From NCBI RefSeq assembly GCF_030127125.1, contig NZ_CP126156.1:1178001-1242000 (forward strand): a DNA stretch of 64,000 nucleotides. Direction: 5' to 3'. The notes under the pieces are model-generated. The model was given only the letters and a program-made list of their open reading frames with translations, was not told the origin of the DNA and made no database searches. The DNA comes from Halobaculum litoreum (GTDB lineage Archaea > Halobacteriota > Halobacteria > Halobacteriales > Haloferacaceae). Made by a program: the position numbers and the translations under genes. Below are positions 1 through 64,000 of this stretch, piece after piece. The first letter of the stretch is position 1. The number at the start of each line of letters is the position of its first letter.

Positions 1-449
1 ACGGCGACGCGGCGGTCGCCCGCTCGGACGACCGGTTCGAGGACGAGTCGGTGGGTCCCCGGCGTCGACAACACGACCCCGCCGGCCGGGAGGACGACCC
101 GAGCGGACAGGTCGGCACGAACCGTCGCCGTGCCCTCGACCGAGGCTACGAGCGTCGCCGAGCCCGCGTCACCGCGGGACGGGCACAGCGCGAGCGACCG
201 AACCGCGGCGGACGCGAGCGACCGGTCCGGGAGCGTGACCGCCACCACCCGTCGGGCCGTCGGGAGCGCGCCGACGCCGGCTCCGCGGGCGGGTTCGCCC
301 CGCGCGAGCGCGGCGGCCGCGCGGTCCACGCTCGCCCGCTCCCGGTCGAGAGCCGCCAGCGTCCGCTCGACCCGCGCGTCCTCGGCCGCGGGAAGCGCCG
401 CCGCGAGGAGCGCGGCCGTCACCGCGACCGCGAGGACGACGCGGATCAC
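1..449 (-). CDS. DUF7311-type haloarchaeal protein, C-terminus cut by window edge
   Basis: I translated this stretch on the complement from a GTG at 449. It opens with a hydrophobic segment (VIRVVLAVAVTAALLAAALP), which is a signal peptide or membrane anchor. An Asp/Glu/Arg-rich helical stretch follows (ERTLAALDRERASVDRAAAA), then a beta-rich region. This architecture and position match what I recall of the DUF7311 family, usually next to DUF7310 and secretion/pilus genes in haloarchaea; that link is recollection, not shown here. The GTG start overlaps the TGA of the upstream DUF7310 gene (GTGA), so the two are translationally coupled. The gene runs off position 1, so about 149 codons are visible and the C-terminus is unknown. 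Confidence 0.7.
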   Translation of the reverse strand, partial: MIRVVLAVAVTAALLAAALPAAEDARVERTLAALDRERASVDRAAAALARGEPARGAGVGALPTARRVVAVTLPDRSLASAAVRSLALCPSRGDAGSATLVASVEGTATVRADLSARVVLPAGGVVLSTPGTHRLVLEPVVRAGDRRVA

Positions 450-1038
450 AGCACGTCGCGGAGCGCGTCGGCGACCGATCGCTCGTCCGACCCGTCGGCC
501 TCGGCGTCCGCCCGGTCGCCGCGGTCGGGCGAGGCCGCCCGTCCCCGGGTCGGCGGCCCCCGCGGGTCGTGGCCCCGCCCCGTGTCGTCGTCGTCGCGGT
601 CGGCCCGCGGCGGGTCCGACTCGGCCGCCGCGCGGCCGGCGGGCTGCTCGGCGTCCGCGGCGGACGCGGCCGAGTCCGGTGAGCCGGACGCCGGCGACTG
701 TTCGCTGGCGACCGCGAGTGCCCGGTCGGCCGTGGCCTCGACTCGGTCGTTGACCGACCGGATCGACCCGACGTAGCCGCGGAGCGCCTGCGTCGCCGCC
801 TCGAGGTCGGCGACGGTGTCCTCCAAGTCGGCGACGCGGGCCTCGATGTCGTCGGGGCGAGCGCTCCGGTCGTCTCCGGGGGCGGAGTCGCCTCCCCGGT
901 GTCGTCGCCGATCGCGCGCTCGACGGCCGCGAGCCGGGCGTCGAGCGAGCGGTCGGACGGGGCGGTCGAGGCGGTCGGCTCCGCGTGCCGGCTGTCGTCG
1001 GTCGCCGCGTCGGGTCGTCGGCGGTTCGGGCGGGGCAC
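446..1038 (-). pseudogene. DUF7310-type coiled-coil protein, frameshifted
   Basis: Two complement frames together make one recognisable protein. The N-terminal part holds LDARLAAVERAIGDD. After a one-base frame change the rest reads DDIEARVADLEDTVADLEAA, then a helix ending SVNDRVEATADRALAVASEQ and a long Ser/Ala/Asp/Arg-rich disordered tail ending DALRDVL. The heptad pattern indicates a coiled coil, as in the haloarchaeal DUF7310 family. The frame change falls between about 850 and 900, most likely at the five-G run 878-882. I placed the start at a GTG (1038), but it is uncertain. The stop overlaps the DUF7311 start. Several other genes in this window carry similar one-base breaks, so sequence error is more likely than real decay. 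Confidence 0.6.
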
Positions 1039-1162
1039 GCCGTCGGTGGCCCCGGCTCCGTACTTCAACCTCCGCGTCGGACGGAGGCGGCGCCGCCCGG
1101 ACGGGAGCGCCGACGGGGCCCGTGCGAACATTGAAGCGGTGTGGTGCGCGAGGGGCAGACGC

Positions 1163-2251
1163 ATGAAGACGGTCCTCATCGGCGTCGGCCAAGCCGGCGG
1201 CAAGGTCACCTCCTCGCTGGTCGAGTTCGACCACGACATGGGCTTCGACGCGGTCAAGGGAGCGCTCGCCGTCAACAGCGCGAAGGCGGACCTCCAGCCG
1301 CTCGACATCGACACGGTCCTCGTGGGACAGGACCGCGTGAAGGGGCACGGCGTCGGCGGCGACAACGAGTTGGGCGCGGCCGTGATGCAGTCGGACGCCG
1401 GCGAAGTGATGTCCGCGCTCGACGGCCGGATCACGGCCGAGGCCGAGGCGATCGTCGTCGTCGCGGGGCTGGGGGGCGGCACCGGGTCCGGCGGGGCGCC
1501 GGTCCTAGCACGCGAACTCAACAAGGTGTACGACGTGCCGGTGTACGCCATCGGGATCCTGCCCGGCCGCGGCGAAGGAGCGATGTACCAGGTGAACGCC
1601 GGGCGGTCGCTCAAGACGCTCGTCCGCGAGGCCGACGCGACGATCCTCATCGACAACGACGCGTGGCACTCGTCGGGCGAGAGCCTCGAGGAGGGGTTCG
1701 ACAGCATCAACGACTCCATCGCCCGGCGGGTCGGCCTGCTGTTCGCCTCCGGGGAGAACGTCGAGGGGGTCGGCGAGTCGGTCGTCGACACCTCCGAGGT
1801 GATCAACACGCTCCGGTCGGGCGGCGTCGCCGCGCTCGGCTACGCGAGCGCGGAGGCGGACGACGACCCGGACACGAACATCAACGTCGTCACCAGCGTC
1901 ACGCGCAACGCGCTCCTCACGGGGACCAGCCTCCCGAACGCGACGAAGGCGGACTCGGCGCTGCTGGTCGTCGCCGGGAAGCCGGAGCGCATCTCCAGGA
2001 AGGGCGTCGAGCGGGCGCGCAAGTGGGTCGAGGAGGAGACCGGGTCGATGCAGGTGCGGGGCGGCGACTTCCCGCTCGACTCCGAGCGCCTCGCCGCGTT
2101 GGTGCTGCTCGGCGGCGTCGAGCGCTCCACCCGCATGGAGGAGTTCATGCAGCGCGCGAAGGAGGCGCGCGAGGAGGCCAAGCGACAGGCGGAGGCGCGC
2201 GAGGACACCGACAAACTGTTCCAGAACGACGACCTCGACAGCCTGATCTGA
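1163..2251 (+). CDS. cetZ: CetZ tubulin-like GTPase
   Basis: The 362-residue product is a member of the CetZ branch of the tubulin/FtsZ superfamily, archaeal cytoskeletal GTPases that affect cell shape and motility. Visible marks are the N-terminal GQAGGK nucleotide-binding loop (about residues 9-14), NSAKAD, the CetZ-typical GQDRVKGHGVGGDNELGA stretch (about 56-72), and the tubulin signature GLGGGTGSGGAP (about 102-113). IDNDAW follows further on. The C-terminus is a charged helix ending in the short acidic tail NDDLDSLI. The ATG at 1163 places the GQAGGK loop right after the first strand, as in the family. It is transcribed away from the DUF7310/7311 pair. Haloarchaea carry several CetZ paralogues; I cannot say which numbered one this is. 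Confidence 0.93.
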   Translation: MKTVLIGVGQAGGKVTSSLVEFDHDMGFDAVKGALAVNSAKADLQPLDIDTVLVGQDRVKGHGVGGDNELGAAVMQSDAGEVMSALDGRITAEAEAIVVVAGLGGGTGSGGAPVLARELNKVYDVPVYAIGILPGRGEGAMYQVNAGRSLKTLVREADATILIDNDAWHSSGESLEEGFDSINDSIARRVGLLFASGENVEGVGESVVDTSEVINTLRSGGVAALGYASAEADDDPDTNINVVTSVTRNALLTGTSLPNATKADSALLVVAGKPERISRKGVERARKWVEEETGSMQVRGGDFPLDSERLAALVLLGGVERSTRMEEFMQRAKEAREEAKRQAEAREDTDKLFQNDDLDSLI

Positions 2252-2401
2252 TCGCGGCGAGCGGGAGCGTTCGACGGAGCTTCGAGGTCGAGGGTCGTTG
2301 ATCCGGCGGTGACTGTCGGACGGTGTGCCTGCGAACGGAACGTGACGACGAGCGGACGGGAACGGTCTGTGTGGTGATACGATGTGACGATATTGGGGCC
2401 G

Positions 2402-2422
2402 ACCTGTGATCAGCCGACAGGT
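2402..2422. promoter_or_regulatory. Inverted repeat upstream of ferritin-like gene
   Basis: ACCTGT and ACAGGT form 6-bp inverted arms around a 9-bp spacer. They sit just before an AT-rich stretch (GATTAACTTACT, 2438-2449) that could be a TATA region for the gene starting at 2539. It could be an operator or a chance hairpin; no other copy was seen. Confidence 0.25.
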
Positions 2423-2538
2423 GAAGGGCTAGGAACGATTAACTTACTCCGGAACGAGTGATCCTACTCAATCATGTCACATCCATAACTATCCGACCCC
2501 GGGACGCCGGTCGTAGTGCCGGAGTCACCCGGCGTTCT

Positions 2539-3387
2539 ATGAGCGACACCGACAACGACGAGACTATGACGGGGAGAGAACAGATCAGCAGCCGAATCAA
2601 GGCAGCCAGCGGCGGTTCCTCGCGACGGGGGTTCCTGGCCCGGACGGCGGTGGCCGGCGGGGGGCTCGCGTTGTTCGGCGGCGGGACCGGCCTCACGCTC
2701 GCACAGGAGGACGACGACGAGGGGGAGGGAACGGGCGCCGACGAGGCGGGAGCCGACGTGGACGTGCTCAACTACGCACTGGCGCTCGAACACCTCGAGG
2801 ACGCGTTCTACGTCGAGGTGCTCGACACGTTCGACGAGGCGGACTTCGTCGACGCGGAGGCGCTCCAGTCGTTCGACGAGGAGACCAGGCAGGACGCGTA
2901 CGGGTTCGTGGAGACCGTGGGCGAACACGAGTCGGCCCACGTCGAGGTGCTCACGGGCGCGGTGGAGGAACTGGGCGGCGACCCGGCACAGCCGGCGTCG
3001 TACGACTTCGGCGTCGAGAGCGTCGGCGACGCCCTCGCGCTCGGTCAGGTGCTGGAGAACACCGGTGTCGCGGCGTACGCGGGCGCCGCGCCGTCGATCG
3101 AGAACCCCGACCTGCTCGCGGCGGCGCTGTCCATCCACAGTGTGGAGGCGCGCCACGCCGCGTACCTGAACGAACTGAACGGCGACTCGCCGTTCCCCGA
3201 CGCGTTCGACCCCGCCAGCTCACAGGAGGAGGTCCTCGAGGCCATCAGTGGGTTCATCGTGGAAGACGACGGCGAGGAGGAGTCCGACGACGGCGACGAG
3301 AGTGAGAGCGACGGCGGCACCGAGGAGGGTGGGACCGGGACGCCCGCGGGCGACGGAGCGAGCGACGGCGGCACCGAGGAACCGTAA
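2539..3387 (+). CDS. Tat-exported ferritin-like domain protein
   Basis: The 282-residue product has a twin-arginine signal (SSRRGFLARTAVAGGGLALF) followed by an acidic linker. A four-helix ferritin-like domain follows, with typical Glu/His pairs: ALALEHLEDAFY, a GEHESAHVEVL helix, and IHSVEARHAAYLNEL near its end. This resembles the PF13668 group of secreted ferritin-like (desiccation-related) proteins. The last ~45 residues are a low-complexity Asp/Glu/Ser/Gly/Thr tail, which would suit a surface or extracellular protein in high salt. The ATG at 2539 keeps the Tat motif about 30 residues in; a second ATG (MTGREQ) is possible. A role in metal binding or oxidative protection is inferred only from the fold. 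Confidence 0.85.
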   Translation: MSDTDNDETMTGREQISSRIKAASGGSSRRGFLARTAVAGGGLALFGGGTGLTLAQEDDDEGEGTGADEAGADVDVLNYALALEHLEDAFYVEVLDTFDEADFVDAEALQSFDEETRQDAYGFVETVGEHESAHVEVLTGAVEELGGDPAQPASYDFGVESVGDALALGQVLENTGVAAYAGAAPSIENPDLLAAALSIHSVEARHAAYLNELNGDSPFPDAFDPASSQEEVLEAISGFIVEDDGEEESDDGDESESDGGTEEGGTGTPAGDGASDGGTEEP

Positions 3388-3414
3388 GCGGCGGCGGGCA
3401 CCGGATCCGACCGA

Positions 3415-3740
3415 TCAGCGACCGGCCGTCTCGTGTTCGACCTCGCGGTTCGCCGGTCCGGTGATGGGCTGCGCCCCGTCCGGTGATTGGGCGACCGCGT
3501 CGGTTTCGAGCACGGTCTCCAGTCGCCGGTCGAACTCCTCGTCGGATAGCTCGCCGGCGGCGTACCGCCTCTGCAACGTGGTGACAGGATCGTCCGTCGC
3601 GTCGACCGAGGAGTCGAGACGGGTCCCGGAGTCGCGGGCAGTCCGGGCGCGTCCGCGTTCGGTGGAGGACTCGTATCGGCGAGAACGACAGTCGAGAATA
3701 CCGTCCTGATGGGACGCCGGTAGACGCGGTAATCAGACTG
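3415..3740 (-). pseudogene. SHOCT-domain protein remnant
   Basis: Reading the complement gives an open stretch ending in a clear SHOCT domain: DDPVTTLQRRYAAGELSDEE followed by FDRRLETVLET, then a short tail ending EVEHETAGR and a TGA at 3417-3415. SHOCT domains are short C-terminal oligomerisation modules found on many haloarchaeal membrane proteins. Upstream the frame is open only to a TGA near 3735 and holds no ATG, GTG or TTG start with a plausible N-terminus. The membrane segments that usually precede the domain are absent. It therefore looks like the 3' end of a deleted gene. Sequence error or a non-canonical start cannot be excluded. Confidence 0.5.
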
Positions 3741-3750
3741 GTCAACCGCG

Positions 3751-3760
3751 CTATCTAAGT
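3751..3760 (+). promoter_or_regulatory. TATA-like element for ctaA
   Basis: CTATCTAAGT lies about 26-34 bp before the ATG at 3785, the distance expected for a haloarchaeal TATA box in front of a leaderless transcript. This supports ATG 3785 over the in-frame GTG at 3776. Confidence 0.4.
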
Positions 3761-3784
3761 GTCCCCGACCCCGACGTGCGAGCA

Positions 3785-4660
3785 ATGTCACGCGGACCCG
3801 ACTGGCTCTCGTTCCGTCGGTACGCGGCGTTCACCACCGGGATGGCGCTGACGCTCATCTCGCTGGGCATCTACACCGCCGCGACCGGCGCCGGACTGGC
3901 GTGTGCACAGCAGTGGCCGCTGTGCGACGGCGGCGTGCTCCCGCAGTCGATCCCGTCGTTCATCGAGTGGTTCCACCGTCTGTGGGCGATGATCACCGGG
4001 TTCTTCATCCTCGGCGGGGCGGTGTGGGCGTGGCTCGACCGCGACCTGCTCGCGCGACGGACCCGCTACGCGGTGACGCTCGCGACCGTCCTCACCCCGA
4101 TGCAGGCGGTGTTCGGTGCGATCACCGTCACGCTCAACGGCGCGCTCCCGGGCGGCTACTCCGCGCCGGTCCACGCCGCCCACTTCCTGACGGGCTTCTC
4201 CATCTTCGCGCTGCTGTCGTACGCGACGCTGTCGGCGTACGAGGGTCGCTTCTCGCGGGACGCGCTCTCGCGCAGTCGGCTCGCCGTCGGCGTCGCCCTC
4301 GCGTCGCTGCTCGTCGCGTGGGTGGTCTCGCGCATCGACCCCGTCCCCTCGTACAGCCCGCCCGAGCAGGCGCTGTTCTACGCCGTCGCGCTGCTGGCGT
4401 TCGGGAGCCTGCTGGCGGCGACGCTGTGGCTCGGCGAGCTCGACGAGGTGGTCCCGCGGGCGGCGACGGGCGCGGCCGCGGTCCTGCTGTTCGTGGGGAT
4501 GGTGTTCGGCCGCGACATCGTGTTCTACTCCGCCGCCGTCGAGTTCGTCAACTGGCTCGTGGTCGCGCTCGCCGTCGCGTCGACGCTGGGCGCGGCGTGG
4601 CTGCTCCGGGGGGTCGAACCGGAGGTCGAACAGCCGGTGTACGGTTCGACCGACGACTGA
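3785..4660 (+). CDS. ctaA: Heme A synthase (COX15/CtaA family)
   Basis: The 291-residue polytopic membrane protein oxidises heme O to heme A for terminal oxidases. It has about eight predicted membrane segments, consistent with a full-length double four-helix bundle. Diagnostic marks are the Cys pair in GLACAQQWPLC (Cys40 and Cys47), the E-x-x-H heme-ligand motif in EWFHRLW (Glu61, His64), and the second histidine motif VHAAHF (about residue 125). The C-terminal half is more divergent than the N-terminal half. The ATG at 3785 puts the first membrane helix at about residue 14. No oxidase subunit gene lies next to it here, so it appears to be a single-gene unit. Confidence 0.9.
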   Translation: MSRGPDWLSFRRYAAFTTGMALTLISLGIYTAATGAGLACAQQWPLCDGGVLPQSIPSFIEWFHRLWAMITGFFILGGAVWAWLDRDLLARRTRYAVTLATVLTPMQAVFGAITVTLNGALPGGYSAPVHAAHFLTGFSIFALLSYATLSAYEGRFSRDALSRSRLAVGVALASLLVAWVVSRIDPVPSYSPPEQALFYAVALLAFGSLLAATLWLGELDEVVPRAATGAAAVLLFVGMVFGRDIVFYSAAVEFVNWLVVALAVASTLGAAWLLRGVEPEVEQPVYGSTDD

Positions 4661-4765
4661 CCCGCCGCGACCGCGGTCCCGACGCCGTCCCCGGGTCGGC
4701 AATTCTTACCCCATTACAACCCACCGAAGGGGACAAATAGCCGGGCGGGAGTACGGTACACTGCT

Positions 4766-5581
4766 ATGGATAGACGTACATACATCAAGTCCGCCGGTGC
4801 GGCCGGCGCAGGCCTCGCGCTCACCGGCTGCCTCGGCGGCGGCGGTGGCGGCAGCGAGACGATCACCATCGGTTCGGACATCCCGTACCGGCCGTTCGAG
4901 TACGAGACGACCGACGGCGAGCTCACCGGCTTCGACGTCGACATCGCGCAGGCGGTGTTCACCGACCAACTCGGCTACGAGCACGAGTTCGTCCAGACCT
5001 CGTTCGACACGATCATCCCGTCGCTGAACAACGGGAACTTCCGCGTCATCATGTCCGCGATGACGATCAACGACGAACGTGCCGAGGAGGTCGACTTCTC
5101 GGACCCGTACTTCACGGCGTACCAGACCATCGTCGTCCGCGAGGGCTCCGACATCTCCTCGAAGGAGGACATGGCCGGCGTCCGCGTCGGCGTCCAGAAG
5201 GGCACCACCGGTGCCGGCGCCGCCCAGGAGCTCAAAGAGGAGCTCGGCGGCGACCTCGAGATCAACGAGTACGACCAGATCCCGGACGCGTTCAGCGCCC
5301 TGCTGAACAACCAGGTCGACGCCGTGATCAACGACAACACCGTCAGCGCCGAGTTCGTCAACGGCGAGGGCGACGGCCAGGTCCGCTTCGTCGAGGGCGA
5401 GGGCGCCGCCAGCGAGGCGGGGCAGGAGGCGCCGCCGTACCTCACGCTCACCGTCGAGAACTACGGCATCGCGTTCCGCCAGGACGACGACGACCTCCGC
5501 GAGGAGGTCAACGGCGCGCTCGCGACGATCAAGGAGAACGGCACGTACGACGACATCTACAGCGACTACTTCGCCGGGTAA
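4766..5581 (+). CDS. Polar amino-acid ABC transporter, substrate-binding lipoprotein
   Basis: The 271-residue SBP_bac_3-family protein captures an amino acid outside the cell for the permease and ATPase encoded next. The N-terminus DRRTYIKSAGAAGAGLALTG carries a twin-Arg motif and ends in a Cys lipobox (LTGC), so it should be a Tat lipoprotein. IGSDIPYRPFEY and GFDVDIAQAV form the first lobe of the ligand fold. FSDPYF and the hinge-side GVQKGTTGAGAA follow. It ends with the family's typical TYDDIYSDYF. It is first in a three-gene operon with 6 bp to the permease. An AT-rich element (ACAAATAGCC, 4733-4742) lies at TATA distance. The exact amino acid cannot be told from sequence. Confidence 0.9.
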   Translation: MDRRTYIKSAGAAGAGLALTGCLGGGGGGSETITIGSDIPYRPFEYETTDGELTGFDVDIAQAVFTDQLGYEHEFVQTSFDTIIPSLNNGNFRVIMSAMTINDERAEEVDFSDPYFTAYQTIVVREGSDISSKEDMAGVRVGVQKGTTGAGAAQELKEELGGDLEINEYDQIPDAFSALLNNQVDAVINDNTVSAEFVNGEGDGQVRFVEGEGAASEAGQEAPPYLTLTVENYGIAFRQDDDDLREEVNGALATIKENGTYDDIYSDYFAG

Positions 5582-5587
5582 CCGTCG

Positions 5588-6424
5588 ATGGCGACAGACA
5601 CCGGGCGCGCGGCCGAGCGGGACCGCGGCTTCCTCGAACAGCTGAACGACCGGACGTTCCGACGGCTCGGCGTCGTCGGGACGACGGTGTTCGCGCTCGG
5701 CGTCGCCGCCTTCATCGCGTACATCCTGTTCATCCAGGTCGACTACGCGCTGCTGGTGAACATCGTCTACCCGCAGTTCACGTTCGCGTTCCTGCGCGTC
5801 ATCGGGATCGTCCTGGTCTCGAGCGTGCTGTCGGTGATCGCGGGCGTGCTCGTCGGGTTAGCGCGCGTCTCCCAGACGCGGGTGACGAGTTCGATCGCGA
5901 AGAGCTACATCGAGTTCTTCCGCGGGACGCCGTTGCTGTTCCAGCTGTTCGTCATCTACCTGGGGATCCCCCAGCTGTGGCCGCCGGGCCAGTTCCCCAT
6001 CCAGGGGTTCAACTACTACGCGGCGGTCATCGGGCTGACGCTCAACCACGCCGCGTACGTCGGCGAGGCGCTCCGGGGCGGCATCGAGTCGATCCCGGAC
6101 GGCCAGATGGAGGCCGCCCGCTCGCTGGGAATGAGCTACATCCAGTCGATGCGGGAGGTCATCCTCCCGCAGGCGTGGCGCAACTCGCTGGCGGCGATCG
6201 GGAACGACCAGGTGATCCTCGTGAAGGACACCTCGCTGCTGACGGTGCTGGCGATCCCGGAGCTCCTCTCCGCGTTCCGGCAGATCAACTCCGCGACGTT
6301 CGACGCGTGGACGCCCATCGTCCTCGTCGCGATCGCGTACCTGATGATCACGATCCCGCTCGGCAAGACGATCCGGACGCTCGAGGCTCGCGCCGACCCG
6401 GCGACCCACGGAGGTGACGACTGA
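5588..6424 (+). CDS. Polar amino-acid ABC transporter, permease
   Basis: The 278-residue inner-membrane permease belongs to the HisM/GlnP family. A cytoplasmic N-terminus of about 30 residues is followed by about five membrane helices. The coupling-helix region is the EAA loop, seen as EAARSLGMSYIQSMREVILP (about residues 178-197), which contacts the ATPase. FRGTPLLFQLFVIYLG is the characteristic HAAT-family stretch. The ATG at 5588 starts 6 bp after the binding-protein stop. Its TGA shares one base with the ATG of the ATPase gene, which indicates translational coupling. Only one permease gene is present, so the membrane channel is probably a homodimer. Confidence 0.92.
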   Translation: MATDTGRAAERDRGFLEQLNDRTFRRLGVVGTTVFALGVAAFIAYILFIQVDYALLVNIVYPQFTFAFLRVIGIVLVSSVLSVIAGVLVGLARVSQTRVTSSIAKSYIEFFRGTPLLFQLFVIYLGIPQLWPPGQFPIQGFNYYAAVIGLTLNHAAYVGEALRGGIESIPDGQMEAARSLGMSYIQSMREVILPQAWRNSLAAIGNDQVILVKDTSLLTVLAIPELLSAFRQINSATFDAWTPIVLVAIAYLMITIPLGKTIRTLEARADPATHGGDD

Positions 6425-7152
6425 TGTCGCTCCTCGAGTTCGAGCAGGTGAACAAGTACTTCGGCGAGACGCACGTGCTGAAGGACATCGACCTGGAGGT
6501 CGACGAACAGGAGGTGGCCGTCGTCATCGGCCCCTCCGGCTCCGGGAAGTCGACGCTGCTGCGCTGTACGAACCGGTTGGAGGAGATCCAGTCCGGCGAG
6601 ATCCGGCTGGACGGCGTCCCGCTCACCGACCCGGACGCGGACATCAACCGCCTCCGCCAGCGGATCGGGATGGTGTTCCAGTCGTTCAACCTCTTCCCGC
6701 ACAAGACGGCGCTGGAGAACGTCGCGCTCGCCCCGATCAAGGTGAAGGGCGTGAAGCGCGACGAGGCCGAGGCCGAGGCTCGCGACCTGCTCGAACGGGT
6801 CGGGCTCGGCGCACAGACCGGATCGTACCCGAGTCAGCTCTCGGGCGGCCAGCAACAGCGGGTCGCCATCGCCCGCGCGCTGGCGATGGACCCCGAGGTG
6901 ATGCTGTTCGACGAGGTGACGAGCGCGCTCGACCCCGAGTTGGTCGGGGAGGTGCTGGAGGTCATGCGCGACCTCGCCGACGAGGGGATGACGATGATGG
7001 TCGTCACCCACGAGATGGGGTTCGCCCGCGAGGTCGCCGACACGATCACCCTGATGGCCGACGGCGAGGTCGTCGAGCGGACGCCGCCCGCGCAGTTCTT
7101 CGACCAGCCGACGACCGAGCGCGGTCAGCGGTTCCTCTCGAAGCTGCTGTAG
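6424..7152 (+). CDS. Polar amino-acid ABC transporter, ATP-binding protein
   Basis: The 242-residue GlnQ/HisP-type ATPase energises the importer encoded by the two preceding genes. The Walker A motif is GPSGSGKST (about residues 38-46), the Q-loop is GMVFQSFNLFPH, the ABC signature is LSGGQQQRVAIARAL, Walker B is VMLFDEVTSALDPE and the H-loop is VVTHEMGFA. One departure is visible: the residue after the catalytic Glu is Val (DEVTSALD), where most family members have Pro. The catalytic Glu itself is kept, so activity is expected. The start overlaps the permease stop (TGATG). The transporter operon ends here. Confidence 0.94.
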   Translation: MSLLEFEQVNKYFGETHVLKDIDLEVDEQEVAVVIGPSGSGKSTLLRCTNRLEEIQSGEIRLDGVPLTDPDADINRLRQRIGMVFQSFNLFPHKTALENVALAPIKVKGVKRDEAEAEARDLLERVGLGAQTGSYPSQLSGGQQQRVAIARALAMDPEVMLFDEVTSALDPELVGEVLEVMRDLADEGMTMMVVTHEMGFAREVADTITLMADGEVVERTPPAQFFDQPTTERGQRFLSKLL

Positions 7153-7240
7153 CAGGATCGTCTACACCACCCTATTCTCGGGTGGTGGCTCGGGGGACCG
7201 GGACAGAAAGCATTTGTTCGAACGTGTGAACCGTGAACCA

Positions 7241-7669
7241 ATGCGGTTCACTCGTCGGAGTCTCCTTGGCAGTTGCCTCGTCGCGGCCGTTGGCGCGTCG
7301 GGCTGTCTGTCCGGGTCGAACGCGCCGACAACTCCACAAGTGGGTGCCGTCACCGCGCTCAACTTCCAAGCGGAGCCGCGGACGCTGCACCTCGCAATAC
7401 AACGCAGTGACGGGACGACTGCGTACGAGGAGGCCGTTTCCCTCGCTGCGGGCGACCCACGTGACCCCTCTGGTGTGACTGTCGATTCAGTTCCCGAATC
7501 GCCGTCCTCTGGAACGCTTCGCGCGTGGGTTGGCGACAAATGGTCGTCTGGCGACGGTCGATTCGAATTCGCGGGCCGTGAGGGTTGCATCGACGTTTCC
7601 GTGAAGGTCGGACGCTACGGCGATCCGGACGTCGATCAGGTTGCCATCTCTACCGGGAACTGCCAGTAA
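7241..7669 (+). CDS. Small Tat lipoprotein, halo-specific
   Basis: The 142-residue secreted protein has no family I can name. The N-terminus RRSLLGSCLVAAVGASGC has twin arginines and ends in a lipobox Cys, so membrane-anchored export by Tat is likely. The mature part is beta-rich and resembles the short Ig-like domains common in halo lipoproteins. Two cysteines near the C-terminus (GREGCIDVSV and STGNCQ) could form a disulfide. Its codon use is noticeably less GC-rich than that of its neighbours (for example TCT, ATA and CGT codons), hinting at later acquisition or weak selection. It follows the amino-acid transporter by about 90 bp but with its own AT-rich upstream region. Confidence 0.75.
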   Translation: MRFTRRSLLGSCLVAAVGASGCLSGSNAPTTPQVGAVTALNFQAEPRTLHLAIQRSDGTTAYEEAVSLAAGDPRDPSGVTVDSVPESPSSGTLRAWVGDKWSSGDGRFEFAGREGCIDVSVKVGRYGDPDVDQVAISTGNCQ

Positions 7670-7688
7670 GACGCTCTCCAACCGTCGA

Positions 7689-8744
7689 TCAGAACGTCAG
7701 CACTTCGACGCCCTCGGTGTCGTAGGTCGTCATCGCCGCGAGCCGCTCGGGCACCTCGTCGAGGCCGACCTCCCGCCCGACCAGCACTCCCGGATCCAGA
7801 TCCCCAGCCTCCAACAGCCCCAACAACTCGTCGTAGCGCGTCGGCGGCATTCCGCGCGACCCGAGGAAGTCCACCTCCCACCGCGTCATCGCGTCCGTCG
7901 GCAACGACACCTCACCCTTCTCGGCGTCCGTCGTCAGTCCGACCTGCACGTGCGTGCCGCGCTCGCGGAGGCAATCGACCGAGTTGCGACACGTCTCGGC
8001 ACGCCCGAGCGCGTCGAGCGAGACGTGTGCGCCGCGACCCGTGATCGCTTCGATGGCGTCAGGAACGACCATTTCGCGGCCGTTCACCGTCTCGTCCGCG
8101 CCCGCCGCGCTCGCCCGCTCCAGCGCCCCGTCGTCGACGTCGACCGCGATCACACGGGCGCCGAGCGCGTCGGCCACGTGGACCGCCGAGAGGCCGACGC
8201 CGCCGCAGCCGTGGACGGCGACCCACTCGCCGGCGCCGACGACCGCGCGGTGCTCGAGCGCGTGGTACGCGGTCATGAACCGACAGCCGAGCGCGGCCAC
8301 GTCGCGGGCGGCGACGCCCTCGGGGAGCCGCATCGCGTTGTAGTCGGCGTACGGGAGGTGGACGCGCTCGGCGAACGCGCCGGGCGCGGCGCGCTCGAAC
8401 CCGAGCGCGCGGCCGTCGAGACAGGTGTTGCCGTGTCCGCTCAGACACTCCGAGCAGGCGCCGCAGCCGAGGTTGAACGGGACGGCGACGCGGTCGCCCT
8501 CGGTGACGGAGCGCACGCGGTCGCCGACGGCGACGACCGTGCCCGCGGGCTCGTGCCCGAGGACGAAGTCGGTCGGCACCCGGTCGTCGGCCCACTCGCC
8601 GTGGCCCTGCCACGCGTGCCAGTCGGAGCGACAGATGCCGCACGCCTCCACGTCGACGACGACCCCGTGGGGTTCCGGGTCCGGTTCGGCGACGTCGGTC
8701 ACGTCGAGGGGCTCCCCGTACTCGCGGAGGACGGCAGCGCGCAT
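7689..8744 (-). CDS. Zinc-dependent alcohol dehydrogenase family protein
   Basis: The roughly 351-residue MDR-superfamily oxidoreductase uses NAD(P) to interconvert alcohols and aldehydes or ketones. Catalytic zinc ligands are in ACGICRSDWHAW and the GHEPAGTV motif. The structural zinc site is the four-Cys lobe CGACSECLSGHGNTC. The Rossmann fold shows as VHGCGGVGLSAVHVADALGA, with an Asp (IAVDVDD) at the end of the second strand, which suggests NAD preference. I chose the ATG at 8744 (MRAAVLREYG) because family members begin at this strand; an upstream in-frame ATG at 8771 would add nine unconserved residues. The true substrate is unknown. Confidence 0.88.
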   Translation of the reverse strand: MRAAVLREYGEPLDVTDVAEPDPEPHGVVVDVEACGICRSDWHAWQGHGEWADDRVPTDFVLGHEPAGTVVAVGDRVRSVTEGDRVAVPFNLGCGACSECLSGHGNTCLDGRALGFERAAPGAFAERVHLPYADYNAMRLPEGVAARDVAALGCRFMTAYHALEHRAVVGAGEWVAVHGCGGVGLSAVHVADALGARVIAVDVDDGALERASAAGADETVNGREMVVPDAIEAITGRGAHVSLDALGRAETCRNSVDCLRERGTHVQVGLTTDAEKGEVSLPTDAMTRWEVDFLGSRGMPPTRYDELLGLLEAGDLDPGVLVGREVGLDEVPERLAAMTTYDTEGVEVLTF

Positions 8745-8792
8745 GCGACCGGCGAGGGCCGCCGGCGGCATATTGCTACCGCAGCGCGGGGT

Positions 8793-9239
8793 TCAGGCGG
8801 CGGTCGCGACGAACCGGACGTCGGGGCCGGCCTCGACGACCGCCTCGACCGAGTACAGTCCGCTTCCGGACACACTCCGTCGAAACGTCTCGCCGTCGAC
8901 CGTCACGGCGAACTCGTACGAGCGGGCCGCCTCCGGGAGGGTCACCTCGTGGGTCGCTTCGGCGCCCCGCCCGAGCGTCCCCTCGGTCGAGTCGACCTCG
9001 GCGCCGGTGTCGGCGTCGGAGACGGCGAGCGCGTACGACACCGCGTCGCCGGCGTCGTTGACGACGGTCACGTCGACCGTGGGCGGCCCGCCGCCGCGAC
9101 CGATGCAGCCGGCGAGGGTCGAACCCGTGGCCGCGACCGCCGTCGCGGCGGCGAGTCGGAGCAGCGTCCGCCTGCTCCGAGCGTCGGCGGTCGCGTCGGT
9201 GTGTGTGCGCCGTGATCCGGGTGGGATCTCGCCGCCCAT
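8793..9239 (-). CDS. Tat lipoprotein overlapping rfcL
   Basis: The 148-residue haloarchaeal lipoprotein has no function I can assign. The N-terminus has SRRTLLRLAAATAVAATGST followed by LAGC, a twin-Arg signal with a lipobox. A glycine-rich linker and a single beta-sandwich-like domain follow (VDVTVVNDAGDAVSYALAVS onward), ending DVRFVATAA. Its ATG at 9239 overlaps the TGA of rfcL by one base (TGATG), so it is translated from the rfcL transcript. This pairing of a surface lipoprotein with a clamp-loader gene is probably a chance operon fusion. A GTG one codon upstream is an alternative start. Confidence 0.75.
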   Translation of the reverse strand: MGGEIPPGSRRTHTDATADARSRRTLLRLAAATAVAATGSTLAGCIGRGGGPPTVDVTVVNDAGDAVSYALAVSDADTGAEVDSTEGTLGRGAEATHEVTLPEAARSYEFAVTVDGETFRRSVSGSGLYSVEAVVEAGPDVRFVATAA

Positions 9240-10756
9240 CACATGAAGTCCGACAGCCCCGACTGGCCGTCGTCCTCCTCGGCTTCGTCGGGGTCCGCGG
9301 CGCGGTCGTCGGCGGCTTCGTCGTCGTCGTCGGACCCCGCGTCGCCGCTCCCGCCGGCGTCGGCGAGACTCGCCTGTCCATCGTCGCCGCCGTCGTCCTC
9401 GCCTCCGTCGTCGCCGCCGTTCGCCTCGGCCGCCGTACTGGGTGCGACGCCCGCGAACGCGCCGCCGGAGTGTTCCTCCATCCGTTCGGCGCGGCGTTCC
9501 TCGGCGTCCTCGACGATGGACTGCACCTTGTTCGTCGTCTCGCCCGACCCCGTGACGAAGGAGACGTGTTCCGCCTCGAACTCGTAGGCGGCGGCCATCT
9601 CGACGGTGAGTTCGCGCGGCTTGCAGTGGTGCGTCATCGCCGCGAGGTACGGGAGGACCGCGCGGCGGGCGGTGTCCATCGAGAAGCCGCCGCGTTCCGC
9701 GATGGCGCGGACGACGTCGTCGGAGGTGTTCGAGGTCGAGTGGTAGAACTGCGGGCGGCCCCAGCGCGTCCACCCGCCCTTCGTCCCGTCGCGGGCGGCG
9801 GCGACGCCCGCCGAGAGGTTGTCGCCGGCGTAGCGCCAGTACGAGTAGTTCTGGGAGGCCCACACCCGGCCGAGCCACACGTCGGCATCGGCGAGGTGGT
9901 CGTACGCGCGGACGGCCTCGTCGGTGTCGTACACCTTCAGCATGTTGTCCTCGATCCACTTCGTCAGGTCGTCGGGCGTCTCGTCGACGTCGTAGCTCGA
10001 CTGCAACGCCTCCCGCGCGCTGGTGCCCTCCTTGAGGACGAGGTCGAGGAACGGGAAGATGTCCATCGAGCGGTCGCGGTCGCCGGTGATCACGTCCTCC
10101 AGCGTGAGGCGGTCCTTCCCGTCGGCGACGGCCTGGAGGTCGTTGACCGCGCCGCGGAGGTCGCCGTCGTTGCGCTCGGCGATGCGGTCGAGCGCGTCGG
10201 CGTCGAACTCGATCCCCTCCTTGCGACAGATGTCGCGCAGGACGGGGACGATGGAGCGCTTGCCGACGTCGCGGAACTCGATGTCCCGCGTCGCGTTGCG
10301 CAGCCCGCGACTCATGTCGTAGTACTGGTTGGCGATGAGGACCACCGGCTGGCCGGCGCTCTTGACGAGCGACGTGACGGCGCTCTTGCCGCCGCGGTCG
10401 TAGTTGCCGTGGATGTTGTCCGCCTCGTCGAGGATGACGAGTTGCCGCCCGCCGGTGTCGTCGCCGCCGGCCGAGCCGCCCAGCGTCGCGTTGTTCGCCG
10501 CGCGGCCGGCGTACCGCTCGATGACGTCGGCGGTGCGCTGGTCGGAGGCGTTCAACTCCACCGTCTCCCAGCCCATGTCGGCCGCCAGCGCGTGCGCCGC
10601 GGAGGTCTTGCCGACGCCCGGCGAGCCGTGCAGGACGAGCGCCTCGCGGTGGTCGTCCCACGTGTCGGCCCACTCGCGGACCCCCTTCACCGCCTTGTCG
10701 TTGCCCCGGAGCTCCGAGAGCGAGGACGGGCGGTACGTCTCCGTCCAGTCGGTCAT
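9239..10756 (-). CDS. rfcL: Replication factor C large subunit
   Basis: The 505-residue AAA+ ATPase is the large subunit of the archaeal clamp loader, which opens the PCNA ring and places it at primer ends. Walker A is HGSPGVGKTSAAHALA (about residues 45-60) and Walker B is LVILDEADNI. Sensor 1 follows in VVLIANQYYD, and the domain III collar continues to about residue 400. The C-terminus is a long Gly/Asp/Glu-rich disordered tail ending QSGLSDFM, a good PIP box (Q-x-x-L-x-x-F-hydrophobic) for binding PCNA, as in other archaeal RfcL proteins. The ATG at 10756 begins the conserved WTETYRP. The leader contains the motif shared with hmgA and the amidohydrolase gene. Confidence 0.96.
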   Translation of the reverse strand: MTDWTETYRPSSLSELRGNDKAVKGVREWADTWDDHREALVLHGSPGVGKTSAAHALAADMGWETVELNASDQRTADVIERYAGRAANNATLGGSAGGDDTGGRQLVILDEADNIHGNYDRGGKSAVTSLVKSAGQPVVLIANQYYDMSRGLRNATRDIEFRDVGKRSIVPVLRDICRKEGIEFDADALDRIAERNDGDLRGAVNDLQAVADGKDRLTLEDVITGDRDRSMDIFPFLDLVLKEGTSAREALQSSYDVDETPDDLTKWIEDNMLKVYDTDEAVRAYDHLADADVWLGRVWASQNYSYWRYAGDNLSAGVAAARDGTKGGWTRWGRPQFYHSTSNTSDDVVRAIAERGGFSMDTARRAVLPYLAAMTHHCKPRELTVEMAAAYEFEAEHVSFVTGSGETTNKVQSIVEDAEERRAERMEEHSGGAFAGVAPSTAAEANGGDDGGEDDGGDDGQASLADAGGSGDAGSDDDDEAADDRAADPDEAEEDDGQSGLSDFM

Positions 10757-10772
10757 TGTCGGAGGTAGTGCG

Positions 10773-10783
10773 GTGGGTGGTGT
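10773..10783 (-). promoter_or_regulatory. Shared 11-nt leader motif upstream of rfcL
   Basis: Read on the complement, this is ACACCACCCAC, ending 16 nt before the rfcL ATG. The same 11-mer occurs in the leaders of the amidohydrolase gene (56477-56487) and hmgA (56562-56572). Its meaning is unknown; a translation or mRNA-level signal is possible because it lies between the TATA position and the start codon. Confidence 0.35.
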
Positions 10784-10921
10784 AGGTGTTGCGGACGGCC
10801 GCCCGGGGCGGCGCGTCCGTCGGGCTATCACGGCCGAGAACTCGGCCGACGCGATTAAGCGGTCCTCCGGGGGAGTCCGACACGTCGGGAGGTCGCTGGG
10901 GACCCCGATCCAGTCACAGCA

Positions 10922-11365
10922 ATGGCAGCGACACCCACGGACGACACGGAACGACGGGACAGAGCGGTGACGCCGGTGATCGCCACGGTGACGATGGTCG
11001 CGATCACGGTGTTGCTGGCGGCGGTGTTGGCGACGGCGATGTTGGGCGTCTCGGGGACGGTCGGCCCCGGTCCGCCGACCACGTCGGTGGAGTTCACCTA
11101 CCTCTCCTCGGGGGCGGAGTACGAGGTGGTGGCGACGGTCGTCGGCGGCGAGACGATCACCACGGAGAACACGGGCAACCTCTCGTTGGTCGCCGAGACC
11201 GGACAGTCGGTCAACGTCTCGCGGAGCCGGTTTCCCCTCACGGGCGGCGACGACGTGATTCTCGGCGAGGACAACCCCATCGACCCGGGGACCACCGTCC
11301 GCCTCGTGTGGGAGGGCCCGGACGGCCAGTCGGCCGTGATCCGGAGCGGGCGGACGCCGTACTGA
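10922..11365 (+). CDS. Type IV pilin-like protein (archaeal pilin N-terminal domain)
   Basis: The 147-residue protein carries an archaeal class III signal. A short charged leader (ERRDRAVTPVIATVTMVAIT) leads straight into a hydrophobic helix, with the expected PibD-type processing site before AVTPVIA. The rest is a small beta-rich head domain. This is the standard haloarchaeal pilin/pseudopilin layout. It should be inserted in the membrane and assembled into, or accompany, a surface pilus. It is divergent from rfcL, and no pilus ATPase or PilC-type gene lies nearby. A short T-run follows at 11411-11414. The gene at 32582 encodes a second pilin of the same type. Confidence 0.85.
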   Translation: MAATPTDDTERRDRAVTPVIATVTMVAITVLLAAVLATAMLGVSGTVGPGPPTTSVEFTYLSSGAEYEVVATVVGGETITTENTGNLSLVAETGQSVNVSRSRFPLTGGDDVILGEDNPIDPGTTVRLVWEGPDGQSAVIRSGRTPY

Positions 11366-11410
11366 CCGTCCGTCGGGCCGGGGTGCGACCGCGTACCGGG
11401 AGTCGGTGGC

Positions 11411-11414
11411 TTTT
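11411..11414 (+). terminator. Short T-run after pilin gene
   Basis: TTTT in a GC-rich context lies about 46 bp after the pilin stop. Archaeal termination commonly uses U-runs without a hairpin. The run is short, so this is weak evidence, and it sits only about 27 bp before the next start. Confidence 0.25.
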
Positions 11415-11440
11415 CTCGCTTCGCCCGCCAACCCGGAGCC

Positions 11441-12313
11441 ATGAGCGAGGACCTCGGGACGCCCGTGCTGGACGACCACCTCCACCTCGACCCCGACCGC
11501 GGCCGCGGGATGGCCGCGGTGGACGACTTCGCCCGCCTCGGCGGCACCCACCTGATCGTCGTCAACAAGCCCTCGTGGCACCTCGGCCCGGTCCCCTCGG
11601 ACCCCGAGGAGTTCCGCCCGGTGTTCGAGACGACCGTCGAGGCCGCACGTGCGGCCTCCGACCGACTCCGCGGCCGCGCGTGGCCGGTGCTCGGCGTCCA
11701 CCCGGGGCTGGTGTCCCGACTCGTCGACGACGAGGGGTACACCGCCGACGAGGCCGGGGCGCTGATGCGCGCCGGGCTCGACGTCGCCGCCGAGTTCGTC
11801 GCGGAGGGACGCGCGCTCGGGCTCAAGTCCGGCCGTCCGCACTACGACGTGACGGACGCCGTCCGGGAGGCGTCGAACGCGGTGACGCGCCACGCGTTCG
11901 AACACGGCGCCGCCCTCGAGTGTGCGGTCCAGCTGCACACCGAGGCCAGCGAGGACCTCACCGACCTCGCTGGGTGGGCGCGCGACGCCGGGATGGACCC
12001 CTCCCGGGTGGTGAAACACTACGCGGCGGGCCGACTCGCCGGCCCGACCCCGAGCGTGATGAGCGAGAAGGACCGCCTCGTGCGCGCCGCGGAGGCGGGC
12101 GAGCCGTTCCTCATGGAGACGGACTTCGTCGACGACCCCGACAAGCCCGGGATGGTGATGGGGCCGAAGACGGTGCCGCGGCGCGTGCGCTGGCTGTTGG
12201 CGGAGGGGTACGAGGCCGCGGTGCGCACCGCGCACGTAGAGACGCCGCGGGCCGTGTACGGCATCGACACCGAGGCGACGCTGGCGACCGACCCGTCGGC
12301 GGAGACCGACTGA
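11441..12313 (+). CDS. TatD-related metal-dependent hydrolase
   Basis: The 290-residue TIM-barrel hydrolase belongs to the archaeal branch of the TatD/amidohydrolase group (COG1099-like). The N-terminal metal motif reads DDHLHLDP (about residues 11-18). Other candidate ligands follow as GVHPGL, then AVQLHTEA and VVKHYA, and the C-terminal METDFVDDP supplies the late Asp. The protein is close to full family length. Substrate and biological role are not known; bacterial TatD proteins act as nucleases, but that cannot be transferred safely. It stands alone between a pilin and a DUF2150 gene. Confidence 0.85.
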   Translation: MSEDLGTPVLDDHLHLDPDRGRGMAAVDDFARLGGTHLIVVNKPSWHLGPVPSDPEEFRPVFETTVEAARAASDRLRGRAWPVLGVHPGLVSRLVDDEGYTADEAGALMRAGLDVAAEFVAEGRALGLKSGRPHYDVTDAVREASNAVTRHAFEHGAALECAVQLHTEASEDLTDLAGWARDAGMDPSRVVKHYAAGRLAGPTPSVMSEKDRLVRAAEAGEPFLMETDFVDDPDKPGMVMGPKTVPRRVRWLLAEGYEAAVRTAHVETPRAVYGIDTEATLATDPSAETD

Positions 12314-12459
12314 CGGCGACCGGGAGTGCCGGCAGGGACCGCCGCGATCCGTGTGTGTCGCGGTCGCACGCTCGGCCCGAAAACCGAGCGACAGCGGCGC
12401 GATACCCGGCCGTTCGGGGAGAAGAAAGGCATATCAACACAGGCCGAAACGGTGTGGGT

Positions 12460-13038
12460 ATGAGCGAATCCGAGGAGACGTTCTACACCGCCGACAGGTG
12501 GCAGAACTGGCTCGACCGCGTGGCGGAGGAAGACCTCGACCCGGAGAACGAGGACTCCGCGCGGTTGCTGCTCAATCTTCAGGACGACACCGCGATCGCC
12601 GTGGCGAAGATCGTCTCGGCGTACGACGACGACCGGCTCGGCGAGGAGGAGGCGATCGACGAGATCGCCGAGATCCGCGAGATCGTGTTGGACGACGTCG
12701 AGATGGACAGCGAGGAGAAGGCGATGCTGATCGACGGCGTGCAGACGAGCCTCGTGTGCGTCTTCTACTCCGCCGAGGAGTACATGCTCGGCGGCGCGGT
12801 CGAGGAGGGCACCGTCGGCGAGTACGTCGAGGCGGCCGCCGCCGCGGAGGCCGACGACGACGTCGACGCCGCGCTCGGCTACCTCGTGCAGGCGGGCACG
12901 CTGATCATCGACGGCGCGGAGCTGCCCATGGAGGCCGTCGAGGCTCTCGACTACGGCCTCGTCTCCGAGTGGGTCAACGGCCTCGACTCCCTCCAGTCGG
13001 CGATGGCCGACCCCGAGGTCGTCGAGGAGAACGAGTGA
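12460..13038 (+). CDS. DUF2150 family protein
   Basis: The 192-residue acidic, helical cytosolic protein contains FYTADRWQNWLDRVAEEDLD and EKAMLIDGVQTSLVCVFYSA, which match the DUF2150 family as I know it from haloarchaea. No catalytic motif is visible, there is one Cys, and there are no membrane segments. The ATG at 12460 is preceded by an AT-rich stretch (GGCATATCAACA, 12429-12440) at TATA distance. The function of the family is unknown. It is likely a single-gene unit, because the neighbouring gene downstream begins 75 bp later with its own start region. Confidence 0.85.
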   Translation: MSESEETFYTADRWQNWLDRVAEEDLDPENEDSARLLLNLQDDTAIAVAKIVSAYDDDRLGEEEAIDEIAEIREIVLDDVEMDSEEKAMLIDGVQTSLVCVFYSAEEYMLGGAVEEGTVGEYVEAAAAAEADDDVDAALGYLVQAGTLIIDGAELPMEAVEALDYGLVSEWVNGLDSLQSAMADPEVVEENE

Positions 13039-13113
13039 CGGCGTCGGCGTGGCGGCCTCCGAACTGATGCGCGGCCCCGCACGCTTATCACCGGTCCTCC
13101 GGTACTGCGCCGC

Positions 13114-14784
13114 ATGACCGACCGGGGGGACGCGGGCGGGGGTCGCGACCGCGCCGTGACGGTGCAGATCGGAGCGGTGATCCTCTTCGGGTTCCTGATC
13201 GTCGCGCTCTCCACCTACCAGGCCGCGGTGGTTCCCGACCAGAACCGCGAGGTCGAGTTCCTCCACAACCAGGAGGTCCAGACCGACGTGGTTCAGGTCG
13301 CCAACAGTCTCAGCGCCACCGGGCGGACCGGCTCGGCCGCCCCACAGACGGTGGCACTGGGCACCCGCTACCCCAGCCGGGCCCTCTTCGTGAACCCGCC
13401 CCCCGCGAGGGGGAGCCTGTACACGGATCGATCCGCTCGCAACGTCTCCCTCTCGAACGTCACCGTCTTGCGGCCGGACGGGACGACCGACGACGAGGCG
13501 GCCGACTACTGGGACGGCACCGTCCAGTTCGACACGGCGTTCGTCGTGTACGAGCCCCGGTACAACCAGTACCGCGACGCGCCGACGACGCGCTACGAGT
13601 CGGGGGTCGTGTTCAACCGCTTCCCGTCGAACGCGACGCTGAACGTCACCGACCAGCGGCTGGTCGACGGCGACCGCGTCACGCTCGTGGTGGTCGAGGG
13701 GAACCTCTCGGCGAGCGGCGTCGACGCGGCGTCGGTCGACCCGTCGGCGGTGAGCGTCGTCACGCGTCGCGAGCGGATCGCGGGCGGCGCGGAGCTCACG
13801 GTCCCCTCCACGCGCCCGGCGAGCGTGTGGGCCGGTGCGGAGCTGTTGAACGTTGAGGAGAACCCCGCCATCGACGCCGTGACCGACGTCGCGGGCGCCG
13901 ACGCCGTGCGGATCGAACTGAACGACACGCGGAGTACGTCGCTCGGCGTCGCCGTGGTGAGCGTCGGGGAGCGAAGCGACACGGTCGCGGACCCGGAGCC
14001 GGCGTACCTCTCGGTCGAGCGCGCGCCGACGACCGCGAGCAACGGCACCACCCGCGAGGTCGTCGTCGAGGTGCGAGACGAGTACGGGAACCCCGTCGAC
14101 GCGGCAACGGTCGTGGCAGACACAGACGGTTCCGGTGGGTTCGCGGCCAACACGCTCGCCACCGGCGAAGACGGTCGCGCGACGTTCGAGTACACGCCGG
14201 GCGTGGTCGGCGACGAGGTGTTGCAGTTCGGCGTGGACAACTTGGTCGACCCCGCCGAGCCACTTGGAGCGAACGTGACCGTGACAGTGAACGCGGGCGC
14301 AGCCAGTGCGGGGGACGGTGGGGCAGAAGGGATCAACCCCGCGGAATCTGGGGACATTCGGTTAATCGGTGAATCGACGAGCGGAAACACCGTGACCCTC
14401 ACCCTAAACAACACGGGTGCCACCGCAAACATCACTGGCGCTAGAATAAATTTCTACTTCGAAACAAGTTCAAACAACCGAGAGTACGATAGCGCGAGGC
14501 TTGAGAGTTCGGACCCGCCGTTGGTCATCGGGGGCCCGTTTGAGCAACTCTCGCCCGAAATCATCTTACAAAATAACACGCAAACCGACGTTGATGTCGT
14601 ATTCAGTGGCGACGGTAGCACCAATAACGGCGAATTCTTCATTATCACCATCGAATACGACAATCAAGAGACCGACACGTACTTCGTCAACGTACAGGGT
14701 CAAGGAAGCGGTGGCGGTGGAGGAGGTGGAGGAGGTGGAGGAGGTGGCGGCAACCCCGGAAACGGTCGGGGGCCACCCGGATAG
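13114..14784 (+). CDS. Haloarchaeal surface protein with pilin-like N-terminus and Ig-like domain
   Basis: The 556-residue exported protein starts with a pilin-like segment (RAVTVQIGAVILFGFLIVAL), followed by a long ectodomain rich in beta strands and Asn-x-Ser/Thr sites. A Big-1/invasin-like Ig module is visible around residues 305-395 (VVVEVRDEYGNPVDAATVVA, then EDGRATFEYTPG). After about residue 405 the DNA changes sharply: GC falls to about half and codons such as ATA, TTA and AAT appear. The chain then ends in a run of 14 glycines (made by a 9-bp tandem repeat) and NPGNGRGPPG. The N-terminal and C-terminal parts probably have different histories. A role in surface adhesion is an inference from architecture. 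Confidence 0.8.
   Translation: MTDRGDAGGGRDRAVTVQIGAVILFGFLIVALSTYQAAVVPDQNREVEFLHNQEVQTDVVQVANSLSATGRTGSAAPQTVALGTRYPSRALFVNPPPARGSLYTDRSARNVSLSNVTVLRPDGTTDDEAADYWDGTVQFDTAFVVYEPRYNQYRDAPTTRYESGVVFNRFPSNATLNVTDQRLVDGDRVTLVVVEGNLSASGVDAASVDPSAVSVVTRRERIAGGAELTVPSTRPASVWAGAELLNVEENPAIDAVTDVAGADAVRIELNDTRSTSLGVAVVSVGERSDTVADPEPAYLSVERAPTTASNGTTREVVVEVRDEYGNPVDAATVVADTDGSGGFAANTLATGEDGRATFEYTPGVVGDEVLQFGVDNLVDPAEPLGANVTVTVNAGAASAGDGGAEGINPAESGDIRLIGESTSGNTVTLTLNNTGATANITGARINFYFETSSNNREYDSARLESSDPPLVIGGPFEQLSPEIILQNNTQTDVDVVFSGDGSTNNGEFFIITIEYDNQETDTYFVNVQGQGSGGGGGGGGGGGGGGNPGNGRGPPG
14708..14752 (+). repeat. GGAGGAGGT-type tandem repeat coding a Gly run
   Basis: A short tandem repeat of GGA/GGT/GGC glycine codons, with the 9-mer GGTGGAGGA recurring about three times, encodes the polyglycine stretch near the C-terminus of the surface protein. 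It is likely to vary in length between strains by slippage in whole codons. Confidence 0.6.
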
Positions 14785-14851
14785 CTGAATTCGACGATCG
14801 ACGTAACCGCTCATCGACAGACCTACAACCCAGTTTCGCCTACAACCGGCC

Positions 14852-16189
14852 ATGACAGCAGTCGGCATCGACGCGATCGAGATCTGGACCGGGAAGCTCC
14901 AGCTGGACCTCCCGGGGACGTTCGCGCCGGCGAAGGGCGAGGACCCCGAGAAGTACACGAAGGGGCTGGGACTGGAGACGTCCTCGTTCCCCGACGCCTA
15001 CGAGGACATCGTCACGATGGGCGCGAACGCGGCCAAGCGCCTGATGGACCGCAAGGGGCTCGACCCGCAGGACATCGGCCGCATCGACGTGGCGACCGAG
15101 TCGGCGTTCGACAACTCCAAGCCCGTCTCGACGTACATCGCCGGCTGCCTCGAACAGGTGTACGACGGCGACTTCCACCACGCGAACAAAGGCGAGCGCA
15201 AGTTCGCCTGCGTCGCCGGCACGCAGTCGATCGACGACGCGTACAACTGGATCAAGGCGGGGCGCAACCGCGGCCGCGCGGCGCTGGTGATCGCGACCGA
15301 CACCGCGCTGTACGCCCGCGGCGACCCCGGCGAGGCCACGCAGGGCGCCGGCGCCGTCGCGATGCTCATCTCGGAAGACCCCTCGATCGTCGAACTGTCG
15401 ACCGAGCAGGGGTACGGCTCCGCCGACGAGACGGACTTCCTCAAGCCGAACCAGCAGTTCCCCAGCGTCGACGGGAAGCGCTCGATGCAGGTGTACCTCG
15501 CACGGATGCGCGAGGCGCTCGAGGACTTCGAGTCCGTCGCGTGGGACACCCACCCCGAGGACTTCGCGTACATCCCGTTCCACACGCCGTTCCCGGGGAT
15601 GGTCCGCAAGGCGGGCCTGCTCGGCTACCGGCACATGATCCGCGACACCGAGATCGAGGACGCACTCGAGGGGCGGATCGGCCGCCAGCCGCGCGAGGCC
15701 GACTTCGACTCCTGGGAGGCGTACGAGGAGGCCATCCGCGGCTACATGGACGACCTGAAGGAGACCGAGGAGTACCGGTCGTGGTACGCCGACGCCATCG
15801 AGCCGACCCTCAACGTCTCCCGGCGCGTCGGCAACTGGTACACCGGCTCCGTCCACGTCGCCCGCACCTCCGCGCTGCGCCACGCGGCCGCGAACGACCG
15901 CGACCTCGCCGGCGAGAAGCTCCTCGTGGCGTCGTACGGCTCCGGCGCGCAGGCGGAGATCCACGCCGAGACCGTCGCCGACGGCTGGCGCGAGGAGGTC
16001 GAGGCGTTGACGATCGACGAACAGCTCGAGCGCCGCTACGACCTCTCGTACGACGAGTACGAGCAGGTCCACGACCGCCACAACCACGACATGGACGTGG
16101 AACTGGAGGAGTTCACCCAGCCCGAGGGCGAGTTCGTGTTCACCGGCTGGGGCCGGATGAGCGAGCGCAAGTACGACTACGTCGAGTAA
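14852..16189 (+). CDS. hmgB: Hydroxymethylglutaryl-CoA synthase
   Basis: The 445-residue thiolase-fold enzyme condenses acetyl-CoA with acetoacetyl-CoA to give HMG-CoA, the entry to the mevalonate pathway and so to archaeal isoprenoid lipids. Catalytic residues are visible: the Glu in VATESAFDNSK (Glu83), the acyl-enzyme Cys in KFACVAGTQ (Cys120) and the His in IPFHTPFPGM. Length and motifs match the eukaryote-like haloarchaeal HMG-CoA synthases rather than the shorter type of other archaea. HMG-CoA reductase, the next step, is encoded at 56584, about 40 kb away. The ATG at 14852 begins the conserved first strand AVGIDAIEIW. Confidence 0.95.
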   Translation: MTAVGIDAIEIWTGKLQLDLPGTFAPAKGEDPEKYTKGLGLETSSFPDAYEDIVTMGANAAKRLMDRKGLDPQDIGRIDVATESAFDNSKPVSTYIAGCLEQVYDGDFHHANKGERKFACVAGTQSIDDAYNWIKAGRNRGRAALVIATDTALYARGDPGEATQGAGAVAMLISEDPSIVELSTEQGYGSADETDFLKPNQQFPSVDGKRSMQVYLARMREALEDFESVAWDTHPEDFAYIPFHTPFPGMVRKAGLLGYRHMIRDTEIEDALEGRIGRQPREADFDSWEAYEEAIRGYMDDLKETEEYRSWYADAIEPTLNVSRRVGNWYTGSVHVARTSALRHAAANDRDLAGEKLLVASYGSGAQAEIHAETVADGWREEVEALTIDEQLERRYDLSYDEYEQVHDRHNHDMDVELEEFTQPEGEFVFTGWGRMSERKYDYVE

Positions 16190-16277
16190 CGCCCCGTCGG
16201 TCCCACACGGGCGCGGCGGTGCGCCCGTCGCACACACGACTGCAACGCCTTTGCTCCGCCGGCGCCGATCGACCCCC

Positions 16278-16676
16278 ATGAGCGACACCTCCGAGTCGGC
16301 CGTGACCGACGCCGACGGCGACCCCGCGGCGACACCGAAGCCCCGCGACGTCGACGCCCGCGCGTTCCGCGAGGAACTGCGCGCCGCGGTCGCCGACCAC
16401 GACCTCGTCCTCGTCGACTTCTACACGACGGGCTGTACGCTGTGTCAGAGCATCGAGCCCGTGCTCGGGAGCGTCGCCCGCGCCGCCGGGGTGCCGATCC
16501 TGCTGGTGAACCCGCGGACCGACCCCTCGCTCGTGAGCGAGCACGCCATCCGGTCGGTGCCGACGCTCGCGCTGTTCGAGGCGGGCGCGAACGGCGACCC
16601 CGTCGAGGTCGACCGCATCGCCGACGGCTTCGTCGGCGCCGAGCGGATCGTCGCGTTCGTCGAGGACGCCCGGTAG
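16278..16676 (+). CDS. Thioredoxin-fold protein with CTLC site
   Basis: The 132-residue protein has an acidic N-terminal extension of about 25 residues before a thioredoxin fold. The strand LVLVDFYTTGCTLCQSIEPV holds the redox motif C-T-L-C (Cys53 and Cys56) in place of the classical CGPC. The cis-Pro loop is IRSVPTLALFEAG. Both cysteines are kept, so dithiol-disulfide exchange is plausible, with a different redox potential from canonical thioredoxin. I chose the ATG at 16278, since the in-frame ATG at 16251 would add basic residues unlike haloarchaeal proteins. It has no obvious partner gene. Confidence 0.85.
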   Translation: MSDTSESAVTDADGDPAATPKPRDVDARAFREELRAAVADHDLVLVDFYTTGCTLCQSIEPVLGSVARAAGVPILLVNPRTDPSLVSEHAIRSVPTLALFEAGANGDPVEVDRIADGFVGAERIVAFVEDAR

Positions 16677-16684
16677 CGCCCGCG

Positions 16685-17404
16685 TCAGAAGGAGCGCAGT
16701 CTGTCCAGCGCCGGGTCCAGGTCCGTCGTCGACACCGCGAGCGAGAAGCCGTCCACCTGCGCGAGCGCCGCGGCGTGGTCCCACAGCGCGTCGGCGTCGA
16801 GCCCGTGGAGGACCACGGCGTTCGGCGTCGGCGTGACCACCCGGAGCGCCACCAGCGGCGACTCCCCGCGGGTGACGCCCGTGAACACGAGCGCACGGTC
16901 GGTCGACTGGCCGTACAGGCGGTAGAACTCCTCGGAGGACAGCGACGTGATCGCCTCGATGGAGTTGATCACGGTGTGGCCGTTCACGGTGTCGCGGTCG
17001 CCGGGGGTGATCTCGGTGGCGTCCAGCGCCTCGTACACGCGCTCGGTCGGGATCGCGGTCGGGTACTCGCGGATGTCGCGCACGATGTCGGACTCGAAGC
17101 CGGCCGACACGACGCGGGCGAACTGCCGGATCCGGGCGCCCCCGCGCGACTCGTCGATGTCGAGCAGGCCGTCGACGACGCGCGAGACGAGGCCGATGCC
17201 CGGCGACTCCCGCCGCCCGCTCTCGTAGTCGGAGACGACCGACGAGGAGACGTCCATTCGGTCGGCCAACTCGGTCTGGGAGACGTCGAAGTCGGTGCGC
17301 CACTTGCGCAGCGTCGCCCCCGGGTCGCCCGAGAGGGTGATCTCGCCGGCGATCCGGCGGGCGAGTCGCGCCCGCGCCTCGGTGGGTTCCTCGCCCGAAC
17401 TCAT
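16685..17404 (-). CDS. Helix-turn-helix (XRE-type) transcription regulator
   Basis: The 239-residue regulator has an N-terminal XRE-type HTH at about residues 32-70 (WRTDFDVSQTELADRMDVSS, then SVVSDYESGRRESPG). A C-terminal domain of about 150 residues of mixed alpha/beta type follows (ALVFTGVTRGESPLVALRVV), which may sense a ligand or mediate dimerisation. This two-part layout is common in haloarchaea, and the family has no settled function. It converges with the thioredoxin gene and is divergent from a membrane protein gene starting at 17491, with under 90 bp between them, so it may control that neighbour or itself. Confidence 0.85.
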   Translation of the reverse strand: MSSGEEPTEARARLARRIAGEITLSGDPGATLRKWRTDFDVSQTELADRMDVSSSVVSDYESGRRESPGIGLVSRVVDGLLDIDESRGGARIRQFARVVSAGFESDIVRDIREYPTAIPTERVYEALDATEITPGDRDTVNGHTVINSIEAITSLSSEEFYRLYGQSTDRALVFTGVTRGESPLVALRVVTPTPNAVVLHGLDADALWDHAAALAQVDGFSLAVSTTDLDPALDRLRSF

Positions 17405-17490
17405 ACCTCGTCGTCGGCGACGGCGTGTGTAAGGGTGTCGGCGGGCGACGCCGCCGTCGACCGGGGGTCGCCCCGGCCGGCGAAACGGCC

Positions 17491-18144
17491 ATGTCGTCCC
17501 CGTCCCTCCGTCCGCCCGTGCCCTCGACGCTCGTCCACGTCGCGCTCGCCGGGCTCCTCGCGGCGGCGCTGTTGCGCGAGAGCGACTTCTCCCGGCGCGC
17601 GGTCGCGGTCGTCCTCGCGGCGGCGGTGCTCCCGGATCTGGACTCGTTCGTCTCGCCGTTCCTCGCGGGGGCTCACCGGTCGCTCGGCCACAACGCGCTC
17701 GTGCCCCTCCTCGCCCTCGCTTTCCTCGTGTACGACACGCGGGTGCGCGAGTCGTCGTGGCTGCGCGACCGGTGGGGGACGGCGGCGCCGGGGGTCGCGT
17801 GGGTCGCGCTCGCCGGCTTCGCCGTCGCCGGCGTCGGCCTCGACTACGTCGCCAACGGCGTGAACCTGTTCTGGCCGCTCCACGACCAGTTTTACACGCT
17901 CAACGGTCGGGCCGGCCTCTCGACCCGGCGCGGCTTCTTCCAGACGTTCGTCACCCTCACGCCCGACGAGGTGCGCACGACCGAGAACCTCCACTACTCG
18001 ACCGGGGTCGACCCGTCGCCCGGCGCGGAACCGGAGAACGTCGAACGGGTGTTCCCGCTGGTGTGGGCGGGCTGGCAGCTACTGCTCGTAGCGACGAGCG
18101 TCGGCGTCCTCGGCGCGCGCTTCGCCCGGTCGCGCGAGGAGTGA
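17491..18144 (+). CDS. Membrane-bound metal-dependent hydrolase-like protein (YdjM/DUF457 type)
   Basis: The 217-residue integral membrane protein has about four to five helices. The features of the DUF457/YdjM group are present: a histidine after a short polar N-terminus (STLVHVALAGLLAAALL), then an Asp-rich motif VLPDLDSFVSPF and a GAHRSLGHNAL histidine pair that could bind metal. FWPLHDQFYTLNG is another conserved-looking loop. The family is annotated as predicted metal-dependent hydrolases, but no reaction has been shown to my knowledge. The ATG at 17491 was chosen because an upstream in-frame ATG would add an Arg-rich stretch that is a shadow of the divergent gene's promoter. Confidence 0.8.
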   Translation: MSSPSLRPPVPSTLVHVALAGLLAAALLRESDFSRRAVAVVLAAAVLPDLDSFVSPFLAGAHRSLGHNALVPLLALAFLVYDTRVRESSWLRDRWGTAAPGVAWVALAGFAVAGVGLDYVANGVNLFWPLHDQFYTLNGRAGLSTRRGFFQTFVTLTPDEVRTTENLHYSTGVDPSPGAEPENVERVFPLVWAGWQLLLVATSVGVLGARFARSREE

Positions 18145-18219
18145 GCCGGCGGGAGCGCGGTCGGGCCGTCGCGCCGCCGACACCGGCGCGTTCATCCCGC
18201 CGGCGACGGTGTGACGCGT

Positions 18220-18738
18220 ATGGACGAGTCGACGGACGCGGACGTGACCGTCAGGCCGTACGCGGACGGCGACGCCGACGCCCTGTGGTCGCTGAAGCGG
18301 GGGTTCGAGACGGGCCTCGGCGCGGGCACCGGCGGCGAGGCGAAGGCGGCGGCCTACGAGGCGAAACTGACCGGCGAGTACCGCGCGCGGTGGCTCGACT
18401 GGGTCGACCGGTGCGTCGACGAACAGCCCGAGACGGTGACCGTCGCCGCGGCGTCGGGCGACGACGGCGACCTCGCGGGCTACGTGTTCGTCCTCCCCGA
18501 GTCGCTGTCGTTCGTGTGGGACGCGGCGGTGCTCAACGAGATCTACGTCGCCCCGGCCTCCCGCGGGACCGGCGTCGCGGACGACCTGATGAGCGCGGCG
18601 GTGGCGACGGCCCGGGCACAGGACCTCCCGCTCGACCGGCTGGTGTTGGACGTCGACGGCGAGAACGACCGCGCGAAGGCGTTCTACGAGCGACACGGGT
18701 TCGCCCACTGGGGCGAGATGGTCGCCCGCGACCTGTGA
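18220..18738 (+). CDS. GNAT-family N-acetyltransferase
   Basis: The 172-residue GNAT protein transfers an acetyl group from acetyl-CoA to an amine. The N-terminal strand VTVRPYADGDADALWSLKRG starts the fold. The acetyl-CoA loop (motif A) is VAPASRGTGVADDLMSAAVA, and the C-terminal motif DVDGENDRAKAFYERHGFAH is typical of RimI-like enzymes. The acceptor substrate cannot be inferred. The ATG at 18220 is preferred to the in-frame GTG at 18211 (three codons longer). It follows the membrane protein gene by 75 bp on the same strand. Confidence 0.88.
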   Translation: MDESTDADVTVRPYADGDADALWSLKRGFETGLGAGTGGEAKAAAYEAKLTGEYRARWLDWVDRCVDEQPETVTVAAASGDDGDLAGYVFVLPESLSFVWDAAVLNEIYVAPASRGTGVADDLMSAAVATARAQDLPLDRLVLDVDGENDRAKAFYERHGFAHWGEMVARDL

Positions 18739-18753
18739 GCCGGCGCCCCGGCG

Positions 18754-19377
18754 TCACCCGTCGCCGAGCAGGCCGCCGACGGCGCCGCCGACGCTCCCGA
18801 AGACGGCCGGGTAGACGAGCCCCGCCAGCAGCGCCGCGGTGACGTACTCCGGGTGGATGCTCCCCGCGTCGCCCGCGCCGTAGGCGAACACGAACGCGCC
18901 CGCGATCGCGAGCAGGAAGTACGCCGGGACCGTGCCGAGCGCGGCGACGGCCCCGTCGCGGGCGTCGCGGGCGTCGGCGACGCGAGCGACTGCCGCCCCG
19001 GCCGCCAGCAACGCCAGCGGCGGCACCAGATACAGGTAGCCGAGGTTGGCGTCCGCGCTCGCCAGCAGGTTCGCCGCGCGCGTGCCGCCGCCGAGCGACG
19101 GCACGACCGTCGCGACGAAGTGGGCGTTGTACAGGTACCAGCCGACCGCCTGCCACGCCGCCACCGGGTCGCCGCCGAACAGGCCGGCGACGAAGTTGAG
19201 CCCCGCGAGCCGGTCCCGCACCGCCGCCGACTGCGTCACGTACGTGACGAGATACGAGAGCAGGTACGCCCCGACCGCCGCGGCGGTGCCCGGGACGAAC
19301 GCGACCCGCTCGAGGACGCTCGTTTCGTCGCCCGGTCCCGTCGCTACGCTCCCCGGTCGCTCCGATGTCTCCCCCAT
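18754..19377 (-). CDS. Haloarchaeal multi-pass membrane protein (DUF7978-like)
   Basis: The 207-residue integral membrane protein has a hydrophilic N-terminus of about 25 residues and about five hydrophobic segments, among them AVGAYLLSYLVTYVT, YLYLVPPLALLAAGAA and VPAYFLLAIAGAFVFAYGAG. A short glycine-rich end GSVGGAVGGLLGDG follows. This resembles the DUF7978 group of haloarchaeal membrane proteins; the assignment is from memory and should be checked. No transporter motif or catalytic residue is visible. The ATG at 19377 is divergent from the amidohydrolase gene at 19468, with about 90 bp shared. Confidence 0.7.
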   Translation of the reverse strand: MGETSERPGSVATGPGDETSVLERVAFVPGTAAAVGAYLLSYLVTYVTQSAAVRDRLAGLNFVAGLFGGDPVAAWQAVGWYLYNAHFVATVVPSLGGGTRAANLLASADANLGYLYLVPPLALLAAGAAVARVADARDARDGAVAALGTVPAYFLLAIAGAFVFAYGAGDAGSIHPEYVTAALLAGLVYPAVFGSVGGAVGGLLGDG

Positions 19378-19467
19378 GCAATCGGCCTGTGGCGGCCGAT
19401 GTATACCCGTTGTGGCCGACGGAACGGATTCGGAACGCTCTTTCGCGCGACGGTCCCACCGCCGGGT

Positions 19468-20664
19468 ATGCTTCTGCGGGACGCGACGCTCGTCGACGCG
19501 GCGGGCGTGCGAGTCGGGGACGTGCGGATCGACGGCGACCGGATCGCCGGGACGGGCAGCCTCTCGGCCCGGGGCGACGAGAACGTCGTCGACCTCGCGG
19601 GCAAGGCGGTGCTGCCGGGGCTCGTCGACGCGCACGTGCACTTCTCGCTGTCGGGCGAGCGGAGCGTCGAGGAGGTCGTCGGGATGAGCGACGCGGAACT
19701 GGCGCTGGTGGAGGCGCGCAACGCGCGGCGGACGCTCGCGGCCGGCGTCACCGGCGTCCGCACGATGGGGGCGGCCGGCGTCGGCGTCCACGTGCGCGAC
19801 CGGATCGCCGCCGGGGACATTCAGGGCCCGCGGACGGTGGCGAACTGCCGGTCGATCACCGCGACCGGCGGCCACGGCCACCACCTCGGGCGGGAGATCA
19901 CCGGGCCCCGGGACGCGCGGCGGGCGGTACGCGAGCAGGCGAAACGCGGCGCCGAGTTCGTGAAGTTCATGGTGACCGGCGGGGTGACGACGCCCGGCAG
20001 CGACCCGAACGCGCTCGCGCTCACGGAGGGCGAGGTGGAGGCGCTCGTCGACGAGGCGGCCCGCAGGGGCCTCCACACCGCCACGCACGCCCACGGCGCG
20101 GCCGGCGTGAAGACGGCCGTCGCCGCCGGCGTCGACACGGTCGAGCACGGCACGCTCCTCGACGACGAGGCGCTCGACCTGCTCGTCCGCGAGGACGTGA
20201 CACTCGTGCCGACGCTGTCGGCCCCCCACCACATCGTCCGCAACCTCGAGGCCGCCACCGCGGAGGACCGCACGAAGACCGAGGCGGTGTACGAGCGCCA
20301 CCTCGAGTCGTTCCGGCGCGCCGTCGAGGCGGGCGTCCGGATCGCCGGCGGCACCGACGCCGGGACGCCGTTCAACATGCACGGGGGCAACGCCGCCGAG
20401 GTCCGGTTCATGGCCGACAACGGCATGACGCCGCTGGCGGCGATCACGGCGATGACCGAGACGGCCGCCGACACCGTCGGGCTCGCGGACCAGGGGACGC
20501 TGGAGCCCGGGACGGACGCCGACCTGCTCGTCGTCGACGGCGACCCGACGGAGAACCTCACGCTGTTGAACGACCCGGCAGTCGTGCTCAAGGGCGGGGA
20601 GGCGGTCGCCGGCGGCGACCCCGCGACGAAGCGGACGGTCGCCGACGCCCGGGCCGCCGACTGA
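19468..20664 (+). CDS. Amidohydrolase family protein (imidazolonepropionase/prolidase-like)
   Basis: The 398-residue TIM-barrel hydrolase has the composite beta-sandwich of the amidohydrolase superfamily. Metal ligands are visible as VDAHVHFSLSG, a lysine in GAEFVKFMVTGG (a candidate carboxylated Lys), HTATHAHGAAG and GVDTVEHGTL, with the catalytic Asp in GGTDAGTP. The C-terminal GTLEPGTDADLLVVDGDP is the classic end of metal-dependent amidohydrolases such as Xaa-Pro dipeptidase-like and imidazolonepropionase-like members. The true substrate is unknown. The sequence is complete, unlike the other amidohydrolase of the window at 54926. Confidence 0.88.
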   Translation: MLLRDATLVDAAGVRVGDVRIDGDRIAGTGSLSARGDENVVDLAGKAVLPGLVDAHVHFSLSGERSVEEVVGMSDAELALVEARNARRTLAAGVTGVRTMGAAGVGVHVRDRIAAGDIQGPRTVANCRSITATGGHGHHLGREITGPRDARRAVREQAKRGAEFVKFMVTGGVTTPGSDPNALALTEGEVEALVDEAARRGLHTATHAHGAAGVKTAVAAGVDTVEHGTLLDDEALDLLVREDVTLVPTLSAPHHIVRNLEAATAEDRTKTEAVYERHLESFRRAVEAGVRIAGGTDAGTPFNMHGGNAAEVRFMADNGMTPLAAITAMTETAADTVGLADQGTLEPGTDADLLVVDGDPTENLTLLNDPAVVLKGGEAVAGGDPATKRTVADARAAD

Positions 20665-20703
20665 CCCCGGCTGGGGGCCGGCCGGCCGCCGTGCCGTCCG
20701 CCC

Positions 20704-21345
20704 CTACGCCTCGAAGTCGACGTCGTCGACGAACGTGGCCGGACGGTCCCCGCCGACGGCCGCGGCGTACTCGTCGCGGTGGACGGAGAACCGGCGCACG
20801 TCGTGGACCGTGCCGTCGTCGTCCGCGATCCGGTTGCGGAGCAGCCCCTCCTCGCGGCCGCCCATCGACGCGACGTACTTCTCGATCGCGCGTGCCGACT
20901 GCTCGTTCTCCGGGAGGACGCTCACGGCGACGACGTCGAGGTCCAGGCGGTCGAACGCCAGCGTCGCCAGCGCACGGGCGCGCTCGCCCGAGTAGCCGCG
21001 ACCCCAGTAGGGTTTCCGCAGCCAGATCCCCAGCGTCGCGCTCCGGCGGTCCCAGTCTACCTGGAGGCCGGTGTTGCCGGCGTACTCGCCGGCGCCGTCC
21101 TCGCCCTCACGTGGGATCACAGCGTACACCGCGTTCTCGTGGTCGGCCCAGCCCTCGCGGAACGTGGACTGGACCGTCGCGCTCTCCTTCGGCGTCGCGT
21201 GGGGCGACCAGTTGAGGTGCGTGCACTCCTCGCCGATCGTCTCCGACCGACGCTCGCCGGCGTGTTCGTAGAACGCCAACGCGTCGACGGCCTCGTCGTG
21301 GCGGTCCAGCCTGAGCCGGTCGGTCAGGATGCGGTCGGGGAACAC
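20704..21345 (-). CDS. GNAT acetyltransferase, RimJ/RimL type
   Basis: The 213-residue acetyltransferase belongs to the ribosomal-protein-alanine acetyltransferase-like group. It starts with FPDRILTDRLRLDR, the typical RimJ/RimL opening. The acetyl-CoA loop is LRKPYWGRGYSGERARALAT and the late motif is VLPENEQSARAIEKYVASMG. I placed the start at a GTG (21345) because the conserved domain begins there; longer frames add unconserved Arg/His-rich sequence. A TATA-like GTATAG lies at 21368-21373, about 26 bp upstream, which supports that start. The target protein or small molecule is unknown. It is divergent from glutaredoxin. Confidence 0.82.
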   Translation of the reverse strand: MFPDRILTDRLRLDRHDEAVDALAFYEHAGERRSETIGEECTHLNWSPHATPKESATVQSTFREGWADHENAVYAVIPREGEDGAGEYAGNTGLQVDWDRRSATLGIWLRKPYWGRGYSGERARALATLAFDRLDLDVVAVSVLPENEQSARAIEKYVASMGGREEGLLRNRIADDDGTVHDVRRFSVHRDEYAAAVGGDRPATFVDDVDFEA

Positions 21346-21445
21346 GACCGGACCGACGGGCCTCCGCGTATAGTTCCCGATGGAGGTGTGGTGGCGTGCC
21401 ACACGATCGACCGCCGGCTCCGCACCCCCGGCGCACACCCCGACG

Positions 21446-21455
21446 GAGTTTAAGT
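21446..21455 (+). promoter_or_regulatory. TATA-like element for glutaredoxin gene
   Basis: GAGTTTAAGT lies about 27-36 bp before the ATG at 21482 in otherwise GC-rich DNA, the normal distance for a leaderless haloarchaeal transcript. Confidence 0.4.
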
Positions 21456-21481
21456 CCCGCGCGCCGCAACCGTCGAGTGCG

Positions 21482-21742
21482 ATGTCCGACCTCGTCCTCT
21501 ACGAACTGGAAGGCTGCCCGTACTGCGCGAAGGTGACGAACAAGCTGGCCGAACTCGGCCTCGAGTACGAGTCGATCAAGGTGCCGCGCTCGCACGACGA
21601 GCGGACCGAGGTGCGGGAGGTGTCCGGCCAGACGGGCGTCCCCGTCCTCGTCGACGAGGCGCACGGCGTCGACGGGATGGCCGAGTCCGACAACATCGTC
21701 GCGTACCTCGAGGAGACGTACGGCGACGGCGCCGCCGCGTAA
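21482..21742 (+). CDS. Glutaredoxin family protein
   Basis: The 86-residue single-domain glutaredoxin has the dithiol site in YELEGCPYCAKV (Cys12 and Cys15), the canonical CPYC. The cis-Pro loop is GQTGVPVLVDE and the following GMAESDNIVAYLEE is the glutathione-type binding strand region. Haloarchaea use gamma-glutamylcysteine rather than glutathione, so the natural thiol partner is probably that; this is inference from the clade. The ATG at 21482 has a TATA-like element at the right distance. Confidence 0.92.
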   Translation: MSDLVLYELEGCPYCAKVTNKLAELGLEYESIKVPRSHDERTEVREVSGQTGVPVLVDEAHGVDGMAESDNIVAYLEETYGDGAAA

Positions 21743-21865
21743 GCCGGCGGCCGCGGTCCCCGCTTTTCGGTTCGGTCGCGCTCTCGTCCGCCCGGAGCCG
21801 CGGCTCCCTCGTCGACGGCGGGAACGAACGCTCCGGGACGACTCCGGCGGGGGGCCGGGCTTCGA

Positions 21866-22849
21866 TCAGGCTTCTGCGGGTTCGTCGGAGCGCTCGCGGA
21901 TCAGTTCGCGGATACGCTCGGGGTCGTCGGCGCGCGACAGCTCCAGCATGGTGACGATGGCGGTGCCCTCGACGGTCTCCTCCTTCGGCTCGTCGTCGCC
22001 CTCGGTGAAGTAGACGGCGCGGGTGCCGGTGACGCGCCCGAGCGACCCCATCAGCTTCGCGCGCTTCTGGGCCGTCCGCGTGAACGGCGAGTGGCCGGTC
22101 AACAGCGTGAATTCGACGCGCGGCTCGGCCTCGTCCTCGCTCACGGCGGTGAAGGGCGCCCGTTGCGTCGGGTGGACGGCGAACCCCGCCCGCGAGAGCA
22201 CGCCGTACACGTGTTCGTCGTCCGGGTCGACCTCGGGCGGCTCCGGCGTCGGGTCCGCCTCGCGGACCTCGCCCGCACCCTCCAGCACCCGCACGGGGTC
22301 GGAGAAGGGGCGGTCGAACAGGTCCTCCAACTGGACGGCGACCTCGACGGAGGCGTTCATGCCGTCCTCGTACTTGGCCACCGTGCGACGCGAGACGCCG
22401 AGTTCGTCGGCGAGTCGGCCGAGGCTCCAGCCGCGCTCGCGGCGTTCGTCGGCGACGGTGTCGCCGTCGATGTTGACGTACAGGCCGCCGGGGGCCGCGT
22501 AGATGAGCGGCGGCACCTCCTCGACGACGAGGTCGTACAGCGTGTCGGGGTGGATGGCCGGCACGCCGTGGCGGAAGTAGACGACGCCCGGCTTCAGCTC
22601 CTCGTCGCGCGTCCGCAGGCCCACGAGGATGGGCGTCGCCGAGAGGTACTCCCCCAGACGGCGCATCTCCGCGCCGGTCTCCCGGTCGAAGGCGTCGACG
22701 TTGCCGAGCACCTTCACGAGGAGGAGGTCCTCCCCGCGCCGGGCGGCGACGTCGAAGCTCTTGGGGCGCACCGCACAGCGTTCGCTGACCAGGAAGTCGG
22801 CGTCCGCGAGCATGGCGGTCACGTTCCCGACCAGCGCCTTCCGGGACAT
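21866..22849 (-). CDS. Archaeal HTH-type transcription regulator (COG1395 type)
   Basis: The 327-residue archaeal regulator has an N-terminal nuclease-like or sensor domain ([20 protein letters not shown]), a central XRE-type HTH ([20 protein letters not shown], then [20 protein letters not shown]), and a C-terminal domain ending at about residue 327. This arrangement matches the widespread 'putative HTH-type transcriptional regulatory protein' of archaea. I chose ATG 22849, since GTATAT at 22874-22879 is at the expected TATA distance; a longer frame begins at 22870. Regulated targets are unknown. Confidence 0.86.
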
Positions 22850-22873
22850 ACCGAAGTATAGACCGCTCACGAC

Positions 22874-22879
22874 GTATAT
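22874..22879 (-). promoter_or_regulatory. TATA-like element for the COG1395-type regulator
   Basis: Read on the complement this is ATATAC, centred about 27 bp upstream of the ATG at 22849. It argues for that start over the in-frame ATG at 22870. Confidence 0.4.
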
Positions 22880-23008
22880 GCGTTGTGCCGCTCGTACGAG
22901 CCGCCATCCGGACGCCCGCTTGCGGTCACGGCGACGACACGGCCGACAGAGCTATACCCGTGTTGGCGACGCGAAAGGCCCAATCCGTGTCGGACGCTTC
23001 CACCGGAC

Positions 23009-24333
23009 GTGACGGTCCTCGGCCTCGACGACACCGACTCCCGATCCCGGGGGATGTGCACCACCTACCTCGCGACGCTGGCGGCCGAGCGGCTCGTCGA
23101 CGCCGGCGCGAGCGTCGAGCGGCGGCTCCTCGTCAGGCTCAACCCCGCCGTCGAGCACAAGACCCGCGGCAACGCCGCGCTCGCGCTCCACACCGACGCC
23201 GCCCCGGAGACGGCGCTGGCGGTCGGGACCGATCTGGTGGAGCGGTACGCGGTCGCCGACGACCCGCGCACCTCCCCGGGCGTCGTCGTCGCCGACTGCG
23301 CGCCAGGGGCGGTGCCGCCGGCGGTCGCCGACTTCGCCCGCGACGCCCTCCGCGAGTTCCACGACCTCGAGGACGCCCTCGCGGTCGCCGACGCCGCGGG
23401 GCTCGAGACGCGCGGCTGGGCGGCCGACGGGCCGGCCGACGGCGCCGGCGAGAGCCCGGAGGGGTGGTCGGACGCGGCCGGATCGGCGCGCTCGCGGCCG
23501 TCGGCGCGTGGCGCGCGTTCGACGACTGGACGTACGAGCACGTCTCCTACCGCGAGTTCGACCGCTGCGGGACGCCCCGCGAGGTCGACGCGGCGAGCGT
23601 GTTCGCGGCCGCCGACGCGGGCTACCCGGACGTGTGGGACACCGTCGACCGCGTCGAGGGCGAGGCGGTGTGCGTCCCGAACGCGCCGGGCCCGATCCTC
23701 CACGGGATCCGCGGCGAGGACCCCGAGGCCGTCCGCGCGGTCGCGGCCGGGATCGAGAGCGAGTCGGTCGAGCGGACGGCGACGTTCGTCACCAACCAGG
23801 GGACCGATGCCCACCTGCGCGACGGGCGGCTCGGCTCCCTGCGCGACGGGCGGGCGTACCGCGTCGACGCGACGGTGACCGCGGCGCCCGAGACGCGCCG
23901 CGGCGGCCACGTGTTCCTCGCCGTCGGCGACGACGCGGCCGCCCCCGACGCGGCGCTCCCCTGCGTCGCCTTCGAGCCGACGAAGCGGTTCCGCGACCGG
24001 GTGCGCGCGCTCCGCGTCGGCGACGCCCTCACCGTCTGCGGCGAGGTCGACGACGGCACGCTGAAGCTGGAGAAGTTCGCCGTCCGCGATCTGGTCACGT
24101 CGGCGCCGGCGGTGCCGACCTGCCCGGACTGCGACCGGTCGATGGAGTCCGCCGGCGCGGGACAGGGGTACCGGTGTCGCGACTGCGGGACGAGCGAGCC
24201 CGGGAAAGTCGAGCGGCCGCTCGACAGGGAGCTCGACCGCGGCTGGTACGAGGTGCCGCCGTGCGCCCGGCGACACGTCGCCAAACCGCTCGTCCGCGGT
24301 GGGTTCGACGCGCCCACCCACCCCGAACGGTAG
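23009..24333 (+). pseudogene. tiaS: tRNA(Ile2) 2-agmatinylcytidine synthetase TiaS, one-base frameshift
   Basis: TiaS attaches agmatine to C34 of tRNA-Ile2 so that it reads AUA; it is essential in archaea. The first frame starts at a GTG with VTVLGLDDTDSRSRGMCTTY (the ATP-binding start of the family) and runs to about GWSD. The second frame continues GRGRIGALAAVGAWRAFDDW, the kinase-like core and OB fold. It ends with a zinc ribbon: CPDCDRS, then YRCRDCGTSEPG. The frame change lies near 23461-23475 and needs one extra base, for example a G in TCGGAC. Because the gene should be essential and both halves look fully conserved, a sequencing error is the best explanation. It converges with the NUDIX gene with no bases between the stops. 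Confidence 0.88.
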
Positions 24334-24873
24334 TCAGGCGCCGGCGCCGTCCGCGTCCGCCTCTCGGTCGAACACCGCGGCCAGCAGGTCGCGGTCCCAC
24401 GGGCTGACCCCGCCGTCCGCCTCGAAGCCGGCGACGGTGTCGAACCGGACCGCACTCGTCTCGTCGCCCGCGGCCGGGTCGCCCGCCGTCGACGACCGGT
24501 CGACGACGAACCGGATCCCGACGACCGAGCGGTCGGGCTTGACCGTGTGGTCGACGGAGAACAGCGTCAGGTCGGCCGGGGCGACGCGGACGCCGGTCTC
24601 CTCGCAGAGTTCCCGTGCGGCGCCCACGGCGGGGGACTCGTCGTGTTCGAGGTTGCCGCCGGGGGTGCCCCACCGGCCCCGGTGGGGGTCGACGGCCCGG
24701 CGGCCGAGCAACACGCGGTCGCCGTCGCGGACGACGACGCTCGCGACGGGCTTGCTGTTGCGCCAGACGATCCGGTCACACGACGGGCAGTAGCGCCGCT
24801 CGCGCCCCTCGGCCGTCCGCCGGCCGAGTTCCTTGCCACACAGCGGACAGTAGTCGCCGACGACGGTGATCAT
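24334..24873 (-). CDS. NUDIX hydrolase with N-terminal zinc ribbon
   Basis: The 179-residue protein has a zinc ribbon (CPLCGKEL and YCPSCDRIVW, Cys9/12/29/32) followed by a NUDIX domain, the NADH-pyrophosphatase-like arrangement. The NUDIX box reads GGNLEHDESPAVGAARELCE then ETGV (about residues 72-95) and has all the Glu residues for metal binding. It should hydrolyse a nucleoside diphosphate linked to another moiety, such as NADH or a nucleotide sugar; the substrate is not determined. It lies 2 bp after the threonine synthase gene, so the two are cotranscribed, although no pathway link is known. Confidence 0.9.
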   Translation of the reverse strand: MITVVGDYCPLCGKELGRRTAEGRERRYCPSCDRIVWRNSKPVASVVVRDGDRVLLGRRAVDPHRGRWGTPGGNLEHDESPAVGAARELCEETGVRVAPADLTLFSVDHTVKPDRSVVGIRFVVDRSSTAGDPAAGDETSAVRFDTVAGFEADGGVSPWDRDLLAAVFDREADADGAGA

Positions 24874-24875
24874 CG

Positions 24876-25961
24876 TCAGGTTTTCAGCCCGCTCCCGGTC
24901 AGCGGCACGACCACGTCCTCGTCGCCGTCGAGCACGCCCCGCTCGCGGTACGCGCGGAGGGCGGCGGGGGCGATGGCGCAGGTCGGCTCGGTGTAGAAGC
25001 CGCGGGCGTGCAGAGCGGCCAACTCCGACTCGACGGCGGACTCGTCGAGCGCGACCGCGTCGCCGTCGGTGGCCGCGATCGCCTCGCGGATCCGGTCGCC
25101 GCGGGTCGGCTCGGGGATCTGGATCCCGTCGGCGACGCCGTTGGCGCCGGCGGCCGCCTCGGCACCGTGGAGCGCCTCGACGACGGGCGCGTATCCGGCC
25201 GCCTGCGCCCCGAGCAGTCGCGGCATCGAGTCGATCCAGCCCGCGTCCAGCAGGGCGCGAAAGCCGCGGTAGGCGCCGAGGAACAGCGTCCCGTGCCCGA
25301 GGGGCAGGACGACCGCGTCCGGGGCGTCCCAGTCGCGCTGGAGGGCGGTCTCGTACGCGAACGTGGCGGTGCCCGCGTAGAACGCGGGGTTCCACGCGTG
25401 GCTGGCGTACCAGCCGGCGCCGGACTCGACCGCCTCGACGCAGGCGTCGGTCGTCGCCTGCCGCGGCCCGGCGGTCTTCACGGGCGTCGCGCCGGCGCGG
25501 CGGATGGCGCGGAGTTTGCTGTCCTTCACCGAGGCCGGCACGTAGATCTCGGCGTCGATGCCCGCGCGGGCGGCGTACGTCGCGATCGCGGCGCCGGCGT
25601 TGCCCGAGGAGTCCTCGACGACGGTGTCGACGCCGAGCGCGGCCGCCCGGGAGAGGGTCGTGGTCGCGCCGCGGTCCTTGAACGACCCGGTCGGGAACAC
25701 GTACTCCAGTTTGAACTGCGCGTCCCAGTCGGGCGCGTCGACGAGCGGCGTCGCCCCCTCGCCGAGCGAGACGGCGGGCGCTTCCGGGAGGAACTCGTCG
25801 AACGACCAGAGCCCGTCGCGGGTGTCGAACGCCCCGGGGTCGGGCGCGGGGCCGTCGGGGAGCGGGCGCTCGGCGTAGTCGAGCGGGCGACCGCACTCGC
25901 AGCGCCAGCGGTCGGCGTACGTGGCGCCGCAGTCGGGACAGCGGAGCGACGGAGCGGACAT
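24876..25961 (-). CDS. thrC: Threonine synthase
   Basis: The 361-residue fold-type II PLP enzyme converts O-phosphohomoserine to threonine. It starts with a small zinc ribbon (CPDCGAT and CECGRPL, Cys8/11/22/24), as in many archaeal ThrC proteins. The PLP-binding lysine is in FPTGSFKDRG (Lys95), the phosphate/cofactor loop is EDSSGNAGAAIATYA, and the glycine-rich loop is PLGHGTLFLG. It ends VVPLTGSGLK. ThrC and cysteate/cysteine-type synthases are close relatives, so another PLP reaction is possible. The downstream NUDIX gene is 2 bp away. Confidence 0.88.
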   Translation of the reverse strand: MSAPSLRCPDCGATYADRWRCECGRPLDYAERPLPDGPAPDPGAFDTRDGLWSFDEFLPEAPAVSLGEGATPLVDAPDWDAQFKLEYVFPTGSFKDRGATTTLSRAAALGVDTVVEDSSGNAGAAIATYAARAGIDAEIYVPASVKDSKLRAIRRAGATPVKTAGPRQATTDACVEAVESGAGWYASHAWNPAFYAGTATFAYETALQRDWDAPDAVVLPLGHGTLFLGAYRGFRALLDAGWIDSMPRLLGAQAAGYAPVVEALHGAEAAAGANGVADGIQIPEPTRGDRIREAIAATDGDAVALDESAVESELAALHARGFYTEPTCAIAPAALRAYRERGVLDGDEDVVVPLTGSGLKT

Positions 25962-26038
25962 GCGTGTACGGCCGGGAGCCGGGGACCAGTAGGTGACGGT
26001 TCGGTGCCTCTGCCGCCCCGACCGCCCCGGCAGCCTCC

Positions 26039-26314
26039 CTACTCCGCCGCCGCGTCGACCCCGTCGTCGACCTCGTCGTCCGCCGTCGCCTCGTCCCCGT
26101 CGTCCCGCCCGTTGAGTCGGTCGAGTCCGAGCGTCGCCACGAAACAGACGCCGCCGAGGTACAACAGCGACTGCGGGTTCGTCACCAGCGAGTTCCCGAC
26201 CCCGATCGCCGTCCCCAGGTACCCCAGCGCCGACGCCGTCCATCCCACGCCGGTGACTCCGGCGGCCCGTTCCAACACCCGTCCCTCCGTCTCGGTGTCC
26301 TGTTTCGGTGACAT
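26039..26314 (-). CDS. Small haloarchaeal membrane protein
   Basis: The 91-residue protein has two hydrophobic segments (TGVGWTASALGYLGTAIGVG and LLYLGGVCFVATLGL) between a charged N-terminus and a very acidic C-terminal tail (GRDDGDEATADDEVDD). I do not recognise the family. The ATG at 26314 (MSPKQDTE) was chosen since the longer version adds nine residues of mixed character. It stands alone between thrC and the desuccinylase-like gene, both on the same strand. Confidence 0.6.
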   Translation of the reverse strand: MSPKQDTETEGRVLERAAGVTGVGWTASALGYLGTAIGVGNSLVTNPQSLLYLGGVCFVATLGLDRLNGRDDGDEATADDEVDDGVDAAAE

Positions 26315-26490
26315 CGTCCCCCCACGTCCGGTGTAGGCCACGCTTACCGGAGACGCGCCAAGAGCGTGTCTTCAGCCTCGCGCGGTATGGATATCATTCG
26401 GGGACGACTGCCCGCTGCACGCCGTCCGGATACGTCCGTCTCGTGTGCGCGACGGCGGCCGGACGGTATCGACGTGCCGACGCGGCGCGC

Positions 26491-27450
26491 TCAGAACTGG
26501 TCGACGTCGGTGCCGACCGAACAGACGTACTCGCCGGTCGCCACCTGCGGGAGCCGCCGCGAGCGCCAGAAGATGCCGTCGTTGTCGGCGGTGACGCGGG
26601 CCTTCAGCTCGCCGAAGGCGTCCGTGACGCGGAAGAGGGTGTCGCCGCGGGCGACGCGCTCGCCGAGTTCGACCTCGAACGAGACGAGACCCCCGCTGGG
26701 CGAGCCGTACTGGTCGAAGCCGGAGGCGCGCGTCTGCATCTCCCGGTCGACCTCGCCGTCGATGAAGCCGTAGTAGCGGAGGACCCGGAACATCCCGGCG
26801 AGCCCGATCTCGATCGACTCCTCGTCCCAGCCGACGGCGCCGCCGAGTTCGGGGTCGATCGTCGGGATGCCGTTGTCCGGCGCGGCGCGCGCGAGCTGGC
26901 CGTCCGGGCCCTTCTGGTCGAGGACGTAGCCGGTGCCGAACACCTTCGCGAGTTCGAGACACTCGCGGTGGAGCCGGTGGCGGGGGCCACAGCGGACGCG
27001 CGTCTCGTTGATCATGCGGGAGGTGCGCCCCTGGTGGAGGTCGACGACGAGGTCGGCGCGCTTGGCCGCCTCGAACGTCGCCGCGGCGATGCGCTCGGAG
27101 GAGGTGCCGTTGGCGTCGCCGGGGTACGCCCGGTTCATCTTCGTGTCGTCCACCGGGTTGCGGTGTTCGGCCACCTGGAACGCGTGGTAGTTGACGATCC
27201 CGACGATCAGGATCTGGCCGGCGATCTCCGCGGGGTCCAACTGGGGGACCAGCCGGGTGACCACGCCGAGGCCGTTCAGCTCGTCGCCGTCGCTGACCGC
27301 CTGCACGTACAGCGTCTTGCCGTCGTCCGCGCCGTTCACCACCGCGACCGGCAGGCCGACCGTCGATCCGTCGCGGGTCTCCCCGACCTCCAGACGACCC
27401 GTGTCGAGCTCCCCGGGGGGCGCGCTCGCGCTCCCGAGTGTCGTCATCAT
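26491..27450 (-). CDS. Succinylglutamate desuccinylase/aspartoacylase family protein
   Basis: The 319-residue zinc hydrolase has the M14 carboxypeptidase-like fold of the AstE/AspA family, which cleaves N-acyl groups from amino acids or similar amides. Zinc-site motifs are visible: AEHRNPVDDTKMNRAYPG (family GxHG...NxxD region in diverged form), LVVDLHQGRTSR for the second His, and a C-terminal domain GSPSGGLVSFEVELGERVAR resembling a biotinyl-lipoyl-like fold. The usual first GxHGxE motif is replaced here by VQAVSDGDELNG, so the substrate probably differs from the classical enzymes. The start at 27450 fits a TATA element at 27474-27483; 27447 is an adjacent ATG. Confidence 0.8.
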   Translation of the reverse strand: MMTTLGSASAPPGELDTGRLEVGETRDGSTVGLPVAVVNGADDGKTLYVQAVSDGDELNGLGVVTRLVPQLDPAEIAGQILIVGIVNYHAFQVAEHRNPVDDTKMNRAYPGDANGTSSERIAAATFEAAKRADLVVDLHQGRTSRMINETRVRCGPRHRLHRECLELAKVFGTGYVLDQKGPDGQLARAAPDNGIPTIDPELGGAVGWDEESIEIGLAGMFRVLRYYGFIDGEVDREMQTRASGFDQYGSPSGGLVSFEVELGERVARGDTLFRVTDAFGELKARVTADNDGIFWRSRRLPQVATGEYVCSVGTDVDQF

Positions 27451-27470
27451 TGTCACGCACTTTCGGGTAT

Positions 27471-27484
27471 CCCCTCTTTAGGGG
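27471..27484 (-). promoter_or_regulatory. TATA region and small hairpin upstream of the desuccinylase-like gene
   Basis: CCCCTCTTTAGGGG has 5-bp arms with a 4-bp loop. On the complement it supplies CTAAAG at about 26 bp before the ATG at 27450, so the TATA box and the hairpin overlap. A repressor at this site would block promoter access; that is inference. Confidence 0.35.
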
Positions 27485-27629
27485 TTCGGTCCCGGGCACG
27501 CGGAACGGCCGAGCGCGGGCGTGGCTCGCCCGTCGGCCGCGCCCCGAGCGCCCGGCCGTCGGACGCGGGTCGGGCGCGCGTCGGCTCCGATGCCACGGGA
27601 TTCAAGCCCGGGGACACGGACCCGCGAGT

Positions 27630-28724
27630 ATGGTCGACATCGACGACCGCGAGAGCCGCCTGGAGCGGTTCCTCGCGGAGGGGGGGTACGAGGCGGTGTG
27701 GTTCGCGCGGCCGAACTCGTTCGCGTGGGCCACCGGCGGGTCGAACCGCGTGGACGTCGGCGCGGACGTGGGCGACGCCGCGGTGGGCTACCTCGGCGAC
27801 GGCGAGTGGACGGTCGTCACGGACAACGTCGAGGCCGAACGGCTCGCCGCCGAGGAGCTCCCGGCGGCGCTGTCGATGTCCGTCGCCGCCGACGACTGGT
27901 ACGAGACGGACCTGGCGGGCTCGGTCGCGGCGCGCTCGCCGACGCCCGCCGCGGCCGACTTCGACGTGCCGGGGCTCGACGACCTCGACCCGACGCGGCT
28001 CCGCCTCCGGCTCGGCGAGGACGACCTCGCCGCCTACCGCGACCTCGGGCGGGAGGTCGCGCTGGCGACGGAGACGGTGTGTCGGGAGCTCCAGCCGGGC
28101 GACACCGAACACGAGGTGGCCGCGGGGATCCGCATCTCGCTGGCCGGTCGGAACATCGAGGCGCCGGTCGTGCTGGTCGGCGGGAGCGAGCGCGCCCCGC
28201 AGTACCGCCACCCGACGCCGACGGACGCGGCGCTGGGCGACTACGCGCTGGTGATCGTGACGGCCCGCCGCGGCGGACTGCACGCCTCCTGCACGCGGAC
28301 GGTCGCGTTCGACCCCCGAGTGGCTCGCCGAGCGCCACCGCGCGGCCCAGCGCGTCGAGACGGCGGCGCTGGCGGCGACGCGCGACGCCGCCGGGCGCGA
28401 GGACGGCACCGCCGGCGACGTGTTCGACGCGATCCGGTCGGCGTACGCCGCCGAGGGCCACGAGGGGAGTGGCGCGAACACCACCAGGGCGGGGCGACCG
28501 GCTACGCCGGCCGCGAGTGGTTCGCGACGCCCGACAGCGACGCCCCGGTGGCGTCGGCGGCCGCCTACGCGTGGAACCCGACCGTCCGCGGGGCCAAGAG
28601 CGAGGACACCGCCTACGTCACCGCGGACGACGTCGAGCTGCTCACCGACTCCGGCCGCTGGCCGACCGACACCGTCGAGGTGGACGGCCTGACGCTCCAG
28701 CGCCCGGCGATCCGCGAGAACTGA
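27630..28724 (+). CDS. Xaa-Pro aminopeptidase-like (M24 family) with a scrambled central segment
   Basis: The 364-codon open frame has an intact start and end, but residues from about 229 to 279 are out of frame. The N-terminal creatinase-like domain (WFARPNSFAWATGGSNRVDV) and the C-terminus (GGATGYAGREWFATPDSD) belong to the haloarchaeal M24B group. Between 28313 and 28467 the good sequence lies in another frame (EWLAERHRAAQRVETAALAA, then AIRSAYAAEGHEG). One extra C in the run 28313-28317 followed by one missing G at 28464-28467 explains it exactly. The metal-ligand pattern typical of active M24 peptidases is weak, so this may be a non-catalytic or diverged member. Confidence 0.75.
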   Translation: MVDIDDRESRLERFLAEGGYEAVWFARPNSFAWATGGSNRVDVGADVGDAAVGYLGDGEWTVVTDNVEAERLAAEELPAALSMSVAADDWYETDLAGSVAARSPTPAAADFDVPGLDDLDPTRLRLRLGEDDLAAYRDLGREVALATETVCRELQPGDTEHEVAAGIRISLAGRNIEAPVVLVGGSERAPQYRHPTPTDAALGDYALVIVTARRGGLHASCTRTVAFDPRVARRAPPRGPARRDGGAGGDARRRRARGRHRRRRVRRDPVGVRRRGPRGEWREHHQGGATGYAGREWFATPDSDAPVASAAAYAWNPTVRGAKSEDTAYVTADDVELLTDSGRWPTDTVEVDGLTLQRPAIREN

Positions 28725-28788
28725 CCGGCACGGATCCGGTCGACGGCCGAGAACCAACCTTCATGTCGTGTGACTTTGACGTGCCACT

Positions 28789-30078
28789 ATGAGTTGGCAC
28801 GGCGTCGACGCGGTCGACGACGCGATCGACGTGACGCGGGGGTTCCTCTTCCCCGTTCGACTCGGACGCTGGGCGCGGATGGCGCTGGTCAGCGTGTTCG
28901 CGGGCGGCGGCGGCGGCGGCGGACGGATCGCGGGGAACGCCGCCAGCACCGCCGCCCGCCTCGTCGGCTCGGGCGGGGTCCCGAGCGGCGCGGGCGCGGC
29001 CGCCGCCCTCGCGACGCTGCTGGCGCTCCCTACGCTCGGCCTGGTCCCCACTCCCGGCGACGCGGCGGCGAGCGTGCCGCCGCTGCAGTCCGACCTCCTC
29101 CCCGGGGCGGTGGGCGCCGTCGGCCTGCTGGCCGTCGGGCTCGCCGCCCTCGTCGGGCTCGCGCTGCTGTTGGTCACGCCGGCGTTCCAGTTCGTCCTCG
29201 TGGACGGCATCGCGCGCGACGACCTCCGGATCCGCCGCGACGTGCGGAGCCACTTCGTGAACGGCCTCCGTCTGCTCGGCTTCCAGATCGGGCTGTTCGC
29301 CGCGTTCGCGGTCCCGCCGGCGGCCGCCGCGGCGCTCGCCGTGCTGTCGGGAGTCGACGGGGCGGCGCTCGCGAACCGCCCCGGGGCGATCGTCGCGATC
29401 GTGCTCGTCGCGGCGGCGTACGTGCTCCTGTTCGCGTTCCTCGCGCGGTTCACGATCGAGTTCGTCGTGCCCGCGATGGTCGCCGACGGCGGCGGCGTGA
29501 TCGACGGCTGGCGCCGGGTCTGGCCCGTCCTCAAGCGCCAGCCGAAACAGACGGTCGTCTACCTCGTGATGCACGTCCTCGTCGGGATCGGTGTGTCGAT
29601 CGTCTCGACGGTGCTGACGCTCACGGGCCTGCTCGTGGTGGCGCTGCTCGCCGGGGTGGTCGGGCTCCTCGTTTCCGTCGTGCCCGGCGGGACGAGCGAG
29701 GTCGTCGGCGCGGTCCCGCTGGCGGCCGTCGTGGCGTTCGCCATCGGGATCCCGCTGTTCGTCGTGGGCGTCGCCTTCCCCGTGGGGGTGCTCGCGCTCA
29801 CGTACCGGCGCGCGTACGAGCTGGCGGCGCTCGGGCGCTTCGCCGACGGGCTCGACCTGCTCGGGCGCTACCGCGCCGGCGACGGCTCCGACGACGACGA
29901 CGTGGCGGCGGCGCTGCGCGAGGCGGACGGCGACGCGGCCCCCGAGGACGGGACCGGTGACGAGGATCCGGCGGAGTTCGGCGGCTTCGTCAGGTCCTCG
30001 GTCCGCGACCCCGACGACGACCCCGACGGGGACGACTCCGACGACCGCGACCCGGACCGCCGCGGCGACGGGCGCTGA
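28789..30078 (+). CDS. Haloarchaeal multi-pass membrane protein (DUF7544-like)
   Basis: The 429-residue membrane protein has a soluble start ([20 protein letters not shown]) followed by about six to seven hydrophobic segments, such as [20 protein letters not shown] and [21 protein letters not shown] highly acidic Asp-rich tail of about 60 residues ends the chain. [20 protein letters not shown] lies between helices on the cytosolic side. It resembles the haloarchaeal DUF7544 group and has no known function. A five-T run at 30134-30138 follows the stop and could end transcription. Confidence 0.75.
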
Positions 30079-30133
30079 CGCGCGGTCGGCGAGGACCGCG
30101 GTCGTCGTCCGCCCGGCATCGGTCCGCTCGGTA

Positions 30134-30138
30134 GCTTT
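30134..30138 (+). terminator. T-run between DUF7544-like gene and malic enzyme
   Basis: TTTTT in GC-rich DNA lies 56 bp after the stop at 30078 and just ahead of the malic enzyme start. It is compatible with archaeal U-run termination, but could equally be part of the next promoter. Confidence 0.3.
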
Positions 30139-30164
30139 TTCCCCGATCCTGCGGTCCCAGAAGT

Positions 30165-32426
30165 ATGGGACTGGACGACGACGCGCGGGAGTACCACCGA
30201 TCGGATCCGCCCGGCAAGATCGAGATATCGACGACGAAGCCGACCAACACGCAGCGGGACCTCTCGCTGGCGTACTCGCCGGGCGTCGCGGCGCCGTGTC
30301 GCGACATCGCCGCCGACGGGGAGCGCGCGTTCGAGTACACGGCGAAGGGGAACCTCGTGGGCGTCGTCTCCAACGGCTCGGCGGTGCTCGGCCTCGGCGA
30401 CATCGGCGCGCAGGCCTCGAAGCCCGTGATGGAGGGGAAGGGCGTCCTGTTCAAGCGGTTCGCCGACATCGACGTGTTCGACATCGAACTGGACCAGGAC
30501 GACCCCGAGGACATCATCCGGACGGTGGCGGCGATGGAGCCGACGTTCGGCGGGATCAACCTCGAGGACATCAAGGCGCCCGAGTGCTTCGAGATCGAGG
30601 AGACGCTCCGCGACGAGATGGACATCCCCGTGTTCCACGACGACCAGCACGGGACCGCGATCATCTCGGGCGCGGGCCTGATCAACGCCGCCGAGATCGT
30701 CGACAAGGACCTCGGCGACCTCGACATCGTCTTCTCCGGCGCCGGCGCCTCCGCGATCGCGACGGCGAAGTTCTACGTCGAACTCGGTGCCGACGCGAGC
30801 AACATCACCATGTGCGACTCCACGGGGATCATCACCGAGGAGCGTGCGGCCGCGGGCGAGGTGAACGAGTACAAGGCGCAGTTCGCCAGCGAGGGCCCGG
30901 GCGGCGACCTCGCGGACGCGATGGACGGCGCCGACGTGTTCGTCGGGCTCTCCGTCGGCGGCATCGTCGACCGGGAGATGGTCCGGTCGATGGCGGCGGA
31001 CCCGATCATCTTCGCGATGGCGAACCCCGACCCCGAGATCACCTACGAGGACGCCAAGGACGCCCGCGACGACACCGTCATCATGGGGACGGGTCGCTCG
31101 GACTACCCGAACCAAGTGAACAACGTCCTCGGCTTCCCGTTCCTGTTCCGCGGCGCGCTCGACGTGCGCGCGACCGACATCAACGAGGAGATGAAACGCG
31201 CAGCCGCCGAGGCGCTCGCGGAGTTGGCCCGGCAGGACGTCCCGGACGCCGTCGTCAAGGCGTACGGCGACCAGCCGCTCCAGTTCGGGCCGGAGTACGT
31301 CATCCCGAAGCCGCTGGACCCGCGCGTCCTGTTCGAGGTCGCGCCCGCGGTCGCGGAGGCGGCGATGGACTCCGGGGTCGCCCGGTTCGACATCGACACC
31401 GAGGTGTACGCCGAGCGGCTGGAGGCCCGCCTCGGCAAGAGCCGCGAGATGATGCGCGTCGTCCTGAACAAGGCCCGCTCGGAGCCCAAGCGCGTCGCGC
31501 TCGCGGAGGGCACCGACGAGAAGATGATCCGCGCGGCCTACCAGATGGAAGAACAGGGGATCGCCCACCCGGTCCTGCTGGGCGACCGCGACACCATCGA
31601 GTCGACGACGAAGCGGCTCGGCCTCGACTTCCTCCCGGAGGTCGTCGACCCCGCAGAGACCGGCGCGACCGACGAGTACGCCGACCGGCTCCACGAGATC
31701 CGCAAGCGCAAGGGGGTCACGCGCTCGGAGGCGGGCGAACTGATCCGGCGGGACACGAACTACCTCGGGAGCGTCATGGTCGAGCGGGGCGACGCCGACG
31801 CGCTCCTCACCGGGCTGACCCACCACTACCCGAGCGCGCTGCGACCGCCCCTGCAGGTGGTCGGCACCGCCGACGACGCCGAGTACGTCGCCGGCGTGTA
31901 CATGCTGACGTTCAAGAACCGCGTCGTGTTCTGCGCCGACACCACCGTCAACCAGGCGCCCGACGCCGAGGTGCTCGCGGAGGTGACGAAACACACCGCG
32001 AAGCTCGCCCGGCGGTTCAACGTCGAGCCGCGCGCGGCGATGCTGTCGTACTCCAACTTCGGCTCCGTCGACAACGAGGGCACCCGCAAGCCCCGCGACG
32101 CCGTCGAACTGCTCCACGCGGACCCCGAGGTCGACTTCCCGGTCGACGGGGAGATGCAGGCCGACACCGCCGTCGTCGAGGAGATCCTGAACGACACGTA
32201 CGCGTTCTCGGAGCTGGACGGCCCGGCGAACGTGCTCGTGTTCCCGAACCTCGAGGCCGGCAACATCGGCTACAAGCTGCTCCAGCGCCTCGGCGGCGCC
32301 GAGGCCATCGGTCCGATGCTCGTCGGCATGGACCAGCCGGTCCACGTGATGCAGCGCGGCGACGAGGTGAAGGACATCGTCAACCTCGCCGGCGTCGCCG
32401 TCGTCGACGCACAGGACGAGGAGTAG
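30165..32426 (+). CDS. maeB: NADP-dependent malic enzyme with fused phosphotransacetylase-like domain
   Basis: The 753-residue MaeB-type enzyme oxidatively decarboxylates malate to pyruvate, giving NADPH. The N-terminal malic domain contains [14 protein letters not shown] and the Tyr/Lys region [20 protein letters not shown]. The metal site is FHDDQHGTA, and the NAD(P)-binding fold shows [12 protein letters not shown]. From about residue 440 to the end lies a phosphate acetyltransferase-like domain ([20 protein letters not shown]). In bacterial MaeB homologues the PTA part is regulatory, binding acetyl-CoA. The ATG at 30165 is the first in the frame. It is likely monocistronic. Confidence 0.94.
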
Positions 32427-32497
32427 GCGGCCGTTCCGGACCGCCCGTTGACAGGTCCGCAGTCGGATCTGTTGGTTCAACTGACGATGGCGCGGGA

Positions 32498-32505
32498 TTT
32501 TTATA
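32498..32505 (+). promoter_or_regulatory. TATA box for the second pilin gene
   Basis: TTTTTATA stands out in GC-rich DNA 77 bp before the pilin ATG at 32582. If used, it gives a leader of about 50 nt, longer than the leaderless norm in this window. Confidence 0.45.
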
Positions 32506-32581
32506 GGTTCCGGATAGAGTCGCTTCAGAGCCCGATCGCTGCGTGAGGGGGGGTACCTCGTGCCTGCACGGGCGCACGACC

Positions 32582-32995
32582 ATGAACGTACACGAACTGT
32601 TCACGGAGGAGCGCGCTGTATCACCGGTCATCGGGGTCATCCTGATGGTCGCGATCACGGTCATCCTGGCTGCGGTCGTCGGGTCGTTCGTGTTCGGGAT
32701 CGGGGGGCAGGTCCAGCCGTCCTCGCCGAACGCGAACTTCCAGTTCGACTACTCGGCGAACACCAGCACCACCTACGACGTGACCGCCCGCCACAGCGGC
32801 GGCGACACCATCCCGACGAGCGAGACGGTCCGGCTCGCCACGCCCGCGGGGAACGAGGAGTTCGCCGGGGACGTGTCCGCAGGGAAGACCGCGACCGTGT
32901 TCGACGTCGGCGCCGACACGACCGTCCGCGTGATCTGGGTGTCGGGGAACGGCGAGGACTCCGCCGTGCTCGCGGAGGACTCCACGCCGTCGTAA
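32582..32995 (+). CDS. Type IV pilin-like protein
   Basis: The 137-residue protein has the archaeal pilin signature: a charged leader and EERAVSPVIGVILMVAITVI, where PibD should cut before AVSPVIG, followed by a membrane helix. The head domain is small and beta-rich, ending DSAVLAEDSTPS. This is the best match in the window to the PilA-type (DUF1628) pilins of haloarchaea. It is related in layout to the pilin at 10922 but the head domains differ. There is no assembly gene nearby. A T-run follows at about 33018. Confidence 0.88.
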   Translation: MNVHELFTEERAVSPVIGVILMVAITVILAAVVGSFVFGIGGQVQPSSPNANFQFDYSANTSTTYDVTARHSGGDTIPTSETVRLATPAGNEEFAGDVSAGKTATVFDVGADTTVRVIWVSGNGEDSAVLAEDSTPS

Positions 32996-33017
32996 CGACG
33001 CGGGAGTCGCGATCCGC

Positions 33018-33021
33018 TTTT
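33018..33021 (+). terminator. Short T-run after second pilin gene
   Basis: CTTTTCTC occurs about 23 bp after the pilin stop, before the dpp operon promoter. The element is short, but its position is right for a U-run terminator. Confidence 0.3.
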
Positions 33022-33093
33022 CTCGGGTGAACCCCCGTCACAGCCGCGTGTGCCCCGTTCGCCGACATGACGGTACGGGGTGACGTACCCCAG

Positions 33094-33104
33094 CATATAA
33101 GAGG
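33094..33104 (+). promoter_or_regulatory. TATA box of the dpp operon
   Basis: GCATATAAGAG is centred about 27 bp upstream of the ATG at 33126, the standard distance for a leaderless haloarchaeal transcript. It supports 33126 rather than the in-frame GTG at 33114 as the start. Confidence 0.5.
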
Positions 33105-33125
33105 GCCACCGCCATGGTTCCGGGC

Positions 33126-34778
33126 ATGGCTGATCAGAACACGAGCAGGCGTCGGTTCCTGACGGCGACGGGATCGGCGGCGGCCGCGGTCGCACTCGCA
33201 GGCTGTGCCGGCGGCGACGGCGGCGACGGGACCGAGACCGACGAGCCGATGGACACGACCGAGGGCGGGATGGAGACCACGGAGACGGCCGAGCCCACCG
33301 AGCGGCCCGAGCCGACGACCCGCGAGGGGTACCTCCAGCGGGCCAACCGCCTGATCCACGACGAGGCGCCGTGGGTGTTCCTCCACCGGCAGTTCTCGGT
33401 GTACGGCCAGTCGGACGACATCGAGTGGCAGCCGCGCACGGACGAGCGCGTGGCGGCGTACGCCATCGAACCGGCGACGGACTCCGGCGACGACGTCGTC
33501 ATGACGCAGTCGCAGATGGACTCCGGGCTCGACCCGCAGGACCACCGCGAGACGCCGACGGACAACATCGTCCTCCAGGCGTACGAGGGGCTGCTCGAGC
33601 GCGACGCGGAGGGCGCCATCGTCGAGACGCTGGCGACCGACTACCAGCGCCTCGACGAGACGACCGTCCAGTTCACGGTCCGCGACAACGTCTCGTTCCA
33701 CTCCGGCGACTCGCTCACCCCCGAGGACGTCGCCTTCTCGATCAACCGCATCGTGCAGGAGGACGTCGGCATCGCCTCCCCGCAGGTCGACCAGCTGCTC
33801 GGCGTCGAGGGGGCGGAGGTCGCCTCCACCGACGACCGCACGGTGAACGTGAACCTCTCGGGGCTCAACCCGATCGTGTTCGCGTCGTTCGCGACGTACT
33901 GCGACGTGATGAACAAGTCGTGGGTCGAGAGCAACGACGGCGCGTACATCAACCAGAACATGGAGGGGACCGGCCCGTTCCAGCTGTCGAACTACGAGCA
34001 GGGCGTCTCGGTCGAGTTCCAGCGGTTCAACGACTACTGGGACGACGAGGCGGCAATCTCCACGTTCACGATCAACGCGGCCGGCGAGGCGTCGACGCGC
34101 GTGAACCGCCTCGTCGCCGGCGAGTCCGACATCGCGGTGAACGTGCCGCCCCAGGAGGTGTCCCGCGTCGAGAACAACGACGGGACGTCCATCACGGCGG
34201 TGCCGTCGACGCGCGTCATCTTCAACGCGATGCGCTACGACGTGGAGCCGTTCGACTCCCCGCTGTTCCGGCAGGCGATCAACTACGCGGTCGACCTCGA
34301 GTCGATCATCGAGAACGTCCTCCAGACGTTCGGCAGCGCGACGGGCCAGCCGACGCTCGAGGGCTTCTTCGGCTACAACCCCGACCTCGACCCGTACCCG
34401 TACGACCCGGACATGGCCGAACAGCTGGTCGAGGAGTCCGGCTACGCCGGCGCCGAGGTCGAACTCGTGACGCCGATCGGTCGCTACCTCCGCGACGTCG
34501 AGATCGCGCAGGCGGTCGCCGCGCAGGTCGACGAGCTGTCGAACGTCTCCGCGTCGGCCCGGCAGGTAGAGTTCTCGACGCTCGTCAGTCAGGTGACGAC
34601 GGGCAACATCGAGGACAAGCCGCCGTGGTACCTCCTCGGGTGGGGGAACGCCACGTTCGACGCGATCCAGACGATCCAGCCGCTCCTCGCGAGCGACGGC
34701 TCGCTGACGTCGTACAGCAACGACGAGCTGGACCGCCTCCTCGACGAGGCGCAGCAGCTGCCGAGCGAGACGAACTAG
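33126..34778 (+). CDS. dppA: Dipeptide/oligopeptide ABC transporter substrate-binding lipoprotein, apparently circularly permuted
   Basis: The 550-residue SBP_bac_5 protein has a Tat lipoprotein signal (SRRRFLTATGSAAAAVALAG then Cys27) and an acidic linker to about residue 65. Residues 66-116 (REGYLQRANRLIHDEAPWVF onward to DERVAAYAIEP) look like the segment that normally ends this family; E. coli DppA ends with a comparable KRVELYKQAQVVMHDQAPAL. The usual family start follows (VVMTQSQMDSGLDPQDH), and the chain stops at DEAQQLPSETN, exactly where the moved segment should follow. So the order of modules is circularly permuted while total length is kept. The gene heads a five-gene operon, 7 bp before dppB. 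Confidence 0.85.
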   Translation: MADQNTSRRRFLTATGSAAAAVALAGCAGGDGGDGTETDEPMDTTEGGMETTETAEPTERPEPTTREGYLQRANRLIHDEAPWVFLHRQFSVYGQSDDIEWQPRTDERVAAYAIEPATDSGDDVVMTQSQMDSGLDPQDHRETPTDNIVLQAYEGLLERDAEGAIVETLATDYQRLDETTVQFTVRDNVSFHSGDSLTPEDVAFSINRIVQEDVGIASPQVDQLLGVEGAEVASTDDRTVNVNLSGLNPIVFASFATYCDVMNKSWVESNDGAYINQNMEGTGPFQLSNYEQGVSVEFQRFNDYWDDEAAISTFTINAAGEASTRVNRLVAGESDIAVNVPPQEVSRVENNDGTSITAVPSTRVIFNAMRYDVEPFDSPLFRQAINYAVDLESIIENVLQTFGSATGQPTLEGFFGYNPDLDPYPYDPDMAEQLVEESGYAGAEVELVTPIGRYLRDVEIAQAVAAQVDELSNVSASARQVEFSTLVSQVTTGNIEDKPPWYLLGWGNATFDAIQTIQPLLASDGSLTSYSNDELDRLLDEAQQLPSETN

Positions 34779-34785
34779 GCCGCCA

Positions 34786-35778
34786 ATGGGTTACGGCCGT
34801 TTTCTGCTGAAACGGGGTGTACAGGGAGTCGGCGTCGTCTGGGGAGTCGTGACCGTCGTGTTCGTCCTCCGGTTCATCACGCCGGGGTCGCCCATCGACA
34901 CCGTCGCGCCGCTGGACGCGAGCCAGGAGACGCGGCAACGGATCGCCGAGGAGCTGGGGCTGGACCAGCCGCTGTACGTCCAGTACCTCGACTACCTCGC
35001 CGAGCTGTTGCAGGGCAACATGGGGTACTCGTACATCTCCAGCATCCCGGCGTCCGTGCAGGTGTTCCAGAAGCTGCCGGCGACGCTCGAACTCGCGGTC
35101 GCCGCGAGCCTCGTCGCCGTCGCGTTGTCGATCCCGCTGGGCGTGATCTCGGCGACGCGCCGCCACGAGCCCGCGGACTACGCGGCGACGTCGTTCTCGC
35201 TGCTGGGCATCTCGACGCCGAACTTCTGGCTCGGCATCATGCTCGTGTTGGTGTTCGCCGTCGAGTTGAACGTGTTCCCCACGAGCGGCCGCGCGTACGG
35301 CTTCGGCCAGACGCTCGCGGCGATCACCGGGCCAGAGCCGTTCTTCACGGTCGCGACCGCGTGGCTCGCGTCGCTGTTCCTCCCGGCGATCACGCTGGGG
35401 ACGTACTTCACGGCGCTCATCACCCGGCTCGTCCGCTCGGGGATGCTCGACGAGCTGTCGCAGGGGTACGTCCGCGCGACCCGCGCGAAGGGCCTCCCCG
35501 AGACGCTCGTGCGCTACAAACACGTGCTGCGGAACACGCTGGTGCCGGTGGTGACCGTGCTGGGGCTCCAACTCGGGACGCTCATCGGCGGCGCGGTCAT
35601 CACGGAGGCGGTGTTCGCGTGGCCGGGACTCGGCACGGAGATCATCCGGGCGATCAACGCCCGTGACTGGCCGATCCTCCAGGGCAGCCTCATCGTCATC
35701 GGCTGCGGCTTCGTCCTGCTCAACATCGCGGTCGACGCGCTGTACGCGTACCTCGACCCGCGGGTGGTGGCGGAATGA
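34786..35778 (+). CDS. dppB: Dipeptide/oligopeptide ABC transporter permease DppB
   Basis: The 330-residue inner-membrane permease has the N-terminal FLLKRGVQGVGVVWGVVTVV, the periplasmic loop with LGLDQPLYVQYLDYLAELLQ and GNMGYSY, and the EAA coupling loop YVRATRAKGLPETLVRYKHV. It forms the channel with DppC. About six membrane helices are expected. It lies 7 bp after dppA, and its TGA overlaps the ATG of dppC by three bases (ATGA), so translation is coupled. Haloarchaea hold many paralogous Dpp/Opp systems; the exact peptide or other substrate (nickel and sugars are also carried by this family) is not known. Confidence 0.94.
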   Translation: MGYGRFLLKRGVQGVGVVWGVVTVVFVLRFITPGSPIDTVAPLDASQETRQRIAEELGLDQPLYVQYLDYLAELLQGNMGYSYISSIPASVQVFQKLPATLELAVAASLVAVALSIPLGVISATRRHEPADYAATSFSLLGISTPNFWLGIMLVLVFAVELNVFPTSGRAYGFGQTLAAITGPEPFFTVATAWLASLFLPAITLGTYFTALITRLVRSGMLDELSQGYVRATRAKGLPETLVRYKHVLRNTLVPVVTVLGLQLGTLIGGAVITEAVFAWPGLGTEIIRAINARDWPILQGSLIVIGCGFVLLNIAVDALYAYLDPRVVAE

Positions 35779-36848
35779 AGATCGGCCCGATCTCGATCTC
35801 GCCGCGGACGATCCGGAACCTCCGCAAGGAGTTCCGCTCGTCGGGGCTGGCGCGGATCGGCGTGGTGTTGGTCGTGCTCGTGTTGTTGGCGGCGGTGTTC
35901 GCGCCGTTGATCGCGCCGCACAACCCCCGCACGCAGACCCTCGATCAGGCGCAGCTGCCGCCGCTGGGGTTCACCGACACCGAACAGCAGACGCGGTCGG
36001 AGATGGTCAACGGGAGCATCGAGACCGTCACCGAGAACGTGACCGTGAACGCGACGACGACGTACCCGCTCGGGACGAACTCGCTGGGGCAGGACATGCT
36101 CTCGCGGGCCATCTACGGCGCGCGGACGTCGCTGTTGGTCGGGTTCTTCGGGACCGTGTTGGCGGCGCTGTTGGGGGTCACGGTCGGCCTCACCGCGGGC
36201 TACTACCGCGGCCGGGTCGACGACCTCCTGATGCGGACCGCCGACGTCTCGTTGGCGTTCCCGTCGCTGGTGCTGGCGATCGCCCTCATCGGGCTGTTCA
36301 GCCGGTTCCAAGCCGACGTCGCCTACCGGATCACCGACCCGCTCGTGTCGACCGGCTTCGCCGGCTGGTTCCGCGAGTTGGTCGGCCTGCCGACGCCGAT
36401 GCCCGAGACGGTCGTGTTGCCCACGGTCGTCATCCTCGTCGTCGGCTTCGTCAACTGGGTGTGGTTCGCCCGCATCGCGCGCGGCGAGGCGCTCTCCATC
36501 CGCGAGGAGGAGTACGTGAAGGCCGCCCGCGCGCTGGGCGGCAGCGACGCCCGGATCGTGTTCCGGCACGTCCTGCCCAACGCCATCACGCCCATCCTCG
36601 TGCTCGCGACCATCCAAGTCGCCGCGATCATCCTGTTGGAGTCAGCGCTGTCGTTCCTGGGGTTCTCCGGGACGACGCTCTCGTGGGGATTCGACATTGC
36701 CCAAGGACGTGACTACCTCTCGTCGTCGTGGTGGATCGCAACCGTGCCCGGCCTCGCCATCGTGCTGTCGGTCATCGGCATCAACCTCGTTGGGGACTGG
36801 CTCCGCGACGCGCTCGACCCCGGCATCGAGGGGGAGGGGGGGCTGTAG
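35775..36848 (+). CDS. dppC: Dipeptide/oligopeptide ABC transporter permease DppC
   Basis: The 357-residue second permease has a first helix at about residues 32-52 (ARIGVVLVVLVLLAAVFAPL) and the family motif TYPLGTNSLGQDMLSRAIYG after a long external loop. The EAA loop is YVKAARALGGSDARIVFRHV, and IAQGRDYLSSSWWIATVPGL then LAIVLSVIGINLVGDWLRDA mark the C-terminal helices. The external loop between about residues 55 and 95 carries several Asn-x-Thr sites and is longer than in bacteria. It overlaps dppB and directly abuts dppD, whose ATG follows the stop without a gap. Confidence 0.94.
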   Translation: MKIGPISISPRTIRNLRKEFRSSGLARIGVVLVVLVLLAAVFAPLIAPHNPRTQTLDQAQLPPLGFTDTEQQTRSEMVNGSIETVTENVTVNATTTYPLGTNSLGQDMLSRAIYGARTSLLVGFFGTVLAALLGVTVGLTAGYYRGRVDDLLMRTADVSLAFPSLVLAIALIGLFSRFQADVAYRITDPLVSTGFAGWFRELVGLPTPMPETVVLPTVVILVVGFVNWVWFARIARGEALSIREEEYVKAARALGGSDARIVFRHVLPNAITPILVLATIQVAAIILLESALSFLGFSGTTLSWGFDIAQGRDYLSSSWWIATVPGLAIVLSVIGINLVGDWLRDALDPGIEGEGGL

Positions 36849-38085
36849 ATGAGCGACACGGCAGCCGCGGGCGAGTCCCGTGGCGCCCCCGCCGGCCACC
36901 CGGACGACGTGCTCCGCGTGCGCGACCTCTCCACCCGCTTCTTCACCGAGGAGGGGCAGGTGAACGCCGTCGAGTCGGTGAGCTTCACCGTCCGCGACGG
37001 CGAGATCTTCGGCATCGTCGGCGAGTCCGGCTCCGGCAAGTCGGTGACGGCGCTGTCGCTGATCGACCTCGTCGACTCGCCCGGCCGCGTCACCGGCGGC
37101 GAGGTGTGGTACCGCGACGCCGATCTGGCCGAGGAGTTCCGCGACCGTCTCCCCGACGCCGTCGACGGCGAGTTCGTCGACACGCGCCGGCTCCCGAAGG
37201 GGGTGCGGCGCGCGCTCCGCGGGCCGGCGTTCTCGATGGTGTTCCAGGACCCGATGTCGTCGCTGAACCCCTCGGTCACCGTCGGCGAGCAGATCGCCGA
37301 GGCCGTCGAGGTGCAACGGCGCGCGACGGCGAACCCGCGCCGGACGCGCTCGCGGACGCAGGGGTACGGGATGGGGAAGCTCATCGCCGACACCCTGCTC
37401 CCGAACCGGGGGTTCACCTCGGAGTCGAGCATGAACCGGGCGATCGAGTTACTCGAACAGGTCGGTATCCCCGACCCGGCCGAGCGCGCCCACGAGTACC
37501 CCCACCAGTTCTCCGGCGGGATGCTCCAGCGCGCGATGATCGCGCAGGCGCTCGCCGGCGAACCGGACGTGTTGATCGCCGACGAGCCGACGACCGCGCT
37601 CGACGTGACGATCCAAGCGCAGATCCTGAACCTCCTGCGCGACCTGCAGGAACAGGCCGGCACGTCCGTCGTGATGATCACCCACGACCTGGGAGTCATC
37701 GCGCGGATGTGCAACCGCGTCGGCGTCATGTACGCCGGCCAGATCGTCGAGCGCGGGACGCTGTCAGACGTGTTCGAGACGCCCGTCCACCCGTACACGC
37801 AGGGGCTGCTCGGGTCGATCCCCGACCTCGACGACCCCGCGCCGCGGCTCCAGCCGATCGAGGGGAACGTCCCCTCGCTGCTCGACGAGGAGATGGGCGG
37901 GCGGTGTTTCTTCGCCGACCGCTGTCCGAAGGCGATGACCGACTGCCTCCAGCCGATCTCCGAGTACGACGCCGACCCGGGGAGCGACGAGCACACGGCC
38001 CGCTGTGTCCTCGCCGAGCGGGAGTTCAGCGAGGCCGACGCGCTCCCGCCGGACCACTTCGACCGGAACGAGGAGGTGCGCGGCG

Positions 38086-38093
<8 letters not shown>
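36849..38093 (+). CDS. dppD: Dipeptide/oligopeptide ABC transporter ATP-binding protein DppD
   Basis: The 414-residue ATPase has Walker A GESGSGKSV, Q-loop SMVFQDPMSSLNPSVTVGEQ, signature FSGGMLQRAMIAQALA, Walker B VLIADEPTTALDVT and H-loop MITHDLGVIA. The C-terminal extension has the oligopeptide-family motif CFFADRCPKAMTDC and a later Cys (HTARCVLAER), the usual OppD/DppD tail, which in some homologues holds an iron-sulfur cluster. Between Walker A and the Q-loop there is an extra charged region, and a further insertion follows the Q-loop (residues about 155-185). Its stop overlaps the dppF start by 8 bp. Confidence 0.94.
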
Positions 38094-39567
<1,474 letters not shown>

Positions 39568-40060
39568 ACGCGGTCCCGTCCCCCGCCGTCGACCACGTCT
39601 CCACACTCTCACACGGAGCGGCGCCGCCGTCCCGCGACGGGACCGGCGACGCGGCGAACCCCGTCCCGGTTTCCGCTCGCCGTTCGCCGCGCGAGTTGCT
39701 CGAGCTGTCGCTCGGTGGGCCGAACCCGGAACGGATCCGGGCGACAGCCGAGCACCGAACGGGCCGAACGGACACGTGGACCGACGGGAACTGAGGTGGG
39801 TTTTCACCTATCGTGGCGACACACGAGCGAGCCGGCTATCGATCCCGACCGTCGGGCATGGGTTCCGACGAATCGAGCGCCGACAGAACTCCGCCCAGGT
39901 CGCCGCGCGAAAAAGAGTTAGCGCCCGGTTTGAACGTTCTAAGCGATCCTCGGGCGCTCGTGAAACGTGTGGGGATGCGAGGGGTCGGCGGTGAACGGTC
40001 CGAACCGTCACGAATGCTCGGCATACTATTTGTGGGTAGGGGGTGATCGTTCGGGTGACG
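39568..40060. other. Intergenic stretch without a supported gene
   Basis: About 490 bp separate dppF from the small membrane protein gene at 40061. Frames here are short and look like noise. An AT-rich patch lies at about 39910-39945 (GAAAAAGAGTTAGCG and TTGAACGTTCTAAG), and there is an imperfect inverted repeat at 39991-40011. It may hold a small RNA or the operon terminator, but nothing further can be supported. Confidence 0.5.
39991..40011. promoter_or_regulatory. Imperfect inverted repeat upstream of a small membrane protein gene
   Basis: GTGAACGGTCCGAACCGTCAC pairs its two ends with 8-bp arms and one bulged A. It lies about 50 bp before the ATG at 40061, next to an AT-rich CATACTATTT that could be the TATA box. 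A regulator-binding site is plausible. Confidence 0.35.
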
Positions 40061-40351
40061 ATGAGTCCCTCCAACACCCTCCCATCGGTCGCGTCGCTGC
40101 GCGAGTCGATGTCCACGCCGACCGACGTGAAGAACCTCCTGGCGAAGGCTACGGGCACGGGCAAGACCGCCGCGGTCGTCCCGATCCGTGCGGCCGCCTT
40201 CTACGTCGCCATCGGCCTCCCGCTCGTGTACCTCCCGCTGCTCGCCGGCGGTGTCACGCCCGACCGGTTCGCCGTCCTCCTCGGCCTCCTGTTGGCGAAC
40301 GCGGCCGCGCTGGTGCTCGGACACGACTACGGCGCGAACCGACTCGACTGA
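40061..40351 (+). CDS. Small haloarchaeal membrane protein
   Basis: The 96-residue protein has a polar N-terminus of about 40 residues and two membrane segments, AAAFYVAIGLPLVYLPLLAG and FAVLLGLLLANAAALVLGH, ending DYGANRLD. I do not recognise a named family. The ATG at 40061 follows an in-frame GTG at 40043 that would add six residues. An AT-rich element and an inverted repeat lie upstream. It is flanked by the dpp operon and tRNA-Val, with no functional link visible. Confidence 0.65.
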   Translation: MSPSNTLPSVASLRESMSTPTDVKNLLAKATGTGKTAAVVPIRAAAFYVAIGLPLVYLPLLAGGVTPDRFAVLLGLLLANAAALVLGHDYGANRLD

Positions 40352-40553
40352 GCAGACCCCGCGACCCGACGGCTGGTCCCCGCGACGGGTCGCTCCGACC
40401 GCCGCACCCCACGCTCGACGCCGAGCGCCGGCTGTGACGGCGGCGCGGTCGAGGTAACGGGCCGAACGCTGTCGGTCTCCCGCGGACCGACACCGCTCCG
40501 AGGGTGAGGGAACTGAGCAACAGCTCGACGAGGGAACGGTCGAACGAAGAGAG

Positions 40554-40628
40554 TGGGTTGGGGCGGATTTGAACCGCCGGCCTCCTCCATGTCAAGGAGG
40601 TGTCATAACCGGACTAGACTACCAACCC
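40554..40628 (-). tRNA. tRNA-Val (anticodon GAC)
   Basis: A 75-nt cloverleaf can be folded on the complement. The acceptor arms GGGTTGG and CCAACCC pair, and the anticodon stem CCTCC/GGAGG surrounds loop TTGACAT, giving anticodon GAC (valine, GUC and GUU). The T arm is GGCGG-TTCAAAT-CCGCC. The discriminator is A and no CCA is encoded, as usual in archaea. No intron is seen. A TATA-like AATTAAGG stretch lies 40-47 bp upstream (40668-40675). This gene lies downstream of samp1 on the same strand. Confidence 0.95.
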
Positions 40629-40667
40629 GACCGGGGCTTGCTGCAATCACGAGTTCCGCTGGAACAC

Positions 40668-40675
40668 AATTAAGG
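40668..40675 (-). promoter_or_regulatory. TATA-like element for tRNA-Val
   Basis: AATTAAGG (CCTTAATT on the complement) begins 40 bp before the mature 5' end of the tRNA. This suits an archaeal tRNA promoter with a short 5' leader. Confidence 0.4.
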
Positions 40676-40721
40676 CTTCCGAAAGGGTCGCGCCCCGTGG
40701 CGCCGTCCCACGGTTTGGGGC

Positions 40722-40997
40722 TCACCCACCGCTGACCGGCGGGAACAGCGCGAGTTCGTCGTCGGGGTCGACCGGCGTGTCGAGCCCCTCGCCCTCGCGG
40801 ACGTCCCGGCCGTTGCGGAGGAGGTTGACGTGCCCCCTGAGTTCGCCGTCCTCGTCGAGCACGCGGGTGGCGAGCGCGGGGTGGGCGTCGAGGAGCGCGT
40901 CAAGCGCGTCGCCGACCGTCGTCGCCTCCGGGGCGTCGACGGACGGCTCGGACTCGCCGGCCGCTTCGGCGAGGTCGGCGAACAGCTTCCAGTGCAT
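40722..40997 (-). CDS. samp1: Ubiquitin-like small archaeal modifier protein SAMP1
   Basis: The 91-residue beta-grasp protein of the MoaD/ThiS group ends in a diglycine (ELALFPPVSGG), the residue through which SAMPs are adenylated by UbaA and joined to lysines of target proteins. The start MHWKLFADLAEAAG and the C-terminal FPPVSGG are nearly identical to what I know of Haloferax volcanii SAMP1, which also has a role in molybdopterin synthesis. The internal stretch DALLDAHPALATRVLDEDGE matches the fold. The ATG at 40997 gives the family length. No E1-like ubaA gene is within the window. Confidence 0.92.
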   Translation of the reverse strand: MHWKLFADLAEAAGESEPSVDAPEATTVGDALDALLDAHPALATRVLDEDGELRGHVNLLRNGRDVREGEGLDTPVDPDDELALFPPVSGG

Positions 40998-41069
40998 ACC
41001 CCACCGTCCCGCTCGGGCGGGCAAGAGCGTTGCGCCGGCCGACCCGGGAGGCGGATCCCGCGGTCGACA

Positions 41070-42331
41070 TCATGCGTCGCGGGCGGCGGCGGTGTCGGCG
41101 CGCCCGGCGCGCCGTTCCAGTTCCCGGAGCGACTCCGGGCGGGCGACGACGTACACCGTCTCGTCGGCCGCGAGCGTCCGGGCGCGCGCCGGGATCGGCT
41201 CGATCGCGCCGTCGGCGGCCTCGACGGCGATCACAGCCCCGGGGAGGTCGCCGACGGTCCCCCGGCTCAGTTCGCTGTCGGCCGCGACGGTGATCGCGGC
41301 CATCGTCTCGTCGGCGACGCGGAGCAAGCCGGCGAACTCCCGGTCGGCGCGGGGGCGACCGGCATCGTCACCAGCCGGTACTCGCCGGCGGCCTCGAGGG
41401 GGCGACGTCCGACTCGTCGACCGCGAGCGTCACCACGTCGCCCGCGGCCGCGCGGGCCCGCGGTGGCCACGCGCTCGAACCCGTCCCGGTCGGGGGCGCC
41501 GCCGTCGGCCTCCGGGAGCGGCTCTCCGGGGTCGACCTCCGCCCCGGCCGACCGTTCGACGCGGCGCCACACCTGCACCGCGTCGCCGGGGCCGGCGCCG
41601 TGTGGCGGGTCCGCGCGAACGGCGACCGCACACGCGCCCGGGCCGAGGGTGGGTCCGATCCCCGCCATCCGGCGGCCGACGGCGAGGTGGGTCAGTTCGT
41701 CGCCGTCGAACTCGGCGTCGACGTGGCCGACGCCGTACTCCTCCTTCAGGCGGCTCACGAACCGGTCGCGCAGTTCCGCGTCGGAGAGCCGGCGCGGGAA
41801 CAGCAGCGTCTGGCCGACGAGGCGCTCCTTCGTGGCGGCGTCGGCCGGGTCGTACCCGTCGATGTCGCCGATCTCGTCGGGAAGCTCGACGGGCCGGATC
41901 CGGCCGACCGTCCGCGCGAAGCGGCTCAGTTCTCCCTCGACGCGGTCGGCGCCGGCGACGGCCGTCACGTTGGTGGCGAATCGGTCGCCGGCCCGTCGGC
42001 CGACGGGCGCGGCGCCGGCGGCGACGAGGAGGCTGATCACGTTCCGCACCACCACCGGGGTCGCGAACGGGTCGGACGCGACGACGCCCTCAACCGGGAT
42101 CACCGTGGAGAACAGCCCGACCGTGTTGAGGTACACCGCCACGACGGCCGTGCCGAGCAGCGTCGTGAGCCCGGGCGGCACCGAGTCGTTCACGTACCAG
42201 CGGTAGGCGGCCGCCCCCGCGGCGGCGACGAGGAACGACACCGTCGCGAAGCCGACGAGCCGGGCGACGTTCACGACCCCGAGCGCGTCGGCCGGCGACT
42301 GTAGCGGGACGCCCGCGGCGACGGGGCTCAC
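41070..42331 (-). pseudogene. RCK_C (TrkA-C) domain membrane protein, frame broken three times
   Basis: A GTG start overlaps the stop of the preceding RCK_C gene (GTGA). The N-terminus has about three membrane helices (LVGFATVSFLVAAAGAAAYR), then a soluble domain (GQTLLFPRRLSDAELRDRFV). The end is an RCK_C domain (VAADSELSRGTVGDLPGAVI), the type that in potassium systems binds c-di-AMP or similar. Between about 41340 and 41470 the sense frame changes three times: first to one holding GDVVTLAVDESDVAP, then back (LEAAGEYRLVTMPVAPAPTG), then to that of the C-terminus. Each step is one base. Real loss or local sequence error are both possible; the conserved pieces argue for error. Confidence 0.75.
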
Positions 42332-43557
42332 GCGGCCACCTCCCTCGCGAACCGGTCGAGCGCGTCGCGGGTCCCGACGAGGATCATGTCCGCGCCCGCC
42401 TCGGGCGTCACGTCGCCGTCCGGGGCGAGGCGCCAGCGACCGTCGTCGCGGACGGCCAACACCGCGACGCCGTACTCGTCGCGGACGGCGACCGACCGGA
42501 GACTGTGGCCGTCGAGCGGGCCGCCCGGCGCGACCGAGAGGCGGCGGAACCGCTTGCCCGCGCGCCGCAGCAGCGACAGCAGTTCGAATTCGCGGCGGGT
42601 GCCGCGCGAGCGGACGACCACGCGCCGGACGCCGGCGCCCAGCAGCGCGGTCGCGGCCGCGCGGTCGACCGCCACGGTGAGGCGGCCGTCACCCCCGCGG
42701 TCGTCGGCGACGCCGGGGGCCGCGGGCGCGGCCGCGTCGGTCCCGCCGTCGGTCGCGGCGGGCTTCTTGTCGGGCTTCGACCCGTCGGTGGTCGCCGCCA
42801 CGACGGTGCCGGTCACCGGGTCCCCGGCGGTCGGGACGACCGTCACCTCGTCGCCGTGCGCGAGGCCGGTCGGGAGGAGTGCCGACACCGACACGGCGCG
42901 CTTCCCCTCGGGGACGCGCTTGGAGACGCCGGCCAACGGCGGCGCCGCCGACACCGTCGCCCGGCCGCGCTCGTCGAGGCGGACCGTCACGTCCGCGAGG
43001 TCGAACTCGGATCGGAGTCGCTCGGCGACGGCCCCCTCCAGTTCGCGCAGCGGGAGGTCCGCCGGGAAGTCTTCGGCGAACGTCCGCACCGACTCCCGCA
43101 GCTCGGCGGGGAGCGCGGGGTACCCCTCGACGCCGGCGACGCCGCCGACGACGGTGACATGGACCTGTCCGCGGCCGTTGGCGAGATCGACCACGTCCGT
43201 CGAGAGCGTCCGCTCGGTGAGGCTCTTGAGGGTGATCCGCTTCGGGAGCGCCGCCCCCATGGCGTCGCCCTTCGCGTGGGCGTACAGCGAGATCATCAAC
43301 ACGACGATGATCGCGATGAGCAGCGCGGTCCCGTTCGCGGCGTCCCGGATCGACTGGTCGTTGAGCGCGAGCAGGCCGCCGTTGACCCCCGCGATGGCGA
43401 GCGAGAGCACGACGACACCGAACCCGGGGATCGACACACCGGTGAAGTACTTGAACGCGAAGCCGAGCGTCCACGCGACGAGCGCGGGGACGATCCCGGT
43501 GAGGAGCCCCAGGTACAGGCCCAACATCACCTGGACCGGGAGCGAAGAGGCAGGCAT
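42328..43557 (-). CDS. Membrane protein with C-terminal RCK_C (TrkA-C) domain
   Basis: The 409-residue protein has about three N-terminal membrane helices (VQVMLGLYLGLLTGIVPALV onward), a soluble middle and a C-terminal RCK_C module (FRRLSVAPGGPLDGHSLRSV, then AVLAVRDDGRWRLAP). A second, weaker soluble domain (about residues 110-220) precedes it. The layout is the same as its neighbour at 41070, which suggests the two arose by duplication and may act as a heteromer. Regulation or transport of potassium is the likely role, inferred from RCK_C domains and the adjacent channel gene. The TGA overlaps the next GTG, so the pair is cotranslated. Confidence 0.83.
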   Translation of the reverse strand: MPASSLPVQVMLGLYLGLLTGIVPALVAWTLGFAFKYFTGVSIPGFGVVVLSLAIAGVNGGLLALNDQSIRDAANGTALLIAIIVVLMISLYAHAKGDAMGAALPKRITLKSLTERTLSTDVVDLANGRGQVHVTVVGGVAGVEGYPALPAELRESVRTFAEDFPADLPLRELEGAVAERLRSEFDLADVTVRLDERGRATVSAAPPLAGVSKRVPEGKRAVSVSALLPTGLAHGDEVTVVPTAGDPVTGTVVAATTDGSKPDKKPAATDGGTDAAAPAAPGVADDRGGDGRLTVAVDRAAATALLGAGVRRVVVRSRGTRREFELLSLLRRAGKRFRRLSVAPGGPLDGHSLRSVAVRDEYGVAVLAVRDDGRWRLAPDGDVTPEAGADMILVGTRDALDRFAREVAA

Positions 43558-43670
43558 GCGTCCCCGCAAACGCCGGACGTACAAATCCCTACCGCCGTGG
43601 CTCGGAGGGACCGGGGTGTGCCGGGTCGAATGTCGGGTCGCTTATGCCGGCTCGCGGACTCGTGGCGACA

Positions 43671-44843
43671 ATGGCAAGCTGGCGGGACCGCCTCGGCGGC
43701 CGGATCGCGGTGTTGCTGGTCGGCGCGGCCGCGTTGCTCTCGATCGTCGCCGGTATCGGCGGGATCGTCACGCAGCCGGCGACGCGCCTCCCGTTCGTCG
43801 CGCTGCTCCCGGAGGGAGCCACCGAACTGGCGGGGTTCACCGGGGCGCTCACCGGCTTCGTCCTGTTGATCGCCGCCTACGGGCTGCGCCGCGGGCTCCG
43901 GGCCGGCTGGTACGCGGCGGTGGTGTTGCTCCCGCTGACCGCGGTGCAGGGGCTCGTCGGGTCGACCGTCGCCGGGCCGCCGCTGGTCGGGCTGTCGCTG
44001 GCGGCGTTGGTCGCGGTCGTGCTCAACCGTCGGGTGTTCGCCGGCGAGGTGGACCTGACGACGACTCAGTGGGCGTCGCTCGCGGGCCTGGTCGGCTCGC
44101 TCGGCTACTCCACCGCCGGCGCGTTCGCGCTCGCCGACGAGTTCACCAACATCACCACGGTCACCGACGCCGTGTACTTCTCGGTGGTCACCGCCTCGAC
44201 CGTCGGCTACGGCGACGTGACGCCCACCTCCCCGGTCGCGAAGTGGTTCGCGATGTCGGCGCTCGTGCTCAACGTCGCCGCCTTCGCGGTCGCGCTCGGT
44301 GTCCTGTTCACCCCGCTCATCGAAGCCCGCCTCACCAACGCACTCGGACGCATGACCGACTCAGACATCGACCTACTCGCCGACCACGTCATCGTGCTCG
44401 GCCACGGCGAACTCACCGAACCGCTCATCGACGAACTGATCGACGCCGGCGCCGACTTCCTCGTCGTCACGCCGGACGAGGCCGTCGCGCGCGCGCTCCG
44501 CGATCGCGAGGGCGTCCGCGTCCTCACTGCGGACCCCTCCGACGAGGAGACGCTCCAGCGGGCGAAGGTCGGGGAGGCGCGAGCGGTCGTCGCCGCGACG
44601 AACAACGACGCCGAGGACGCCCTGTCGATCCTCACGGCGCGCCAGCTCAACCCGGAGGTGACCATCGTCGCCGCCGCGACCGAGCGCGAGAACGTGAACA
44701 AGCTGAAGCGGGCGGGCGCGAACACGGTCATCTCGCCGGCGACCATCGGCGGCCACCTCATCGTCGAGTCGGCGCTCGGCGCCGACGACACCGAGGCGGT
44801 CGCCGAACGGCTGCTGGACGACGGCGACGTGACCGACGGGTAG
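43671..44843 (+). CDS. Potassium channel with RCK (TrkA-N) domain
   Basis: The 390-residue channel protein has several N-terminal membrane helices, the last two framing the pore with selectivity filter TASTVGYGDVTPTSPVAKWF (TVGYGD at about residues 177-182), the potassium signature. From about residue 239 a Rossmann-type RCK_N domain starts with DHVIVLGHGELTEPLIDELI and continues through VVAATNNDAEDALSILTARQ to the end. No RCK_C follows in this protein, whereas two separate membrane proteins with RCK_C lie next door on the other strand. The ATG at 43671 has a TATA-like GCTTATGCC at 43640-43648. Four extra helices before the pore are unusual for a simple Kch. Confidence 0.9.
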   Translation: MASWRDRLGGRIAVLLVGAAALLSIVAGIGGIVTQPATRLPFVALLPEGATELAGFTGALTGFVLLIAAYGLRRGLRAGWYAAVVLLPLTAVQGLVGSTVAGPPLVGLSLAALVAVVLNRRVFAGEVDLTTTQWASLAGLVGSLGYSTAGAFALADEFTNITTVTDAVYFSVVTASTVGYGDVTPTSPVAKWFAMSALVLNVAAFAVALGVLFTPLIEARLTNALGRMTDSDIDLLADHVIVLGHGELTEPLIDELIDAGADFLVVTPDEAVARALRDREGVRVLTADPSDEETLQRAKVGEARAVVAATNNDAEDALSILTARQLNPEVTIVAAATERENVNKLKRAGANTVISPATIGGHLIVESALGADDTEAVAERLLDDGDVTDG

Positions 44844-44856
44844 CGCGACGCCGGTG

Positions 44857-45513
44857 TCAGCGGGCGCCCGGGTCGGCGTCGTCGTCCCGGTCGCGAACGC
44901 CGGCGAGCGCCTCGCGTCGCGCCGCCGGGACGTACTCCGGGTAGCTGGCCCCGTACCCCAGCGCCCGACCGGCCGGTGCGACCAGTCGGATCGCGAGCTT
45001 CTGGAGCCACACCGGGACGACCGCGAGGTACAGCAGGTCGTCGTACTCGGCGAGCACCGGCGCGAGCAGCAGGGGGTTCAGCGGCATCCCCGACGCCGTC
45101 GCGAGGTGGTCGCCCGCGAGGCCGTAGGTGACGTACATGAACGCCTCCGTGTCGAGCGCGGGACGCACCTCGCCGATCAGGTGGAGTTCGTCGTCGCCGG
45201 CGTTCCAGAACCGGTGTGCGTCGCCGGCGGGGATCGTGACCGACTCGCCGGGCCCGAGCGTCCGCGTGGTCCCCTCGTGCCACACGCCGAGCGTTCCCGC
45301 GACGACCTCCAGGTCCTCGTCCTGCTCGGGGTGGACGTGCCGCATCGGCCCCGCCGACTCCGGCGGCGGGGCGAGCCACATCTCGAAGCGTGCCGCCTCG
45401 CCGTCGGTCCGGTCGGCGGTGTCGAGGTAGCGGACGCGCTTGCCGCTGCGCGGCGCCTCGACCGTTGGGTACTCGTCGCGGGCCACGGGTTCGACCGCGG
45501 ACCGGGGCGGCAT
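44857..45513 (-). CDS. Cupin domain protein
   Basis: The 218-residue protein has a cupin barrel in its first half. The metal-site pattern is MRHVHPEQDEDLEVVAGTLG followed later by IPAGDAHRFWN, which hold the His/Glu residues of cupin motifs 1 and 2. The C-terminal half (DHLATASGMPLNPLLLAPVL then VVPVWLQKLAIRL) is hydrophobic and helical, so it may associate with the membrane; this is unusual for a simple cupin. Substrate unknown. It converges with the channel gene and sits in the potassium cluster without an evident role there. Confidence 0.8.
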   Translation of the reverse strand: MPPRSAVEPVARDEYPTVEAPRSGKRVRYLDTADRTDGEAARFEMWLAPPPESAGPMRHVHPEQDEDLEVVAGTLGVWHEGTTRTLGPGESVTIPAGDAHRFWNAGDDELHLIGEVRPALDTEAFMYVTYGLAGDHLATASGMPLNPLLLAPVLAEYDDLLYLAVVPVWLQKLAIRLVAPAGRALGYGASYPEYVPAARREALAGVRDRDDDADPGAR

Positions 45514-45589
45514 AAACGCCGGTGTCGGCCGGAAGCGCGGGGCCGACGCCGCGACCGGCCGCCGGCTCCTCGAGAGCCGTCGCGCGCCC

Positions 45590-47023
45590 TCACCGCGGGT
45601 CGCCGCGGTCGACGACGGCCACGTCGCAGTCGACGCCGCGGAGCCGCTCGAACGTCGGCGGCGACACGGCCCGGGAGACGCCCGAACGGTCGCCCGAGGA
45701 GCCGACCATCACCAGGTCGTACGCGCCGGCGTTCGCGTCGACGAACGACTCGACGTCGGAGCGGGCGATCCGCGTCTCGACGGGGTCGTCCACGGTCTCG
45801 ACGACGTTCGCGAGGCGGGCCTCCGCCGAGCGACGCTCGCGTTCGCTCCCGACGCAGGTGCACACCGAGACGTGGCCCGCGTCGCGCGCGAGGCGCGTGG
45901 CGAAGTCGACCATCGCGTGCGCCGAGTCGCCCGGGCGGGCCACCAACACGAGGACGCGGCGCCAGCGGTCGCCCTCGCCGACCGACCGGAAGGCGACGGC
46001 GTCCTGCGGGCCGTCGAACACCGCCCGGACGAACGCCGAGGCGCCGGCGTCGTCGTCGGCGTACGGCGTGGCGACGAGGTCACACCCCGTCTCGCGCGCC
46101 GCCCGTCGGAGGGTGGCGACCGGGTCGCCGGCGGCGACGACCACCTCGCAGGGGACGCCGACGCCCCGGCGGATCCGGGCGGCCCGGTCCTCGAGGTGCT
46201 CGGCGACGGCGTCGGCGTCTGCCTCGTCGTCGACGACGCCGAGGAGCACCACCTTCCCGGCCTCGTGGGGGGCGGCCAGCCGGGCGGCGAACAGCGCCGT
46301 CCGCTCGGCCCCCGCGCCCCGCATCGGGACGATCACGTTGTCGTCGCCGCGGATCGAGCCGTACAGCAGCGACGCGCGACGGTCGTAGAACCAGCGGCGC
46401 CACGCGAGGAACACGCCCGCGACCAGCGTCGACCCGACGAGCGTGAACAGCACGTACAGCGCCGCCCGGTCCGGCGCGGCGAGCACGAGCAGCGCCGCCG
46501 AGTAGGCGGACGGCTCCTCGACGTCGAGCGCCCACGTCGCGAGCCCCGCGAGGAGGATGGAGAACGCCGCGGCCGCCGGACTCACCGCCGGGCCGGTGCC
46601 CGCCGTCGCGGCGTCGATGGCGCGCAGCGCCGCCCAGCCGCAGCCGGCGCCGGCGGTGAGCCCCGCGATGAACCGCGTGGGGTCGGCGTACTCCCCGCCC
46701 GGGTTCGCGAACAGCGTGTACGACCCCGACGCCAGCGGCGGGAACAGCAGAAACGAGAACAGCGTCAGCGAGTTCGACAACTGCGTGACGAGGCCGACGA
46801 CCGCCGGCACGACCACCACGACGGTGAGGTGGAGCAGGTTCTCCGTGTTCTCCACCCACCGGCGGAACGAGACCACCTCCCGTCGCTCGAGCCGACGGAG
46901 CCGGCGGGCGCCGCGCGCGGTCGCCGCCGCGACCCGATCGGCGAGCCCGGGGGTCGTGGCGTCCGCGTCGTCGCCGTCGTCGGTCGAGTCGTCGCCGTCG
47001 TCGGTCGAGTCGTCGCCGCGCAT
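45590..47023 (-). CDS. HPP-family membrane protein fused to UspA-like domains
   Basis: The 477-residue protein has an acidic N-terminus with a 7-residue repeat (DDGDDST twice), then an HPP-type membrane part (LLHLTVVVVVPAVVGLVTQL, then FLLFPPLASGSYTLFANPGG). From about residue 220 two cytosolic domains of UspA type follow (NVIVPMRGAGAERTALFAAR and RVLVLVARPGDSAHAMVDFA), ending YDLVMVGSSGDRSGVSRAVS, a UspA nucleotide-loop-like motif. UspA proteins respond to stress and may bind ATP. The combination with HPP suggests a stress-responsive membrane protein; transport is only a guess. The downstream cupin gene is on the same strand, 76 bp away. Confidence 0.82.
   Translation of the reverse strand: MRGDDSTDDGDDSTDDGDDADATTPGLADRVAAATARGARRLRRLERREVVSFRRWVENTENLLHLTVVVVVPAVVGLVTQLSNSLTLFSFLLFPPLASGSYTLFANPGGEYADPTRFIAGLTAGAGCGWAALRAIDAATAGTGPAVSPAAAAFSILLAGLATWALDVEEPSAYSAALLVLAAPDRAALYVLFTLVGSTLVAGVFLAWRRWFYDRRASLLYGSIRGDDNVIVPMRGAGAERTALFAARLAAPHEAGKVVLLGVVDDEADADAVAEHLEDRAARIRRGVGVPCEVVVAAGDPVATLRRAARETGCDLVATPYADDDAGASAFVRAVFDGPQDAVAFRSVGEGDRWRRVLVLVARPGDSAHAMVDFATRLARDAGHVSVCTCVGSERERRSAEARLANVVETVDDPVETRIARSDVESFVDANAGAYDLVMVGSSGDRSGVSRAVSPPTFERLRGVDCDVAVVDRGDPR
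46967..47017 (-). repeat. 21-bp in-frame tandem repeat in the HPP/UspA gene
   Basis: GTCGTCGCCGTCGTCGGTCG plus A is repeated about 2.4 times. It encodes the acidic DDGDDST repeat at the protein's N-terminus and should vary by whole codons if it slips. Confidence 0.7.
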
Positions 47024-47041
47024 CCCGGATCGGTGGGCGCG

Positions 47042-47763
47042 CTACAGCGACGCGACGGCGTCGAGCGCGATGTCGATGGCGCGGCCGACGTTGTTCTTCG
47101 CCTTCTCGGCTCCTCGTCGGAGTCGGCGCCCTTCTGGGTGCCGGCGACGAGGTTGCCGTCGGCGGTGCAGATGGCGCCGGCGTCCATCCCGCGGCGGCGC
47201 GCCAACGAGAAGACGGCGGCGGCCTCCATCTCGATGGCGAGGAGACCGGCCTCCTCCCAGTCGGCGACGTACTCGTCGGACTCGTTGTAGAACGCGTCGT
47301 CGGAGACGATGGGGCCGACGTGCACCTGTTCGTCGTTCGCCTCGGCGGCATCGACGAGCGCGGTGAGCGTGCCGTAGTCCGGGACCGCGGGGTACGTCGC
47401 GGACTCGTAGCGCTTGCTCGTCCCCTCCTCCTTGGCGGCGCCGGTGGCGACGACCATGTCGCCGATCTCGACGTCCGTCTGGAGCCCGCCGCAGGTGCCG
47501 ACGCGGATCACGGTGTCGACGCCGACGTTGTGCAGCTCCTCGATGGCGATGGCGGCCGACGGACAGCCGATCCCGGTCGAACAGACGGTGAGGTCGACGC
47601 CCTCGTACACGGCGTTGACGATACGGTACTCGCGGTTCTCGGCGACGAGTTCCGACTCGTCGCAGTGGCTCGCGATGCGGTCGACGCGGTCGGGGTTGCC
47701 CGGGATGAGCGCGACGTCGTGGACGTCGCCCTCGTCGACGAGCAGGTGCGGCTGCTTGGCCAT
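47042..47763 (-). pseudogene. udp: Uridine/nucleoside phosphorylase, one-base frameshift near the C-terminus
   Basis: This enzyme reversibly splits uridine (or a related nucleoside) with phosphate, for salvage. The N-terminus MAKQPHLLVDEGDVHDVALI and the phosphate/ribose motifs GNPDRVDRIAS and IRVGTCGGLQ are clear. The active-site stretch LAIEMEAAAVFSLARRRGMD follows, and the sense frame then continues to GTQKGADSDEE. The last ~18 residues (EKAKNNVGRAIDIALDAVAS then L) are in another frame, and the change lies at about 47112-47127 where one base seems lost or gained. Both parts are conserved, so the gene is probably intact in the living cell. It precedes the HPP/UspA gene. Confidence 0.85.
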
Positions 47764-47873
47764 ACGGTCGCTCCCCGCGCGCCCGGCAAAGCCTCGCGGA
47801 AGCCACCCGCGGGCCCGCGCCGGGACCGGCGTCGCGGGGGTGGCTTGAAGTCGACGCCGGTCGCTGGCCGTAT

Positions 47874-48047
47874 ATGGATCTCTCCGAGCCGACCGACGCC
47901 GTCACGATCGGTGTCGGCGTCGGCGCGGTCGTCGCCCTGCTCGTGTACGTCGCGAACTACCCGACGCTGTTCGCGGTCGGTACCGGCGGGTTCGTCGCCG
48001 TCGTCGTCGCGGCGGTGCTGTTCGGGCGGACGCTGAAGCCGGAGTGA
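47874..48047 (+). CDS. 57-residue membrane protein
   Basis: A short open frame of 57 codons from ATG 47874 to TGA 48047 encodes a protein with two hydrophobic segments (AVTIGVGVGAVVALLVYVAN and GGFVAVVVAAVLFG). A positively charged end follows (RTLKPE). Codon use and GC content match neighbouring genes. It lies between the nucleoside phosphorylase and ppk1, divergent from the former. I recognise no family; its conservation would decide whether it is real. Confidence 0.55.
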   Translation: MDLSEPTDAVTIGVGVGAVVALLVYVANYPTLFAVGTGGFVAVVVAAVLFGRTLKPE

Positions 48048-48115
48048 GCGCGGCGCGGTGAGGGAGGGGAGACGCTCGGGCGACCGCGGCCCGCGTCCGG
48101 CCCTCGCTTCCGTGG

Positions 48116-50626
48116 TTACGGGTCCCCGACGTCCGTGTACACCTCGTCGAGGTCGACCTCCGGCTCCCGGCCGGGGTCGTTCGACGCCGGCCGCGTGTCG
48201 GCCTCCGGCGCGCTCCGGCGCGCGCGCTCGGCGAGTCGCTCGTGGGTGTCGAGGACCGGGTCGCCCTCGCCGGGTTCCAGTTGGGCGTAGCTCCCGTCGG
48301 GGCGCATCATCCACCGCCGGCGGTTGTCCGCGAGCATGTGCGCCAGCACCGTCTCCAGCTCCGCCCGCACGTCGGGGTCGTCGACGGGCGCGACCGCCTC
48401 GACCCGGCGGTCGAGGTTGCGCGTCATCCAGTCGGCCGAGCCGACGAAGTACGCCGGTTCGCCCTCGCCCTCGCCGTTGGCGAAGTAGTAGATCCGGGAG
48501 TGCTCGAGGAAGCGGCCGACGACGCTGTGGACCCTGACCGTCCCCGACAGGCCCTCGATCCCCGGTCGGAGCCGGCAGATCCCGCGGACGATCAGGTCGA
48601 TGTCGACGCCGGCGCGGGCCGCGCGGTACAGTTCGCGGACGATCTCGGGGTCCTCGAGCGCGTTCATCTTGGCGACGATGCGGCCGTCGCCGCCTTCGCG
48701 GGCGACCGCCGCCTCGTTGCGGATCAACTCGGTGACCCGCGACCGGAGGTTCTCCGGCGCGACGAGCAGGCGGTCGTACTCGCGGTGGCGCGCGTGGGTG
48801 GTGAAGGAGTTGAACAGGTTCACGAGGTCGCCGCCGATGGCCTCGTCGGCGGTGAACAGCCCCAGATCGACGTACCCCTTGGCGGTGCCGGAGTGGTAGT
48901 TGCCGGTGCCGACGTGGGAGTACGTCGCCACGTCGCCGTCCTCCTCGCGGACGACCAGCGCCACCTTCGAGTGGGTCTTGAGGCCGATGGTACCGTAGGC
49001 GACGTGGATCCCCTCCTCCTCGAGCCGTTTGACCCACCGGAGGTTGTTCTCCTCGTCGAAGCGCGCCTTCAGCTCGACCATCACCGCGACCTGTTTGCCG
49101 TTCTTGGCGGCGTCGATGAGGCTCCCGATCACCTTCGAGTCGGGGGCGGTGCGGTAGATGGCCGCCTTGATCGCGAGCACGTCCGGGTCGTGAGCCGCCG
49201 CGTCGAGGAACGTCTGGACGGTGCCGCCGAACGAGTGGTACGGGTGGTGGACGAGCACGTCGTCGCGCCGCAGTTCCGCGAACAGGTCCTGCGGCCGGTC
49301 GGCGTCGACCCCGGCGAACCGCGGGTGGCGCTGGGGCGTCCACGGCTCCGGCTTCAGGTCGGGGCGGTCCAGATCGACGATCGCCTCGAACCCGTCGAGG
49401 GCGAGCGGCTCCGGCCGCACGAACACCTCGCGGTCGCTCACGTCGAGGTGTTCGACGAGGAGGTCGCGCACCTCCTCGGGCGTGTCGTCGGCCACCTCCA
49501 GCCGGACGACCGTCGCGAAGCGACGCTGCCGGAGGACGTCCTCGATCATCTCGATGAGCCCCTCGGCGACCTCCTCGTTGCGTCGCACCTCCGCGTTGCG
49601 CGTCACGCGGAACGTCGACGCCGACACCACCTCGGCGTCGGGGAACAGCGTCTCGAGGTTCGCCTCGATCAGCCGCTCCAAGGGGAGGAACCGGTTCGTC
49701 TCCCCGTCGGTCGCGGTCTCGGCGGTCTCGGTGCCGCCGGGGTTCGCACACACCGCGTCGACGGGGACCAGTCGCGGGCGGTTCTGCGGCACCTTGATCC
49801 GCGAGAACCGCTGTTCGCCGTCCTCGTCGCGGGTCAACACAGCGATCGACAGCGAGAGGTTGGAGATGAACGGGAACGGGTGGGCGGGGTCGAACGTCAG
49901 GGGCGTGAGCGTCGGCATCACCTGTCGCTCGAAGTGTTCGGCGAGGCGGTCGTGCTCGCGCTCGCTCAACTCGTCCCACGAGACGACGTTGATGCCCGCC
50001 TCCCTGAGCGCGGGCTCGATGGACTCGGCGTAACACCGCGACTGCCGCTCGAAGATGTCGCGCGCGTGGTCGAGCACCGCCTCCCACTGCGCTTGCGGCG
50101 TGCGCCCGTCGGGCGTCGTCTCGGTGACGCCCGCGGCCAACTGCTGTTTCAGCCCGCCGACGCGCTTCATGAAGAACTCGTCCATGTTCTTCGTCGTGAT
50201 GCCGAGGAACCGCAGCCGGTGGAGCAGCGGGTTCCGGTCGTCGGCGGCCTCGTGGAGGACGCGCCGCTGGAAGGCGAGTTCGCTCAGCTCGCGGCTCAAC
50301 TGGACGGTTGGGTCGTCGACGTCGACGGCGGCGCCGTCGTCGATGGCCTCCTCGGCCAGCGGCTGGGTCTCGGCGCCGAAGCGCGCCCACGGTACGGGCG
50401 GGGCCGACGGGTCGGCGGGGGCGTCGGTCGCGGGCGCCGACCCTCCGTCGTCGGCCGGCTCCGCGGCGGCCTCGACGAGGTCGTCGTACGGGAGCCGGTC
50501 GATCGGCCGGGCGGCGTCGCGGTCGTGCTCGGCGTCCGTCCGCGGCGGCTCGCTGGCTGTGCGGGTCGCGTCGTCCGCGTCCCCGCCGTCGCGCTCGACG
50601 TCGGGCTCGGGGGTGGGATCGGTCAT
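48116..50626 (-). CDS. ppk1: Polyphosphate kinase 1
   Basis: The 836-residue PPK1 makes long-chain polyphosphate from ATP, and reverses the reaction. The N-terminal domain starts at about residue 107 with DPTVQLSRELSELAFQRRVL after an acidic, disordered extension of about 100 residues that bacterial PPK1 lacks. The head domain has NPLLHRLRFLGITTKNMDEF. The catalytic phospho-His is in GLKTHSKVALVV, and the second conserved His region is HVGTGNYHSGTAKGYVDLGL. The C-terminal part (SADWMTRNLDRRVEAVAPVD) is typical, with an extra acidic tail of about 60 residues. The ATG at 50626 has a perfect 18-bp palindrome upstream. Polyphosphate serves phosphate and stress storage. Confidence 0.94.
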   Translation of the reverse strand: MTDPTPEPDVERDGGDADDATRTASEPPRTDAEHDRDAARPIDRLPYDDLVEAAAEPADDGGSAPATDAPADPSAPPVPWARFGAETQPLAEEAIDDGAAVDVDDPTVQLSRELSELAFQRRVLHEAADDRNPLLHRLRFLGITTKNMDEFFMKRVGGLKQQLAAGVTETTPDGRTPQAQWEAVLDHARDIFERQSRCYAESIEPALREAGINVVSWDELSEREHDRLAEHFERQVMPTLTPLTFDPAHPFPFISNLSLSIAVLTRDEDGEQRFSRIKVPQNRPRLVPVDAVCANPGGTETAETATDGETNRFLPLERLIEANLETLFPDAEVVSASTFRVTRNAEVRRNEEVAEGLIEMIEDVLRQRRFATVVRLEVADDTPEEVRDLLVEHLDVSDREVFVRPEPLALDGFEAIVDLDRPDLKPEPWTPQRHPRFAGVDADRPQDLFAELRRDDVLVHHPYHSFGGTVQTFLDAAAHDPDVLAIKAAIYRTAPDSKVIGSLIDAAKNGKQVAVMVELKARFDEENNLRWVKRLEEEGIHVAYGTIGLKTHSKVALVVREEDGDVATYSHVGTGNYHSGTAKGYVDLGLFTADEAIGGDLVNLFNSFTTHARHREYDRLLVAPENLRSRVTELIRNEAAVAREGGDGRIVAKMNALEDPEIVRELYRAARAGVDIDLIVRGICRLRPGIEGLSGTVRVHSVVGRFLEHSRIYYFANGEGEGEPAYFVGSADWMTRNLDRRVEAVAPVDDPDVRAELETVLAHMLADNRRRWMMRPDGSYAQLEPGEGDPVLDTHERLAERARRSAPEADTRPASNDPGREPEVDLDEVYTDVGDP

Positions 50627-50683
50627 CGAAGCGTCGTTGGTCGAACGTCACTACGACGGGGCGTAAGCGTTCCCGTCAGTTCG

Positions 50684-50701
50684 GTACGGACCGGTCCGTA
50701 C
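50684..50701. promoter_or_regulatory. 18-bp perfect palindrome upstream of ppk1
   Basis: GTACGGACCGGTCCGTAC is a perfect palindrome 58-75 bp before the ppk1 ATG at 50626. Its symmetry suits a dimeric regulator's operator, perhaps one for phosphate. The stretch is in a region with few other features, and only one copy was seen. Confidence 0.45.
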
Positions 50702-50878
50702 TCGTGGTGGGAGCTATGTAGCGACCGGGCGTCGCGGCCGCGGCGCTCGCGGGGAGATCGTGTACTCCGGAGGAGGCCGCGGGACGGGGGCGCGGGGAAC
50801 CGGCCGACCGGGACGCGAAGACGGCGCCACGGAGGACGGCGGGTCGGCGCGGGGGCGCGGGGGCGCGGCGAGTGTCGG

Positions 50879-51643
50879 TCAGTCGGACTCGCTCTCGACG
50901 GCGAGGGTGTGGCCGCCGGTCGTCGAGGCGGTGCCGAACGGCGGTTCGAGGATCTTTCGCTCGGCTCGCTCCTCGGCGGTCCCCTCGGGCGACACCGAGT
51001 GGAACGTGTCGCGGCGCCAGTCGTAGGCGGTGAGGTCGCCGCCGTACACGCAGCCGGTGTCGAGGCCGACCGCGAACTCGCGGACGACCGGGCGCGCGAG
51101 CACGGTGTGCCCGAAGAAGACGCGCTCGGGGCCGGCGTACTGCTCCCACCAGTACGGGCGGTCGCCGTAGGAGCCGCCGGGCTGGAGCGAGCGGTTGTTC
51201 TGGAGGTCGTCGACGGAGTGCTCCGTCAGCGGGACCCGCGGGTCGACGCCGCCGTGGACCACCAGCGCGCCGTGGGTGTCGTCGTCGCCGGCCCACGAGA
51301 TGGCGACCGGGAGCGACGCGATCCAGTCGAGGTCGTCGTCGGTCAGCTCCGGCAGCTCCTTGTCCCCGCGGAGGAGCTTCTCCTCGTTGTTCCCGCGGAC
51401 GGTGAGCATGTTGTCGGCGTCGCGGACGCGCTCGACCACGCCCTTGCTGTCGGGGCCCTTGCGAACGAGGTCGCCGACGAACACGACGAGGTCGTCGTCG
51501 GTGACGTCGAGGGCCGCCAGCAGGCGGTCGAGTTCGTCCGGACACCCGTGTACGTCGCCGACGACGTAGACGTCCGACCACGCTGACACGTCGACCCGTC
51601 TATGGAGTTGTTCGACCTCCGGCCCGAATCGCGGCGCGCTCAT
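50879..51643 (-). CDS. PPP-type serine/threonine phosphatase (metallophosphoesterase)
   Basis: The 254-residue PPP-family protein has the three metal-binding signatures in order: VYVVGDVHGCPDEL (about residues 26-37), VFVGDLVRKGPDSK and TVRGNNEEKL. A late conserved GHTVLARPVV region and LVVHGGVDP provide more ligands. The ending SESD is acidic. This is the bacterial/archaeal PPP type and may dephosphorylate proteins or diadenosine polyphosphates such as Ap4A; which one is not determined. The ATG at 51643 is preferred over an in-frame ATG four codons upstream; a T-rich TATA-like element lies at 51666-51676. It is next to ppk1 on the same strand with 250 bp between. Confidence 0.9.
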   Translation of the reverse strand: MSAPRFGPEVEQLHRRVDVSAWSDVYVVGDVHGCPDELDRLLAALDVTDDDLVVFVGDLVRKGPDSKGVVERVRDADNMLTVRGNNEEKLLRGDKELPELTDDDLDWIASLPVAISWAGDDDTHGALVVHGGVDPRVPLTEHSVDDLQNNRSLQPGGSYGDRPYWWEQYAGPERVFFGHTVLARPVVREFAVGLDTGCVYGGDLTAYDWRRDTFHSVSPEGTAEERAERKILEPPFGTASTTGGHTLAVESESD

Positions 51644-51665
51644 CGGCGGATCCACGTCCCCGGAG

Positions 51666-51710
51666 GGTAAAAACGCCGCCTAATAGGACTATTGAGTAAA
51701 CAATTGACGC
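51666..51710. promoter_or_regulatory. AT-rich promoter region between phosphatase and map genes
   Basis: GGGTAAAAACG gives a TATA-like box (GTTTTTAC on the complement) 26 bp upstream of the phosphatase ATG. A second AT-rich cluster follows, containing AATAGGACTATT (5-bp inverted arms) and TAAACAATTGA. It is far more AT-rich than its surroundings. A second promoter or a regulator site is possible. Confidence 0.35.
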
Positions 51711-51920
51711 GGGGGGCCGACCGAAGACCCGGGCCGGCGCGGCCCGCCGCCGCCGGATCCCGTCGCCGTCGCTCGGATCGCCGGCATCCCGTCGCCCGGC
51801 GGCTCCCGTGAGACCGACCCGTCCGTCGGCGTCGATCGGTCGAGTCGGTCGCGGGGACGCGCGCCGCTCGCACACGGCGGTAGCGCAACCCCTTTCCCCG
51901 CCTCAGTCGAACGCCCGCGC

Positions 51921-52814
51921 ATGACTGCCCTCGACGAGGACGTCCTCGAGAAGTACCGCGAGGCCGGCGAGATCCTGACGACCGTGATGGGCGAGGCGCG
52001 CGAGATGGTCGAGCCGGGCGCCACGCACCTGGAGGTCGCCGAGTACGCCGAGGAGCGCATCCGCGAGGCGGGGGCCGGACTCGCGTTCCCGGTGAACGTC
52101 TCGATCGACGAGGAGGCGAGCCACGCGACGCCGGAGCGCGACGACCCCACGGAGTTCGGCGAGGACGTCGTCTGTCTCGACATCGGCGTCCACGTCGACG
52201 GCTACATCGCCGACGCCGCGGTGACGGTCGACCTCGCCGGCGAGACGGAGCTGGTGGAGGCCGCCGAGCAGGCGCTGGACGCCGCCGTCGACGCCGCGGG
52301 CCCCGGCGTCCCCGTCGGCGAGATCGGCGCGGAGATCGAGGACGTGATCGACGCGTACGGCTACACGCCCGTCTACAACCTCTCGGGCCACGGCGTCGAG
52401 CGGTTCGACGCCCACACCGGGCCGAACGTCCCGAACCGCGGCGTCGACCGCTCGGTCGAACTGGAGCCGGGGCAGGTCGTCGCCATCGAGCCGTTCGCGA
52501 CGACCGGCCGCGGGAAGGTCGGCGAGGGGACCGACGAGGAGATCTTCGAGCTGACGCAGGACGTCTCCGTGCGCAACCGCGCGGCCCGACAGGCGCTGGA
52601 GCAGGTCCGCGAGTTCGACGGCCTCCCGTTCGCCGCGCGCTGGCTCGACTCCTCGCGCGACGAGATGGCGCTGCGGCGGCTCGTCCGGCAGGGGGCGGTG
52701 AAGGGGTACCCCGTCCTCAAGGAACAGGACGGCGAGCTGGTGAGCCAGGCGGAGCACACCCTCGTCGTCACCGAGGACGGCGTCGAGGTCACGACCGCCG
52801 GGCTGTTCTCCTGA
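51921..52814 (+). CDS. map: Methionine aminopeptidase, type II
   Basis: The 297-residue M24A enzyme removes the initiator methionine from nascent proteins. The metal ligands are visible as VCLDIGVHVDGYIADAA (two Asp), GHGVERFD (His) and VAIEPFATTGRG (Glu), with a late Glu in QAEHTLVVTEDG. A substrate-pocket His is in YNLSGHGVE. The insertion of about 60 residues between the fourth and fifth ligands (residues about 190-265) marks it as type II, the archaeal/eukaryotic class. The ATG at 51921 begins just before the first helix. The gene appears to be a single unit. Confidence 0.96.
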   Translation: MTALDEDVLEKYREAGEILTTVMGEAREMVEPGATHLEVAEYAEERIREAGAGLAFPVNVSIDEEASHATPERDDPTEFGEDVVCLDIGVHVDGYIADAAVTVDLAGETELVEAAEQALDAAVDAAGPGVPVGEIGAEIEDVIDAYGYTPVYNLSGHGVERFDAHTGPNVPNRGVDRSVELEPGQVVAIEPFATTGRGKVGEGTDEEIFELTQDVSVRNRAARQALEQVREFDGLPFAARWLDSSRDEMALRRLVRQGAVKGYPVLKEQDGELVSQAEHTLVVTEDGVEVTTAGLFS

Positions 52815-52922
52815 GGCGGCGGCGGGCGCGGTCGCTGGGGGGCGGTGAACGCGGTCGAAGGTCCCCCCGGGCCGCTCCTGATCGGCCCCGCGGGATGGTC
52901 GTACGGTGCAGGCAGGTGGGTA

Positions 52923-53123
52923 CTACGCGTTGTTCATCCGTGTCGCCGTCTCGGCACCACACTCGTTACACGTCGTGATCCGGTAGGGCTCGCGGGAGAA
53001 CTCGGCGTTTTCCTCCTTCTCGCTCTCGGTGCGGATCTCGACCCGCACGTCGTGCGTCGTCTCCCCGCCACAGTCGACACAGCGCTCGGTGACGTGGTCG
53101 GGATCGGAGGGTTGGGTCGCCAT
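52923..53123 (-). CDS. Small zinc-ribbon protein (DUF7835-like)
   Basis: The 66-residue protein has two CxxC knuckles, CVDCGGETTHDV and CNECGAETAT, spaced to form a zinc beta-ribbon. It matches haloarchaeal proteins I know as DUF7835 family putative zinc beta-ribbon, including the end RMNNA. The role is unknown; such ribbons often contact nucleic acid or RNA polymerase. The ATG at 53123 has a TATA-like GATAAAGG about 26 bp upstream (53149-53156). Confidence 0.85.
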   Translation of the reverse strand: MATQPSDPDHVTERCVDCGGETTHDVRVEIRTESEKEENAEFSREPYRITTCNECGAETATRMNNA

Positions 53124-53305
53124 GCGCTCCCGTCTACAACGCTGAAGCCGATAAAGGTAGTACGTGGCCCATAAACCTTTGCCTACCGCGCCCGAGACCG
53201 GCCGAACGGGAGCTATCCCGCCAGAGGCGGGCGGATCCGGGGAGCGCCGTCGTTCGGCGGCGGGGGACGCGTGGGGTTGAAGGGTCGGCCCGGCGAGCGC
53301 CGACC

Positions 53306-53854
53306 ATGGATCAGGTGTTCGCGCCGTGGCGGATCGAGTGGGTCGAACGCGACGGCGACGAGGGGGGGATCGACGGCTGTCCGTTCTGCGTCCTCCCCGA
53401 GCGGGACGCCGACCGCGACTCCCGGATCGTCGCGCGCTCGGCGCACGCGTTCGTCCTCCTCAACAACTACCCGTACAACCCCGGTCACGCGATGGTGATC
53501 CCGCGCGTGCACGAGGGCGCCTACGAGGCGCTCGACGGGGACGTGCTCCTCGACCACGCACAGTTGACCCAGCGGACGGTCCGCGCGCTGAAGGACGCGC
53601 TCGACCCCGCCGGCGTCAACGCCGGCCTGAACCTCGGCGGCGCGGCCGCCGGCGGGTCGATCGACGACCACCTCCACACGCACGTGGTACCCCGGTGGGA
53701 GGGGGACACCAACTTCATGCCGGTGATCGCTGACACCAAGGTGATCGTCGAGGCGCTCGACGACACGTGGGAGCGGCTCCGCGACGCCTTCGCCGAACAG
53801 GAGGACGCCGCCGTCGACGGCGACGACGCCGCGGTTCGGCTGTCGCTGGGGTGA
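53306..53854 (+). CDS. HIT family nucleotide hydrolase/transferase
   Basis: The 182-residue HIT protein is related to Ap4A/Ap3A phosphorylase and Fhit-like enzymes. The histidine triad reads DDHLHTHVVPRWEGD (H-x-H-x-H), and a zinc-binding-like Cys pair sits in GCPFCVLPERD. The N-terminal MDQVFAPWRIEW is the APWR stretch typical of the archaeal HIT group. A late helix and an acidic tail end the chain. Its likely function is cleavage of dinucleotide polyphosphates or adenylated compounds; the substrate is not fixed by the sequence. Confidence 0.9.
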   Translation: MDQVFAPWRIEWVERDGDEGGIDGCPFCVLPERDADRDSRIVARSAHAFVLLNNYPYNPGHAMVIPRVHEGAYEALDGDVLLDHAQLTQRTVRALKDALDPAGVNAGLNLGGAAAGGSIDDHLHTHVVPRWEGDTNFMPVIADTKVIVEALDDTWERLRDAFAEQEDAAVDGDDAAVRLSLG

Positions 53855-53941
53855 GCGGGGTCGCGGCGACGGCCGTCGGGGGCGGCCCGCCGGTCCGCCG
53901 GCGACCCAACGGCTTTGGCCGATGCCGACGCACGTGCCGCC

Positions 53942-54907
53942 ATGAGCCGATCCGTCGACGACCGCGTCGACCGCGCCGACGGGGCGGACCTCGCGCCCGC
54001 CGAGGCGTTCGCCCTCCTCGGCAACGAGACGCGCATCGAGATCCTCCAGGCGCTCCACGAGGCGACCGTCGAGTGCGTCGACGACACCCCGATCCAGTTC
54101 TCGGAGCTGTACGACCGCGTCGACCTCGACGACAGCGCCCACTTCAACTACCACCTGAAGCAACTGCTCGACCACTTCGTCCGCAAGGTCGAGTGCGAGC
54201 CGGCCGTCGACGCCGCCGAGGACTGCGTCGAGGGGTACGAGTTCCGGACGCCGGGGTGGAAGGTCGTCCGCTCGGTGTTCGCCGGGACGTTCACCGGACG
54301 CAGCGAACTCGGGCCGTTCGACGCGCCCGGCGACTGCTACGAGTGCGGCGGCGCCCTCGAGGCGCGCTACGCGAACGAACTGCTCACCGTCGCCTGCACC
54401 GACTGCGGGCGCACCCCGGTGAACTACCCGTTCCCGCCCGGGGGCCTCGCAGACCGGACGCCCGCGGAGTTCCTCGACGCGTTCCACCACCACGTCCGCC
54501 ACCACTACTGTCTCGCGGCCGACGGCGTCTGCCCCGAGTGTATGGGCCGGATGGAGACGAGCGTCACGACGGAGACGGCGATGCCCGGACAGGAGGTGGC
54601 CGTCGAACACGTCTGCGGCCGCTGTGACAACCGCCTCACGAGCGCGGTCGGCGTGAACCTCCTCGACACCGCGCCGGTGCTGACCTTCTTCGCCGAGCGC
54701 GGCGTCGACCTCACGACCGACCCGTTCTGGACGCACCCGTGGACCGTCAGCGACGTGCACACGACCGTCGTCGCCGAGGACCCCCTGCGCGTCCGCCTCG
54801 ACCTGCCGTGCGACGGGGACGCGATCCGCGTCACCGTCGACGGGACGCTGCAGGTGCTCGCCGCGGAGCCGGTCGACCCCGCAGACGCGAGCGACCTGTC
54901 GGCGTAG
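53942..54907 (+). CDS. ArsR-like winged-helix regulator with zinc-finger-like region
   Basis: The 321-residue regulator has an N-terminal winged-helix domain of ArsR type (AEAFALLGNETRIEILQALH then LDDSAHFNYHLKQLLDHFVR). The C-terminal two-thirds hold two CxxC pairs arranged like zinc ribbons: CYECGGALE and CTDCGRTPV, then CPECMGRME and CGRCDNRLT. It resembles DUF7351-type haloarchaeal regulators by memory. The CxxC sites suggest metal binding. The ATG at 53942 is preferred to an in-frame GTG/ATG upstream. Its targets are unknown; it is transcribed towards the broken amidohydrolase gene. Confidence 0.82.
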   Translation: MSRSVDDRVDRADGADLAPAEAFALLGNETRIEILQALHEATVECVDDTPIQFSELYDRVDLDDSAHFNYHLKQLLDHFVRKVECEPAVDAAEDCVEGYEFRTPGWKVVRSVFAGTFTGRSELGPFDAPGDCYECGGALEARYANELLTVACTDCGRTPVNYPFPPGGLADRTPAEFLDAFHHHVRHHYCLAADGVCPECMGRMETSVTTETAMPGQEVAVEHVCGRCDNRLTSAVGVNLLDTAPVLTFFAERGVDLTTDPFWTHPWTVSDVHTTVVAEDPLRVRLDLPCDGDAIRVTVDGTLQVLAAEPVDPADASDLSA

Positions 54908-54925
54908 CGCCCCGCCGCCCCCGCC

Positions 54926-56465
54926 TCAGCGGTCGTCGTACACGACGTCGCCGTCGACGGCCGTCAGCGCGACCTCGACGTCGCGGACGGCGTCCGGGTC
55001 GTCCCACGGCGACCCGTCGAGGACACGAAGTCGGCGCGCTTCCCCGTTCGAGCGTGCCGAGGCGGTCCTCGTCGAAGCCGGCGTACGCCGCGCCCGCGGT
55101 GTACGCCCGCAGCGCCTCGGTGACGCTCAGCGACTGCTCCTCGCTGGGCGCGTTCACCGCGTAGTGGACGCCCAGCAGCGGGTCGAGCGGCATACAGTCG
55201 CTGCCGAACGCCAGCGGCGCGCCCGCCGCGCGGTAGGCGGGGAGGCGGTTGGCGTCGGTGCGGCGGTCGCCGAGGCGCGCGTCGTACAGGCCGCCCTCGA
55301 ACCCCCACTTGTGGAAGTTCGGCTGCACGGACGCGACGACGCCGAGGTCGGCCATGCGCTCGATGGCGTCGTCGCTCGCGAGTTCGCTGTGCTCGACGCG
55401 GTGGCGCGACTCCCCCGGCGCGTCGGTGTCGGCGTACGCGTCGAGCACGGCGTCGACGGCGGCGTCGCCGATGGCGTGGAGCGTCACCTGGAAGCCGTGG
55501 GCGTCCGCGCGCGAGACGAGGTCGTCGATCTCCGTGGGGTCGAGCACCCACGTCCCCGTCTCCTCGGCGTCGTCGGCGTACGGCTCGTGGAGCTTCGCGG
55601 TCCGGCCGCCGAACGTGCCGTCGGTGTACGACTTCACCGCGCCCGTCGCCACCATGTCGCTCCCGTGGTTCGTCCGCAGACCGGCGTCGATCAGCGAGTC
55701 CAGGTGGTCGGCCCAGTAGTTGATCCGCACCCGGAGGGTGAGGTCGTCCGCGAGGTCGAGCGCGCGGTACACCTCCGGCGCCTTCGACCGGCGCACCATG
55801 TCGTGGACCATCGTGACGCCGCGGGCGTTGGCCGTCGCCTGCGCCGCGCGGACCAGTTCCGCGGCCTCGTCGGCGTCGGGTTCGATCGCCTCGTACACCG
55901 GGTCGACGGCCTCCTCGACGATCACCCCGGTCGGCTCGCCGCGCTCGACGCGGACGTCGCCGTCGGGCATCTCGCCCCCGAGCAAGTCGAACACGGGGTC
56001 GTTGACGCTCGCGACGTGCATGTCCTCGCGGAACGCGACGACGGGCGCCGTCTCGCTGACCGCGTGGAGGTCCTCGCGGGTGAGGTAGCGCGACTCGTTC
56101 CACGTCGACTCGTCGTAGCCGAAACCGAGCACCCACTCGCCGGCGTCGGTGTCCACCTCTGCCGCGCGCTCGCGGAGCCGGTCGACCGCCTCACCGGGGG
56201 AGTCGGCCGTCGAGAGGTCCGCGTGGACGAGCGTCCGGCCGGCGTTGAGGAGGTGGGTGTGGGCGTCGATCAGCCCGGGGATCGCGACCCGTCCCTCGGC
56301 GTCGAGCGTCTCCGTCCCCGCGCCCGCGAGGAACCCCACGTCGTAGTCGGTGCCGAGGCGGACGACGCGGCCGTCGCGCACCGCGAAGGCGTCGTACGTC
56401 TCGTCGGGCTCGGCGAGCGTGTGTACCTCGGCGTTCACGACGACGAGGTCCGCTGGTTCGGTCAT
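54926..56465 (-). pseudogene. YtcJ-like amidohydrolase, frame broken near the C-terminus
   Basis: This metal-dependent hydrolase resembles N-substituted formamide deformylase/YtcJ. N-terminal metal motif DAHTHLLNAG, VHDMVRRSKAP, a TLHAIGDAAVDAVLDA His, and FGSDCMPLDPL for the final Asp are all intact. The last ~35 residues are broken: after GTLERG the frame changes twice (lost bases at the C-run near 55042-55045 and at 55024), and the true end reads VLDGSPWDDPDAVRDVEVAL to VVYDDR. Restoring a single base at each site gives an uninterrupted protein of about 513 residues. It is divergent from hmgA and shares a leader motif with it. Confidence 0.82.
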
Positions 56466-56476
56466 GGTCCGTTGTC

Positions 56477-56487
56477 GTGGGTGGTGT
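56477..56487 (-). promoter_or_regulatory. Shared leader motif before the YtcJ-like gene
   Basis: On the complement this is ACACCACCCAC, with 11 nt between it and the ATG at 56465. The spacing equals that of the copy before hmgA. Confidence 0.4.
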
Positions 56488-56490
56488 GGG

Positions 56491-56500
56491 ATTAACCGTT
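56491..56500 (-). promoter_or_regulatory. TATA-like element for the YtcJ-like gene
   Basis: AACGGTTAAT on the complement lies about 26 bp before the ATG at 56465, as expected for a leaderless or near-leaderless transcript. Confidence 0.4.
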
Positions 56501-56550
56501 CGGGAGGGGCCTCGGCGTCCCGGTCGCCCGCGACGACCCCGCGGATCGAC

Positions 56551-56560
56551 ACGCCTTAGC
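56551..56560 (+). promoter_or_regulatory. TATA-like element for hmgA
   Basis: ACGCCTTAGC has its TTAG core about 27 bp before the ATG at 56584, in mirror position to the element of the divergent gene. Confidence 0.35.
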
Positions 56561-56561
56561 G

Positions 56562-56572
56562 ACACCACCCAC
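56562..56572 (+). promoter_or_regulatory. Shared leader motif before hmgA
   Basis: ACACCACCCAC, with 11 nt to the ATG at 56584, is identical in sequence and spacing to the copy in front of the divergent YtcJ-like gene. Confidence 0.4.
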
Positions 56573-56583
56573 CACACCTCCGT

Positions 56584-57804
56584 ATGACCGACACGGACGC
56601 CGGGGCGCTCGCCGAGCGCGTGCGCGACGGCGACCTCCGTCTGTACGAGCTGGAGGAGCACGCGGACGCCGACACCGCGGCCGCCGCGCGCCGCCTGCTC
56701 GTCGAGGAGCACTCCGGCGCCGACCTCTCGACCAGCGGCGACTACGCGTTCGACGCGGCCGTCGCCGACAGCGCCATCGAGAACATGGTCGGCGCGATCC
56801 AGATCCCGCTGGGCGTCGTCGGCCCCGTCGACATCGACGGCGGCGCCGTCTCCGGCGAACACTACCTCCCGATGGCGACGACCGAGGGCGCGCTGCTGGC
56901 CTCCGTCAACCGCGGGTGTGCGGCGCTCAACACCGCCGGCGGCGCGGGCGCCCGCGTCCTCAAGAACCGGATGACACGCGCGCCGGCCTTCCGCGTCGCC
57001 GACGTCGCCGAGGCCGAGGCGCTGTCGTCGTGGGTGCGCGACAACGTCGACACGCTCCGGGAGGCCGCCGAGGCGACGACGAGCCACGGCGAACTGAAGG
57101 AGGCGACGCCGTACGTCGTCGGCAACACGGTGTTCGTCCGGTTCGCGTACGACACGAAGGACGCGATGGGGATGAACATGGCCACGATCGCCACCGAGGC
57201 CGCCTGCGACGTCATCGAGGCCGAGACGACCGCCTCGCTGGTCGCGCTCTCGGGGAACCTCTGTACGGACAAGAAGCCCGCCGCGGTCAACGCCGTCGAG
57301 GGGCGCGGGCGCACCGTCGCCGCCGACGTGACGGTGCCGCGCGAGACGGTCGAGCGGACGCTGAAGACGACGCCGGAGGCCGTCGCCGAGGTGAACACGC
57401 GCAAGAACCTCGTCGGCTCGGCGAAGGCCGGGAGCCTCGGCTTCAACGCCCACGTCGCCAACATGGTCGCGGCGATGTTCCTCGCCACCGGGCAGGACGC
57501 CGCGCAGGTCGTCGAGGGCGCGAACGCCATCACCACCGCCGAGGTCGACGCCGACGGCGACCTGTACGTCTCCGTCACCGTCGCGTCGCTCGAAGTCGGG
57601 ACGGTCGGCGGCGGGACGAAGCTCCCCACCCAGTCGGAGGCGCTGGACGTGCTCGGGGTCCGCGGCGGGGGCGACCCCGCGGGGAGCAACGCCGACGCGC
57701 TCGCGGAGTGCGTCGCGGTCGCGGCGCTGGCGGGCGAGCTGTCGCTGCTGTCGGCGCTCGCCTCGCGGAACCTCTCGTCGGCCCACGCCGACCTCGGTCG
57801 GTAG
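56584..57804 (+). CDS. hmgA: HMG-CoA reductase (class I)
   Basis: The 406-residue NADPH-dependent reductase makes mevalonate from HMG-CoA, the committed step to archaeal membrane lipids and the target of statins. Motifs are clear: ENMVGAIQIPLGVVGP, MATTEGALLASVNRG (catalytic Glu), DAMGMNMATIATEA (NADPH-binding DxMGxN), LCTDKKPAAVNAVEGRGRT (catalytic Lys), ATGQDAAQ (catalytic Asp), and LEVGTVGGGTKLPTQ. It has no membrane anchor, as usual in archaea. A catalytic His in the C-terminal flap (SSAHADL) is present. It is a partner of the HMG-CoA synthase at 14852. Confidence 0.97.
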   Translation: MTDTDAGALAERVRDGDLRLYELEEHADADTAAAARRLLVEEHSGADLSTSGDYAFDAAVADSAIENMVGAIQIPLGVVGPVDIDGGAVSGEHYLPMATTEGALLASVNRGCAALNTAGGAGARVLKNRMTRAPAFRVADVAEAEALSSWVRDNVDTLREAAEATTSHGELKEATPYVVGNTVFVRFAYDTKDAMGMNMATIATEAACDVIEAETTASLVALSGNLCTDKKPAAVNAVEGRGRTVAADVTVPRETVERTLKTTPEAVAEVNTRKNLVGSAKAGSLGFNAHVANMVAAMFLATGQDAAQVVEGANAITTAEVDADGDLYVSVTVASLEVGTVGGGTKLPTQSEALDVLGVRGGGDPAGSNADALAECVAVAALAGELSLLSALASRNLSSAHADLGR

Positions 57805-57850
57805 CGTCCCCCCGCCGAGTCGGTGCCGGGATCGACCGCGAGCTACCCCG

Positions 57851-58213
57851 TCAACGCTCGTCGGCGGCGGCCGCCAGCGTCCGGATCAGCCACACCAGCC
57901 GCGGCCGGACCCTGAGCGGGTCGCCCCAGAGGTGGGCCGCCAGCGGCGCCTGGAACGCCGCGGCGGCGAAGAAGAACGCCCCGACCGCCGGGTGGAGGTA
58001 CACCCACGCGGCGACGCCCGCTGCGCCCTCCCACACGAGGAGGGCGTAGGCGGCCGCGCCGTGCATCGTGAGCAACACCCCCAGCAGCGAGACGAAGGTG
58101 GCGACGAACAACAGCGCCGCGTACGGCGGCTCCCCGGGGGCCGCCTCGACTTGGACGAGGCGACCGGCTCGAACCGTCGCGAGGGCGAGCGCGTCGACGA
58201 CGCTGTGCGACAT
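57851..58213 (-). CDS. Small haloarchaeal membrane protein
   Basis: The 120-residue protein has about three hydrophobic helices (YAALLFVATFVSLLGVLLTM, YALLVWEGAAGVAAWVYL and GAFFFAAAAFQAPLAAHLW). A polar end follows (RPRLVWLIRTLAAAADER). No family was recognised. The ATG at 58213 precedes VVDALALATVRAGRLVQVEA. It converges with hmgA and lies on the same strand as the DUF5817-like gene, 42 bp downstream of it, so both may be cotranscribed. Confidence 0.65.
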   Translation of the reverse strand: MSHSVVDALALATVRAGRLVQVEAAPGEPPYAALLFVATFVSLLGVLLTMHGAAAYALLVWEGAAGVAAWVYLHPAVGAFFFAAAAFQAPLAAHLWGDPLRVRPRLVWLIRTLAAAADER

Positions 58214-58255
58214 ACCCGTGCTCCCGACCGGGCCGGGATAAACGCTCCGGGGCGG

Positions 58256-58780
58256 TTACAGCAGGCGATACTCGCCGCGCGACTCGGTCGCCTCGCCCCG
58301 CCGCGTCAGGCGGTCGAGGAGGTCGCGGGCGGCGTCCGCGGGGACGCCGTGGTCGGTCGCGTACTCGACGACGGCCGCCTCCGTCCGGTGCCCCTCCCGG
58401 AGGGCGTCGCGGACGACCTCGTCACGCGAGCGCGACGCGTCCGAGTCGGCCTCGCCGGCGGCGGCGACCGCGTCGGCGTCGAGGCCGGCGCGTTCGAGGT
58501 ACTCGCGGTCGTCGACGGCGCCGTCGAACTCCTCGACGGCCCGCTCCAGTTCGGTGACCGTGCCGGCGCGCTCGAACGCGTCGGCGTCGCCGCGCTCGTC
58601 CGCGAGGAGCTTCGCCCGCGCCTGCGCGGCGGCCGCGCGGTCGTCGGTCTCGTAGAACCGCTTCAGTCGCTTCGTGGGGTGGCGCGTCGCGCACTTCGGA
58701 CACGTCGCCGACTCCTGGGCGTCCGGGTCCGAGAGCAGCCAGTAGGTGCCGCAGGAGCGACAGCCGACGACGGCGTACAT
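58256..58780 (-). CDS. DUF5817-like protein with zinc ribbon
   Basis: The 174-residue protein starts with MYAVVGCRSCGTYWLLSDPD and has the second Cys pair in CPKCATRHPTKRLKRF, together a zinc ribbon. A charged helical middle and a C-terminal winged-helix-like domain follow (EVVRDALREGHRTEAAVVEY then RDLLDRLTRRGEATESRGEY). I recall this layout as DUF5817 of haloarchaea. A nucleic-acid-related function is likely from the ribbon plus wHTH combination, but none is known. The membrane protein gene lies 42 bp downstream on the same strand. Confidence 0.8.
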   Translation of the reverse strand: MYAVVGCRSCGTYWLLSDPDAQESATCPKCATRHPTKRLKRFYETDDRAAAAQARAKLLADERGDADAFERAGTVTELERAVEEFDGAVDDREYLERAGLDADAVAAAGEADSDASRSRDEVVRDALREGHRTEAAVVEYATDHGVPADAARDLLDRLTRRGEATESRGEYRLL

Positions 58781-58893
58781 ACCCGGCCTTGCGCCTCGTG
58801 GCGATTGAACCTTTGCCAGCCCGCCGCCGCGCCGGGGGGCCGACGGGGCGGCGCGGGCGCGGAACTAAGTCGCGCCGCGCCGGCGGGTGTCGT

Positions 58894-59236
58894 ATGGAGC
58901 ACGAACCACACGACCCCGCGGGGGACACCGAGGCCGTCCCGGGCGTCCACCTCGCACAGCTCGCGACCGGCGAGGCGATGAGCGTCCAGCACTTCACCAT
59001 CGAGCCCGGCGCGGACGTTCCCCTCGCACAGCCACCGCCACGAACAGGCCGGGTTCGTCACCGCGGGGACGCTCACGTTCCTGCTCGCCGACGGCGAGGA
59101 GGTCGTCTGCGAGGCGGGCGACTCCTACGTGCTCGCGGGCGAGGAGGTCCACGGCGCCGAGAACAGGGGCGAGGAAGTCGTGGAGGGGGTCGACGTGTTC
59201 AGCCCGCCGCGGCCGAACCCGGACTGGCAGGCGTAG
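58894..59236 (+). pseudogene. Small cupin protein, one-base frameshift
   Basis: The start MEHEPHDPAGDTEAVPGVHL and the segment through GADVP are in one frame. One extra base at about 59019-59023 (CTCGCAC for CTCCAC) shifts the rest. The other frame gives the cupin motif HSHRHEQAGFVTAGTLTFLL, then EVVCEAGDSYVLAGEEVHGA and FSPPRPNPDWQA. Together they form a short single-domain cupin of about 113 residues with the usual His/Glu metal motif. The conserved halves suggest the indel is an error. Confidence 0.78.
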
Positions 59237-59263
59237 TCGTCGCGAGCGGGGTCGCGGCCGGCG

Positions 59264-59872
59264 TCAGTCGGCCTTCGCCTCGTCGTCGAGGTCGGCCTCC
59301 TCGGCGCCGGGCGCCATCGTCACGTCCACGTCCGCCGGCTCCTCGCGGCCGCCGACGTGCATCTCGCCGTCGGGGGCCTCGACGTACGCGTCGTCGGCGA
59401 ACCCGGCGACCGCGTTCTCGAACGCTCCCTCCTCCATCCGCTCGGGCGTGCTCGGCGCCTCGGCGACGCCGTCGGCGGGGCGGAAGTCGCCGAGCGGGTC
59501 GTCGATGGTGATCCCGTGGCGCTCGAAGAAGCGCTGGTAGCGCCGGTAGTGCTCCTCGAGTTCGTCGGCCGGGATCTCCATCATCTCCGCCCAGCCGTGG
59601 TTGAAGAAGTCGAAGTTGGCCTGCACGTGCGTGATCTCGCGGGCCTCCGCCTCCGGGAAGCCGGCCTCCAGCGCCGCGACGTACGTGTCCATCGTCGCGT
59701 CGAAGAAGTCGTCGAGGTGGGCGCGGCGCGCCTCGCGGTTCTCCTCCTCGGTCTTCCCGAGGAAGATGTCGGTGTGCATCCCGACGAGCTTGTCGTTGAC
59801 GTAGCCGCCGACGACCGGCGTCGTGAGGGCGCGCTTGGCGGCCCAGTGGCGGACGTTCTGCCGGAGCTTCAT
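59264..59872 (-). CDS. DUF6149 family protein
   Basis: The 202-residue protein is mostly helical, with MKLRQNVRHWAAKRALTTPV at the start and HVQANFDFFNHGWAEMMEIP in the middle, which match the DUF6149 family of haloarchaea as I recall it. The C-terminal third is acidic and probably disordered (GEMHVGGREEPADVDVTMAP). No catalytic pattern is evident. The ATG at 59872 begins the conserved part; longer frames only add Arg-rich sequence. A TATA-like TTCAAGAG lies about 20-26 bp upstream. Confidence 0.83.
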   Translation of the reverse strand: MKLRQNVRHWAAKRALTTPVVGGYVNDKLVGMHTDIFLGKTEEENREARRAHLDDFFDATMDTYVAALEAGFPEAEAREITHVQANFDFFNHGWAEMMEIPADELEEHYRRYQRFFERHGITIDDPLGDFRPADGVAEAPSTPERMEEGAFENAVAGFADDAYVEAPDGEMHVGGREEPADVDVTMAPGAEEADLDDEAKAD

Positions 59873-60002
59873 ACGCCAGCGTTGGGTCCGGACGCTCTTG
59901 AATGTGCGGCGAACCGGCGGACCCGACCGGCCGCGGAACCGCGCGCTCGGCCCCCGAGAGACCCGTGGTACGGACTGGCGTGAAGCCTCACGTCGATAGC
60001 AA

Positions 60003-60012
60003 CCCACATTAA
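60003..60012 (+). promoter_or_regulatory. TATA-like element for the FAD oxidoreductase gene
   Basis: CCCACATTAA has its TTAA core about 26 bp before the ATG at 60034. Confidence 0.35.
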
Positions 60013-60033
60013 CCCCGAATCCGAAGCCCGGGT

Positions 60034-61278
60034 ATGAGCGAGTCGTTCGTCATCATCGGCGACGGGATCGCCGGCAGTTCCGCCGCCGAGACCCTCCGCG
60101 AGGAGGAGCCCGACGCCGACATCACCGTGATCACGGACGAGGGAGAGGCCCTCTACAATCGCATCCTCATCAAGGAGTTCGCCAAGGGGAAGCTCCCGGA
60201 GGCGCCCATCTCCATCCACGACGACGGGTGGTACGAGGAGCGTGACATCGACCTCGAGCTGAACACGCTCGTCGTCGACATCCGCACGGACGCCCACGAG
60301 GTGGAGACCCACACCGGCGACGTGCTGGAGTACGACAAACTCCTGCTCGCCGTCGGGGGCACGCCCCAGCAGCTCCCCGTCGAGGGGAGCGACGCCGAGG
60401 GGGTCCACCACTTCTGGACGTTCCAGGACGCCCGCCGGATCCGCGAGTCCGCCGAGTCCGCCGAGGACGCCGTCATCGTCGGCGCGGGGCTGCTGGGCAT
60501 CGACCTCGCGGCGATCTGTGGCGCGCAGGGCGTCGAGGGCAAGTACCTGATGCGGGGCAACTCCTGGTGGCGCTACGCGCTCGACGAGGAGGGCGCCGAG
60601 ATCATGCACGAGGCGATGCGCGAGCGCGGCGTCGAACCCGTGTTCGACTCCGGCGTCGACCACTTCGAGACGGACGACGACGGCCACGTCACGGCCGCGG
60701 TCGACCCCAACGGCGACCGCTTCGAGGCGGACTTCGCGGGCGTCGCCATCGGGCTGAACCTCAACACCGAACTCGTCGAGGACACGCCCATCGAGACGGA
60801 CGACGGCATCGTCGTCGACGAGTTCATGCAGACGAGCGACCCGGACGTGTTCGCCGCCGGCGACATCACCCGCTTCCACGACGTGATCCTCGGCGAGCAG
60901 GCGCAGAACGGCGCGTGGGGGAGCGCCAAGGAGCAGGGCACCATCGCCGCGAAGAACATGATCGACCACGGCTCCGAGGAGTTCCGCTGGGTCTCCTCGT
61001 ACTCCATCACGCACTTCGACTTCCCGTTCCTCTCCTTCGGCCACCCGACGCTCGGCGACGACGAGGTCATGAAGAAGTTCGGCGACGACGAGTGGCGCCG
61101 CCTCGCGCTGAAGGACGGCAAGATCGTCGGCGGCGTGCTCATCGGGAACCTCGCCCCGCAGTCGGCGTACAAACAGCTCATGCGCGAGCAGGTCGACGTG
61201 AGCGGCCAGACGGACCTGCTCATGACCGACGGGTTCTCGGTGGACGACCTCGAGACCGAGGGCGCGACCGCCGAGTAA
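60034..61278 (+). CDS. NAD(P)/FAD-dependent oxidoreductase (NirB/rubredoxin-reductase-like)
   Basis: The 414-residue pyridine-nucleotide-disulfide-type flavoprotein has the FAD-binding FVIIGDGIAGSSAAETLREE (GxGxxG) at the N-terminus. The second nucleotide site is DAVIVGAGLLGIDLAAICGA for NAD(P)H, and the late FAD motif is DPDVFAAGDITRF. The redox-active Cys pair of classical disulfide reductases is absent, so it should pass electrons to a partner protein such as a ferredoxin or a nitrite-reductase-like module. The partner is unknown. The C-terminus ends in an acidic helix (TDGFSVDDLETEGATAE). Confidence 0.88.
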   Translation: MSESFVIIGDGIAGSSAAETLREEEPDADITVITDEGEALYNRILIKEFAKGKLPEAPISIHDDGWYEERDIDLELNTLVVDIRTDAHEVETHTGDVLEYDKLLLAVGGTPQQLPVEGSDAEGVHHFWTFQDARRIRESAESAEDAVIVGAGLLGIDLAAICGAQGVEGKYLMRGNSWWRYALDEEGAEIMHEAMRERGVEPVFDSGVDHFETDDDGHVTAAVDPNGDRFEADFAGVAIGLNLNTELVEDTPIETDDGIVVDEFMQTSDPDVFAAGDITRFHDVILGEQAQNGAWGSAKEQGTIAAKNMIDHGSEEFRWVSSYSITHFDFPFLSFGHPTLGDDEVMKKFGDDEWRRLALKDGKIVGGVLIGNLAPQSAYKQLMREQVDVSGQTDLLMTDGFSVDDLETEGATAE

Positions 61279-61499
61279 CCCCGCGACGTTCGCGACGACC
61301 CGCTCCCGTCGCTTCTCCGATCGACGCCGGACGAGTCCACAGCGTCGGCGCCGGCGGTGCGTCGAGCCGTCCCGAAGGGAGAGACGGGACGGAGCGGTCG
61401 GACGCCGACGCCCGGCCGCCGCCCGAACCCGCGGACGGGGCGGCGGGTCACCGGCCCGCGGACCGACACCGTTTTCGGCGCTACTCTCGGAGGACGGGC

Positions 61500-61916
61500 A
61501 TGGACAACGCCGGTTCGAGCGACATGACGCTCGCGTTCGAGTTGGACGCGCTCAAGTCGTTGGCGGACCCGAACGCGGTGTTCAACGACGCCAGAGGGTG
61601 GACGGAGTACGTCGGCGTGGTGTCCGAGAAGCCCACGTACGTCGTCACCAACTTCACCCGCAAGCACCGTGTCCGGCAGGACTTCTTCTCCGGCCCGCGG
61701 GGCGTCCGCGAGTCGCTCGAGAACGTGAAACGGCAGTTCGACACCGACCGGCACGTGTTCGTCGGCGTCGGCGACGACGACCGCGCGGTCGCCGAGGAGT
61801 GCGGGTGGGAGTTTCTCCCGCTGGAGCAGGCCGCGGAGGCGGCCGGGTGGACGACGACCGACCCCGACGACGGGACCGACCCCTTCGAGGACGACTCGCG
61901 CGACGACTGGCCGTAG
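61500..61916 (+). CDS. DUF7124-like haloarchaeal protein
   Basis: The 138-residue soluble protein contains MTLAFELDALKSLADPNAVF, GWTEYVGVVSEKPTYVVTNF and RHVFVGVGDDDRAVAEECGW, which I recall from the haloarchaeal DUF7124 family. An acidic tail ends it. The ATG at 61500 adds eight residues before MTLAFEL; the true start could be the ATG at 61524. It has no catalytic motif I can name. It sits between the oxidoreductase and mptA on the same strand but with about 220 and 100 bp gaps. Confidence 0.78.
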   Translation: MDNAGSSDMTLAFELDALKSLADPNAVFNDARGWTEYVGVVSEKPTYVVTNFTRKHRVRQDFFSGPRGVRESLENVKRQFDTDRHVFVGVGDDDRAVAEECGWEFLPLEQAAEAAGWTTTDPDDGTDPFEDDSRDDWP

Positions 61917-62013
61917 GCGCCCGCCGAAGGCGGTCGGGGACCGGGGTGCAACGCCATGAAGCTTCACCTTTCGAAACCACTAATCGCCGTCGTCCCGTGT
62001 ACGTATTCACTCA

Positions 62014-62940
62014 ATGAGCCACCAGTTGCCGGACGTGCAGGCCAGTCGGCCGGACGTCTCCGTCGGGCTGAGCCAGGTCGGCGTGACCGGCGTCGACAAA
62101 CTCGTGAAGATCGACCGCGGCGAGGACCGTCCCTGGGTGTTCATGGCGGAGTTCTCGGTGTTCGTCGACCTCCCGGGCGAGCGCAAGGGGATCGACATGA
62201 GCCGGAACATGGAGGTGATCGACGAGGTGCTGGAGGCGGCGACGCGCGAGGAGGCGTACCGCATCGAGGACGTCTGCGGCGACGCCGCCGACCGGCTGCT
62301 CGAGAAGCACGACTACACGACGACCGCCGAGATCGAGATGACGGCGGAGTTGGCGACCCGGGAGGACACGCCGGCGTCCGGCCGCGAGACGCAGTCCACG
62401 TTCACCGTCGTCGCCAGCGCGGTCGCCGACGAGGAGGGGACCCACGAGGAGATCGGCGCGGAGGTCACCGGAATGACGGTGTGTCCGTGCTCGCAGGGGA
62501 TGTCCGAGTCGCGGGCCCGCGAGAAGCTGGACGACCTCGGCGTCGACGACGAGACGGCCGAGGCGTTCCTCGAGGCCGTCCCCCAGCCGGGACACTCCCA
62601 GCGCGGCCACGCGACGCTGACGTTCACCGCCGACGGCACCCCCGAGGTCGACCTGCTCGACGTCATCGAGACCGCCCGCGACTCGATGAGCGCGCGCATC
62701 TACAACTACGCCAAGCGCCCCGACGAGGACCACATGACGTACGAGGCGCACGCCGACGCGAAGTTCGTCGAGGACTGCGTCCGCACGATGGCCGAGGACG
62801 TCGTCGAGACGTACGACCACCTCGACGACGAGGTGGTGGTCCACATGAAGCAGTCGAACGACGAGTCGATCCACCAGCACAACGCCCACGCCGAGCGCGA
62901 GGTCACGATGGGCACGCTGCGGGACGAACTGCGCCACTGA
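62014..62940 (+). CDS. mptA: GTP cyclohydrolase MptA (FolE2 type)
   Basis: The 308-residue enzyme opens GTP to give 7,8-dihydroneopterin 2',3'-cyclic phosphate, the first step towards methanopterin/folate-type pterins in archaea. The FolE2 family motif is [20 protein letters not shown], with the active-site Cys in VCPCS, and [14 protein letters not shown] supplies His ligands. The N-terminal [14 protein letters not shown] and C-terminal [20 protein letters not shown] are also characteristic. Iron(II) is the metal in characterised MptA. The ATG at 62014 gives the family's normal length. In haloarchaea it also serves folate and tRNA queuosine-type chemistry. Confidence 0.95.
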
Positions 62941-63000
62941 CGCCGGCTCTCCCGCCCGTTCTCGTCGTCCGGGAGCCCGCGGACACGCGGGAGCCGCCGA

Positions 63001-63804
63001 CTACAGCGACAGCGGCGAGGCGTCCGCCCACCGCTCGCGGAACGTCCGTCGGACGTCGCCGGCGAACTCGGGGTCCTTGAGGTCGATCATCGCGAACGAC
63101 TCGCCCGGGTCGACCGGGCTCGGCACCTCCATGCACACCTCCGCGTCGTCGACGAGCGTGAACGTCCCCCGCAGCCCGGCGGCCGTCCGCACGTCGAAGT
63201 TCGGGTGGTCGGCCATCCGTTCGAAGTAGCGCTCGCCGACGCTCTCGGGGAGCTGGGCGGGCAGTTCCTCCGACAACAGCAGCGACACGTCGACGCCGCG
63301 CGCCAGCGCCGCCTCCAGTTCCTCGGCGACGGACTCGCCGGCGTCGCCGATGTCGAGCCCGGAGGCGGGCGCGGCCGCGATCATCACCACGCGGTCGTCG
63401 GCCGCCGACAGCCGTTCGAGCAGCAGGTCGGCGGTCTCCTCGGGGCCCAGCGCGGCCGTCCAGAACTGCTCGTCCGGCGGGTCGCCCGCCTCCAGCTCCG
63501 TCGACAGCTCCTCGACGACGGCCTCGTACTGCTCGGCCTGCTCGTCGAGTTCGCGCTTGCGTTCGTCGAGCAGGCGGTCGAGGGCGGCGTCCGGCTCGAC
63601 GGCGAGGTACTTCTTCGGCCGACTCGCGGCCTGACTCCGCGCGAGACGGTGTCGCTCGAGGCTGTTCAGTACGTCGTACACGCGCCCCATCGGGACGCCG
63701 CTGGCCTCGGACAACTCCTTGGCCGTTGCCGGGCCGGCGTCGAGCAGCGCCCGGTACGCCCGTGACTCGTACTCGGAGAGGCCGAGGTCGCGAAGGTCTG
63801 CCAT
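63001..63804 (-). CDS. TrmB-family transcription regulator
   Basis: The 267-residue TrmB-type regulator has the N-terminal winged helix (LRDLGLSEYESRAYRALLDA, then TAKELSEASGVPMGRVYDVL) and a coiled-coil segment (about residues 80-100). A C-terminal domain related to the phospholipase-D-like sugar-binding fold of TrmB proteins follows (ADDRVVMIAAAPASG, then ALARGVDVSLLLSE). Archaeal TrmB proteins control sugar or other metabolic genes. Its target here cannot be told. It converges with mptA. The ATG at 63804 is followed by the family's usual start. Confidence 0.88.
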   Translation of the reverse strand: MADLRDLGLSEYESRAYRALLDAGPATAKELSEASGVPMGRVYDVLNSLERHRLARSQAASRPKKYLAVEPDAALDRLLDERKRELDEQAEQYEAVVEELSTELEAGDPPDEQFWTAALGPEETADLLLERLSAADDRVVMIAAAPASGLDIGDAGESVAEELEAALARGVDVSLLLSEELPAQLPESVGERYFERMADHPNFDVRTAAGLRGTFTLVDDAEVCMEVPSPVDPGESFAMIDLKDPEFAGDVRRTFRERWADASPLSL

Positions 63805-63877
63805 ACACGCGGCAGGGGCCGGGGGGTCAAAAACGCTCCCCGGTTTATCGAGCGCGGCGCGTCGCCGCGGTGCGGGG

Positions 63878-64000
63878 CTACCGGGCGGTGTCCGCCACCA
63901 GCCGCATCAGGTCGTCGGGCGACTCCGCGGGGGCGGCGTCACGGCCGCGGAGCCCGGCTGTCCCGTCGGGCATCCGGTCGCTGTCCGGGACGACGACCTT
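63878..64000 (-). CDS. C-terminal fragment of an unrecognised protein
   Basis: On the complement an open frame enters from the right edge and ends with TAG at 63880-63878. The 40 visible residues run from KVVVPDSDRMPDGTAGLRGR to DDLMRLVADTAR. Codon use fits a real haloarchaeal gene, but the part visible is too short to name a family. It lies about 75 bp downstream of the TrmB start region, transcribed towards it. Confidence 0.4.
   Translation of the reverse strand, partial: KVVVPDSDRMPDGTAGLRGRDAAPAESPDDLMRLVADTAR

Follow-up and report, generated by a model that had tools for sequence, protein, structure and literature searches.

The 550-amino acid product of ORF 33126-34778 (+), labelled P0001 here, is circularly permuted as judged by its sequence: the helix-strand unit that closes conventional SBP_bac_5 proteins comes after the lipoprotein linker, and the chain stops in the loop from which this unit formerly started. 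The ORF is open throughout and lies in a 64,000-nucleotide stretch of Halobaculum litoreum DNA (the window). P0001 is very probably a working solute-binding lipoprotein of a peptide/nickel type ABC importer with a circularly permuted fold and a predicted function. The permuted form is widespread in haloarchaea and probably arose there more than once. The parts of the protein and the genes that follow it are given in Table 1.

Table 1. Parts of P0001 and the downstream transporter genes, in window coordinates
Feature	Coordinates	Strand	Basis
Tat signal (RRR motif) and lipobox LAGC, residues 1-27	33126..33206	+	sequence
Acidic low-complexity tether linker, residues 28-62	33207..33311	+	sequence; mean pN/pS 0.86
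Relocated family C-terminal segment, residues 63-116	33312..33473	+	tail profile, rotation scan, shared conserved positions
New junction, old C-terminus to old N-terminus, residues 117-124	33474..33497	+	profile-match spacing
SBP_bac_5 core, N-terminal strand to helix before cut, residues 125-543	33498..34754	+	PF00496, core profile
New C-terminus (QLPSETN) and stop codon	34755..34778	+	sequence
dppB-like permease	34786..35778	+	NCBIfam Opp2B 310.6 bits, under cut-off 350
dppC-like permease	35775..36848	+	NCBIfam Opp4C 247.1 bits, under cut-off 350
dppD-like ATPase	36849..38093	+	ORF; named by position and sequence; after DppC in most relatives
dppF-like ATPase	38086..39567	+	ORF; named by position and sequence; after DppD in most relatives; start placed by eye within ORF 38005-39567

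P0001 carries the sequence pattern of a Tat lipoprotein, with a twin-arginine motif and a lipobox cysteine; the TAT_signal family PF10518 matches it weakly, under its cut-off. The preliminary description had placed a C-terminal family segment behind a lipoprotein signal, and this is the arrangement we found: a Tat-type signal and linker, then the segment. That description began the segment at residue 66. The relocated tail is there, but the conserved P-x-x-R motif sets its start near residue 63, and residues 117-124 lie outside it as a short junction newly formed by the permutation. The PF00496 match covers residues 165-525 only (226 bits against a gathering score of 32.4, E 1e-66), and the core profile, which has the window among its training rows, scores 704.7 bits. 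Since the order-bound PF00496 match omits the moved segment, permuted members look C-terminally truncated, with an unexplained N-terminal stretch. Similarly, every match to P0001 among 60 PDB chains listed by phmmer begins at residue 114 or later; in the best three of these, the match extends to residues 542-549, near the end of the protein. Relatives end in LPSES-N or similar. Directly upstream of the gene, the start of a short ORF (32543-32995) resembles an archaeal pilin, as judged by eye.

We built a tail profile from the C-terminal tails of 54 conventional haloarchaeal proteins. The window ORF searched with it begins 14 codons upstream of the ATG, so that its residues 75-130 correspond to residues 61-116 of P0001. 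The profile matched exactly these residues with 91.0 bits (E 1.6e-29), and this was the sole match in the frame. The core is followed by the end of the protein with no second tail match in frame, in agreement with the earlier claim that the chain stops just ahead of the missing segment. The window genome encodes four PF00496 proteins, and P0001 alone matches the conventional-tail profile strongly. Across distinct haloarchaeal ORFs, the tail profile matched N-terminal to the core in all 50 permuted ORFs (70.2-99.0 bits) and C-terminal to it in all 57 conventional ORFs (79.7-109.8 bits), the latter largely by construction because most of these tails are the training set. The junction between the two profile matches measures 5-9 residues in 50 out of 50 permuted ORFs. 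With the tail profile, no double-segment intermediate was found among the 107 distinct haloarchaeal ORFs, none of which has the segment on both sides of the core; a second match in L079, obtained with an earlier version of the profile, scored -1.4 bits, a chance level. These counts leave out the partial conventional ORFs (the first of L120 and the second of L135), the bacterial and distant rows (L054-L058, L002 and L016) and L142 (G335), in which the frame is broken. The L142 gene is permuted and appears to shift frame inside the core, and it may be a pseudogene or reflect an assembly error.

We then aligned every rotation of the mature domain globally to five conventional proteins. For all five, the five best cuts fell at domain positions 57-67, that is, residues 117-127 of P0001. 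Between the native order and the best rotation, the alignment score rose from 199.5 to 269.5 for E. coli DppA, and for the conventional proteins from 1408 to 1619 (the haloarchaeal L034), 1372.5 to 1564.5 (L035), 1070.5 to 1270 (L119) and 1277.5 to 1492 (L044). Joining the two ends had been proposed to rebuild a conventional protein, and rotation does improve the alignment to each of the five homologues. For L081, a protein of the second permuted group described below, a rotation by 54-63 positions raised the score for five out of five targets. As a control, conventional L034 aligned best unrotated or at most two residues off in both tests. Rotated P0001, taken without signal and linker, also outscored the native protein for 52 out of 53 listed PDB chains (3m8u, 85.8 to 102.1 bits; 1uqw, 99.7 to 109.9; 8caw, 92.3 to 100.6; 1dpp, 90 to 95.1; 5u4o, 135.2 to 140), the lone exception being 8upi (74.5 native, 73.1 rotated).

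The segment is also conserved in the same places. At least 90% of sequences share one residue at 16 segment positions in 35 permuted rows and at 17 positions in 36 conventional rows, and at 15 positions the residue is the same in both orders. The helix-strand pattern of the segment is identical in the permuted and conventional models. The preliminary description had likened residues 66-116 to the end of SBP_bac_5 proteins; the tail profile, the rotation scan and the 15 shared positions all bear this out. The possibility that these residues form an unrelated domain, which it had also raised, fails on sequence, given the shared conserved positions and the same predicted secondary structure. P0001 thus departs from the conventional SBP_bac_5 order in that the helix-strand unit is present, but ahead of the core; as in a natural permutant, both parts are homologous to conventional proteins and rotation improves the full-length alignment to them.

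AlphaFold2 gave a model from 35 permuted sequences (pLDDT 88.0, pTM 0.82) that was less confident than the one from 36 conventional sequences (pLDDT 92.7, pTM 0.88). Foldseek, which keeps chain order, aligned fewer columns of the permuted than of the conventional model to 5u4o (449 at TM 0.69 vs. 494 at 0.89), 1uqw (446 at 0.74 vs. 493 at 0.91) and 8z1z_F (477 at 0.71 vs. 512 at 0.90). In these models, the shorter order-bound alignment is as a permutation predicts, although part of the difference may stem from the permuted model being less confident. All 50 listed Foldseek matches are to binding proteins of the family 5 type, for ligands such as peptides, nickel, glutathione, opines and sialic acid; among them, P0001 does not show the cluster B sugar-binding fold of the TpMglB-2 type.

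We searched for the permuted order in related genomes. Nine out of ten other genomes of the genus contain full-length matches to P0001 with 83-89% identity, whereas the tenth (G010) encodes a conventional homologue that is 62% identical over the core. A search of 392 genomes of the order at E up to 1e-100 gave a match in 157. Of the matches that were listed, 39 start at query residue 1-7; they come from 39 genomes (the window's own included) and six families (f1, f4, f5, f7, f10 and f15), and every other match listed starts at residue 100 or later. Two chromosomes whose records are titled complete genome, those of Halosimplex aquaticum (NZ_CP118158.1) and H. pelagicum (NZ_CP058909.1), are permuted too. 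Beyond the order, no permuted copies appeared among the matches listed for 294 genomes across the phylum, 53 of which had a match, in a search at E up to 1e-30 that could miss weak permuted relatives; all listed matches with a start ahead of residue 100 were from this order. Homologues at the five bacterial loci inspected are all conventional.

These results bear on whether the order is an artefact. The preliminary description had allowed for a real new topology, a rearrangement or a misassembly. By the listed estimate, the window's own assembly is 85.87% complete, which would leave some room for a misassembly or for a rearrangement private to this genome. However, the same order recurs in the nine congeneric genomes, the six families and the two complete-genome records. 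Because so many independent assemblies of relatives carry it, we rejected misassembly, give the artefactual or private reading a negligible chance, and take the permuted order as real. Close relatives with the normal C-terminal order, which had been named as potential counter-evidence, do exist (G010), but nothing contradicts the order in the window. The segment is under selection at its new position: in 10 genes (window, eight same-genus genes and G025), the uncorrected mean pN/pS was 0.36 for the segment and 0.26 for the core, far below the 0.86 of the linker.

Permuted and conventional genes share much of their anatomy and surroundings. The Tat-lipobox pattern occurs in 48 out of 50 permuted and 53 out of 57 conventional ORFs, and in these the linker between the lipobox cysteine and the family segment that comes first is 35 and 39 residues long (medians), respectively. 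We counted operons for distinct binding proteins that had 9 kb or more of context. The B, C, D and F genes lie downstream on the same strand at 17 out of 21 permuted and 34 out of 46 conventional loci. Most of the exceptions had a permease or ATPase that was missed by the position or ORF rule, or two genes interchanged, and for several of them the missed gene does adjoin the binding protein gene; no permease was seen at four conventional loci (L086, L114, L116 and L122). By this gene order, conventional and permuted genes usually head the same dpp-type operon. Two conventional loci, L120 (G147) and L135 (G038), have two adjacent dpp-like gene sets each.

We also looked for leftover tail DNA between the stop codon of the binding protein gene and dppB. 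A dppB start was found for 43 out of 50 permuted ORFs (median gap 7 bases; the conventional median is 13, from 39 out of 59). In 41 of these 43, the gap is at most 52 bases and thus too short for a tail of about 165 bases; the two outliers measure 111 and 571 bases. In L020 (G003), the stop codon of the binding protein gene reads CAG, where the window and the eight other same-genus genes compared have TAG. The permuted ORF there continues in frame into DppB and encodes 915 amino acids, either a fusion or a sequencing error. The N-terminus of such a permease is expected inside the cell, so that in a genuine fusion an exported binding protein would need to be accommodated there.

To count how often the permutation arose, we built binding protein trees on the core only, so that the moved trait itself is absent from the data. 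From the alignments, 17 out of 105 rows (88 used), 36 out of 105 (69 used) and 40 out of 114 (74 used) were dropped. These were mostly near-copies and also bacterial rows, and the long-branched conventional L114, L112, L086 and L116 were additionally dropped from the 69- and 74-row trees. A single permuted clade was rejected on the core (p-AU 8.9e-7; 29 permuted vs. 40 conventional rows), on the larger core set (p-AU 1.8e-11; 32 vs. 42), on DppB+DppC (p-AU 5.4e-5; 21 vs. 39) and on the core and DppB+DppC combined (p-AU 1.5e-5; 21 vs. 37). Because a single clade is rejected, the simplest reading of the sequence trees is that one and the same loop was the site of at least two gains, one in a main group and one in a second group. 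We defined the two groups only after the first tree had been inspected. The second comprises proteins from G196, G087, G316, G292, G656 and G661, and its nearest conventional kin are from f14, f10 and others.

The fact that both groups are cut at the same loop, often with a proline-containing run ahead of the segment, would also fit a single early permutation followed by several reversions to the conventional order. One conventional protein, L145 (G655), could be such a reversion. On rooted trees, however, two or three gains are far cheaper in changes than this history, and the bacterial homologues at the five loci inspected are conventional. Moreover, leaving their own group aside, the segments of three out of four second-group members are nearest to that of conventional L119 and not to the main group (for L080, L119 is tied with another conventional row, while L082 is closest to different conventional rows). 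We regard the early single gain as unlikely and prefer at least two gains. On the free tree, L145 itself falls among the second-group proteins; it is 61% identical to L081 over the core, and its segment is without the H-[AV]-N-G motif of the group. It could represent a reversion, a recombination or a sign of a further gain. A second-group clade that excludes G655 is not rejected (p 0.167).

The number of gains may be higher than two if the main group is composite, with three to five independent permutations in all. The DppB+DppC tree rejects one main clade (p 0.003). On the free trees, the number of changes needed is three for the 88-row core, four for the 69-row core and the combined data, and five for the 74-row core and DppB+DppC; well-supported branches force two (88- and 69-row core, combined) or three (74-row core, DppB+DppC). 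On the other hand, neither the core-only data (p 0.316 and 0.244) nor the combined data (p 0.095) reject one main clade, most of the main group has in common a YLQRAN-type motif and a PEPETRE-type run, and the segment tree, which is weak with 59 columns, needs only two changes. We regard three to five gains as a minority reading of these trees. The binding protein and permease trees differ in the main group, which would alternatively be expected if one permutation had spread by recombination, with a signal-plus-segment 5' end swapped onto other cores. Haloarchaea exchange genes readily. In the second group, however, the segment, the core and the permeases are all separate from the main group, which makes this route quite improbable, and independent gains remain our preferred reading.

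With regard to function, the preliminary description called the protein DppA. P0001 does have the core of that family (PF00496), but the name serves as a label only: the protein matches 11 NCBIfam families, all with scores below the respective cut-offs, and it scores 80.2 bits against a cut-off of 1005 for the DppA equivalog NF043070. In E. coli DppA, R383 binds the dipeptide carboxylate (PMC12136057). The aligned residue, R453 of P0001, is invariant in 71 out of 71 homologues. The column of D436, the Asp that binds the ligand amino group in DppA, holds Asp in none of the 71, in an alignment that is gapped nearby; P0001 has an Asp three residues beyond this column, near the gaps. The substrate may therefore not be a dipeptide, and a peptide-like or other family 5 type ligand is plausible from the sequence. 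P0001 thus shares with E. coli DppA the core, the gene order dppABCDF and the carboxylate-binding Arg, and differs from it in segment order, in being a Tat-signal lipoprotein and in the amino-group Asp column. With the 57 conventional haloarchaeal DppA-like lipoproteins it shares the signal type, a similar linker length and usually the operon; these, unlike P0001, carry the segment at the C-terminus. We infer that P0001 is the anchored binding protein of an ABC importer.

The closest precedent found for P0001 is TpMglB-2 (Tp0684), a circularly permuted glucose-binding lipoprotein. Its authors propose a 'Type Ic / Cluster Bc' for it, report the permutation also in relatives and suggest that tethering may favour permutation (PMC4990184). 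The strands that begin E. coli MglB sit near the C-terminus of TpMglB-2, and at 13% identity the moved part can hardly be recognised from its sequence (PMC4990184). Both are tethered binding proteins of ABC importers, naturally permuted, with the permutation in relatives too. Unlike TpMglB-2, a cluster B sugar-binding protein, P0001 is an archaeal SBP_bac_5 protein whose C-terminal unit moved to the N-terminus, and its core is up to 66% identical to those of conventional homologues. No permuted SBP_bac_5 protein and no archaeal permuted case appeared among the papers listed in searches of the open-licence PMC literature. To our knowledge, most natural circular permutations come to light when the event is already remote and close relatives of conventional order are scarce. 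In the present case, homologues of both orders, with core identities of up to 66%, head the same operon type across dozens of species, and the permutation seems to have originated repeatedly. What a topology change costs, what it gains and by which route it occurs thereby become directly testable.

We propose the following explanation, in which both the function and the reason for the changed order are inferred. The protein would be exported by the Tat pathway and anchored by lipid, after which the chain would adopt the two-lobed clamp fold usual for the family, the moved unit returning to its former position. This clamp would catch a peptide-like ligand, as the retained carboxylate-binding Arg suggests, and deliver it to the two permeases. 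Models for the origin of permutations include duplication as well as fission and fusion (PMC3320104). For each gain here, the tail may have been duplicated or transferred into the linker and the original then lost.

In the permuted protein, the membrane tether would pull on the last helix of the fold and not on the N-terminal strand, and this strand would adjoin the ligand site in the SBP_bac_5 family. It is possible, though we hold it only tentatively, that within one protein family and one archaeal order the same permutation was invented at least two and perhaps three to five times, always at one loop, the reason being that the tether is thereby moved from the ligand-site strand to the back of the fold. 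If so, haloarchaea would offer a natural experiment in which membrane anchoring drove convergent changes of topology. The proposal for TpMglB-2 that tethering favours permutation is also touched by this case; since conventional relatives too are tethered, the changed order needs more than tethering as its explanation. The permutation would moreover create a free C-terminus at a surface loop. Four permuted proteins of f4 (L062, L064, L066 and L069) have 21-31 extra residues beyond the core at the new C-terminus. These extensions are rich in Gly, Ser and Asn, with runs of N-x-S/T that could be glycosylation sites.
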